Shown here in pieces: positions 1-35,368 of a DNA stretch of 35,368 bases; within the stretch, counting starts at the first letter, position 1, and each line of letters starts with the position of its first letter. The notes under the pieces were generated by a model. The model was given only the letters and a program-made list of their open reading frames with translations. It was not told where the DNA came from and searched no databases. Source of the DNA: a virus; the IMG/VR virus record IMGVR_UViG_3300028823_000309, positions 1 to 35,368 of that record, one strand, 5' to 3'. A program made the position numbers and the translations under genes.

Positions 1-22
1 GCAAGACTTGTTGATATTCTCA
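1..22. repeat. Left copy of 22-bp terminal direct repeat
   Basis: These 22 bases recur exactly as the last 22 bases of the window. Collapsing the two copies gives a 35,346-bp circle and joins two halves of one open frame without a stop or frameshift. This fits a circular map, either a circularly permuted virion genome or an assembly overlap, better than a biological terminal repeat. Sequence alone cannot tell these apart. Confidence 0.9.
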
Positions 23-266
23 TCACTTCGGTCAAGCCGGTCACAAGTCTCTTGAGCTTGTTGACAGGATATTCAGGCAAGTAAAGAATGTCACCGCCTT
101 CAGTCAATATGAACTGCCTGTAATCGGCATTTATAAAGTGCCGGTCACAGTATCTTTCAACTGCTGCAGAAATTGCCGGAATGAGCAAATTGATTTTGTC
201 ATCCAGCTCCGTGCCGGTCAAGCCCATATAGGTTTTGACATCTGCCAGAGTTGTAAGGTTTGCCAA
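1..266 (-). CDS. Head-tail connector (gp6-like), N-terminal part, split by window edge
   Basis: This is the first 88 codons of a connector gene that continues at 35,346 and stops at 34,761. Across the junction the frame is open, giving 284 codons including the stop. The start is taken as TTG at 266, about six bases after AGGGGGC; no ATG lies in a better place. The N-terminal 90 residues (LTTLADVKTYMGL, then an acidic helix, AAVERYCDRHF, and YLPEYPV) fit the HK97 gp6-like / DUF3199-type connector fold, which sits between portal and neck. At 283 residues it is longer than most gp6-like proteins; the extra length is downstream of residue 90. It lies just after a 55-residue gene and before the head-closure gene, the usual neck position. 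Confidence 0.82.
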   Translation of the reverse strand, partial: MANLTTLADVKTYMGLTGTELDDKINLLIPAISAAVERYCDRHFINADYRQFILTEGGDILYLPEYPVNKLKRLVTGLTEVMRISTSL

Positions 267-275
267 CTTTGCCCC

Positions 276-443
276 CTATTCTTTGGGCTTGTCTTTTTTG
301 AAAAAGCCTTTTGTTTTTGGAGCTTTTTTCACCATCTTGTCAGCATAAGGCTTTGCTTCTTTGCTCTTGATGAGCTGCTCAGCAATGTCTTCTGGCAAGA
401 CGTGAATCGAGCCATCATTTTTGACAACTTGCACCATTTTCAT
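276..443 (-). CDS. Small basic protein of the head-connector region
   Basis: This 55-residue frame begins at ATG 443 behind GAAGGGA and ends at TAG 276, nine bases before the connector start. It opens MKMVQVVKNDGSIHVLPED and ends in a Lys-rich tail (KMVKKAPKTKGFFKKDKPKE). Small Lys-rich proteins are often found between capsid and connector genes in HK97-like phages. No family can be named. It might be a minor head component or a DNA-binding accessory. Good ribosome binding site, tight spacing and same strand support it as real. Confidence 0.75.
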   Translation of the reverse strand: MKMVQVVKNDGSIHVLPEDIAEQLIKSKEAKPYADKMVKKAPKTKGFFKKDKPKE

Positions 444-458
444 GGTAAAAATCCCTTC

Positions 459-515
459 AAAAAAAATTAAAAAGCAAGATTAGGGGCAGCAGAGATGAGC
501 CAAATCCACTGCCCC
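459..515 (-). promoter_or_regulatory. Intergenic hairpin, possible partial terminator in head operon
   Basis: Read on the minus strand, GGGGCAG (515-509) can pair with CTGCCCC (489-483), with a loop of about 19 bases. A T-rich stretch including eight Ts (466-459) follows some 16 bases later. The gap to the T run is too long for a classic terminator, so it may be a weak attenuator or an mRNA-stability element between the decoration candidate and the 55-residue gene. Confidence 0.4.
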
Positions 516-546
516 CTATCTGCCCAAAGCTTTTCAGCTCTGATAA

Positions 547-981
547 TTATATCCTGGCAGTCGCACCAAGAACGTTTTCGTATTTATAGCGTGCATTGCC
601 AGTCACAGAGATGATGCTGACTTCATCAACTCCCGTATCATCGCTTTCTGCGACATAGCAGGCAACATGGGTGAAGCCGTTTTCTGTGTCAAGGTCTTCT
701 GCCTTGCATTCCAGAACATAGACTTCACCGGCTGCACTCGGGTCTTCAACAGTCACTGCCTTGCCAGTGATGTCTTTTACGCCAGTTCCGGCTGCATCAG
801 TTGCCTGCACCAGCTTGCAACTGTCAAGGGTATCAGCCGCATTCCAAGTGCCGAGTGTCACGACGAAGCACACAATGGGGCATTCGCGCATGTCAACATA
901 AGCACTTGTGGCATTTGCACCACCGATGTCAGTGGTCTTCAATGCCTGCACAATTTTTTGATTATCAGAGATTTTATTCAT
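547..981 (-). CDS. Putative capsid decoration or head-associated protein
   Basis: A 144-residue protein encoded directly after the major capsid gene. It starts at ATG 981 behind GAAAGGGG and ends with ENVLGATARI. It is acidic and rich in Val, Thr, Ala and Asp, with alternating beta-like segments (CPIVCFVVTLGTWNA, GEVYVLECKAED, VSIISVTGNARY), and has no signal peptide or membrane span. Position and beta-rich composition suggest a small virion protein on the capsid, such as a decoration protein or head fibre. No named family was recognised, so the role is inferred from context. The intergenic hairpin in front of it may set its expression relative to the capsid gene. Confidence 0.8.
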   Translation of the reverse strand: MNKISDNQKIVQALKTTDIGGANATSAYVDMRECPIVCFVVTLGTWNAADTLDSCKLVQATDAAGTGVKDITGKAVTVEDPSAAGEVYVLECKAEDLDTENGFTHVACYVAESDDTGVDEVSIISVTGNARYKYENVLGATARI

Positions 982-1037
982 GTCTCTGAACCCCTTTCTT
1001 AAAAGCCAAACTTCCCTTTTGACAACCTGCAGAGGCA

Positions 1038-1061
1038 GCAGCTCTCATTTCTGAGAGCTGC
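1038..1061 (-). promoter_or_regulatory. Perfect 10-bp hairpin with GAAA loop between capsid and decoration genes
   Basis: On the minus strand GCAGCTCTCA (1061-1052) and TGAGAGCTGC (1047-1038) form a perfect 10-bp stem closed by the tetraloop GAAA, a stable GNRA loop. No T run follows, so it is unlikely to terminate transcription. Its place 24 bases after the capsid stop suggests mRNA stabilisation or processing. Confidence 0.65.
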
Positions 1062-1084
1062 CCCTACAGAAGATTATTCCCTGG

Positions 1085-2416
1085 TTATGTTCTTGCTTCA
1101 AGGGTAACAAACGGGCTGAGCTTCTGCGCTCCGTATTTGGGCTGCAGAGAATTTTTCCACCATCCCTGCCCGTCGTATCTTATGACGAACCTGAAAGCGG
1201 TCTCATCATAATCGAACCTGAGATGAATGCTGGTGTCTGTCTTGACGTTCATGCCTGCCTTGCCGCCAAGCAGATACATGCCAGGGTCAACAACAGCAAT
1301 GTCACCGGCATCGCCAAGAGCCTTCATTTTCTCTGTGAAGTAAATTGGCCTTCCAAAGAACATGTCGTAAGGCTTGCCGCTTATGCCGTTTGCAGGCATC
1401 CAGGCGGGGGCATTGCCAACAACCATTGTGCCAAGCTCTTTCATGGTTTCGTGGTTTGCAAGCCAGATTGCTCTGCCCTTGCTGCCAGGATGGATGGCTG
1501 ACCACATCTTCATGATGTTTTCGGTCACAATAGTGTCAGCAGCTTGACCTGCTTCTTTTGTGACAGTGACCAGGGCAGGTGAACTCAGGAAACCTTGCGG
1601 CTTGCCAGCACCATCGCCTTCAATGCAGTCACAGTCAATTGTGAAGGCTATTGCCTGAGAGAACATTGAATTCAGCAATGCTTCAATTGAAACAGGGCTG
1701 TCTTCAAGCAGTGAATTGCTGACATAAACCAAACCAGCAACTTCATTCAGGGTTAACTGAATCTGAGCAGGCTTGAACTTGCTTCTGGTCTTTTGCTCAC
1801 CTTCAGCAACTCTGTAAATTGTGACCCCCCCGAAGAATTCACCACCTGAGTGGTCTTCATCGTAAATGCAGGGTATTTTCACAGAGTTTGACCCCATCGG
1901 AATGAACTGCGCTCTTGGCATGAAAATGGATGCTTCAAGAGCAGTTTGCAGGATACCAGCTCTGTATTCGGTTGGGATGAGAAAGCCGCCCTGGGCATCA
2001 TCGCCTTCTTGCATGATGGTTTTCTCATAAGCCAGAAGTTTTTCTGACTTTCTGCCATCTGCAGCGGCTCTGACATCAAGGCAGAAATGACCGAAGTTCT
2101 TGAACCCGCCTTTCGGGTCAATGCCTTTTTCTTTGTCGTCTTTTATCATTTTCTCGAAAATTTCCTTCTGGTCTTTGAAGTATTTTTCGAGTGCTTTGTT
2201 GACACAAAGCTGAATGGTCTCAGAAGACTGTTTTTCAAGTTCTGTCTGAGAAAGAGCCAGAGCAGCATTGCCACCTGTTGCACCTTGCACCAGTTCAATG
2301 GCATTGCCTTCTTCGATAAGTCTCTTGGCATTGACATCATCGCATTTGAAGCCAGTGCCAGCCTTGAAGGTTTCGCCTTCAAGAGTAACATCTTTCAACA
2401 ATCTAATTGTTTTCAC
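1085..2416 (-). CDS. Major capsid protein, HK97 fold
   Basis: The frame extends to 2458, but the chosen start is GTG at 2416, seven bases after GAAAGGGG, giving 443 residues. Residues 1-42 (MKTIRLLKDVTLEGETFKAG, then AKRLIEEGNAIEL) form a short beta domain of a type often found in phage head proteins. Residues ~50-110 are charged and helical, like the scaffold-like delta region removed by the prohead protease. The HK97 capsid domain then follows: GGFLIPTEYRAGILQ, the E-loop/beta region, GDGAGKPQGFLSS, FFGRPIYFTEKM, and YDETAFRFVIRYDGQGWW near the C terminus. It forms the icosahedral shell. The protease gene lies directly upstream in the operon, as expected for HK97-like phages. Confidence 0.93.
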   Translation of the reverse strand: MKTIRLLKDVTLEGETFKAGTGFKCDDVNAKRLIEEGNAIELVQGATGGNAALALSQTELEKQSSETIQLCVNKALEKYFKDQKEIFEKMIKDDKEKGIDPKGGFKNFGHFCLDVRAAADGRKSEKLLAYEKTIMQEGDDAQGGFLIPTEYRAGILQTALEASIFMPRAQFIPMGSNSVKIPCIYDEDHSGGEFFGGVTIYRVAEGEQKTRSKFKPAQIQLTLNEVAGLVYVSNSLLEDSPVSIEALLNSMFSQAIAFTIDCDCIEGDGAGKPQGFLSSPALVTVTKEAGQAADTIVTENIMKMWSAIHPGSKGRAIWLANHETMKELGTMVVGNAPAWMPANGISGKPYDMFFGRPIYFTEKMKALGDAGDIAVVDPGMYLLGGKAGMNVKTDTSIHLRFDYDETAFRFVIRYDGQGWWKNSLQPKYGAQKLSPFVTLEART

Positions 2417-2500
2417 AACAAAACCCCTTTCAAAAAAAACCAGTTTTCTATTTTCCATAATGCTGACTACTCTGCCACCTGGCTGCAGTCTCTACATCAA

Positions 2501-4000
2501 TTACACTTTCCCTAATGCCCTGTTAAGAGCTTTGACTGTTTCATCTCCAATTTTTTCTTCAAAAGATTTTGGCTCATCGATAATCTGAATGAATGTTGCA
2601 GGCTCAGGGTCACAAATGCTGCATACAATTGTTGACCTGCTTTGCTCTGTTGCAGGCTCAAAAGGTTTGCAGGTATGGTCATGGTCTTTGCACCATTTCT
2701 TTGCCTGAGCAACCGTAAATTTGCTTTTATCAGAGTGGATTGCCTGCAGCTCTGATTTGCCATCGGTCTTTCGCCTGCCAAAGATGGCATGGATGCCATC
2801 TCCAAACCTGTTGTTGTTTCTGGCAAACCTGTTATATTTATCAGGGTCTTCAAGCCTGCAAGAATGCTCATTAGGATATGGTTTTAAGCCAAAAAGATGT
2901 TCTTCCCAATCCCATCCATTTTCAAGACAGACAAAAAGCCATTCCAAATCAATTAAACCATCTTCAATATCTTTCCAATATTCAACAAACAAGCCTTTTG
3001 CTTCAAGCTCTGAATATTCTTTGAATTCAGGTGGCTCTTTGTCAAACTGGTCATAATGTTTTGCCAGGTGATTATAAACCGCCTTTCTGTCTGCACCAGG
3101 AATCTGAACACCACCACGCGCACCAAGCAGAGCTGCCATTGCTGCAGCAACTCCACGCCAAACAGCCTTGAGACCGCTTGCCTGGTGATGGGGCAATTTA
3201 TATGCACCTTTGTTTTCGGCATTCTCTGAATCATACCAGGCACAAATCTTTTTAAGAGTTTCGACATCTGCAGCTCTGACTTCTCTGCCTGCATCCCAAG
3301 CTGCACCTTCAGAAGCTGTGCCATAATCATGGTATGCTATGACCCCTTTTGTTTCAAGGCTGTCAATGCCAAGAGCTTCAAGGGTCTCAGGCGAAATGTG
3401 CAACAAGCCCTTTGCAACCTGCACAGTCAAGGCATTGGGATTTGCTGCAACCCCAACTTTGGAATGTTCAAGCAAAATCCATTTGGTATAAATTCTTTTG
3501 ACTTTTTCCTGGTCAAAGATATAACCTGATTTATGCAGCCTTTCAACAAGCTTTGCCCATCCTTCTTCATTGTTATTGACCCATTTAATCGGCAAGAAAC
3601 CAACTGAGCTGGTCTTGAGATGTTTCTGTTTGACGAGCTGCCAGATTTCTTCAGCTCTTGGAGTTTCGGCATAAATCGTTTTTGCGATAATGCCGATGTT
3701 GTCTGTCTTTATCCACTGGTCTGAACCAATAGGCGGCTCAGTTGTTCTGTGACCCCAAAAGACTTGGGGGGCTTTCTTGAATTCTTTAAGGTCACAGCCT
3801 GAAGGCAGCAGAATTTCACCGTCTCTGTCAATGTCCCTGGTTGAAATATAAGTAATTTCAGCTCTTTCACCTTCTTTGAATTCAGGCTCTTTGACATGCA
3901 CAAAAGACTTTCTGATGAAGGTCTCAACTCCGTATTTGTCACAAAGCTCTTGCAGCTCTGTTGACAGGTCTGATTTTTTAATAACTTCAGTTATGAACAT
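2501..4000 (-). CDS. HK97-type prohead serine protease fused to extra domains
   Basis: 499 residues, more than twice the usual length of the HK97 protease (U35, PF04586 type). Residues ~45-140 carry the protease domain: TRDIDRDGEIL, the catalytic His in QVFWGHR (H84) and the Ser in LKTSSVGFLPI (S131 or S132). Residues ~218-330 form a second module (AYHDYGTASEG, YKLPHHQ, VWRGVAAAMAALLGARGG, AVYNHLAKHYDQF) that recurs in other phage head proteases. Residues ~405-455 carry a third (KFTVAQAKKWCKDHDH). It should cleave the capsid delta region during head maturation. The start follows AAAGGGGATTAAGGA. It lies between portal-MuF (3 bp upstream) and capsid. The function of the appended modules is unknown. 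Confidence 0.88.
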   Translation of the reverse strand: MFITEVIKKSDLSTELQELCDKYGVETFIRKSFVHVKEPEFKEGERAEITYISTRDIDRDGEILLPSGCDLKEFKKAPQVFWGHRTTEPPIGSDQWIKTDNIGIIAKTIYAETPRAEEIWQLVKQKHLKTSSVGFLPIKWVNNNEEGWAKLVERLHKSGYIFDQEKVKRIYTKWILLEHSKVGVAANPNALTVQVAKGLLHISPETLEALGIDSLETKGVIAYHDYGTASEGAAWDAGREVRAADVETLKKICAWYDSENAENKGAYKLPHHQASGLKAVWRGVAAAMAALLGARGGVQIPGADRKAVYNHLAKHYDQFDKEPPEFKEYSELEAKGLFVEYWKDIEDGLIDLEWLFVCLENGWDWEEHLFGLKPYPNEHSCRLEDPDKYNRFARNNNRFGDGIHAIFGRRKTDGKSELQAIHSDKSKFTVAQAKKWCKDHDHTCKPFEPATEQSRSTIVCSICDPEPATFIQIIDEPKSFEEKIGDETVKALNRALGKV

Positions 4001-4003
4001 TCC

Positions 4004-6160
4004 TTAATCCCCTTTCAATTCGGCTCTCAAAGTGCATCTGCAATTCGGATGCAGTGGTGGTGACTCAACCGCTTCATAGTCGAATTTCAAAGACCTTGCA
4101 ACTGGATTGCCTTCAGCATCTTCAAAGTTTGCATCCAGGCTCTGACCCTGTTCAAAGAAGGGCTGCCCAAGACTCACAACCTTGCCATCCATTTCAACAC
4201 ACCAGGGGCAGGCATCCGCTTGAGCATCCCAGACCATTGCTTCAACAATGCCGGATTGCTGCCAGGATTTTATCATTCCCATGTGAGATGCCCTGCTGCT
4301 CTCAGACCTGGCAATCTGTTGAGCTTTCAATTTACTCATGCCGTCAAAAAAAGTTCTTGTTCTTGCAGTCAACTCAGGGATTGACTCGCCTGCTTCAAAG
4401 CCCCTGGCAAGAGTTGCGGCATAAGCACTTGAAACATCCCTTGAAACTACTGCTGCAAAATGAAAAACGTATTCATTCAGGAACGTTTGGACTTCAGGAT
4501 TCAGAACATTGAAAGAAATGCCTGAGCCGATTTGAGTCATGCCCCTTGTGCCACCACGTATCAATTGAGCTTTGATTGGAGCTGACATTTCTCTGTTGAT
4601 GAGAGCTGCCCATTTTTCTCTTTCAAACATAAATTCATCCCACTCAGGGATTGCTTCACCTTTTTCACTGATGCCTGCAGGCACAAGAGCTTTCTGCTGC
4701 TCAAGCTTTTTTGCCATCTCTTTTGACATTCTTCTGAAGATGCTCGCCATAATTTTCTGCATTTTTGGAACGCCATCAAAATAAAACTGCTTTTCTCCGG
4801 CATCTTCAGCAGGATAATTACCATTGAAATTTATATTGACCGCTTTGCCTTCTTCTTGCTGCTCAGGTGGTGCAGAGCCAAGCGGTAAAATATTCAAAGG
4901 CACAAGTGGAGTATTGCCCCAGGAAACAGGCTCTTTGCCGATTTCTTCTCTGGCTTCATTGATTGTTATCACATAATTTTTCAGATTGCTTTCTCTTTCT
5001 TTCAATTTGAATTCTTTATCTTCAGGCACTGGATTATCAAAAGCCACAAAGAGCCTTTCATCATATTTGGGCATTGCGTCTTGATTGAGCTTGTCTTGAA
5101 TTCTGTTGAGACGTGGCACAATCGTATCTCTTCGATATTGAATCTCACCAATTTCAGCATTGGCAAGATTGACTTTTTCTGTTGTGACCTTGCTCATCGG
5201 CACACCGTATGCACCAAGTATTTCTTCTCTGGTGAAAGCATGGCCTTTCATAAAAGCCATGTCTCTTGGTGTAAAGCCAAGCTCTTTTATGTCTGTGTCC
5301 ATGTCAAGCACAGCAGGCAAGCCGGTCTTGCCCTGGCTGTAAAGATTCATCCATCTTTCTCTAAGTTCTTTGAGCTGCGATGGTGTGATTCTGCCCTGAG
5401 CCTTGATTAAAAAATCAGGTCTTGCATTGTTTTTAAGCAAGGCATCTTCATAAGCATCCATGTCTTCTTTGCGCTTGACAGCCATGAATGCACCTTGAAG
5501 CGGGCTGAAACCGTAAAAGAGATTATGCGGATTAGTGAATCTGAAGTGGACAACTTCTTCAGGTTTCAGTGCAACTTCATCAGCCTGGCTTTTGCCGTAT
5601 AAATAACCTTGAATGAATGACTCAGTGCCAGGAACTATAGTTACATGCTGGCTTTGCAAAACCCACAAGGTTTGTGGAATTCCAAGAGCATTAGGCTGCA
5701 TCCAGAGATAACCATCGCCTGTCAGCTCCATATAAAGCTGCAGCAACTCAAGCATTTCAAAGCCATCCATCTGTTGGTTTACTTGATGCCAGAGATTCAA
5801 GAATGGATGGTCAACAACTTCTTCAACCATGACCGCTTTGGTCAGTCGTTTTGCCAGATTTTTATTTTTACTTAATCGCTTGAGAGTTTGCTTCGTGACA
5901 GGTTTTGTATCAATGCCTTTTCTTAAATTGGGATATGCTTTCTGACCTGCTGAAGTGGTGACATATAAACGAAGTGGCACAGCAGCCACTGCATTTGCAT
6001 TTTTGGAAGATGCGACATAAACCCAATGGCGATAATGCTTGAGTAATTCTGCAGCCTTGTATTTCTCAGCTCTTGGTATTATTCCAATCTTTTTGTAAAC
6101 AGGCTGCACAACCACTTGGATTGGATTTAACAGCTTTGAAAAAAAGCTTCTCAAGCTCAT
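4004..6160 (-). CDS. Portal protein fused to MuF-type head morphogenesis domain
   Basis: 718 residues combining two proteins that are often separate. Residues ~1-430 match the HK97-like portal (PF04860): ELTGDGYLWMQ, EEVVHFRFTNPHNLFYGFSP, AQGRITPSQLKELRERW, FTREEILGAYGVPMSKV. A variable linker with Gln/Glu-rich sequence follows. The last ~170 residues are a MuF / SPP1 gp7-type domain (PF04233): QQIARSESSRASHMGM, DACPWCVEMDGKVV and the terminal SPPLHPNCRCTL, whose Cys and His residues are the family's metal-like signature. The portal dodecamer forms the DNA entry ring at one capsid vertex; MuF domains travel with it inside the head. The start follows GAAAGAGAG. Confidence 0.92.
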   Translation of the reverse strand: MSLRSFFSKLLNPIQVVVQPVYKKIGIIPRAEKYKAAELLKHYRHWVYVASSKNANAVAAVPLRLYVTTSAGQKAYPNLRKGIDTKPVTKQTLKRLSKNKNLAKRLTKAVMVEEVVDHPFLNLWHQVNQQMDGFEMLELLQLYMELTGDGYLWMQPNALGIPQTLWVLQSQHVTIVPGTESFIQGYLYGKSQADEVALKPEEVVHFRFTNPHNLFYGFSPLQGAFMAVKRKEDMDAYEDALLKNNARPDFLIKAQGRITPSQLKELRERWMNLYSQGKTGLPAVLDMDTDIKELGFTPRDMAFMKGHAFTREEILGAYGVPMSKVTTEKVNLANAEIGEIQYRRDTIVPRLNRIQDKLNQDAMPKYDERLFVAFDNPVPEDKEFKLKERESNLKNYVITINEAREEIGKEPVSWGNTPLVPLNILPLGSAPPEQQEEGKAVNINFNGNYPAEDAGEKQFYFDGVPKMQKIMASIFRRMSKEMAKKLEQQKALVPAGISEKGEAIPEWDEFMFEREKWAALINREMSAPIKAQLIRGGTRGMTQIGSGISFNVLNPEVQTFLNEYVFHFAAVVSRDVSSAYAATLARGFEAGESIPELTARTRTFFDGMSKLKAQQIARSESSRASHMGMIKSWQQSGIVEAMVWDAQADACPWCVEMDGKVVSLGQPFFEQGQSLDANFEDAEGNPVARSLKFDYEAVESPPLHPNCRCTLRAELKGD

Positions 6161-6173
6161 GTTTGTCTCTCTT

Positions 6174-7274
6174 TCAAGGCACTAATTGCATCATGTTCAG
6201 CTTGCCAGTAAGTGCTGGTGGGATGCCCCCTAAATAATGCCAACCCATATCAACCTGCCCTGTATCTGCAATACTGTCAGTTCTTGTAGTTTTATCATCC
6301 ATACCAAGATTCACTGCCGTATCCGAGCCGGCATCAATGCAAGGCGAATCCGAGCCTTGACCGGCTGCGATATGCTCAAGATGGTAATCGGCAGCACCAG
6401 GATTGACCAGAAGCGGATTCGATGTTATGCAGTTATTGAAAATTGGAGTGCCATATACATCGCCTGCAAGGTTTTGATAGCAACAGTTATTCAATGTCAT
6501 AGTACCTGCTACTTCTGCGAGTTCATCACCACCAGCACCAGCATTATTATCCCAGATAATGCAATCGTACAATGTCACAGTAGAAGTGCCATCGCAGAAA
6601 ACACCCCCACCATAAGCACTACCACCACCACCAGCAGAATTATTATATATAGTACAGTTTCTAAGCGTTCCGTCTGCAGTTGAAAAATAAAAACCACCAC
6701 CATGAAGCAGTGGTGGTGAATCACCGTTATTGTAAACAAGACAATTATTAAAAAGTGGATTTGGATTACCACTTTCAACTCTGACACCTGCAGCTTTATA
6801 TCTTGCCCTGTTATGTTTGAGAATGCAATTTTCAATCAATGGGTCTGAGCCGGCATGAAGAATATTTATTCCACCACCCGAACCATACGGGTCATATTGA
6901 GCCTGACAAAGGTCAACAATTACGTTTTGGATTGTTGGGCTTGAGCCAGAATGTATCAGGATTCCACCAGACCATCCGGCTGTGTCATATGCCCTGTAAA
7001 CCGTCAGGTCTTTAATAATTGTAGTCAGCAATTCCCCACTGGTGCAAATAAAGCCATTGCTTCCAAGATTCTCACAATCAACAACAATGTCAGTAGGGTC
7101 ACCTGTCTCGCCTCTAATTGTGATTGCCTTGCCGCCCAAATCAACATTTCGGTTATTCACACCCTGAAATGGAGAGCCAGCTTGTTCTAAGATGACTTCA
7201 TCTGCTCCCGAAACAGCTGCAGCAACAGCAGCTTTAATATCGGCATAAACTGATGGGACTCGCCTTTCAGCCAT
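6174..7274 (-). CDS. Parallel beta-helix tailspike or adhesin candidate
   Basis: 366 residues with the repeating short strands and Asn/Gly turns of a right-handed parallel beta-helix (pectin lyase-like): IQNVIVDLCQA, IENCILKHNRA, LFNNCLVYNNGD, LRNCTIYNNSA, LYDCIIWDNNA. The end (DSPCIDAGSDTAVNLGMD, DMGWHYLGG) resembles the closing segment of choice-of-anchor-Q type surface proteins. The N terminus (YADIKAAVAAAVSGADEVI) is the usual entry into such helices. It probably binds or degrades a surface glycan of the host. It overlaps the upstream gene by one base (TAATG). Its place next to portal, far from the tail genes, is odd. No secretion signal is present, as expected for a virion protein. Confidence 0.75.
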   Translation of the reverse strand: MAERRVPSVYADIKAAVAAAVSGADEVILEQAGSPFQGVNNRNVDLGGKAITIRGETGDPTDIVVDCENLGSNGFICTSGELLTTIIKDLTVYRAYDTAGWSGGILIHSGSSPTIQNVIVDLCQAQYDPYGSGGGINILHAGSDPLIENCILKHNRARYKAAGVRVESGNPNPLFNNCLVYNNGDSPPLLHGGGFYFSTADGTLRNCTIYNNSAGGGGSAYGGGVFCDGTSTVTLYDCIIWDNNAGAGGDELAEVAGTMTLNNCCYQNLAGDVYGTPIFNNCITSNPLLVNPGAADYHLEHIAAGQGSDSPCIDAGSDTAVNLGMDDKTTRTDSIADTGQVDMGWHYLGGIPPALTGKLNMMQLVP

Positions 7275-7687
7275 TATGTTTTTTCCTTCAAAATTGATGT
7301 GTCAACTTGTATCGGCTCAACTTCATCATCTGTATTCAAGATTGTGTCAAGATTTGCAGCTACAAGCCCCAAATCATTGAAGTCAATTTTCATTCCATAA
7401 AACGGCAACTTCTTTGCCTCTTTGAGTAGAGCATTCTGCTGAACAAGCCACTCATCATATGATAGCCCTGGAAGCCCAATATTATTTTTCAAAAACGTGG
7501 CTTGAGGCTCTGCCTTATCTCGCAAAGCTTGCAATTCTTGTTCAGTGCAATCAATTTCAAGAATCAGAAAGTCTTTTTTCTCTTGTTTAGTATAGCCATC
7601 ACTTGCAAGACGAAATAAGCAAACATCCCCTTGAGTTGCTCCAATTGCTTGTGCTGCCCTTTTTATAAATGTATTATATATAGTCAT
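7274..7687 (-). CDS. Protein of unknown function between two spike genes
   Basis: 137 residues starting at ATG 7687 behind GGGAG and ending at TAA in a one-base overlap with the next gene. It is helical and charged, with KQEKKDFLILEIDCTEQEL and a hydrophobic patch around GLPGLSYDEWL. No family was recognised. Because it sits between two beta-helix spike genes and is tightly coupled to the second, it could be an adaptor or a folding/attachment chaperone for a spike. That is an inference from position only. Confidence 0.65.
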   Translation of the reverse strand: MTIYNTFIKRAAQAIGATQGDVCLFRLASDGYTKQEKKDFLILEIDCTEQELQALRDKAEPQATFLKNNIGLPGLSYDEWLVQQNALLKEAKKLPFYGMKIDFNDLGLVAANLDTILNTDDEVEPIQVDTSILKEKT

Positions 7688-7690
7688 TTA

Positions 7691-9298
7691 TTAAGCTCCC
7701 ATTGGAATCATTCTCAGAAAAGCCGAAAGGTCAGCTCCAGCAATCACAGAGCCAATCTGGTCAATATTGAATCTGAGAATATCGTTCTTGTTAAGTTTGG
7801 TAAGTTGCATGGTTGTTGTTGAGCCAAATTTTGCAGCAGCCGCAATCTGGAAATCAGCAGGTGCAACCACTTCATCCCAGGTTGCTTCATTATCATCGCT
7901 TCTTTCAATCTGGATTGTCAAGGCTTGCCCTGTTGGTGCTGTCTTTACTCTTGCATAAGCTTCTTCAAGGTAACAATCCTGCAGCACAACCAGATAAGGG
8001 CATTGGTCATCAGCAACCGCAAGAACTCCGTCAACTATGAAAGTATATTGACCCCTGACCGGCTCCGAAGAAATGACAATCCACTGAGCCGAAACCGATT
8101 TTATCTTCACCATGTCATAAGGATTTGGTAACTCAAAATCGGCTTTGCCGTTTATTGTTTCTGCTCCGCTTGGGTCAACTATAACTGAATGAGCAGTTCC
8201 ACCAGGATAATGGGTAATTGTATATTCTTTACCAGGAACTGAAGCTGCTGCAGGCAAATCAATGTCCATGTTCGCGCCAGCAGGTATCGCCAGAATTATA
8301 TCATCAAGCGGATTGGCTGTTGTTGTTCCTGCAGCCTGAGTGATATTATGGCGCAAATCCAAAGGCTGAATATAAGTGATAGTTGCATCAATGTCGCAGT
8401 TGGCAAGGTTATACATATTAGAGCCAAAGAGAATTGAGCAACCAGCATCAAGGTCAAGGTCTTTTGCGCCACCAACAAAACCCGTCATGGCAAGAGTTAT
8501 ATTTGAAGCTGCACCAGTCACGTAGCAAGCTTTTTGATTTGTCGAAATACAATTTCCCAAAGCAATCTGATGACCTGAGCCACCATCAATTTTCAAAGCA
8601 TCACTTCCAGCATCAGCATGAGCATGACTGATTGTTGAGTGCATATAAATAACACTGGTTGAATTCAGAATATGTAAAGCAGGCACACCCGCCTGATTGA
8701 CGGCAACTATTTGACATTTATCTAATGTGTTTCCAACAACTGTATCAAGTTTGACAGCACCATCACAATCTGTTCGCCACATCCAAAGATTGTTAGCTGC
8801 TATTGCATGAATTGCAAAGTCAGTTGCGCCTTGCGCTCCAAAATAGCAGTGATGAATCTGTATATATCCGCTTGTACCTAAATCTTTATACGCCGCTTTG
8901 CCGGCATTGCCGGTCACAGTAACCTGCAACCCGTATATCCAAAGGCTTGAAACCCCATCAGGTCTTGTGATGACATCGCCTGAATCATAAGTGATATTGA
9001 CAGTGTTTCGCTTTGCCCAAAGGCTGACACCGGATTTCAGAGTTAACTGTTCATTATAAGAGCCTGGAGCAATTTTGATAAGTGCAGGGCTTGAAGCTGC
9101 GTCAATTGCAGCCTGGATGGTCTTAAAGGGATAACCCCTTGAGCCTTCTTCTGTATATAAATCAATACGATTGCCATCAACGTGCAAAATAGTGGTCACA
9201 GTGTCAATGGCATCGACTTCATCGGACATGGCCTTGAAAACTTTATAAGACTCATCAAGAGTGCCAATGCCGCCAATTCCTTCATCCAGCTCTGACAT
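7691..9298 (-). CDS. Tailspike candidate with pectin-lyase-like helix and C-terminal beta domains
   Basis: 535 residues. Residues ~37-110 hold the entry of a pectin-lyase-like beta-helix (GSRGYPFKTIQAAIDAA, IKIAPGSYNEQLTLKSG). Helix-like rungs run to ~310 (IQIHHCYFGAQG, IYMHSTISHAHA). The C-terminal part, ~315-535, looks like one or two beta-sandwich domains (ANPLDDIILAIPAGANMDID; LTIQIERSDDNEATWDEV), a common receptor-binding or trimerisation layout. It probably forms trimeric spikes that recognise host polysaccharide. Start at ATG 9298 behind GAAAGG. It is the second spike-like gene between terminase and portal. No catalytic residues could be assigned by eye. Confidence 0.75.
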   Translation of the reverse strand: MSELDEGIGGIGTLDESYKVFKAMSDEVDAIDTVTTILHVDGNRIDLYTEEGSRGYPFKTIQAAIDAASSPALIKIAPGSYNEQLTLKSGVSLWAKRNTVNITYDSGDVITRPDGVSSLWIYGLQVTVTGNAGKAAYKDLGTSGYIQIHHCYFGAQGATDFAIHAIAANNLWMWRTDCDGAVKLDTVVGNTLDKCQIVAVNQAGVPALHILNSTSVIYMHSTISHAHADAGSDALKIDGGSGHQIALGNCISTNQKACYVTGAASNITLAMTGFVGGAKDLDLDAGCSILFGSNMYNLANCDIDATITYIQPLDLRHNITQAAGTTTANPLDDIILAIPAGANMDIDLPAAASVPGKEYTITHYPGGTAHSVIVDPSGAETINGKADFELPNPYDMVKIKSVSAQWIVISSEPVRGQYTFIVDGVLAVADDQCPYLVVLQDCYLEEAYARVKTAPTGQALTIQIERSDDNEATWDEVVAPADFQIAAAAKFGSTTTMQLTKLNKNDILRFNIDQIGSVIAGADLSAFLRMIPMGA

Positions 9299-9322
9299 TT
9301 TTTTTACCTTTCAAAAAGCTTT

Positions 9323-9706
9323 TTAGCTTTCAACAACTGGCATAAATTTGGCAAGAAAAGCCCCGCTTGTTGCGGCAGCCCCACCTGTAACTTCGACGGT
9401 CATTTTAATTGACCGCCAATTGTCTGTTAAGGTTGCGACATGGACACCTGCAGCCAACAGAGAAATTGTCGTACCAAGTTGATGCCAAGAATCACTGTCA
9501 TTTTCAGTTCTTCCATAAATCTTGACTTCAACTGGCTTGTCAAGCCCATTCTTGATTGGAATGGTGGCTTTGACCAGGCTATGCTTTGCATCTAAGTCAA
9601 TCTGAATCGAAGTATGAACAACCGCATGGTCTCTTAACGCACCACCACCATCAATAGCAGGGCTGCTGTCAGAAAACATAATCTGAGTGGCTTCAGGATA
9701 CCCCAT
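9323..9706 (-). CDS. Small beta-rich virion protein of unknown function
   Basis: 127 residues, starting at ATG 9706 behind GAAAGGGG. The sequence is a run of beta strands (HTSIQIDLDAKHSLVKATIP, PVEVKIYGRTE, SIKMTVEVTGG), resembling a single beta-sandwich. Its end, SGAFLAKFMPVVES, resembles the end of the following spike protein (AFLRMIPMGA). A shared end motif of this kind suggests a related beta domain in both. It may be a separate carbohydrate-binding or capping protein for the spike. No named family was recognised. Confidence 0.65.
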   Translation of the reverse strand: MGYPEATQIMFSDSSPAIDGGGALRDHAVVHTSIQIDLDAKHSLVKATIPIKNGLDKPVEVKIYGRTENDSDSWHQLGTTISLLAAGVHVATLTDNWRSIKMTVEVTGGAAATSGAFLAKFMPVVES

Positions 9707-9718
9707 TATAAACCCCTT

Positions 9719-11131
9719 TCATGTCCAGGCTTCTTGTCTTTCATAAAGATTTTCTCTGTTTTCTTCCGTAATTTCAGCAGGCGTTTCTGTATCTTCCCGC
9801 TTTGATTTCTCAAGCGAATAAAGTCTTGGCGGGGCATCGCCTTTCAGATACATAGCCGGATACCTTGTTGCATCCATCGCATGGTCAAGAATGCCCTTTG
9901 CCGGTTTCTCATCCTTGCCCCGATGATATGATTCAATTTCGGTCAGCCATTCATCAATGCCTTCACCATCAGGCTCAACTGTCAATCTTGGTCTGCCATC
10001 ACCGGCAAGTGCAAAACGGTCTCTGGTTTCCTGAATGCCTTCAAAAACTGCATTGTTTGCAGAAACACAGTCAAGGCCAGCTTCTTCAAAAGCTGCTTTC
10101 AAGCCGGCAGCAGAAGGGTCAATTACAAAGATTCTGTCTGGTGGCTGCCAATCTCTTGCTTCAATAGGGTTTTCTGGTCTGAGCCGAGCAATCAATTCTG
10201 CGCCAAAATAATTGGCAGCTCTGACAAAATCCTGTTGTAAAATCTTGCGCCTGTAATAAACTTTGAGCAAGTGCATCCTGCTGTCGCCATCAACTCCAAA
10301 CAGGCACATGACAGCAGGGTCTTGATAGCCTTCATCAACTCCAATCACAAAATACTTGAATTCAGAAATGTCACGATGCACCAGGTGAACATCTCTGCTG
10401 AAGTTGTCAAATATCAAGCCTTCAAATGCAACCCACTTGCCAAGAACAAAGCGGTCTCTATACTGGCCGGTGAATTTTGCAAGCCGGTCAAGATAGTCTT
10501 GTGGCAAGAAGAAATTGTCAATCGACTTGGAATGAAAGACAGCCCTGCTGTTGTCTTTCTCTTTGAAAAAGCGGTTGTATAAGAAATGAGTGGGGGCATC
10601 TGGATTTGTGGCAAGGCCAAGCTGTCTGCAAAAGTCTGCATTGTTTCTGAGCCTGCCCAAGACCATGACATATTCTTCTTCAGTGATTTCCCTGGCTTCA
10701 TCGATGAATGCCGAGCCAAGATTCATAGAGGCCATACGCAAGGGGTCATCGAATCCGCAATAAATAATTTCGCCGCCATCGTAAATTTGAATGGTATGTT
10801 CAGATTTGTTGTGCTTGTAACTGCCTTCCGGCAAGACGGGGGGCAAGTTTCCGTCATTCTTGAGCAAGACCCTGAGAGTTGTAGCCTTCAATGAAGTCAA
10901 GGTCTTGCGGAAAAGGCCAACCAGATTGCCTGGTTGCATTGCATGCTTAACTACGTCATAGCAAAGGATTCTTGACTTGCCTGAGCCGAATGCACCACTC
11001 AACATTTTCTCAGTGGCTGTGCTAAATAGAAAATCATGCTGCTTTGGCAGCAGCTCAATCTCTATTTCGTTTTCAGGCAAACCTTCAGTGCTTGTCAATG
11101 CTTTCAGATTCCTGCTGAGATTTTGGCTCAT
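9719..11131 (-). CDS. terL: Terminase large subunit
   Basis: The DNA packaging motor. With the start at ATG 11131 it is 470 residues. The ATPase has Walker A SGAFGSGKS (residues 45-53), Walker B SAFIDEAREI (D144, E145) and the coupling motif LATNPDAPTH (~173-182). The RNase H-like nuclease has acidic residues in VIGVDEGYQDPAV (D266), VIDPSA (D338) and HAMDATRY (D420). The open frame extends to 11233, but that would overlap the upstream gene by 149 bp. The ATG start overlaps it by 47 bp, and a TTG at 11098 preceded by AGGA would overlap by only 14, so the start is uncertain. It cuts concatemers and pumps DNA through the portal. Confidence 0.93.
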   Translation of the reverse strand: MSQNLSRNLKALTSTEGLPENEIEIELLPKQHDFLFSTATEKMLSGAFGSGKSRILCYDVVKHAMQPGNLVGLFRKTLTSLKATTLRVLLKNDGNLPPVLPEGSYKHNKSEHTIQIYDGGEIIYCGFDDPLRMASMNLGSAFIDEAREITEEEYVMVLGRLRNNADFCRQLGLATNPDAPTHFLYNRFFKEKDNSRAVFHSKSIDNFFLPQDYLDRLAKFTGQYRDRFVLGKWVAFEGLIFDNFSRDVHLVHRDISEFKYFVIGVDEGYQDPAVMCLFGVDGDSRMHLLKVYYRRKILQQDFVRAANYFGAELIARLRPENPIEARDWQPPDRIFVIDPSAAGLKAAFEEAGLDCVSANNAVFEGIQETRDRFALAGDGRPRLTVEPDGEGIDEWLTEIESYHRGKDEKPAKGILDHAMDATRYPAMYLKGDAPPRLYSLEKSKREDTETPAEITEENRENLYERQEAWT

Positions 11132-11450
11132 CTTCAACAGGGACAATGGGAAAAGCAACTTTGTTATTTTCGGCAAATGCAGCTTTGATTTCATTTGCCA
11201 CTTTTTTAGTGCAGGCTTTGATGTCCACTGCAATTGATGTGTTTATTGAAAATACCAGGGGCAAGCTTAGCATTCTCAAACTTCTTGAGATTGATTCTTT
11301 TGCCTGTTTCAATGCAAACTTGAGCTGAGAATTAAAAAGCTTAACCCTGTCTTTGATGCCATCAAGCTCGGTTATAACAGGCTGAGCTGGTTGCTTTGTT
11401 GCTGCAGCAATGGCATCATCAACTTGCTTTTGTATATCGGCTTCAGGCAT
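11085..11450 (-). CDS. Small helical protein upstream of terminase
   Basis: 121 residues, starting at ATG 11450 behind the phage's recurrent leader AAAGGATGAGCC. It is predicted largely helical, with an Ala/Gln-rich start (DDAIAAATKQPAQ) and an amphipathic middle (KLFNSQLKFALKQAKESISR). A mildly hydrophobic stretch (LSLPLVFSINTSIAVDI) is too weak to call a membrane span. It overlaps the terminase gene at its 3' end, suggesting translational coupling. No family recognised; it may assist packaging, judged only by position. Confidence 0.65.
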   Translation of the reverse strand: MPEADIQKQVDDAIAAATKQPAQPVITELDGIKDRVKLFNSQLKFALKQAKESISRSLRMLSLPLVFSINTSIAVDIKACTKKVANEIKAAFAENNKVAFPIVPVEDEPKSQQESESIDKH

Positions 11451-11453
11451 GGC

Positions 11454-11681
11454 TCATCCTTTCTTTGGTCTGTAAGTTACTGTTACACAATCTGCATTCA
11501 TTTTTCTCATAACATTCCTGGCTGCGAATCTAAGCCCATTTCCAAAAGTGCTGTGCAGCAGCTTTGCTCTGGTTGACTTTGCTGCAATCCAATTGTCTCT
11601 TTGCAGTTTATATGGGAATCTGCAAACCTTGTATTTATTTTCTTCAATTTGCTCATAAGCATAATGCATCACACCTGGCAT
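11454..11681 (-). CDS. Small protein of unknown function in packaging region
   Basis: 75 residues, basic, with HYAYEQIEENKYKVCRFPYK near the N terminus and VMRKMNADCVTVTYRPKKG at the end. The start ATG at 11681 shares one base with the TAA of the preceding gene (TAATG), so it is probably translated by re-initiation. The stop lies just inside the leader of the next gene. No known domain was seen. The compact, basic make-up is compatible with a DNA or RNA contact but does not prove it. Confidence 0.6.
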   Translation of the reverse strand: MPGVMHYAYEQIEENKYKVCRFPYKLQRDNWIAAKSTRAKLLHSTFGNGLRFAARNVMRKMNADCVTVTYRPKKG

Positions 11682-12211
11682 TAGTTTTCAATTCCCTTGC
11701 CGGTCAACCCGTTAAGCTTGCCGTTCATTCTGTTTTTCAAGAAATCAGGTGGTGGCTCTGCAACCTTGAAAGTAAGCACCGTCTTGCTTGTCGCTTCGAC
11801 TTCATGGAGCTGTGCAACAGTGCCTTCTGTGCGGTCAAGAATTTCTTTCACAAGACCTGATTTGCCTTCTGCAATCGCAAACTTCAAGACCTTCTTTGCA
11901 AGAGCTTCTTTCCAAGTTAATTGCTTATAACCTTTGACTGTGCATTGTTTGTCAAGCATGTGTTTCATGCAAGCTGAAATTGTGCGTGGTGTTGGTGGTT
12001 TGGGTGGCTTAGAGTCTTTGGGGGGTCTGCCATTTGGATTGCCTGATTCGCCTGGCTTCCAACATCCACTATGGCCTTTCTTGTAAGTGCCATCGGGATT
12101 TCTATCAGGGTCAAGTGCAGCAGGTCTCAGGTCTGCAAATTCTGGGTGGTGCGGCTCAATATAATCCTGCTCTGAAGATTCGCTTGCGTTGTCTTTATCC
12201 TTGACTTTCAT
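11681..12211 (-). CDS. DUF5681-domain protein, probable terminase small subunit
   Basis: 176 residues from ATG 12211, preceded by AGGTGAAGG; a GTG at 12220 is in frame but lacks a binding site. The hallmark KPGESGNPNGRPPKDSK (around residues 52-68) is the DUF5681 signature, seen in phage proteins coded next to the large terminase. A helical C-terminal half follows (TWKEALAKKVLKFAIAEGKS, LVKEILDRTEGTVAQ). Such proteins are commonly considered DNA-recognising small terminases, which bind the packaging site and load the large subunit. This is the first gene of the late operon, 46 bp after the promoter candidate. The N-terminal 45 residues are charged and probably disordered. Confidence 0.75.
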   Translation of the reverse strand: MKVKDKDNASESSEQDYIEPHHPEFADLRPAALDPDRNPDGTYKKGHSGCWKPGESGNPNGRPPKDSKPPKPPTPRTISACMKHMLDKQCTVKGYKQLTWKEALAKKVLKFAIAEGKSGLVKEILDRTEGTVAQLHEVEATSKTVLTFKVAEPPPDFLKNRMNGKLNGLTGKGIEN

Positions 12212-12257
12212 CGCCTTCACCTGTGTTATGGTTGAGCATGAAAGATTGTTTTGTCAG

Positions 12258-12285
12258 AGTTTACAAGAAGCAAAGAGAATGTCAA
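12258..12285 (-). promoter_or_regulatory. Late-operon promoter candidate (sigma70-like)
   Basis: On the minus strand a perfect -35 TTGACA (12285-12280) is followed after 16 bases by TAAACT (12263-12258), four of six matches to TATAAT. It lies 46 bp before the first late gene and is the best promoter-like sequence of the late side. An inverted repeat overlaps it. Hosts with other sigma consensus sequences would weaken this call. Confidence 0.55.
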
Positions 12286-12315
12286 GCCTTAATTTTTAGG
12301 ATTGATTCTCTTTGC
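12270..12315. promoter_or_regulatory. 11-bp inverted repeat over the late promoter, operator candidate
   Basis: GCAAAGAGAAT (12270-12280) and ATTCTCTTTGC (12305-12315) are exact inverse complements separated by 24 bp. The left arm lies in the spacer of the promoter and touches its -35 element; the right arm is upstream of it. The centre-to-centre distance is 35 bp, somewhat over three helical turns. This is a plausible binding site for a dimeric repressor or activator of late transcription. Confidence 0.5.
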
Positions 12316-12513
12316 CTCTGTTTTTTTCTTGAAAGGAGCGAAGCGAAAAGAGCATTTATTCCGATGAATTTTTCAGTGCTAAAGCCAGATGTATTGTAAG
12401 AATAAACTTTCTAAATACTCATCTCAAGTCAAATCTAATCTTATCTATGGAAATTGTGCCGTTTAGAAGCTGGATTTTGTAAGTGCTTGATATATGGTCA
12501 CTTGTAAAATTCT

Positions 12514-12729
12514 GATTAATTCTGAAAAACGATTGAAAACCCCCCTGTTCAACCTGATTAAATGTTAAATTAAGGGGTTTTCGAGCCTGTTAATTCTGAA
12601 AAACCCCTGTTTTGAATTATTATGTAAAAGCCGAATTTAATTTTAACTGCTTATGTATAAGGCACTTAAAAATAAATTGTATTTATTCAGCATAATTGAT
12701 TAATTCTGAAAAACCCCCTTTTGGGGGTT
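12514..12729. repeat. Iteron-like cluster with C-rich hairpins, candidate replication origin
   Basis: TTAATTCTGAAAAAC occurs three times in the same orientation, at 12,516, 12,590 and 12,700. The second and third copies continue into CCC runs. Between them, GAAAACCCC (12535-12543) and GGGGTTTTC (12574-12582) form a 9-bp inverted repeat. The third copy runs into AACCCCC-TTTT-GGGGGTT (12712-12729), a 7-bp stem with a 4-base loop. The rest is A+T-rich. Direct repeats plus A+T-rich DNA between divergent operons are typical of phage origins or multi-site operators. No initiator gene was recognised, so origin versus operator is open. Confidence 0.55.
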
Positions 12730-13019
12730 AAGTTGTCGAAATGGGTAAAAACTGTCTTTTTGGAGCATTTCTCTGATGTCAGCAAAATGCTGCACAAAGA
12801 GCCGCCGAGGACATGCCGGTTTTACAGCACAGTTGATGGCTTAAAAAAAGTTGAAAAAAAATTGCATTTTTCTGGTTTTTCTCTTGCCCCTGATGACCAG
12901 GATGGTAAAATCTGGATGGCTGAAACGGAGATGACGATGAGCAAATCAACCTTCAGAAAGATTCTTGACTCACCAAGAAACTCTGTTTCAGCCTTTTTTC
13001 TTTTCAGAAAGGGGGCAGG
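12730..13019 (+). other. Leader stretch with no confident gene
   Basis: About 290 bp between the repeat cluster and the 53-residue gene. A frame runs through it in one phase, but it continues out of frame through the next gene and its terminator, so it is not called. A 22-codon frame from ATG 12777 to TAA 12845 with GGAG ten bases upstream encodes a Cys- and Arg-containing peptide; it may be a leader peptide or chance. Otherwise I see no clear promoter or structure here; it is probably the 5' region of the early transcript. Confidence 0.4.
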
Positions 13020-13181
13020 ATGGAAGCAATTGAATTGGCTCATGATGCTCTTGAAAAAGTTGTTGAGTATTATGAGAAAATCGGTATTGTCAGAAAACTT
13101 GGCAAAAGAGAAACAGAGCTTTTTGAATTTGCGAAAGAAGCCCTGGCAGCTTTGCGCGATAAATATTTTAGTGACAAATAA
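13020..13181 (+). CDS. Small helical protein, first gene of early arm
   Basis: 53 residues from ATG 13020, behind GAAAGGGGGCAGG, to TAA 13181. The sequence is almost wholly helical and amphipathic (MEAIELAHDALEKVVEYYEK, then LGKRETELFEFAKEAL). Its codon use (GAA/GAG, AGA, CTT) resembles the neighbouring genes. It is followed five bases later by a strong terminator stem, so it may be the only product of most early transcripts and thus made in excess. This is a typical place for an early regulator or antiterminator, but no such motif can be recognised. Confidence 0.72.
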   Translation: MEAIELAHDALEKVVEYYEKIGIVRKLGKRETELFEFAKEALAALRDKYFSDK

Positions 13182-13185
13182 GCAG

Positions 13186-13267
13186 CAGCCCCTTGCCGTT
13201 CCCTTCCCGAAGTTTCCGTTTCAGCCGGATTCTTTCCAAAGGAACTGTGCAGGGGGCTGTTTTTTTT
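13186..13267 (+). terminator. Strong factor-independent terminator in front of the early operon
   Basis: CAGCCCCTTGC (13186-13196) pairs with GCAGGGGGCTG (13249-13259) over 11 bp with one G.U pair. A small asymmetric bulge follows, then GTTCC (13198-13202) pairs with GGAAC (13241-13245). Eight Ts (13260-13267) follow directly. The 38-base apical loop holds further short complementary runs. Only 18 bases separate the T run from the next start codon, and the ribosome binding site falls in that gap. The operon downstream therefore needs read-through, antitermination or its own promoter. Confidence 0.85.
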
Positions 13268-13285
13268 AGTGAAAGGGGATGAGCC

Positions 13286-14155
13286 ATGAAAATAGCTTAT
13301 AGAGATGACTTGCATCTGAGCAAAAAGAATATTGCCAGGTTGCACGAAGTCAATGAAATCATTGAAGAATATGCTGAGCAGGGCTATGCTTTGACACTCA
13401 GGCAACTTTATTATCAGCTTGTCAGCCGCGATATGATTCCAAACAAAAAGGCTGAATATAACAAACTCGGCACACTGCTTACCAAAGGCAGAATGGCAGG
13501 GGTTGTGGATTGGGATGCAATTGAAGACAGAATCAGAGTGCCAAGAATACCTTATTCTGTTAGAAACATTGCAGATGCCCTGAATGACACAGTTGAGCAA
13601 TACAGACTCAACAGGCAGAAGGGGCAAGAAATCTATATTGAAGTTTGGTGTGAAAAAGATGCCCTGAGCAATGTGCTTTCCCGTGTCACAGAAGAATATC
13701 ATATCAGGCTGATGGTCAATCGTGGATATTCAAGCTGTACCGCTATGCATGATGCTTATAATAGATTCGAGATAAATGGACAAGGCGGCACAATTCTTTA
13801 TATTGGTGACCATGACCCTTCTGGTCTTGACATGCTCAGAGACATTAAAGACAGACTACTTGAGTTTGGTGTTACCGTTGATGTTGTGCCGGTTGCACTG
13901 ACCAGAGAGCAGATTGAAGAACATGACCCGCCTGAAAATCCTGCTAAATTTTCAGACCCCAGGGCTGATTGGTATATTGCAGAGCATGGTGATAGCTCTT
14001 GGGAAGTTGATGCATTGCCCCCGCAAGTCTTGCATGAGCTGCTGACAGATGCCATCGAGTCAAGAATTGACATGGATGCTTTTGAAGCAATGAAAGAGCA
14101 AGAAGAAGAAGACGTTGATAAGCTGAATGAAATGATTGAGCAGGTGCAGGAATAG
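13286..14155 (+). CDS. Spo11/Topoisomerase VI subunit A-like TOPRIM protein
   Basis: 289 residues, starting at ATG 13286 behind GAAAGGGGATGAGCC. The N-terminal part has TLRQLYYQLVSRD (residues 37-49), matching the R-x-x-Y-Y context of the catalytic tyrosine in Topo VI-A/Spo11; Y43 is the candidate nucleophile. The TOPRIM domain follows: VWCEKDAL (E123) and LYIGDHDPSG (D175, D177), the acidic metal-binding residues. The C-terminal ~30 residues are a Glu-rich helix. Family members cleave DNA through a tyrosyl link, normally with an ATPase B subunit (absent here) or meiotic partners. A role in genome resolution or recombination is plausible. Homologues in phages are usually unannotated. Fold assignment good, activity unproven. 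Confidence 0.82.
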   Translation: MKIAYRDDLHLSKKNIARLHEVNEIIEEYAEQGYALTLRQLYYQLVSRDMIPNKKAEYNKLGTLLTKGRMAGVVDWDAIEDRIRVPRIPYSVRNIADALNDTVEQYRLNRQKGQEIYIEVWCEKDALSNVLSRVTEEYHIRLMVNRGYSSCTAMHDAYNRFEINGQGGTILYIGDHDPSGLDMLRDIKDRLLEFGVTVDVVPVALTREQIEEHDPPENPAKFSDPRADWYIAEHGDSSWEVDALPPQVLHELLTDAIESRIDMDAFEAMKEQEEEDVDKLNEMIEQVQE

Positions 14156-14170
14156 AAAGGTGACAAGCCC

Positions 14171-14434
14171 ATGAAAGGTGCTGACAGACTTCTGAAAATT
14201 CAAGCCTTATTGAAAGCAGGTAAAATATCAAGAGAAACTGCTATTGACAGGCTTATTTCTGGAAAAGGCAAACTTAACAGGGCAGCCTATAACCTTGCAG
14301 TTGAAGAAGGTCTTTGCCTGGTTTGCATAAAATGGGATAGATGCATTGTTAAAGACTGCACTATTTACACTTGCAAATCAGGAAAGAGAAAAGGCATTTG
14401 TACCTGGTTTGAAGAGAAAGGTGGCAAGCCATGA
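14171..14434 (+). CDS. Small six-cysteine protein, probable metal binding
   Basis: 87 residues, starting 15 bases after the TOPRIM gene behind GAAAGGTGACAAGCCC. The N-terminal half is helical (ADRLLKIQALLKAGKISRET); the C-terminal half has cysteines at 49, 52, 58, 63, 68 and 77 (LCLVCIKWDRC, KDCTIYTC), a spacing suited to one or two zinc ions. No family was recognised. It overlaps the next gene by four bases (ATGA), so they are coupled. Confidence 0.75.
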   Translation: MKGADRLLKIQALLKAGKISRETAIDRLISGKGKLNRAAYNLAVEEGLCLVCIKWDRCIVKDCTIYTCKSGKRKGICTWFEEKGGKP

Positions 14435-14637
14435 CAACCAAGCTTGACAAGCCCGTCAAGAGAATCATCAGGCTCTATAATATTGATGCCGAAAGGCCAG
14501 TTGTTGTGACCTTATATCCTGATGGCACTCTTGGATTCAGAGAGAAAGGCAGGCAGAAAGAATACTTTGTTTCTCTCAGCAGTTGTTGGTGGCTGGCGGT
14601 GAAGCAGGCGGCAGAAGAACTCAGGGGGGGCAAATGA
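14431..14637 (+). CDS. Small protein of unknown function
   Basis: 68 residues. It starts in an ATGA overlap with the preceding gene and ends in another overlap with the following one. It has beta-like segments (KRIIRLYNI, VVVTLYPDGTLGFREKG) and a Trp pair in SSCWWLAVKQAAEEL. The layout resembles small phage proteins with one compact alpha/beta domain. No function can be given. Confidence 0.7.
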   Translation: MTTKLDKPVKRIIRLYNIDAERPVVVTLYPDGTLGFREKGRQKEYFVSLSSCWWLAVKQAAEELRGGK

Positions 14638-14831
14638 TAGAATTTATTTATGGTGTCCGCGATAAAGATGGCATAGTCACAAAACGCCAATTAAGAGATA
14701 ATAGTGACAGAAAAATCTTTACAAAAGCTTTTGAGAAGCAAGGCTTTCGGATTGTCAATCGAAAACAATATAGAGCTTTTATGAGCCATAAAGCAAAAAT
14801 GATAAAAAGAAGAAAGGCAATTGCCAAATGA
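14634..14831 (+). CDS. Small basic protein of unknown function
   Basis: 65 residues. The open frame begins at 14583, but ATG 14634 is chosen because it lies directly after AGGGGGGG and overlaps the preceding stop by four bases. It opens MIEFIYGVRDKDGIVTKRQL and ends in a strongly basic helix (SHKAKMIKRRKAIAK), so a nucleic-acid contact is possible. No family was recognised. Confidence 0.68.
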   Translation: MIEFIYGVRDKDGIVTKRQLRDNSDRKIFTKAFEKQGFRIVNRKQYRAFMSHKAKMIKRRKAIAK

Positions 14832-15124
14832 TTCAGCAATCCCTTTTCACAAGCAAGCTTGACCTGGCATTTGCTCAATATCATGCTCACAATCCGCAAA
14901 TATATCAGTTATTCAAGCAATTTGCCTTCAAGGTCAAGAATGCTGGATTCAAGAAATACAGTGCCAGGACAATCTTTCACAGAATCAGATGGCATATCGA
15001 AGTTGACACAAAAGGTGACCCGTTCAAAATCAACAACAACTTTTCATCGCGCTATGCCAGGATGCTGATTGATGAGTTTCCAGAGTTTGAAGGTTTCTTT
15101 GAGCTGAGACGGTTGAAGTCTTAA
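14828..15124 (+). CDS. Conserved small phage protein of unknown function
   Basis: 98 residues starting in an ATGA overlap. The run FHRIRWHIEVDTKGDPFKIN (residues 50-69), then NNNFSSRYARMLIDEFPEF, is a pattern I recognise from many unnamed phage proteins in early regions. It is rich in Phe, Arg and Lys and probably helical. It may bind DNA, but this is not established. A near-perfect hairpin begins at its stop codon. Confidence 0.78.
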   Translation: MIQQSLFTSKLDLAFAQYHAHNPQIYQLFKQFAFKVKNAGFKKYSARTIFHRIRWHIEVDTKGDPFKINNNFSSRYARMLIDEFPEFEGFFELRRLKS

Positions 15125-15162
15125 TTGGCTGAAAATTGGATATTATCCAATTCAGAGCCAAT
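15124..15162 (+). promoter_or_regulatory. Near-perfect intergenic hairpin before ribosome binding site
   Basis: ATTGGCT (15124-15130) pairs with AGCCAAT (15156-15162). Inside a 3x3 internal loop, AATTGGATA (15134-15142) pairs with TATCCAATT (15144-15152), a dyad centred on one base; in RNA the loop would open to three or more bases. There is no T run after it. It ends one base before the GAAAGGATGAGCC leader of the next gene, so it could act on translation or RNA processing, or be a protein-binding dyad. Confidence 0.65.
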
Positions 15163-15176
15163 AGAAAGGATGAGCC

Positions 15177-15701
15177 ATGACATTCAAATCAGGTCAACAG
15201 AAAAAGCATATTGACAAGCTCAGGCAAGAAGTTCAAGCTCTCAAGAATTCAAAGGCTGATGTTATGAAGAATCTCAAGCAGGCTCTTGAAGAAAAGATTG
15301 AGCTGAGACAAGAGTTTGTGACTGCCAAAGACCTTGCAACTTTCTATGAGAAGCAAGCTGCTGAGAATGAGAAGCTTGCTGAATTATTCAAGCAGGTCTT
15401 GACGGTTCTGGCAGAATGCAAGGTTGACATTTCTGACATCCTTCTTGTGCCGGATAAAATCAAAAGGTTAATGGCAAATGATTTGTTTCAGACTTTGAAT
15501 TCAATTACAATAATACATCCCAAAGACCTTGAACATTATGGATTTCAGCGAATCTATCAAACCAAAGATTTTGAACCTGAAAAATGGAAAAAAGATGCTC
15601 TGAAAAGAGCCAAGCTTTACGGCTTTGAATTGATTTCAATAATTTCACATTGGGATGGTGAACAATACGGAGTTATGGAAAGACACAAAATAATTTCATA
15701 A
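15177..15701 (+). CDS. Coiled-coil protein of unknown function
   Basis: 174 residues behind the exact leader GAAAGGATGAGCC. Residues ~5-80 form a long coiled coil rich in Lys, Glu, Leu and Gln (KLRQEVQALKNSKADVMKNL, KQAAENEKLAELFKQVL). The C-terminal 80 residues look globular (FEPEKWKKDALKRAKLYGFE, then SHWDGEQYGV). No enzyme motif is visible. It may be a structural or accessory factor of the early proteins. Confidence 0.72.
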   Translation: MTFKSGQQKKHIDKLRQEVQALKNSKADVMKNLKQALEEKIELRQEFVTAKDLATFYEKQAAENEKLAELFKQVLTVLAECKVDISDILLVPDKIKRLMANDLFQTLNSITIIHPKDLEHYGFQRIYQTKDFEPEKWKKDALKRAKLYGFELISIISHWDGEQYGVMERHKIIS

Positions 15702-15716
15702 AGAAAGGAAAATCAG

Positions 15717-15971
15717 ATGTCATCGAATTTACCGCCTGGATGCAGTCAAAATGACATTCCTGGCTGCAGACCAATGGACATTGCAGTTGACAAGGCGATT
15801 GAAGCAAAAGAATGTGGAGCTTGCAAGCATTATAATAGCGATGCAGAAGATGAGGCTCTTGCCTGTAATTTTTGCCATAAGCATTCACGTTTTGAAGTGA
15901 ATGAAGACCATGCAAGAATTGTAGAGAATATTCAGATTGAAGCCGAAGCAAAGAGAATTGAAGGATGGTAA
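15717..15971 (+). CDS. Small protein with two CxxC pairs, probable zinc binding
   Basis: 84 residues behind AGAAAGGAAAATCAG. The start, SSNLPPGCSQNDIPG, is a short motif recurrent in small phage proteins. Cysteines at 33/36 (ECGACKHY) and 50/53 (ACNFCHKH) form two CxxC pairs, consistent with one structural zinc ion. The C-terminal part is an acidic helix. Function unknown; its stop codon lies three bases before the start of the nuclease gene. Confidence 0.75.
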   Translation: MSSNLPPGCSQNDIPGCRPMDIAVDKAIEAKECGACKHYNSDAEDEALACNFCHKHSRFEVNEDHARIVENIQIEAEAKRIEGW

Positions 15972-15973
15972 AA

Positions 15974-16789
15974 ATGACTAACCAGCTCATTCACCGGCAA
16001 AGCGCAATTATTACTTACTGGATGTGTGCTGAGAAATATCGGCGCAGATATGCCAATGAAGAATTCCGGTCACCTTGTGCCAGAATGATTAGAGGCAGTG
16101 GTGTGCATGGCGGGGCAGCTCATAACTTCAGGCAGAAGAAAGACAGCCATCAGGATTTGAAGAAGCAAGATATTGTTGATAAGGCTGTTGCAGTCTTTGA
16201 TGAGATATATGAAAATGAAGGCTGCACTCTTGCACCTGAAGAAAAGAGCAGGGGCAAAGGCATTGTCATTGGTGAAGAACGTGACAGGGTTTGGCGGTTA
16301 TCAGAGCTGCAGGCTGATGACCTTGCCCCGACAATTCAGCCGGTTGCAGTTGAGCAAACAATAATTGCCGATTTTCCATCTTTGGGATTCAAGGTCAGAG
16401 GCACACTTGATTTGAAGGATTCTCGGAATGTGATTCAAGACCTGAAAAGCTCAACCAAGAAAAGACCGGCTGCAGATGTCCATAAAGATTTTCAGCTCAC
16501 AACTTATGCCGCTTTGGATTTCACCTTAACAAAGAAAATGCCTGCAGGTCTCAAGTTGAATGTGCTGGTTGACAAGAAAAGACCTGAGCTGCAGATTCTT
16601 GAGACAGCCAGAGACATGCAAGATTTTGAGACTTGGTTCAGAACTATAAAGGCAGTCGATGCAGCAATCAGAGCTGGCATTTTCCCGCCGACCAACAAAC
16701 ATAACTGGTGGTGTTCACCAAAATGGTGTGAATATTGGGCAGATTGTATCTATTGGTCTGAGTCTGAGAGAAGCAGAATCTCAGCATGA
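15974..16789 (+). CDS. PD-(D/E)XK exonuclease, Cas4/AddB-like with cluster cysteines
   Basis: 271 residues from ATG 15974, nine bases after AAGGA; an ATG at 15965 is in frame but too close to it. The core has GSGVHGGAAHNF (H45), GTLDLKDS (D146), VIQDLKSS (D156, K158) and DFQLTTYAA (Q174), the RecB-family active site. Four cysteines, C18 in YWMCAEKY and C247, C252, C258 in WWCSPKWCEYWADC, match the iron-sulphur cluster pattern of Cas4 and AddB. Such enzymes resect DNA ends. With the next two large genes it likely forms the phage recombination set. Activity and cluster are inferred from motifs. Confidence 0.85.
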   Translation: MTNQLIHRQSAIITYWMCAEKYRRRYANEEFRSPCARMIRGSGVHGGAAHNFRQKKDSHQDLKKQDIVDKAVAVFDEIYENEGCTLAPEEKSRGKGIVIGEERDRVWRLSELQADDLAPTIQPVAVEQTIIADFPSLGFKVRGTLDLKDSRNVIQDLKSSTKKRPAADVHKDFQLTTYAALDFTLTKKMPAGLKLNVLVDKKRPELQILETARDMQDFETWFRTIKAVDAAIRAGIFPPTNKHNWWCSPKWCEYWADCIYWSESERSRISA

Positions 16790-16802
16790 AAGGTGGTGTT
16801 GA

Positions 16803-17021
16803 ATGGTGCAAAAAGTCATAATAGGCTATACCGATTTCAGCACAATTGATTTAAGGGAATATCTGTCAAATGTTGCTGAGGTAATTCAAGAAGATGACAA
16901 CACATTTATCTGTAATGCAAAAACACTGAGAGAATGCAGACAAGACCGTGAACCTTGTGGCAAGTGCTGCAAGATAAAACTGACACTTACGGCAGAGGTT
17001 TTGGAAAGGTATTGTTATTAA
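16803..17021 (+). CDS. Small cysteine-rich protein of unknown function
   Basis: 72 residues between the nuclease and the annealase-like gene, starting at ATG 16803 after GAAAGGTGGTGTTGA. Six cysteines lie in the second half (C37, C45, C52, C55, C56, C71), with CRQDREPCGKCC at the centre, suggestive of a metal site. The N-terminal half is alpha/beta (VIIGYTDFSTIDLREYL). No family recognised. Confidence 0.68.
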   Translation: MVQKVIIGYTDFSTIDLREYLSNVAEVIQEDDNTFICNAKTLRECRQDREPCGKCCKIKLTLTAEVLERYCY

Positions 17022-17037
17022 AGAAAGGTGGTGGCTT

Positions 17038-18393
17038 ATGGCTAAGACATCTGCACCTGCAGGTGACCCCGAAGACAGGCGAGAAGTTGAAGCTGAGATT
17101 GTCAAAGAAGATGAGCTTGACATTCTCAGGGGCAATGGCATTGATTCAGCTCAAACACCAACAGAGCTGATAAAATCCGGCATGGCTCTTGTCAAGCTTG
17201 AGAATACAACTCAAATGACAATTGCCAGGGCAACCCCCAGGAATGAAGAAAGGGTCTTGAAGAAGTGCCTTGCAGAGCTTGCTCTGTATCCTGACATGGC
17301 TGCAGAAGCAGTCTATGTCAAGCCGGTTGGCAAAGACAGAAACGGGGTCATGCAATACGTTGAAGGCTTGTCAATCAGAGCTGCAGAGTCTCTGGCAACC
17401 AGATGGGGCAATTGCGCCTATGGAGCTGAGCCGATTGCCGATGACGGTGAAATCTTCACTCTTGGAGTGGTCTTTCTGGATTACGAAAGCAATGTCAGGG
17501 CTTCCAGGCTCTTGAGAATTTCCAGAAAGTTCAAGCGAAGAACAGGGCAGATTTCAACCTATTCTGAAGACAGGTTTAATTCAACCGTCATCCCCGCAGC
17601 TCAAAGCAAAGCACTCAGGGAAGTTATCTTGAGAGCGTTGCCTTCAGGTCTGACAAAGGCATATCTGAAGAAGGCTCAAGAGCTGATGAACAAGCAGTTC
17701 ACACCTGAACAGCAGAAACATTATCAAAAAAAGCTTGTTGAAAGCTTTGCCCAGGTGAAGGTTTCCGAAGAACAAATTGGAGAAATTCTTGGCAAGCCCT
17801 TAAACATGGGCATCACAGAGAATGAGTTGACCAAGCTCAGGGGCATCTACAATGCCTTAAAGGATGGCGAAACCACGATTGACCAGCTCATTGGCAGCAG
17901 CCAGGATTTCCAGCCACCAGCTCAGGCATCAGCAGAAGAAGCCTTGAAAGCAGCTCGGGCAGCCACAAAAGAAGAATCCGATAAATCCGATGACAATACT
18001 GAATCAGAAAAGAAAAGGGGCAGAGGCAGGCCAAGAAAAGAGCCTGAAAGCAAGCCTGCTGAAGAAAAACAGGCTACTGAGACACCAGATGGGCCAGAAG
18101 AAGCCGCTACAACCCCAAAACGGCAGGATTTGACGCCTCCTAAGACCACAAAAGCTGAAGAAGCTTCTGTTAAATCTGCTGAGCCTGCAGCCGAAGACCC
18201 TGAAAGGGCGGCTCTGATTCAGGCTATCAAAGACAGCTCTGCAAGCCTTGAAAACAAGATTGCCATAGTTTCTGAAGTTTGCGGTGCAAGCTTCTCTGAC
18301 CAAGCTCTTGCAGACATGGCTGAGAATCCTGAGCTGATTGAAGAAACTGCAAAGCTCAAGTCGGTTGTGAATATTCTCAAGATGATGGCTTAG
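17038..18393 (+). CDS. Conserved phage protein, possible single-strand annealing/recombination factor with AT-hook
   Basis: 451 residues behind GAAAGGTGG. The conserved domain (~residues 45-230) has ATPRNEERVLKKCLAELAL, QYVEGLSIRAAESLATRWGN and TVIPAAQSKALREVILRALP. I recognise this EG-S-R-AE pattern from a widespread phage family coded near exonucleases; a single-strand annealing role is plausible but unproven. Residues ~300-385 are a low-complexity Ala/Glu/Lys/Pro linker holding KKRGRGRPRKE, a clear AT-hook for A+T-rich minor grooves. A short helical C-terminal domain ends the protein. It sits between a nuclease and a Rad50-like ATPase, which supports a DNA recombination role. Confidence 0.7.
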   Translation: MAKTSAPAGDPEDRREVEAEIVKEDELDILRGNGIDSAQTPTELIKSGMALVKLENTTQMTIARATPRNEERVLKKCLAELALYPDMAAEAVYVKPVGKDRNGVMQYVEGLSIRAAESLATRWGNCAYGAEPIADDGEIFTLGVVFLDYESNVRASRLLRISRKFKRRTGQISTYSEDRFNSTVIPAAQSKALREVILRALPSGLTKAYLKKAQELMNKQFTPEQQKHYQKKLVESFAQVKVSEEQIGEILGKPLNMGITENELTKLRGIYNALKDGETTIDQLIGSSQDFQPPAQASAEEALKAARAATKEESDKSDDNTESEKKRGRGRPRKEPESKPAEEKQATETPDGPEEAATTPKRQDLTPPKTTKAEEASVKSAEPAAEDPERAALIQAIKDSSASLENKIAIVSEVCGASFSDQALADMAENPELIEETAKLKSVVNILKMMA

Positions 18394-18401
18394 AGGAAAA
18401 A

Positions 18402-19757
18402 ATGTCAAAAAAATGTCCAGTTTGTTCACAAGAAATGACTGAAACCAAAGGGGGGCATTCATGCTCTTGTGGCTATGGTGAATGGCAAAGACCTCACTAT
18501 ATTAGAAAGGGGGCTGATTTGGAAAGCGCCAAAATAGTCATGCTGAAAGCTCAAAACGTCAAAAGGCTTTCAGCAGTTGAGATTCATCCCGATAAGGATG
18601 AAAGCCTTGTTGTCATTGGCGGTGAGAATGCCCAGGGCAAGACCAGCGTGCTTGACTCAATAATGTATGCTCTGGCGGGGGGCAAAAGCATTCCTGAAGA
18701 TGTGGTCAAGCACGGTGAAAAGCAGGCGGTCATCGAGCTTGACCTGGGTGAACTGATTGTCAATCGTACGCTTGGCAAAGGGGCAAAGCTTGAAGTCAAG
18801 TATAAGGATGGCAGGAAAATGGGCAGCCCTCAAAAGCTGCTTGATGACTTGGCAGGCAAGCTGACTTTTGACCCCTTGCATTTTCAAAGGCTTTCAGAGA
18901 CCACTGCAGGCAGAAGACAGCAGGCAGAGATTCTCAGAGAATTGATTGGGCTTGACTTCACAGCCCATGAGAATCAAAGAAAGGCTTTATATGACCAGAG
19001 AACTGATGTCAATAGAGACCTGAAAAGAATTGAAGGTCATCTTGAGAGCCTTGAATATTTCCCTGATGCCCCCAAAGAGCCAGTTTCAGCTTCTGAGCTT
19101 GTCGAAGAACTGCAGAAAGCAACTGACCATAATAGAAAAAAACTCAGACATGCTGCAGAATTAGACTTGGTTGAAAAATCTATTGACGCAATCAAGAAAG
19201 AAATCAATAAACTGCAGAAAGAGCTTGAAGACAAGATTGCAACCAAGCTGACAATTCAGAAAATACTCAAAGAATTCAATCCGATTGATGACCAGGCAAT
19301 CAGGGAAAAGCTGCAGCAGGTTGAGCAGCTCAATGACCAGGTGCAGAAAAACAAAGCCAGAAATGAAAGTCTGAAGCAGCAATCAAAGCTCAGGCAGCAA
19401 TCTGAAAAGTTCACTGAGCAGATTGAAGACCTGGACAAAAGAAAGCAAGAAGCTCTCAACAATGCCGATATGCCGATTGAAGGCTTGAGCTTCACAGAAG
19501 AAGGGGTCATTTTTAATAAAGTGCCTTTTGAAAACTGCAGCTCAGCAGAGCAGCTCAAGTTGTCAGTGGCAATGGGCATCAAGATGAATCCCAAGCTCAA
19601 AATCATGCTTATCAGAGATGGCAGCCTGCTGGATGACAACAGCCTTGAAACTCTCAGAGAGATGGCAAGCAAGGCGGGTCAACAAGTCTGGCTTGAGAGA
19701 GTTGGCAAAGGTGAAGAATGCACAGTTGTCATAGAGGATGGCACTGTGCTGAAATAG
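18402..19757 (+). CDS. Rad50/SbcC-like ABC ATPase with N-terminal zinc-ribbon-like motif
   Basis: 451 residues. Cysteines 5, 8, 21 and 23 (CPVC, then CSCGYG) suggest a small zinc ribbon. The ATPase has Walker A GGENAQGKTS (73-82), and a Q-loop region near FDPLHFQRLS. A coiled coil covers ~210-350. An ABC-signature equivalent, NCSSAEQLKLSVAMG (~382-396), is followed by IMLIRDGSLLDD (~403-414) in place of the usual Walker B DE. This shape belongs to a phage branch of SMC-like ATPases. It probably opens or tethers DNA ends for the nuclease two genes upstream. The missing Glu after the Walker B Asp may mean slow ATP turnover. The start follows AGAGGAAAAA. Confidence 0.83.
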   Translation: MSKKCPVCSQEMTETKGGHSCSCGYGEWQRPHYIRKGADLESAKIVMLKAQNVKRLSAVEIHPDKDESLVVIGGENAQGKTSVLDSIMYALAGGKSIPEDVVKHGEKQAVIELDLGELIVNRTLGKGAKLEVKYKDGRKMGSPQKLLDDLAGKLTFDPLHFQRLSETTAGRRQQAEILRELIGLDFTAHENQRKALYDQRTDVNRDLKRIEGHLESLEYFPDAPKEPVSASELVEELQKATDHNRKKLRHAAELDLVEKSIDAIKKEINKLQKELEDKIATKLTIQKILKEFNPIDDQAIREKLQQVEQLNDQVQKNKARNESLKQQSKLRQQSEKFTEQIEDLDKRKQEALNNADMPIEGLSFTEEGVIFNKVPFENCSSAEQLKLSVAMGIKMNPKLKIMLIRDGSLLDDNSLETLREMASKAGQQVWLERVGKGEECTVVIEDGTVLK

Positions 19758-19781
19758 TCTTTTTGAGAAAGGAAAATTCAA

Positions 19782-20156
19782 ATGGATTCTAAGGTTGAAA
19801 TTCAGATTCCAGAAAAGCTTATTTCAAATTTAATTCAGGCTGAATTGATTGACAAGCTTGGTGATAAAGAAAAACTCATAAGAGCAGTTGTTCAATCTGC
19901 CATGAGTTTCAAACCAGACAGATATTCTGATGAAACAAACTTTGAGAAAAAAATCAAAGAAATGATTCAGGATGCTGCGAAAGAAGCTTTTCAAGAATGG
20001 CTCACAAAACATAAAGAAAAAATCAAGCAAGCATTAATAAATTACATGACAAAAAATAAAAATAAAGTGCTAAAGAACATGGTTGATGCCTTAATAAAAG
20101 AAGGCAGCAGTTGGAGGCCTTTTGTTAGAATTGATTTGAAAAAAGATGAAATATGA
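19782..20156 (+). CDS. Charged helical protein of unknown function
   Basis: 124 residues behind GAGAAAGGAAAATTC. It is very rich in Lys, Glu, Ile and Asn and almost entirely helical (KLISNLIQAELIDKLGDKEK, WLTKHKEKIKQALINYMT). The end SSWRPFVRIDLKKDEI may form a strand. No motif or family was recognised. Part of the early operon by strand and spacing. Confidence 0.7.
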   Translation: MDSKVEIQIPEKLISNLIQAELIDKLGDKEKLIRAVVQSAMSFKPDRYSDETNFEKKIKEMIQDAAKEAFQEWLTKHKEKIKQALINYMTKNKNKVLKNMVDALIKEGSSWRPFVRIDLKKDEI

Positions 20157-20207
20157 TTAAAAAGTTTTCACAAGCTGTAATCTTTTTTTTAAAGAAAGGA
20201 TGGATGT

Positions 20208-20540
20208 ATGAAGAAATTAGGCGGTCAGCAAGACCTTATCGAAGGCGATTTGCCTGTCTTGGAAGATGAAGAAGTTGCGGGAAAGCTTGAACAGATTTGG
20301 AAGCTCAGAGAATCCGCAAAGACACATGATAAGCTTGTGGGTGAAGTCAAAGAATTCATCCAGGGCTGGATTCTTGGCTTGCCGAAGAAAGACCAGGCTG
20401 TTGAGCAGTTCAAATGCGGCGATTTCATTTTGACTTTCAAAGTCGAAAACAAAGAAGTCAAGAAAGTCGAATACGAAACAAAAGGCGGCAAAAAGGTCAA
20501 GGTCAAGCTTACCCCCGAAGATGACAAAGAAAGTGACTAA
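20208..20540 (+). CDS. Small protein of unknown function upstream of resolvase
   Basis: 110 residues behind AGAAAGGATGGATGT. The N-terminal part is acidic and helical (DLPVLEDEEVAGKLEQIWKL); the C-terminal part is Lys-rich beta hairpin-like (KVENKEVKKVEYETKGGKKV). The stop TAA shares one base with the ATG of the resolvase gene, so the two are coupled and may act together. No named family was recognised. Confidence 0.72.
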   Translation: MKKLGGQQDLIEGDLPVLEDEEVAGKLEQIWKLRESAKTHDKLVGEVKEFIQGWILGLPKKDQAVEQFKCGDFILTFKVENKEVKKVEYETKGGKKVKVKLTPEDDKESD

Positions 20541-21217
20541 TGGACATCACCAAAGTCAATAGAAGAAGGCTCAGGTTGCTTCTCAGGCTTTTCATTCCTG
20601 GCAGGCCAAAGCCAAAGCAAAGGCTGAGATTTATGATTGCAGGCAGGTGGGGCAAGTACAAAGAAAGCAAACTGCTTGCCCCATTGAAAAAACTGCTTGA
20701 TTCTATCAAGTGGATGCTTGTTGCACCTGAAGCCCCTGGTGATGAAATGAAAGAGCTGATAAAAGAGAATCAAGAATGTCTTTCAGCAATTGACAATCTG
20801 CCTGAAGGCCATCCAAAAGTTGTTGGCTTCACGCCAAGTGACACAGCCGATTGGGAAAGCTTTGTTGCTAAGAAAGCCAGAAACAAATTCAAAGGCTCTG
20901 TTATTCTCAGAGAAGTGGCAATCTTTTTCCGGTTCATTTATGCCAAGAGAAACTTTCCTGATACCAGCAACATTGTCAAATCTGTTGAAGACGGTCTTCA
21001 GAAAGCAGGCATTTTCAAGAACGACAAACAGGTTGGCATCCATGTCACTTTCAGGGATTATGTCAAATCAACCAGGCTTGAAGGCACTTTGCTGCACGTC
21101 TTTGAGTGCTTTCAGGTTTCTGAAATAGAGGGGCAAGATGGCAAGGCCAAAAGCGATAAAACCAGAAGAACTGGACATGCTGACTCAGTTCAGAGTGCAA
21201 ATAGTCACATGGGATAA
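20540..21217 (+). CDS. RusA-like Holliday junction resolvase
   Basis: 225 residues. Family features: GRPKPKQRLRF near the N terminus, then RNFPDTSNIVKSVEDGL (from residue 137) and FKNDKQV (D162). E. coli RusA (about 120 residues) uses three Asp residues; here D141 and D162 are kept, but the second position of the D-x-D pair is Ser (PDTSN), a variant also found in other homologues. A helical insert of roughly 60-80 residues (~45-115) makes the protein long. RusA cuts four-way junctions, which helps recombination and clears branches before packaging. The last 26 codons overlap the next gene in another frame. The start is in a TAATG overlap. Confidence 0.85.
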   Translation: MDITKVNRRRLRLLLRLFIPGRPKPKQRLRFMIAGRWGKYKESKLLAPLKKLLDSIKWMLVAPEAPGDEMKELIKENQECLSAIDNLPEGHPKVVGFTPSDTADWESFVAKKARNKFKGSVILREVAIFFRFIYAKRNFPDTSNIVKSVEDGLQKAGIFKNDKQVGIHVTFRDYVKSTRLEGTLLHVFECFQVSEIEGQDGKAKSDKTRRTGHADSVQSANSHMG

Positions 21218-21932
21218 GTATCAGATTGATGCGATTGGCAATAAATTGAAAGGCAAAGACTGGCTGAAACTTGTTGCAGCAGGCACAACAGACACCATGC
21301 ACGAAGAAAAGCTTGCCACCAGAGGGCTTTTCTTTGACATGCTCAGGCATTCCAAAGGGGGCAGAAGGCCAGGATACCTGGTTGCAGGCAGCAATGAACC
21401 GCTGACCTTGAGCAGGCTTGCCAGGTATCTTTGGGTTTCGGTTGAAGAATTATTGCCACCACTGAAAAGGCTTATGATTACTGACAGAATCAAGCTGCTT
21501 GTTTCACCCGAGACAGATGAGCCTGAAGAAAAGATGCAAGTCGAATCTGAGCCGCCTTCTGAGAAAATCCTACAGCATAGAGCAATCAAAATCTTTTGGC
21601 TCTGTTGGGATGAGCTGCACATTAAAAGTTACAACAGAGAATATGATAAAGGTCAATGGGATGAGCTGAATCTGCTCAAAGTCTTGACTGTTGAGAAGCT
21701 TGAAAGGTTTATTGCTTATGCCTTTCATTTCCATCAATCAGATGAGCAGATTGGCATTCCAAAGCCTGAAGAAGAAAAGACTTCAAAACTGAAAGCACCA
21801 AGCATTGAAAATTTCCTGAAAAGAGTGCCGGATTACTCAAGCAGATTGCGGGGGCAGAAATGGGAAATGAGCCAGAAATTTGCAACAGAGAACCTGAAAA
21901 AGCATCAGCATCTGTTGAGCCATCAGAATTGA
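21138..21932 (+). CDS. Putative winged-helix protein, possible replication or transcription factor
   Basis: 264 residues from ATG 21138 behind GAGGGGCAAG, inside the 3' end of the resolvase gene. Residues ~93-120 (PLTLSRLARYLWVSVEELL, then PPLKRLMITDRIKLL) read like a helix-turn-helix plus wing, as in DnaD-type replication factors. A Glu/Ser-rich linker follows, then a helical domain with KIFWLCWDELHIKSYN. The C terminus overlaps the next gene by 73 bp. Phage replication initiators often have this build and lie near the recombination genes, but the match is weak. Confidence 0.65.
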   Translation: MARPKAIKPEELDMLTQFRVQIVTWDKYQIDAIGNKLKGKDWLKLVAAGTTDTMHEEKLATRGLFFDMLRHSKGGRRPGYLVAGSNEPLTLSRLARYLWVSVEELLPPLKRLMITDRIKLLVSPETDEPEEKMQVESEPPSEKILQHRAIKIFWLCWDELHIKSYNREYDKGQWDELNLLKVLTVEKLERFIAYAFHFHQSDEQIGIPKPEEEKTSKLKAPSIENFLKRVPDYSSRLRGQKWEMSQKFATENLKKHQHLLSHQN

Positions 21933-22348
21933 CACAGAAGCTGCTTGCCTTTTTGTGTATATCAAGAATCATGGACAAGTGGCAAACTCTCAAAGACAAG
22001 AAAGCCATTTTCAAAGATAAGCAATTCAAGATTGAGCAGGCATTCTGGACAAATAAAATTGACCTTTACTTTATTGAAAAAGATGGCAAGCTCAGCAGGC
22101 CATATTCGGCGAGACAGGTCTTTTTGCACTGGCAGGAAAAGACCGAAGAAGATTATGAGAAGTTTGCAAAAGAGCTGATGCAAAAAAACAAGATTCTGAT
22201 TGAACCTTTGGAATATAAAAAAGGTGATTCAGATAAGATTATTAAAATCAGAGCTGCTCTTTCGGATGTCGAAAAGAGATGGCTTGACCAAAGATTGATA
22301 CCAATTGAACAGCAGATATTTTACAGAAAGCATGAACTCTGGAAATAG
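21860..22348 (+). CDS. Helical protein of unknown function
   Basis: 162 residues from ATG 21860 behind GGGGGCAGAA, overlapping the preceding gene by 73 bp in another frame. It is rich in aromatic and charged residues (KQFKIEQAFWTNKIDLYFIE, then SARQVFLHWQEKTEEDYEKF). The first 25 residues are acidic and probably disordered. No family recognised. The coupling with the winged-helix gene suggests a shared task, perhaps replication. Confidence 0.68.
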   Translation: MGNEPEICNREPEKASASVEPSELTQKLLAFLCISRIMDKWQTLKDKKAIFKDKQFKIEQAFWTNKIDLYFIEKDGKLSRPYSARQVFLHWQEKTEEDYEKFAKELMQKNKILIEPLEYKKGDSDKIIKIRAALSDVEKRWLDQRLIPIEQQIFYRKHELWK

Positions 22349-22360
22349 AAAGGATGAGCC

Positions 22361-23185
22361 ATGAATCTTGGTGAGCTTGTATCTGAAAAGAGAAAGAGCA
22401 AGGGGCTTTGGTGGCAGAAAGCTCTGAATTTAGTGCCAGGTTGCACACCTGTCAGTGAAGCCTGCCTGAATTGCTGGTCTGCTGGTATGGCACATCGGCA
22501 AGGTTTCAGGCAAGGCATCAGTGATTATCAGTGGAAACTTTGGGGGGGCTTGACAACTTACGATGGCAAATGGAATGGTGAAATCAGATTGCTTGAAGAA
22601 AATCTTGAGCTGCCACTGAAGACCAAGAAACCAACTCTGTTTTCAGTCTGGAATGATTTGTTTCATCCGAAAGTGCCTGAGTCTTTTCATTATAAATTCT
22701 TTGAAATGGTTTCAGGGTGTAAGCATCATTTCTTCTTGGTCTTGACAAAGAGACCTGAAAATCTGCTCAAGTTTTATCAACAATGCGAAGATTATGACAG
22801 CTCTGAATTTCCTAATCTTGGTTTTGGTGTCACAGTTGAGCTGCCAAAATATCTTGACAGGATTTTGACTCTTTGTAAAGTTCCTGCAGCTCTAAGATTT
22901 GTCAGCCTTGAACCATTGCTTGATGAGCTGAGCATTTCCGGTCATGGATGGCGCAATGCAAGAAAAGAAGAAAGCATCCATTGGGTCATTCTTGGCTGCG
23001 AATCAGGCCGGAAGCGCAGACCGATGCAGCTTGAGTGGGGTCAAAAGATTCTCAATGAATGCAGAGACGCTGAAGTGCCTGCTTTCCTGAAACAGATTGA
23101 GCAAGGGGGCAAGTTAATTCATGCCCCTAAATCTCTGACAGGTGACAGCCTTCAAGTCTTTCCTGAAGTGGAGTGGAAACCATGA
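22361..23185 (+). CDS. DUF5131 (phage Gp37/Gp68) family protein with three-Cys motif
   Basis: 274 residues behind the exact leader GAAAGGATGAGCC. The N-terminal VPGCTPVSEACLNCWS gives C28, C35 and C38 (C-x6-C-x2-C), the three-Cys signature of the family, which resembles radical-SAM 4Fe-4S loops. Other conserved pieces are TLFSVWNDLFHP, HHFFLVLTKRPENL, GFGVTVE, LRFVSLEPLL and HWVILGCESG, laid out like the strands of a TIM-type barrel. In bacteria related proteins pair with TcmP partners; none is seen here. Its reaction is not known; it leads a cluster with ASCH, methyltransferase and deoxyribosyltransferase-fold genes. Confidence 0.85.
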   Translation: MNLGELVSEKRKSKGLWWQKALNLVPGCTPVSEACLNCWSAGMAHRQGFRQGISDYQWKLWGGLTTYDGKWNGEIRLLEENLELPLKTKKPTLFSVWNDLFHPKVPESFHYKFFEMVSGCKHHFFLVLTKRPENLLKFYQQCEDYDSSEFPNLGFGVTVELPKYLDRILTLCKVPAALRFVSLEPLLDELSISGHGWRNARKEESIHWVILGCESGRKRRPMQLEWGQKILNECRDAEVPAFLKQIEQGGKLIHAPKSLTGDSLQVFPEVEWKP

Positions 23186-23388
23186 GAACCATTGAAAAAA
23201 ACAAAATGAAAAAGGTCTGTGAATTTCAGCATAAAGTGATGCTCAAGCACAAAGTAATTCAGTCACTGACAGATGAAGAACAAGCCACTATGTTGCAAAT
23301 TCTCAAGAATATGTATGCCACAGGATTTGAAGAAGGCAGGCTTTCAATGAGAAGGGAAATAATCAGAGAATTCAGAAACAGAAGGTGA
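23182..23388 (+). CDS. Small basic protein of unknown function
   Basis: 68 residues from ATG 23182, in an ATGA overlap with the DUF5131 gene and eight bases after GGAG; an in-frame GTG at 23173 is less well placed. It is helical and basic (NKMKKVCEFQHKVMLKHKVI, then GRLSMRREIIREFRNRR). The Arg-rich end could contact nucleic acid. No family was recognised. Confidence 0.68.
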   Translation: MRTIEKNKMKKVCEFQHKVMLKHKVIQSLTDEEQATMLQILKNMYATGFEEGRLSMRREIIREFRNRR

Positions 23389-23392
23389 AATC

Positions 23393-23749
23393 ATGAAAAT
23401 AATAAGTTTTGCATGGACAACTGAAGCATTATTGAAAGGTAAGAAAACTCAGACCAGAAGATTTTGGGATGACAAATATGCCAGGAAATTCAAGGCAGGT
23501 GACCTGGTGCAAGCTTATGACAAGAATCCAAGAAGCGGGGGCAAGCCGGTTGCAATCATCAGAATCACAAGAGATGCCTGGAAACAAAAGCTCAATGATA
23601 TGAACACCAGACAATACCTTGCTGAAGGCGGCAAGCTTTATTGGTCTGGCACTTGGGAATTCATCCAAATGATGCTTTCACAAGGCAAGGGTGACAGGGT
23701 TTGGGTTATTGAATTTGAAGTTGTTGCATTTCATGGTGACAAGAAATGA
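23393..23749 (+). CDS. ASCH-domain protein
   Basis: 118 residues. ISFAWTTEALLKGKKTQTRR and FKAGDLVQAYDKNPRSGGK carry the ASCH pattern: a beta barrel with a Thr/Arg-rich nucleic-acid groove, the TRR motif after a helix, and the KAGD turn. The family is linked to RNA or modified-nucleotide binding; some members hydrolyse N4-acetylcytidine. The gene lies between the DUF5131 pair and the DNA methyltransferase and overlaps the latter by four bases (ATGA), so a role in nucleic-acid modification, reading or clearing modified bases, is plausible. Substrate unknown. Confidence 0.8.
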   Translation: MKIISFAWTTEALLKGKKTQTRRFWDDKYARKFKAGDLVQAYDKNPRSGGKPVAIIRITRDAWKQKLNDMNTRQYLAEGGKLYWSGTWEFIQMMLSQGKGDRVWVIEFEVVAFHGDKK

Positions 23750-25083
23750 TTTGGAGAGTTGAACAAGGTGACTGCCTGCAAGTCTTGAAGATTCTTGGAA
23801 CTGATTCAGTTGACCTTGTAGTGACTGACCCGCCTTATGGAATCAGCTTCATGGGCAAAAAATGGGATGAAGCTCTGCCTAATTCTGAAGTCTGGTCTGA
23901 AGTCTTGAGAGTCTTAAAGCCAGGGGCTTTCGCTTTCGTGATGTGCATTCCAAGAGCTGATTGCTCTTGGCGATTGATGGCAGCTCTTGAGCAGGCAGGC
24001 TTTCTGATTCACTTCACGCCGATATATTGGGCTTATGCTTCAGGATTCCCAAAGGCTCAGAATATAGCCAAATTCATTGAGAAAAGGCACAGAGAGCCTG
24101 ATTCGATTGAAGATGTAGATGGATGCGGGGGCATGACCTCAGACAAAGGCTATAATGTCACAAAGCACCATGAGCATTACGATGAACTGACTCATCCTGA
24201 TGCAATCCGATTAGAAGGCTCCTATGGTGGTTTTCAGCCAAAGCCTGCTGTTGAAGTCATTGTTGTTGCCATGAAACCTCTCTCCGAAAAGACCTTTGTT
24301 GACCAGGCTTTGAAGAATGGTAAAGGCGTGACTTGGATGGATGATTGTAGGGTTCCATTTATATCAAAAAAAGACGGAGAAGGAAAATATGGATTTGAAC
24401 AGAAAAGTTCCACTAAATTCAAACAAATAAAACAAGGAGCAAAATCTCAAAAAAACAAACAAGGCAGATTCCCTGCCAACCTGCTCTGCTCTGATGATGT
24501 GCTGAATGATGGGAAAGAGAGCAAAGGCAGCCATAATGTTAAATATTTAACTGAAAAAGAAAGCATCTTTGGAGTGAGTGGAACTAAAACAGGATGTGTA
24601 GATGGTTTTAATGATTCATGTTCTTTCAGCAGATACTTTGACCTTGATGCATGGTGGCAAAAGAAGCTTGAATCAATGCCGGATTCCGTCAAGAAATGCT
24701 TTCCATTCCTGATTGTGCCAAAGCCTTCAAAGACTGAGAAAAACAAGGGTTGTGAAACTCTGCCTGAAAGACAAGTCAAAGGTGGTGGTGGTCTCAACAA
24801 TACTGAAGATGATGTTTGTGGCAAATATGGCAGCATCAAAGCTAAGCAGCACAATCCCCATCCCACAGTTAAGCCCGTCAAACTCATGTCATATCTGATT
24901 GAACTTGGCAGTAGGAAAGGTGACCTGATTGTTGACCCATTTGCAGGCTCAGGCACAACTGGAATTGCTGCTGTGCTACTTGAAAGAAACTCAATCTGCA
25001 TTGAGCTTGACAAAGACCATGCTGAAACTGCAAAAGCCAGAATCGGCAAAGTTGCTGAATATATCCAGAAGTCTTTATTTTGA
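23746..25083 (+). CDS. DNA methyltransferase, beta-class N6-adenine/N4-cytosine
   Basis: 445 residues. Motif IV DPPY (28-31) comes first, in VVTDPPYGISFMGKKWD; motif I FAGSGT (399-404) is near the C terminus, after HNPHPTVKPVKLM. This order defines the beta class (PF01555). The central part (~110-350) is the target-recognition region, unusually rich in Lys, Ser and Gly; it probably sets the sequence specificity. The enzyme transfers a methyl group from SAM to adenine N6 or cytosine N4, often to shield phage DNA from host restriction. No paired restriction gene is present. The recognition site cannot be read from sequence. Confidence 0.92.
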   Translation: MIWRVEQGDCLQVLKILGTDSVDLVVTDPPYGISFMGKKWDEALPNSEVWSEVLRVLKPGAFAFVMCIPRADCSWRLMAALEQAGFLIHFTPIYWAYASGFPKAQNIAKFIEKRHREPDSIEDVDGCGGMTSDKGYNVTKHHEHYDELTHPDAIRLEGSYGGFQPKPAVEVIVVAMKPLSEKTFVDQALKNGKGVTWMDDCRVPFISKKDGEGKYGFEQKSSTKFKQIKQGAKSQKNKQGRFPANLLCSDDVLNDGKESKGSHNVKYLTEKESIFGVSGTKTGCVDGFNDSCSFSRYFDLDAWWQKKLESMPDSVKKCFPFLIVPKPSKTEKNKGCETLPERQVKGGGGLNNTEDDVCGKYGSIKAKQHNPHPTVKPVKLMSYLIELGSRKGDLIVDPFAGSGTTGIAAVLLERNSICIELDKDHAETAKARIGKVAEYIQKSLF

Positions 25084-25096
25084 GAAAGGATGAGCC

Positions 25097-25453
25097 ATGA
25101 AAAGAATCTTTATATGCTCACCATTCAGAAGCTGCGATGAAAGCAAACATCATCTTTTTCTTGCTTATGCTAAAGAGCTGTGCCAATTTGCTTTTAACCA
25201 GGGTCATGCACCTTTTGCCCCACATCTGCTATATCCTCAATTTCTGGATGACTCAAATCCAATTGAAAGGTCACAAGGCATGAGAGCAGCTCTGACTTTC
25301 CTTTCAACCTGCCAGGAACTCTGGTATGGCTCAGGCTTTGGCATCTCAGAAGGCATGAAGCAAGAAATTAAACATGCAAGATATGGCATCGGCATTCCTG
25401 TCAGAGAAGTCATCAGAGAAGCAGGTTCAGGACAATTCATTTTTGCAGAATGA
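25097..25453 (+). CDS. Nucleoside deoxyribosyltransferase-fold protein (DUF4406/DUF7768-like)
   Basis: 118 residues behind the exact leader GAAAGGATGAGCC. Features: a first strand KRIFICSPFRS, helix FLAYAKELCQFAFNQGHAP with FAPHLLYPQFLDD, then CQELWYGSGFGISEGM and EIKHARYGIGIPV. This is the layout of nucleoside 2-deoxyribosyltransferase-like phage proteins, where the Glu of SEGM would be the nucleophile. Such enzymes exchange bases on deoxynucleosides or split deoxynucleotides. In phages the role may be nucleotide salvage or base modification; the substrate is unknown. Confidence 0.8.
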   Translation: MKRIFICSPFRSCDESKHHLFLAYAKELCQFAFNQGHAPFAPHLLYPQFLDDSNPIERSQGMRAALTFLSTCQELWYGSGFGISEGMKQEIKHARYGIGIPVREVIREAGSGQFIFAE

Positions 25454-25464
25454 AAGGAATTGAA

Positions 25465-25746
25465 ATGAGTGCAGGATTTCACCATCATCCAGTTATCGGA
25501 GTTGAAGATTTAGGTGACCATTGGCTTGTGAAATTGCCCCTGCAAAATTCCAATAAGCTTTATCGCCAATGTCCATATTGCAAAAAACTTTATCCTGAAA
25601 GATATGATGTTAAGAATCCAAGTGCCAGGGTACTTAATAGTGGCAAAAGATATGGCACAAAACAACTCATGATGTTATGGGCTTATAATAATTTTCAGAA
25701 GCATTTGAAAGCCTGCAAAGACAAAATAAAACTGCCCCAAGCTTAA
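25465..25746 (+). CDS. Small C2HC zinc-finger protein, last early gene
   Basis: 93 residues from ATG 25465 behind GAAAGGAATTGAA; an ATG at 25450 in the ATGA overlap lacks a site. CPYCKK (C36, C39) and KHLKAC (H80, C84) form a C2HC zinc-finger pattern. FHHHP gives a His cluster near the N terminus. The 3' end overlaps the terminator of the opposite strand. It may bind nucleic acid; no family name can be given. Confidence 0.72.
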   Translation: MSAGFHHHPVIGVEDLGDHWLVKLPLQNSNKLYRQCPYCKKLYPERYDVKNPSARVLNSGKRYGTKQLMMLWAYNNFQKHLKACKDKIKLPQA

Positions 25747-25757
25747 CTCAGGGCAGT
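25720..25757 (-). terminator. Terminator of the late (minus-strand) transcript
   Basis: Read on the minus strand, ACTGCCC (25757-25751) pairs with GGGCAGT (25737-25731) around a 13-base loop, followed directly by TTTATTTTG (25730-25722). It lies 39 bp past the last late gene and inside the 3' end of the last plus-strand gene. No T run lies on the plus-strand side, so it should act on the late transcript only. Confidence 0.7.
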
Positions 25758-25795
25758 CTCACCCGTAGTGAAACAAGGCAGTTGACCGGAAATTT

Positions 25796-26377
25796 CTAAG
25801 TTTTCATTTCAGAGGGCAAAGGCTCTCTGTCAATTGAAGGGGGTAGTTTTAATACGGCCTTATTGATTGCAGGGCTGCCAAGAGCTTTGCATTTCTTTTT
25901 GATACCAGCTTTGTCTTTTCCATATTCAATCGCGTTTACCATTCCACTCACAACATACCCAAGAGTGAATTTTTCTTTGCCAAGATAAGCTGTCACAAGT
26001 CCCCACAATATCAAACCAACAGTCTGATACCAGGGAACGCCTGATTCTTTCAGCTTCTTAAATTCGGCAATGGCATTTGTGCTTTCAATTTTCAAAGCAT
26101 TGTAATGTGCAAGAGCTTCTTTTGCTTCTTCTGACAAATCAAGTAAAAGCTGAGCTGCATCGGCTGCAGAAAGCTCACCATTTTTAAGCTGCTCTCTGAC
26201 ATCAGCCTGCTTCTTGTAGATTCTCTGAATCTGCTCAGCAGTTGATTCAATCTCTGCCTGGATTGAATCAATGTTTGCTTGCAGCTTGTTGAGAGCTTCT
26301 TGTTGCTCAGGATTGAGTGCAACACAGCTCATCACAAGCAGACAAAGCAAAGCAAGACATATTGCTAATCTGCCCAT
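25796..26377 (-). CDS. Lipoprotein with possible membrane span, spanin-like candidate
   Basis: 193 residues from ATG 26377 behind GAAAGGGGG; the open frame runs on to 26449 but without a binding site. MGRLAICLALLCLLVMSC is a lipoprotein signal with C18 as the lipid-carrying residue; the Met two before it is not typical. Residues ~20-105 are coiled coil (LNKLQANIDSIQAEIESTAE). A hydrophobic stretch VGLILWGLVTAYLG (~124-137) may span or touch the inner membrane. A lipoprotein with coiled coil and C-terminal span is the build of unimolecular spanins, which fuse inner and outer membranes at lysis. A Gram-negative host would be implied. It is the last late gene. Confidence 0.65.
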   Translation of the reverse strand: MGRLAICLALLCLLVMSCVALNPEQQEALNKLQANIDSIQAEIESTAEQIQRIYKKQADVREQLKNGELSAADAAQLLLDLSEEAKEALAHYNALKIESTNAIAEFKKLKESGVPWYQTVGLILWGLVTAYLGKEKFTLGYVVSGMVNAIEYGKDKAGIKKKCKALGSPAINKAVLKLPPSIDREPLPSEMKT

Positions 26378-26388
26378 AAAACCCCCTT

Positions 26389-26469
26389 TCAACAAAACAC
26401 GATTAAACAAATAAGCCCCACTGCAATCAGTAAAGCTATCAATTCCCAAAGTTCAAAACTATCATACAT
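26389..26469 (-). CDS. 26-residue single-span membrane microprotein in lysis cassette
   Basis: ATG 26469, eight bases after AAAGG, to TGA 26389. After a short polar start MYDSFELWE, the run LIALLIAVGLICLIVFC is one hydrophobic helix of 17 residues reaching the C terminus. It fills the gap between the XhlA-like gene (three bases before it) and the lipoprotein gene, whose ribosome binding site it overlaps. A gene this small is easily missed. It may be a pinholin-like or accessory lysis peptide. Function inferred from size, span and place. Confidence 0.68.
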   Translation of the reverse strand: MYDSFELWELIALLIAVGLICLIVFC

Positions 26470-26472
26470 TTT

Positions 26473-26751
26473 TTAAGCCTTTGTCAAAAGATATACAATC
26501 AGAACAATTGCAAGAGCAACAAGACTTCCAACAGCAGTTGCAACAAGTAAAGCTGCTTTGGGCAATTTGCCTGCCTTCTCTATCTTTTCGCATTGAGTTT
26601 TTGCGCAACCGTTGATGGTTTCATAAATTTGCGCTCGCTTTGTTTCGCAATCATCTTTTTTGACAACTATGTTTTCCATGAGAATTTTTTGTTCAGTAAT
26701 TGCAGTGTGCATCTCATCAATTTTCTTTTCCATGTCTTCAAAGTTTGCCAT
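26473..26751 (-). CDS. XhlA-like membrane protein, holin or lysis accessory
   Basis: 92 residues starting after GGAGTAGTGAG. An N-terminal coiled coil (FEDMEKKIDEMHTAITEQ) leads to a region with three cysteines (C35, C49, C54), then one C-terminal span of about 24 residues (PKAALLVATAVGSLVALAIV and onward) and a short KA tail. This matches the build of haemolysin XhlA-type phage proteins, which help holins and endolysins break the host envelope. Its place at the end of the late operon, with a microprotein and a lipoprotein, supports a lysis role. Confidence 0.72.
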   Translation of the reverse strand: MANFEDMEKKIDEMHTAITEQKILMENIVVKKDDCETKRAQIYETINGCAKTQCEKIEKAGKLPKAALLVATAVGSLVALAIVLIVYLLTKA

Positions 26752-26755
26752 CTCA

Positions 26756-26947
26756 CTACTCCGTTGTAAATGTTTCTAATTCTGGATGCCAATACCAGCC
26801 CTGGTCATCAATATCGGGATTGAATGTAAAATCTTTTTCAATGATTTCTTCGATTTCAGAATTAAAAGAGCCATCATTTTCAAAATCACAGAAACCATGT
26901 CTTAGAACTTTATTATCATTTTTTCTGATAACAACCTGTCGAATCAT
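26756..26947 (-). CDS. Small acidic protein of distal tail region
   Basis: 63 residues starting in an ATGA overlap with the preceding tail gene, behind GAGGAAATATTGCA. MIRQVVIRKNDNKVLRHGFC and GWYWHPELETF bracket a very acidic middle (EIEEIIEKDFTFNPDID). Similar short proteins occur just before lysis genes in phages and may be tail-tip or chaperone factors. No confirmed function. Confidence 0.72.
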   Translation of the reverse strand: MIRQVVIRKNDNKVLRHGFCDFENDGSFNSEIEEIIEKDFTFNPDIDDQGWYWHPELETFTTE

Positions 26948-27645
26948 TGCAATATTTCCTCAAACCCAAGCACATCTAAATAAGCTGCACCACCTGATAT
27001 GTTATGCATGTATTCAACTTTCTGTTGGTTATCTGTTTCATGCCAGGTACAAATTGAGCCGGCAGCTTTAATAAATCTTGTTTTGGTTTCTAAATCATTG
27101 ACACTCAACCAGGTTGTCAAACCACCACCATTGATTTGAGTAAATTCAAAGTAACCAAGTTCACTTGTCGGGGGAATTAAACTTGAACAATCAATTGCAC
27201 TCCAAACAGTAGCACTTCCACCACTTAAAACTCTAAGTATTCCCAAATCTTCTCGATAATAATATTTTCTGAATTTATCACCTTGCATATAGAATTTAAG
27301 GAAATTACTTGAAGCATCATTTCTGACAACTCCAATTCTTCTTGTGATTATATTGCCAGAAATTGATGGACTGTCTATAGATTTGCTGAACTTGGCAAAA
27401 ACTTCTTCAGTGTCCAAATCTCTGCATAAATGTATATGATACCAAGTTGAAGCTTCTTCTGAGCCTGTATCAAGGTCTTGTGTAATATTTATGGTAATTG
27501 GATTTTCAAGTTTAATAAATTCGCCATCGGTTTCTGGCACTACGCAAAAACCAGGATTGATATTGATTTGATAAGCTGATATATATTCCAATTCAAGACC
27601 GCAAAGAAGACCGCAAAGCAAAATTTTTCCAAATCTTTCAGTCAT
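26944..27645 (-). CDS. Distal tail protein, receptor-binding candidate
   Basis: 233 residues from ATG 27645 behind AAGGTGCTTG; the frame extends one codon further to a TTG. The sequence is beta-rich. WYHIHLCRDLDTEEVFAKFS, then ITRRIGVVRNDASSNFLKFY, is a pattern I know from phage tail-tip or fibre-associated proteins. The second half (YFEFTQINGGGLTTWLSVND, FIKAAGSICTWHE) looks like a beta-sandwich. It lies between tail and lysis genes, the usual place for host-recognition proteins. The hydrophobic start (ILLCGLLCGLELE) may insert in the tail tip rather than be a signal peptide. Confidence 0.72.
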   Translation of the reverse strand: MTERFGKILLCGLLCGLELEYISAYQININPGFCVVPETDGEFIKLENPITINITQDLDTGSEEASTWYHIHLCRDLDTEEVFAKFSKSIDSPSISGNIITRRIGVVRNDASSNFLKFYMQGDKFRKYYYREDLGILRVLSGGSATVWSAIDCSSLIPPTSELGYFEFTQINGGGLTTWLSVNDLETKTRFIKAAGSICTWHETDNQQKVEYMHNISGGAAYLDVLGFEEILQ

Positions 27646-27653
27646 CAAGCACC

Positions 27654-28937
27654 TTATGTTGGTATGATAGTCCTATAGAAAATCATCTTGACTTCAATTA
27701 TCAACAATCTACCTGCCAAGTTATCTAAAACATGACCGGCATTTCTGGCAAACAAATCAACCATGACCAAGCTTTTATTAGTATATAATTCAGGTGATAT
27801 AAATATTAAGTAAAGATGATTCAGCTTTTGTTCTGTTCTGCCACTTTGTACTGGAATAAGAAAGTCTGAGCTGAATAATCCTGCAGAAGTCAAGTCACCG
27901 CCATTATTGACAATTTTCCATTCCAATTCCATATAAGCATTTTTTGAACTGCCTGTTAAATTTTCAGCACTATATTTAATCAGAAAAGCAAGACTGCATT
28001 GTTCAATATGATGTTCAGGTTGATAATGAGCTGACCAGCCTTCGTAAATACCAGTATCACCAAATTCATAAGCCATAATAGATGAACCTGGAATTCTAAC
28101 AATAGGCGGGAACCGGAAACTGATGATATTTCTTGGAGTATAAACTTCACCAGGTATTTCAAGATTTGGAATTGGAAGTTGTGGTCTCCATTCAACTGTT
28201 TCTCTGCCCAGGGCGGTATCAAAATTTGCAAGATTGGGGTCACCTATCATCTCGCCTTTTATCGGGATGCCATCAGGCTCAGAGCCAGGTGGTGTATCTG
28301 TAAAAAAGATTCTGCCATCTTTTTGAACACTGCGATGAACATGACCATCATCGCGCATATTGAAATAAGTATAATAATTCCCATCTCTGGATGGTGTCGG
28401 ATTTCTATCATCATCAGTAAGTTTGAAGAATGATTGAATCTGAGCATAATTCTTTTCAGTTGGCTCTGGTATCTCAAAAGGAAAATATGCTTTTTCTTTA
28501 TCAAGACCAGTTCCTGCTGCAGTGCAAAACCATCCCCCCCATCCACCTGGCAAAGCATTGCCTTGTGGGTCAAAGCTTTTCAGCTCATCATCCATGAGCA
28601 TCATAATTCTATAAGTAGCTTCAGGGGCTTCTTCGCCTTCTGCTTCAGGTTGGGGGTCATCTATTGCAAGAAGCCGCCAAATACTGTTGACATTGGCTCT
28701 TTTAAGGTCTGATAGTCTTTGCCATCGAGTTGCTTGATTATAATATTGGTCTTGCTTGTATTTATCATCAATGGTTGTGACAGCAGGCTTGATGCCAATG
28801 TAAATGCCATTTTTATTATTATGCAGTTCTAAATCACCACTGACTTTCAAATTGCCAATACGATTAAGCTCAGCAATAATTTCATTCAGCCTGCTGGCTG
28901 TAATTGTGTCACCTGGCTTGAATAATTTAAGAGTCAT
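27654..28937 (-). CDS. Large distal tail protein of unknown fold
   Basis: 427 residues, start ATG 28937 after AAAAGGTC. The first 40 residues, KLFKPGDTITASRLNEIIAE, then LNRI, resemble the N-terminal virion-anchoring segment seen in several phage tail proteins. The rest is rich in Asn, Pro, Gly and aromatic residues (GGWGGWFCTAAGTGLD, NIISFRFPPIVRIPGS) and probably beta-structured. No enzyme motif is clear. It probably forms part of the tail tip or fibre. Assigned by place and composition. Confidence 0.72.
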   Translation of the reverse strand: MTLKLFKPGDTITASRLNEIIAELNRIGNLKVSGDLELHNNKNGIYIGIKPAVTTIDDKYKQDQYYNQATRWQRLSDLKRANVNSIWRLLAIDDPQPEAEGEEAPEATYRIMMLMDDELKSFDPQGNALPGGWGGWFCTAAGTGLDKEKAYFPFEIPEPTEKNYAQIQSFFKLTDDDRNPTPSRDGNYYTYFNMRDDGHVHRSVQKDGRIFFTDTPPGSEPDGIPIKGEMIGDPNLANFDTALGRETVEWRPQLPIPNLEIPGEVYTPRNIISFRFPPIVRIPGSSIMAYEFGDTGIYEGWSAHYQPEHHIEQCSLAFLIKYSAENLTGSSKNAYMELEWKIVNNGGDLTSAGLFSSDFLIPVQSGRTEQKLNHLYLIFISPELYTNKSLVMVDLFARNAGHVLDNLAGRLLIIEVKMIFYRTIIPT

Positions 28938-28951
28938 TTTTTGACCTTTTG

Positions 28952-30307
28952 TTATTCAGCCCAACTATTAGGGATGTTTTCACCAGAGCTGGTTGATGGC
29001 AAAGCAGTATCCCATTCTTCTACAAAGAATGTTTGAAAGAGACCTGCGCCATCGTGAAAAGTATTGAAATAAAACTTGTCACCAACTGCAAATTCAAGCA
29101 CTGGCAAAATTATTATTTTAGAATCATCACCTGTATAAGCAACCGTCACATTGCCAGAAATGCCTGAGCTATTTCTTTCGGTCAATGTAATTACGCCATC
29201 ACCAGACCGGCTGCCTTGTGCAACTTCTTCACTGCTGCCAAAGGCAATTGATTTGTAAAGGGTAACAGTTCTTGTGCCAGCAACATCGCTAAGCTCTGCA
29301 TATAAAATTCCATAGTCATGGCAGAATGCCCTGGTGACTCCGCTTAAAGACCAGTTGCTGAGCTGATTGGCATCATCATATTGTTCAAGAATTGCAGTGG
29401 CTCTGGTGATTGTAAATTTGATTCCATATTTTTCATTTTCAAATTCGACACCAGTTGTTGCAGTTCCAAGATTAATAAGTTTGGTTTCATCTTTTTTGTT
29501 TATTTTAACACTCCAAAGCTCAGAGCCTGGCGTTGTCGCATCCGTGCATTCGATGACAATCTTGTGATTGGTGTGAACCTGCTGAGAAAGGATTACTTCT
29601 TCAATTCTGCCAGTGCCAGTATTTTCAATATCTGGCTCTGGACATAAGAATACATATATAAATTCGCTTGTAAAATTCAGCCAAAGCAAATCAACTGTGC
29701 CGGAAAGACCAGAGCCACCTTGTTCTGCAAGAGTAACTTCGCCATCATCAGCAATGCTGCCTTGCGCAACCAAATCCTCAGTCGCCCAGGGGTCTGAATA
29801 AGCACTGACTTGATGACCTGCACCGGCAGCCTGCAATAAAACAGTACATCTACCAACCAGGTCAGTATTGCTGCCGATTGAAACCCCATCCATATTCCAA
29901 TTGTCAAGCTGACCTTTGGCATCTCCATATTGATTGCCGAAATAATAGACATCGTTTTCAAGCACCAAATCATAACTGCCAATTGCACTTATCATTGCAT
30001 CAATCAATCTGTCAAGAACAATGTCAATATTTCTGTCTGCAACAAACAAATCTTCTCTGACACCTGTCAGCATGTAAGTTTTCAGCAATGAAACCGTTGA
30101 AATTTTCATGCCTTCAATATTATCTTCATCATCTTTTATATTATCAGCAACAAGCTGCAGAAATTCTCTTTCATCAATTGAATCATTGAGCAAGACAATC
30201 CATTCCGAAAAAACAGTGTCAATGTCTTGCTTATCAGTTTCAAGTTGATTGAATTTTTTAATGCCCTTGCCAATATTCTTGAAAATTTTGTCTCTGTTAT
30301 ATGGCAT
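28952..30307 (-). CDS. Distal tail protein with internal duplication
   Basis: 451 residues behind AAGGGGCTAACAA. Residues ~1-110 are helical (IGKGIKKFNQLETDKQDIDT, SIDEREFLQLVADNIKDDED). Two related beta modules follow: LDNWNMDGVSIGSNT with LVAQGSIADDGEVTLAEQGG and SGLSGTVDL (~132-205), and LSNWSLSGVTRAF with VAQGSRSGDGVITLTERN and SGISGNVTV (~318-396). The shared order of motifs shows a tandem copy separated by another beta domain. It is probably a baseplate or fibre-like virion protein. Function not established. Confidence 0.75.
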   Translation of the reverse strand: MPYNRDKIFKNIGKGIKKFNQLETDKQDIDTVFSEWIVLLNDSIDEREFLQLVADNIKDDEDNIEGMKISTVSLLKTYMLTGVREDLFVADRNIDIVLDRLIDAMISAIGSYDLVLENDVYYFGNQYGDAKGQLDNWNMDGVSIGSNTDLVGRCTVLLQAAGAGHQVSAYSDPWATEDLVAQGSIADDGEVTLAEQGGSGLSGTVDLLWLNFTSEFIYVFLCPEPDIENTGTGRIEEVILSQQVHTNHKIVIECTDATTPGSELWSVKINKKDETKLINLGTATTGVEFENEKYGIKFTITRATAILEQYDDANQLSNWSLSGVTRAFCHDYGILYAELSDVAGTRTVTLYKSIAFGSSEEVAQGSRSGDGVITLTERNSSGISGNVTVAYTGDDSKIIILPVLEFAVGDKFYFNTFHDGAGLFQTFFVEEWDTALPSTSSGENIPNSWAE

Positions 30308-30318
30308 TTGTTAGCCCC

Positions 30319-31050
30319 TTAAATCAAGCCCCTGAAAAGAGAATTGAAATTTGTTGTCTTATAAAGTTTGCCTTCATCTGAAAATGTTGGCTCTTCCCAT
30401 CTGCCACCACCTTCACTATCAGGCAGAGGATGCCATTCTTCTTGCCAGGTGATGCCACCAAATCTTTTGAGAAATCTTAAAGATAAAATCCATTTCATAT
30501 TGCCATTTTCGTCTTGAAAATTACTTGTTGTTGCACCAAGAAACAGCCAAGTTAAAGCTGTGCCACCTTTCCAGATTGAAGAATTGATTTTGCCTGTATT
30601 CTTAAAAAGTCTTGGCAACCATTCATTTATATCATCAACTGTCACTTCAGCAACATATTCAGCTTCAGGATAAAAAACAGAAATTGCTTGTTCATAAGAA
30701 ATGGCTTCTTCATTGACTGACCAAGTGCCGCCATAAATTCTTTTGACTTCACCTGAAATATCAAGACTTTCTTTGACATAATCTTCTGACTCATGCTGTT
30801 GAACGTAATCTGCAGTTGTATATTCTGCAACAATTCTGCATTCAGCATAATTGCCGCCTGCAAAGATTTGTCCAAGTGGCTCAAGTCTGACTCTTGAACA
30901 TCTCAGGCCAGAAACACCTGGAAAATCATCCCCAATATTAGGTTTAACTGCAAATCTTTCAGACCAGAGACAATGAAAAAATCGCCTGCCAATAATGCCA
31001 TCGGCTGTATATTCAACAGTTGGGCTTCTGTCAAGTTCTATAAGTGCCAT
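30319..31050 (-). CDS. Distal tail / baseplate protein candidate
   Basis: 243 residues from ATG 31050, sharing one base with the tape measure stop (TGATG). Beta-rich: VEYTADGIIGRRFFHCLWSE, CSRVRLEPLGQIFAGGNYAE, ITWQEEWHPLPDSEGGGRWE. In siphoviruses the gene after the tape measure encodes the distal tail protein or baseplate hub; position and composition fit this. No named family match by eye. Coupled translation with the tape measure supports a role in the same structure. Confidence 0.72.
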   Translation of the reverse strand: MALIELDRSPTVEYTADGIIGRRFFHCLWSERFAVKPNIGDDFPGVSGLRCSRVRLEPLGQIFAGGNYAECRIVAEYTTADYVQQHESEDYVKESLDISGEVKRIYGGTWSVNEEAISYEQAISVFYPEAEYVAEVTVDDINEWLPRLFKNTGKINSSIWKGGTALTWLFLGATTSNFQDENGNMKWILSLRFLKRFGGITWQEEWHPLPDSEGGGRWEEPTFSDEGKLYKTTNFNSLFRGLI

Positions 31051-32558
31051 CAATGACTCCCTGCAACTGCTGGCTCTCTGGTATCTTTTATTTCTTCAAG
31101 AGTTCCTGAAATCTTTTCAAGCCAAAATACCTGTTTTAATGCTGAAGTAACCCCTGGTGCAGCTTCACCACCCGCCAATCTCATGCCACCTGCTGTCAAT
31201 GGAGCTGTGATTCTGCCCCTTAGCATTCCCATTCTGCCAGTTTCAAGTTGTCCCATTCTTTCCAGAGCCTGATTGAGAGTTTTTCTTATATCAATAATAT
31301 CTGCAGCAGCATTTTGATGAAGCTTTTTGATTTTTTCTTGTGCTATTTTTTCAACCATAACTCTGGCTGCAGCATTGTTTTCATATTTTTTGAGTGATTC
31401 TTCGCGCCATTTTTCTATTTCTTTTTGCTTTGCAAGAATCTCATTGCCGGTTGCTCTCAAGTAATCAATTTCAAGGTCTTTCTGGTCTTGAAGCCATTTT
31501 GCATGTTCTTCTAAGGCTCTTTGTCTGTGTTGTCTGCGTCTTTCTTCAGCTCGCCTTTCGGCTGCTTCTTCTTCTTTTATCGCCGCAAGAGCTGCTTCAT
31601 TTTTTCTGCGCCACCATTCCAGGTCAGCAATGGCAAGCCTTGCTTCTTGAGCAGCTCTATAATCTTCAATATCAATCAGCTTTCTGACAGTAGCTGTTGC
31701 ATCTTCAATCATTTGAACAAAGATGCCAAAATTCTTTATTGCAAAAGTGCCGATTGTTGCAACAGCTTTTCCCAAATCTTTCAAAGAATCTTCATTATCT
31801 TTGAGTACAGTAGTAATATCATTCAAGCCTTCTCTGGTTGGCTCAAGCATTCCATAACCAAATGCTTCAAGGGCATCTGAAGCTGCATTTTTCATTTTTG
31901 CCCAAGAACCTGCCACCGTCTTGCCCATTTCTTCAGCAAGACCGCCAAACTTTGACCTGAGCAAATCTATTGCATAAGCAGCCTTTTCATTTGCAGTCAT
32001 ATTCTTCAAAGCTTCGTTTGATGAAGCTCTCAGTTCAGGAATGTATCTGCCCAGGATTTCAACATTGCCTTGCATCGCCATGCCAACATATCTTGCTGCA
32101 GTTCTGACATCGAACATGCCGCTTTCAGCAATATCATATACCAGGTTGAGATTTTTCATTGAACCTTGATAATCATTGGTCAACATGATGAGCTGAGCAA
32201 GGGTTGCTCTGGTCTGAGTATCACCAAATCTTGTCAGTTCCTGCTGCTTATTTGCAAGTGCATCCACTTCGCGCATCGCCGTTTCAGATTCAAGGCCAAG
32301 CCTTCTGAGCTGATGGGCGAGTTGAGCTGTCTGCAGTTGCTCTGCTGCTGCAGCCTGAGTTGCTTTGATAATCACAGCAGTTAAAGCAGTAAAGCCTGCA
32401 ATTGCTCCAACAAAAGCAACTTTGCCAAATTTATTGAGAGCTGATTGTGTTCTTGATATGAAACCTTTGGATGCGTCTTCGGATTCTTCGAGCTTGCCTT
32501 TTAGGTTGGCATTCTTGGCTGTTAGTTCAAGGTATGCTTCACCAAGTTTTTCTACCAT
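31050..32558 (-). CDS. Tail tape measure protein
   Basis: 502 residues from ATG 32558 (an ATG three bases earlier is too close to AGGTG). It is Ala/Lys/Glu-rich and mostly helical. A hydrophobic segment AFVGAIAGFTALTAVII lies at ~47-63. TLAQLIMLTNDYQGS, LNLVYDIAESGMFDVRTAAR and ALKNMTANEKAAYAIDLLRS match the conserved region of phage tape measures. A long charged coiled coil covers ~305-425. It sets tail length and enters the host envelope during injection. At about 0.15 nm per residue it suggests a tail near 75 nm. It follows the G/GT chaperones as expected. Confidence 0.9.
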   Translation of the reverse strand: MVEKLGEAYLELTAKNANLKGKLEESEDASKGFISRTQSALNKFGKVAFVGAIAGFTALTAVIIKATQAAAAEQLQTAQLAHQLRRLGLESETAMREVDALANKQQELTRFGDTQTRATLAQLIMLTNDYQGSMKNLNLVYDIAESGMFDVRTAARYVGMAMQGNVEILGRYIPELRASSNEALKNMTANEKAAYAIDLLRSKFGGLAEEMGKTVAGSWAKMKNAASDALEAFGYGMLEPTREGLNDITTVLKDNEDSLKDLGKAVATIGTFAIKNFGIFVQMIEDATATVRKLIDIEDYRAAQEARLAIADLEWWRRKNEAALAAIKEEEAAERRAEERRRQHRQRALEEHAKWLQDQKDLEIDYLRATGNEILAKQKEIEKWREESLKKYENNAAARVMVEKIAQEKIKKLHQNAAADIIDIRKTLNQALERMGQLETGRMGMLRGRITAPLTAGGMRLAGGEAAPGVTSALKQVFWLEKISGTLEEIKDTREPAVAGSH

Positions 32559-33225
32559 CATTCACCTGGCACTTTCAAGCCTTTGTCAAGATAGGCTTTT
32601 CTGAACTTTTCAATTGTCTCTTTCGCGCCTTTTACCGGCTCAAATTCCAAGTCATGCTTGTCAACCGGTCTGACTCTTTTCATATAAGCTTCAAGCTGCT
32701 TGAAGGTCAATCTTGTAATCTGCCCTGGCGTAAAGCCGTATTCTCTTGAGAGCAAAGAAAAGATGCAACCCCAAGTCAGCTTTGCGCGGGGGGGCTTTTT
32801 TTATCCCCTTCATCCACATCGCCTTCAACCAGCTTCTGCAGTTGGTTGAATCTCTCGAATGTCACCAAGTGCTTGCAGTCTTCAGGTGACTTTATTTCAG
32901 GATGATTTTTTTTGAGCATTAGAAAGAGCTGATAAGCAGCCCCTTCAGCACTATTCATAATGGTTGCAATTTCAAACCTGATTTCACCCTGGGAAATGTT
33001 GACAATCTTGTCTTTAAGCTGCTGCCTGATTTCTCGAATGTCTTTATCTTCGGAATCAGCAGGCAAAGCCTTCAGGCGGTCATGCAGCTTTTTATAAAGC
33101 TGCTTTTCTGCCCATTGCTGAAGTTCAGCATATAGGCCAAGTGTCATATTTGACAGGGTGTATTCTTTGCCCTGCAGCTCTACCTTGAAAGGCAGAGCAG
33201 TCATTTCTGCAAGCTCTTGGCTCAT
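32558..33225 (-). CDS. Tail assembly chaperone GT, made by -1 frameshift
   Basis: A -1 slip on the CCCCCCC at 32794-32788 fuses the first 146 codons of the upstream gene to 76 codons in the other frame, ending at TGA 32558, for a 222-residue protein. The T part has TWGCIFSLLSREYGFTPGQI, then TRLTFKQLEAYMK, typical of lambda-GT-like ends (an L-T-x-x-Q-L-x-x-Y pattern). The frame is open without a stop from the slip site. The internal ATG/GTG/TTG starts have no ribosome binding site. GT proteins bind the tape measure during tail assembly. Confidence 0.8.
32776..33225 (-). CDS. Tail assembly chaperone G
   Basis: 149 residues, start ATG 33225 behind GGAAAGGATTGAACG. PFKVELQGKEYTLSNMTLGL near the N terminus and a helical rest (LYAELQQWAEKQLYKKLHDR) match phage tail chaperones coded between tail tube and tape measure. 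In the normal frame it ends right after the slip site with SPPAQS. Most ribosomes should make this form; a minority make the fused GT protein. Confidence 0.83.
   Translation of the reverse strand: MSQELAEMTALPFKVELQGKEYTLSNMTLGLYAELQQWAEKQLYKKLHDRLKALPADSEDKDIREIRQQLKDKIVNISQGEIRFEIATIMNSAEGAAYQLFLMLKKNHPEIKSPEDCKHLVTFERFNQLQKLVEGDVDEGDKKSPPAQS
32788..32802 (-). other. Programmed -1 frameshift site (A7-G-C7)
   Basis: On the minus strand seven As, one G and seven Cs follow each other. In the frame of the G gene, the Cs read C-CCC-CCC, a perfect X-XXY-YYZ heptamer where both tRNAs can re-pair after a -1 slip. The A run directly upstream offers a second, weaker slip point. The zero-frame stop follows four codons later. 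Confidence 0.78.
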
Positions 33226-33246
33226 CGTTCAATCCTTTCCGATACT

Positions 33247-33645
33247 CTACGGAGTATCAAAATCTTTTGCATATGCACCATCACTGACAAAGGTAACTGT
33301 GAATCTTGCCTTGTCAGCTTGTGGAACTGAAATGTTGACGTTTTGAATCAGCACATCTCCAGAAACCTTGTAGGGAACTGCATCATCGATATAAAGTTCT
33401 ATCGATATGATTTCGCCTTCATTGAGATTCGGCGGGTCAGCCGCAATATCTTGCGCCGTATCCCAATTTCCTTCAAAAGTTCCTGCCATTGACTTGTTAC
33501 CTGAAATATGACTTTTATAGCCATCATCCAGGTAATCAGTTGTTTCAACAGGGTCAGCACTCAGGTCAACAGAGAAGTTGTCTATTCCGAGAACTTCTGT
33601 CACGCCTGATTTGACCGCTCCCTTGACACCTGTAATGTGTGCCAT
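33247..33645 (-). CDS. Major tail (tube) protein
   Basis: 132 residues from ATG 33645, six bases after GAAAGGGG; two in-frame starts upstream are less well placed. MAHITGVKGAVKSGVTEVLG, then FSVDLSADPVETTDYLDDGY, KSMAGTFEGNWDTAQ and YIDDAVPYKVSGDVLIQNVN show the beta-barrel tube pattern of siphovirus major tail proteins, though it is short. The end, ARFTVTFVSDGAYAKDF, is a typical closing strand. It stacks in rings to form the tail tube around the tape measure. Position after the tail completion gene and before G/GT fits. Confidence 0.87.
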   Translation of the reverse strand: MAHITGVKGAVKSGVTEVLGIDNFSVDLSADPVETTDYLDDGYKSHISGNKSMAGTFEGNWDTAQDIAADPPNLNEGEIISIELYIDDAVPYKVSGDVLIQNVNISVPQADKARFTVTFVSDGAYAKDFDTP

Positions 33646-33659
33646 AGTCATCCCCTTTC

Positions 33660-34052
33660 CTATTGTTTTTGAGTCAGAATCCTGTATTCTGCAAAGTAGT
33701 GCCAAGCTTCTTCAGGGTCTTTGATTCTCCGCTCAAGCACTCTCATCATTCTGATTGAATGATAACCTGTTATTGTCAGAGTTGCTTCATCAAAGCAGGC
33801 TTTCAGCTTGTCTGCTGCATTATCCACTTCAGCAACAGATTGACTTTTTGAAAAGATTGAGAATTGCAAGCTGGCATCATCGCCTTCAGAATTGAATGTC
33901 AGCTCATTCATATTGTTGAGCCAGAGCCAAACACCAAAGGGAAATGCTGTGTCTTGTGGGGCGGAATCGGCATGTAAGCCACCAGGCAATGCCGCCTTCA
34001 AAGCTACATCGGCATTATATTTATCGTAAATTGCTTTGTCTAAAGCTGTCAT
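33660..34052 (-). CDS. Tail completion/terminator protein (DUF3168-like)
   Basis: 130 residues starting in an ATGA overlap. ALDKAIYDKYNADVALKAAL, then LPGGLHADSAPQDTAFPFGV and LQFSIFSKSQSVAEVDNAAD, followed by LKACFDEATLTI, is the DUF3168 pattern of proteins that cap the tail at the head-proximal end. They stop tail-tube growth and join the tail to the neck. Its place between the gp10-like gene and the tube gene is standard. Confidence 0.83.
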   Translation of the reverse strand: MTALDKAIYDKYNADVALKAALPGGLHADSAPQDTAFPFGVWLWLNNMNELTFNSEGDDASLQFSIFSKSQSVAEVDNAADKLKACFDEATLTITGYHSIRMMRVLERRIKDPEEAWHYFAEYRILTQKQ

Positions 34053-34435
34053 ACTATGCCCTTCAGCATCTTCACAATTCTTTGAGCATTCTTCTTGAAA
34101 GAAGGTCTCAAATAAGGTCTTGCTGCCATCTTGCTTGTGCCAACTTCAAGAAAGAAACCCACTGGCAGATTAGTGCCAATGAGTCTGCTTAAAGTCTTGG
34201 TGAGCCAATGCAGAGAAGCCCTGAGCCTGCCAGTTTGAACTGCAGGGGCTTGACCAGGGGCAGAAGCTCTGGTTTTATAGGCTTTGCCTTTGTATTCAAT
34301 GCCGGTCTTTGGCTCTCTCATAAGTGCTTTGGCGGTATTGATAATCATAATGCAGCCTTTATCAAGCACAGTCTCTGTACCTTGATTGACTTTCTTCAAT
34401 ACTTTTTTGCCAAACCATTTTAGATTTTGAGCCAT
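34049..34435 (-). CDS. HK97 gp10-like neck protein
   Basis: 128 residues from ATG 34435, which shares one base with the preceding stop (TAATG) and follows GGAAAGAAAG; the open frame extends further upstream in the shadow of that gene. LKWFGKKVLKKVNQGTETVL, then KALMREPKTG, ASAPGQAPAVQTGRLRASL and FFLEVGTSKMAARPYLRPSF match the HK97 gp10 family (PF04883). It acts at the head-tail joint, in tail attachment. Confidence 0.87.
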   Translation of the reverse strand: MAQNLKWFGKKVLKKVNQGTETVLDKGCIMIINTAKALMREPKTGIEYKGKAYKTRASAPGQAPAVQTGRLRASLHWLTKTLSRLIGTNLPVGFFLEVGTSKMAARPYLRPSFKKNAQRIVKMLKGIV

Positions 34436-34764
34436 TACTTTCTTTCCAGCAAGAGCAGTTTCCAGTGATGCCCTGCAAAATTCCACTTATCGACAAAGAC
34501 GATATCAAACAGCCTGCTTTCAAAGCTGATTCTGTGCTGCCCTTCAGTAATTTCAGAGCTTTGCGGTAAGCAAAAAAGTTTGAAGTCTGCGTTCACTTCC
34601 ATTTTCATATAAGCCTCAAGCTCTCTGCCATTCAAAGCTTGAATTCTGCAAGGCATGTCAGCAATATCAGAAGCCCAGGATTCGGTTTGACCACCTGAAC
34701 CATCATCGGCTCTTGTGACCTTCTGCACTGTGCAGGTCTGATTGAACAGGTCTTGTATTGTCAT
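34435..34764 (-). CDS. Head closure / head-tail adaptor protein (SPP1 gp16-like)
   Basis: 109 residues from ATG 34764 in an ATGA overlap, behind GGGTGAG; an ATG at 34785 is in frame but inside the connector gene. IQDLFNQTCTVQKVTRADDG, then GGQTESWASDIADMPCRIQ and FDIVFVDKWNFAGHHWKLLL match the phage head-tail adaptor family (PF05521). It closes the portal channel after packaging and gives the docking site for the tail. Confidence 0.85.
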   Translation of the reverse strand: MTIQDLFNQTCTVQKVTRADDGSGGQTESWASDIADMPCRIQALNGRELEAYMKMEVNADFKLFCLPQSSEITEGQHRISFESRLFDIVFVDKWNFAGHHWKLLLLERK

Positions 34765-35368
34765 CCGATGCTCACCCTTCGCCATCTGATAAGCTGCTCT
34801 GAATACCTTTCAACAACAAATTCATCAACTGAGACGCTATTGTCAAACCTGGTATATGAATAATCACCAAGCTTTTCAGATTTCATGCCTTTGTCTGAAC
34901 CGGCTTCCCTGACCGCATCTGCCACCATTGCCGTGACAAGCTCTGTCAAATCTGCTGGCAACGCTGCCTGATTTGCACCAAGACCTGCATTCCATTCTGC
35001 AAATATCCTGGTCTCAGGGAACTTGCCAGAAGTCAGCTTGACCCTGCCTGTCTTTGCTGTCAAATGATGCCCTGAAATAAGGCTGTCATAATCTGGTATG
35101 TAAAATGAAGCATATTCAGAGCTGAGAGCTGGCTGACCAGGCTCATCAACCAGGTCTGCACTCAGATGGTTTTCATAGCCTGAAATAACTTCAACAGACC
35201 AACCTGAGACAAGCTCAAGAGCTGTTTTTATTGCAGCAAGAGTTGTCTCAGAAGACAAGTCAATATCTGTTTCAACTTCGGCATCCCCCCATGTTCTTGC
35301 AAAGAGATGCCCATCGATGACTTCAACTGTGGCAGATTTTGCACCGGCAAGACTTGTTGATATTCTCA
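34761..35368 (-). CDS. Head-tail connector (gp6-like), C-terminal part, split by window edge
   Basis: This continues the frame that starts at 266. The part after the junction begins within VMRISTSLAG; an internal TTG at 35258 is not the real start. Residues ~90-160 hold an inserted beta module (ATVEVIDGHLFARTWGDAEV, SGWSVEVISGYENHLSADLV). The end, LTELVTAMVADAVREAGSDK, then MKSEKLGDYSYTRFD and YSEQLIRWRRVSIG, is a typical connector end with the last helix facing the portal. It overlaps the head-closure gene by four bases. The last 22 bases here duplicate positions 1-22 and should be counted once. Confidence 0.82.
   Translation of the reverse strand, partial: RISTSLAGAKSATVEVIDGHLFARTWGDAEVETDIDLSSETTLAAIKTALELVSGWSVEVISGYENHLSADLVDEPGQPALSSEYASFYIPDYDSLISGHHLTAKTGRVKLTSGKFPETRIFAEWNAGLGANQAALPADLTELVTAMVADAVREAGSDKGMKSEKLGDYSYTRFDNSVSVDEFVVERYSEQLIRWRRVSIG
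35347..35368. repeat. Right copy of 22-bp terminal direct repeat
   Basis: Exact copy of positions 1-22. Merging the two copies closes the map at 35,346 bp and keeps the connector frame open, which a chance match would not do. Confidence 0.9.

Follow-up and report, generated by a model that had tools for sequence, protein, structure and literature searches.

The window analysed in this study is the whole of the IMG/VR virus record IMGVR_UViG_3300028823_000309 (35,368 nucleotides). A 22-bp direct repeat, unique to the two ends, is present at positions 1-22 and 35347-35368, and a minus-strand ORF of 286 codons in the head-tail region is intact across the joined ends. This suggests that the genome is circular and essentially complete at about 35.3 kb. 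The minus-strand arm carries the terminase gene and other structural genes of capsid and tail type, and the plus-strand arm, at about 13.3-25.7 kb, is an early module whose first annotated gene encodes the protein under study, Mini-A. In a megablast search of 50,697 phage records, the early region had no close relative. The record gave neither a tRNA nor an Rfam match at gathering thresholds. The features considered here are as follows.

13286-14155, plus strand: Mini-A (Topo VI-A/Spo11-like) gene, 289 aa (PHROG 6247, 71 phage homologues, AlphaFold2, Foldseek)
13319-13537, plus strand: winged-helix (5Y-CAP) domain, aa 12-84, with R39 and the predicted catalytic Y43 (VIA match to 1d3y_A; residue conservation)
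13628-14068, plus strand: TOPRIM domain, aa 115-261, with E123, D175, D177 and E240 (VIA Z-scores; residue conservation)
15965-16789, plus strand: PD-(D/E)XK exonuclease, RecB/Cas4-like (PF12705, E=4.2e-16; phrog_69 exonuclease)
17038-18393, plus strand: phrog_3657 protein, a recurrent neighbour of the Rad50-like ATPase (E=6.6e-41)
18402-19757, plus strand: Rad50/SbcC/RecF-like AAA_23 ATPase of phrog_1499 (PF13476, E=2.5e-13; phrog_1499, E=9.7e-92)
20540-21217, plus strand: RusA-like Holliday junction resolvase (PF05866, E=2.9e-8; phrog_140)

Some further observations concern the rest of the genome. Three exact copies of TTAATTCTGAAAAAC (12516-12530, 12590-12604 and 12700-12714, plus strand), two of them followed by CCCC, are confined to the gap of about 1 kb between the divergent arms, just 5' of Mini-A, and they look like a set of operators or origin iterons. 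In the plus-strand arm, 21138-21932 encodes a 264-aa protein that has no Pfam or PHROG match and whose sequence resembles a winged-helix replication initiator, and 22361-23185 encodes a DUF5131 protein matched by the PADLOC candidate families PDC-M41B and PDC-M30B at about 1e-43, followed by a DNA methyltransferase gene at 23746. No gene for a DNA polymerase or a helicase was noticed among the annotations of the genome. A defence role for Mini-A itself was considered and set aside, as the protein has no PADLOC match. On the minus strand, 6174-7274 and 7691-9298 encode two repeat-rich proteins that appear beta-helix-like by eye and lie between the terminase gene and a portal-like gene, an unusual site for adhesin-like proteins.

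The Mini-A ORF begins with ATG directly downstream of a GGGG tract that resembles a Shine-Dalgarno sequence. Pfam and NCBIfam searches of the protein returned nothing useful, and the Pfam model TP6A_N matched neither Mini-A nor anything else in the record, so the motif reading made in the first-pass annotation went beyond what a routine Pfam search would have given. PHROG 6247, annotated 'DNA topoisomerase', matched with an E value of 3.9e-86 and covered residues 1-288, and tblastn with Mini-A found 71 phage records, nearly all of them near full length, at about 25-52% identity. Together these results indicate that the match is not due to chance. The same PHROG profile matches Pseudomonas phage NP1 (1.1e-139) and the archaeal virus HCIV-1 (1.0e-71), and the NP1 protein is 40.9% identical to the window protein over 95% of its length (tblastn, E 3e-55). 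The product of 13286-14155 is a genuine member of the Mini-A family, which was reportedly described and named by Takahashi et al. in 2020 (NAR Genom Bioinform 2:lqz021), and this kind of protein is not new. The NP1 protein is the reference Mini-A, and the family consists of truncated Top6A homologues of archaeoviruses and bacteriophages (PMC7614492). One review gives the function of Mini-A as unknown (PMC8084294), two others also treat the family (PMC8185306, PMC11302465), and a literature search found no report of Mini-A activity.

Hundreds of loci resemble this one. At least 568 Mini-A stretches were found in IMG/VR, and 161 were found on genome contigs of bacteria and archaea. One IMG/VR record, IMGVR_UViG_3300027888_000020, carries the first 192 Mini-A residues at 100% identity along with an identical terminase and is a fragment of the same virus. 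Several Nitrosopumilus-type archaeal genomes (L096, L101, L103, L106 and L108, with L168-L172) have a Mini-A locus in addition to a normal Top6A gene elsewhere, and the Mini-A locus in those genomes is probably a provirus or viral contig.

The first-pass annotation read the protein as Spo11/Topo VI-A-like, which calls for a tyrosine-bearing winged helix and a TOPRIM domain, and structure prediction bore this out. An AlphaFold2 model built with 72 relatives (pLDDT 94.7, pTM 0.88) contains both domains, including the winged helix on which the proposal had been made to depend. When the model was compared with the PDB using Foldseek, ranks 1-7 were all Topo VI-A (1d3y_A, E=2.7e-4) and Spo11 (8uru) was at rank 11. 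The whole-chain alignment to Topo VI-A covers both Mini-A domains, and its high overall rmsd would fit a differing angle between the domains in the Mini-A model. When the TOPRIM half (residues 115-261) was compared by VIA-align, the match to Topo VI-A 1d3y_B had a Z-score of 12.3 (2.9 A over 141 residues), followed by Topo VI-A 9o0g_A (Z 11.8), the nucleases JetD and MksG (PDB 7til and 8b7f; Z 11.0 and 11.4), and Spo11 (8uru_A, Z 9.6; 8urq, Z 9.3). The N-terminal half modelled alone (pLDDT 84.1) matched residues 72-143 of 1d3y_A best, above other winged-helix proteins (Z 7.0, 2.5 A, 69 residues). However, a Z-score below 8 may reflect a common arrangement, and Foldseek with this half alone was insignificant (E 2.1), so this match is taken as supporting evidence. 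The numbering offset between 1d3y_A and Mini-A is near-constant at 60, which places Y43 on residue 103 of 1d3y_A, the catalytic tyrosine of M. jannaschii Top6A.

Comparison of a Mini-A profile with five archaeal Top6A sequences by hhalign was weak (E 0.064), and a PDB profile search reached 1d3y at E 0.052 with 9 sequences and nothing with 72. The Pfam model JetD_C matched 3 of 72 relatives weakly (best E 0.052), the window protein was matched by no Pfam model, and a search of BFVD gave one match below 0.001, a 152-aa protein (E 6.8e-4). Because profile comparison is weak and Pfam does not detect the protein, the homology between Mini-A and Topo VI-A rests on the fold and on the register of the motifs.

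In the Mini-A sequence, two tyrosines are found at residues 42-43, a glutamate at 123 and aspartates at 175 and 177, as the first-pass annotation had read them. The active site of M. mazei Top6A consists of Y106, E202, D254, D256 and E342, and R102 and E342 form an electrostatic clasp; cleavage increases when this clasp is lost (PMC13040014). A Methanosarcina Top6A sequence retrieved for this study carries R102, Y106, E202, D254, D256 and E342, each at the position published for M. mazei. When Mini-A and archaeal Top6A sequences were aligned jointly, the TLRxxYY, (I)EK/T and DGD/DHD motifs came into register unaided, and Mini-A R39, Y43, E123, D175 and D177 fell on M. mazei R102, Y106, E202, D254 and D256. 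This agrees with the earlier assignment of Y43, E123, D175 and D177 to the tyrosine and TOPRIM motifs. Mini-A E240 lies in a conserved WExDAL motif past the last TOPRIM strand, and Top6A E342 lies in KAEQQAF. By motif and fold order E240 is the likely match of E342, though plain sequence alignment is a few residues off.

These residues are strongly conserved. R39, Y43, E123, D175 and D177 do not vary among the relatives compared (165 of 165), and E240 is likewise invariant in 164 of 164. One caveat is that several of the 165 loci were found by patterns that included the Y43 and E123 motifs, which inflates the apparent conservation of those two residues in this set. For this reason the check was repeated on a set of 17 named viruses that had been retrieved with tblastn, without use of the motifs. 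R39, Y43, E123, D175 and E240 were kept in all 17, and D177 in 16. The sole exception was HCIV-1 (L176, 8920-9951), which has N in place of D177 (GDFNPSG), and from this substitution the metal site of the HCIV-1 Mini-A may be altered. The earlier reading had been staked on Y43 being kept among homologues, and no homologue in either set has lost it. Y42 is variable, so Y43 and not Y42 is the catalytic candidate.

Conservation of this kind does not by itself demonstrate activity. Members of the Topoisomerase VIII group show variable inactivation (PMC7614492), so intact residues in Mini-A are no proof that the enzyme is active. Those inactivated relatives lend something to the idea that Mini-A is a DNA-binding relic, or a nuclease without topoisomerase-type transesterification, as does the finding that the TOPRIM nucleases JetD and MksG are nearly as close to Mini-A over the TOPRIM half as Topo VI-A is. 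However, the tyrosine domain has been kept, and invariance of R39, Y43, E123, D175 and E240 in distant viruses chosen without motif bias is unexpected of relics. A relic or simple nuclease is therefore considered unlikely.

A Topo VI holoenzyme is an A2B2 assembly with a GHKL ATPase, and no B-type gene is present in this record. Neither Topo-VIb_trans (PF09239) nor HATPase_c (PF02518) matched anywhere in it, in keeping with the first-pass annotation, which had noted that no GHKL subunit is encoded. The negative result is meaningful, as the contig appears to be a complete circular genome. HATPase_c was likewise absent from 50 Mini-A viral records, some of which are fragments, whereas the control genomes were all positive. 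Since GHKL proteins are encoded in every bacterial and archaeal control genome, while the phage and its 50 relatives encode no B subunit, it could be argued that Mini-A borrows a host GHKL ATPase (GyrB, ParE, MutL or Topo VI-B) to form a hybrid topoisomerase. However, the hosts span bacteria and archaea, including some archaea with their own Topo VI, and a single conserved host partner is hard to imagine across that range. Mini-A has also been described as a truncated homologue of Top6A (PMC7614492). A borrowed host subunit seems quite improbable, slightly more so than a relic.

The first-pass annotation suggested that a Rad50-like ATPase encoded downstream might serve Mini-A instead, in parallel with the link between Spo11, Mre11 and Rad50 in meiosis. 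The product of 18402-19757 is a real AAA_23/SbcC-like ATPase, and it shares an operon with Mini-A in the window. The closest relative genome among the matches listed (L012, with a Mini-A 70% identical) also carries both genes, so a local link between the two is possible, yet it is not a feature of the family. A homologue of the ATPase was found within 10 kb of Mini-A at only 1 of 86 viral loci and 2 of 80 genome loci (3 of 166 in total), and any AAA_23 protein at all was found in 10 of 50 whole Mini-A viral records. When the comparison was made from the other side, the ATPase was found in 142 phages, and the best 60 of those 142 share a single record (TCUEAP2) with the Mini-A list, with ATPase coverage of 24%. 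Among the matches listed, ATPase-bearing and Mini-A-bearing phages are thus almost disjoint.

The recurrent neighbours of the ATPase are instead the exonuclease and the phrog_3657 protein. In phages phiT5282EW and Dolphis, which have no Mini-A, the ATPase adjoins both, and the set is the same as that at 15965-19757 (plus strand) in the window. The set thus recurs in unrelated phages, and it may be a phage cassette for end processing or annealing, with the phrog_3657 protein as one component. The other half of the proposed parallel fared no better. A calcineurin-type nuclease of the Mre11/SbcD kind (PF00149) is absent from the genome even at E<=1, and the nuclease that is encoded belongs to the PD-(D/E)XK group. 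The neighbourhood, whole-record and ATPase-side comparisons all fail to support a Rad50 partnership. That the ATPase stands in for the missing GHKL subunit is consequently very unlikely, the least probable of the readings considered here, and the meiotic parallel was not upheld.

Genes for replication and repair surround Mini-A in a range of phages. In the window, Mini-A is upstream of the exonuclease, RusA and methyltransferase genes. In NP1 it lies between genes for a DNA ligase and Sak4, with a primase, a Cas4-type exonuclease and a helicase close by, the exonuclease and helicase being downstream. Its neighbours include a DNA polymerase exonuclease subunit in BKO1-3, a DNA polymerase in RDJL Phi 2, and ThyX in SPN19 and vB_BsubS-Delta. 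No single neighbour is constant. When the flanking ORFs were clustered, the only clusters to emerge were of helicase and integrase type, and the best neighbour cluster was present at 21 of 167 loci. Pfam tallies near and far from Mini-A placed helicases, exonuclease and primase near it with no dominant family. These co-occurrence counts are raw. Contigs retrieved with a random 15-mer were mostly too short to serve as controls, and a terminase query gave only the fragment of the same virus, so no enrichment or depletion is claimed.

This mixed neighbourhood bears on a further possibility, in which Mini-A makes programmed double-strand breaks and so initiates recombination-dependent phage replication or the formation of concatemers. 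In the way that Spo11 supplies breaks for meiotic recombination, Mini-A would supply them to the exonuclease, the annealing protein and RusA of the phage. The early operon that holds Mini-A here also encodes an exonuclease and a RusA-like resolvase, the NP1 gene is flanked and followed by the ligase, Sak4, exonuclease and helicase genes described above, and SPO11 alone makes breaks in vitro (PMC11922746). However, no recombination gene is constant. PDDEXK_1 was found in 12 of 50 Mini-A viral records and the Sak4-type AAA_24 in 6 of 50, and on these counts a fixed recombination cassette was rejected. A dedicated break maker is possible but doubtful. A slightly more doubtful version, which is offered tentatively, is that Mini-A is the equivalent of Spo11 in phages but needs no partner, making programmed, protein-capped double-strand breaks in phage DNA that lead to recombination-dependent replication or packaging, with an R39-E240 clasp and dimerisation as its sole safety controls.

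The lack of a constant neighbour and the low counts of exonuclease and Sak4-type genes favour a partner-independent enzyme over a dedicated recombination starter. The explanation that best fits the data, and the one that is probably correct, is that Mini-A is a partner-independent relative of Topo VI-A and Spo11 that acts as a homodimer and, in early replication, breaks phage DNA with formation of 5'-phosphotyrosyl links. The family identity, the fold, the residue set, the absence of a B subunit and the lack of a consistent neighbour were all obtained by computation. The scheme that follows, which covers the dimer, the chemistry of cleavage, the clasp and the biological role, is our inference. 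Two copies of Mini-A would pair through their TOPRIM domains, forming a homodimer that surrounds bent phage DNA. In each winged-helix domain, the hydroxyl of Y43 would attack one strand, at a hybrid active site where the opposite protomer would supply the metal ligands E123, D175 and D177. The outcome would be staggered breaks with Mini-A covalently attached to the 5' ends, and these breaks would be resealable. R39 and E240 would act as a safety clasp that restrains the tyrosine, as R102 and E342 do in M. mazei Top6A. Mini-A would be made early and probably acts on replicating phage DNA, where it could provide ATP-free relaxation or make occasional breaks. There is precedent for such a reaction, as mouse SPO11 alone cleaves DNA. 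It must dimerise to do so, its active sites are hybrids, and it is able to reseal nicks (PMC11922746; see also PMC11922745).

The data presented in this study indicate that the Mini-A family has kept a complete Topo VI-A/Spo11 active site, while a GHKL partner was found in none of the 50 viral records tested. The family is also common, occurring on hundreds of viral contigs and in prophage-like loci of bacteria and archaea. Since SPO11 alone was found in 2025 to cut as a dimer, a small, partner-free viral homologue would offer a practical model for the reaction. Work on Mini-A would also be a test of whether phages widely rely on topoisomerase-type cleavage that needs no ATPase.

Comparison with known systems places the window protein closest to the NP1-type Mini-A proteins, with which it shares PHROG 6247 and a short, virus-encoded Topo VI-A homologue that has no B subunit. 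It differs from them in sequence (52% identity or less to the phage records listed), and no mechanistic difference was seen. Topo VI-A (Top6A; PDB 1d3y, 2zbk, 9o8p and 9o0g) has in common with Mini-A the winged helix and TOPRIM domains, a tyrosine four residues after an arginine and an E/D/D metal site, and its clasp residue E342 has a candidate equivalent in Mini-A. However, Mini-A is shorter (289 aa compared to about 360-370), lacks a B subunit and is missed by Pfam TP6A_N. Spo11 (8uru, 8urq) shares the fold and active-site plan, and its dimers cut without partners. Mini-A differs in being viral, in its far lower sequence similarity and in having no meiotic partners, and break-making by Mini-A is a proposal. 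Topoisomerase VIII is, like Mini-A, a type IIB relative carried on mobile elements, but it has a B-type ATPase part where Mini-A has none. JetD and MksG of the Wadjet/MksBEFG systems have a TOPRIM half nearly as similar to that of Mini-A as Topo VI-A's is, but those nucleases work with an SMC motor in plasmid defence, whereas Mini-A is not matched by PADLOC.
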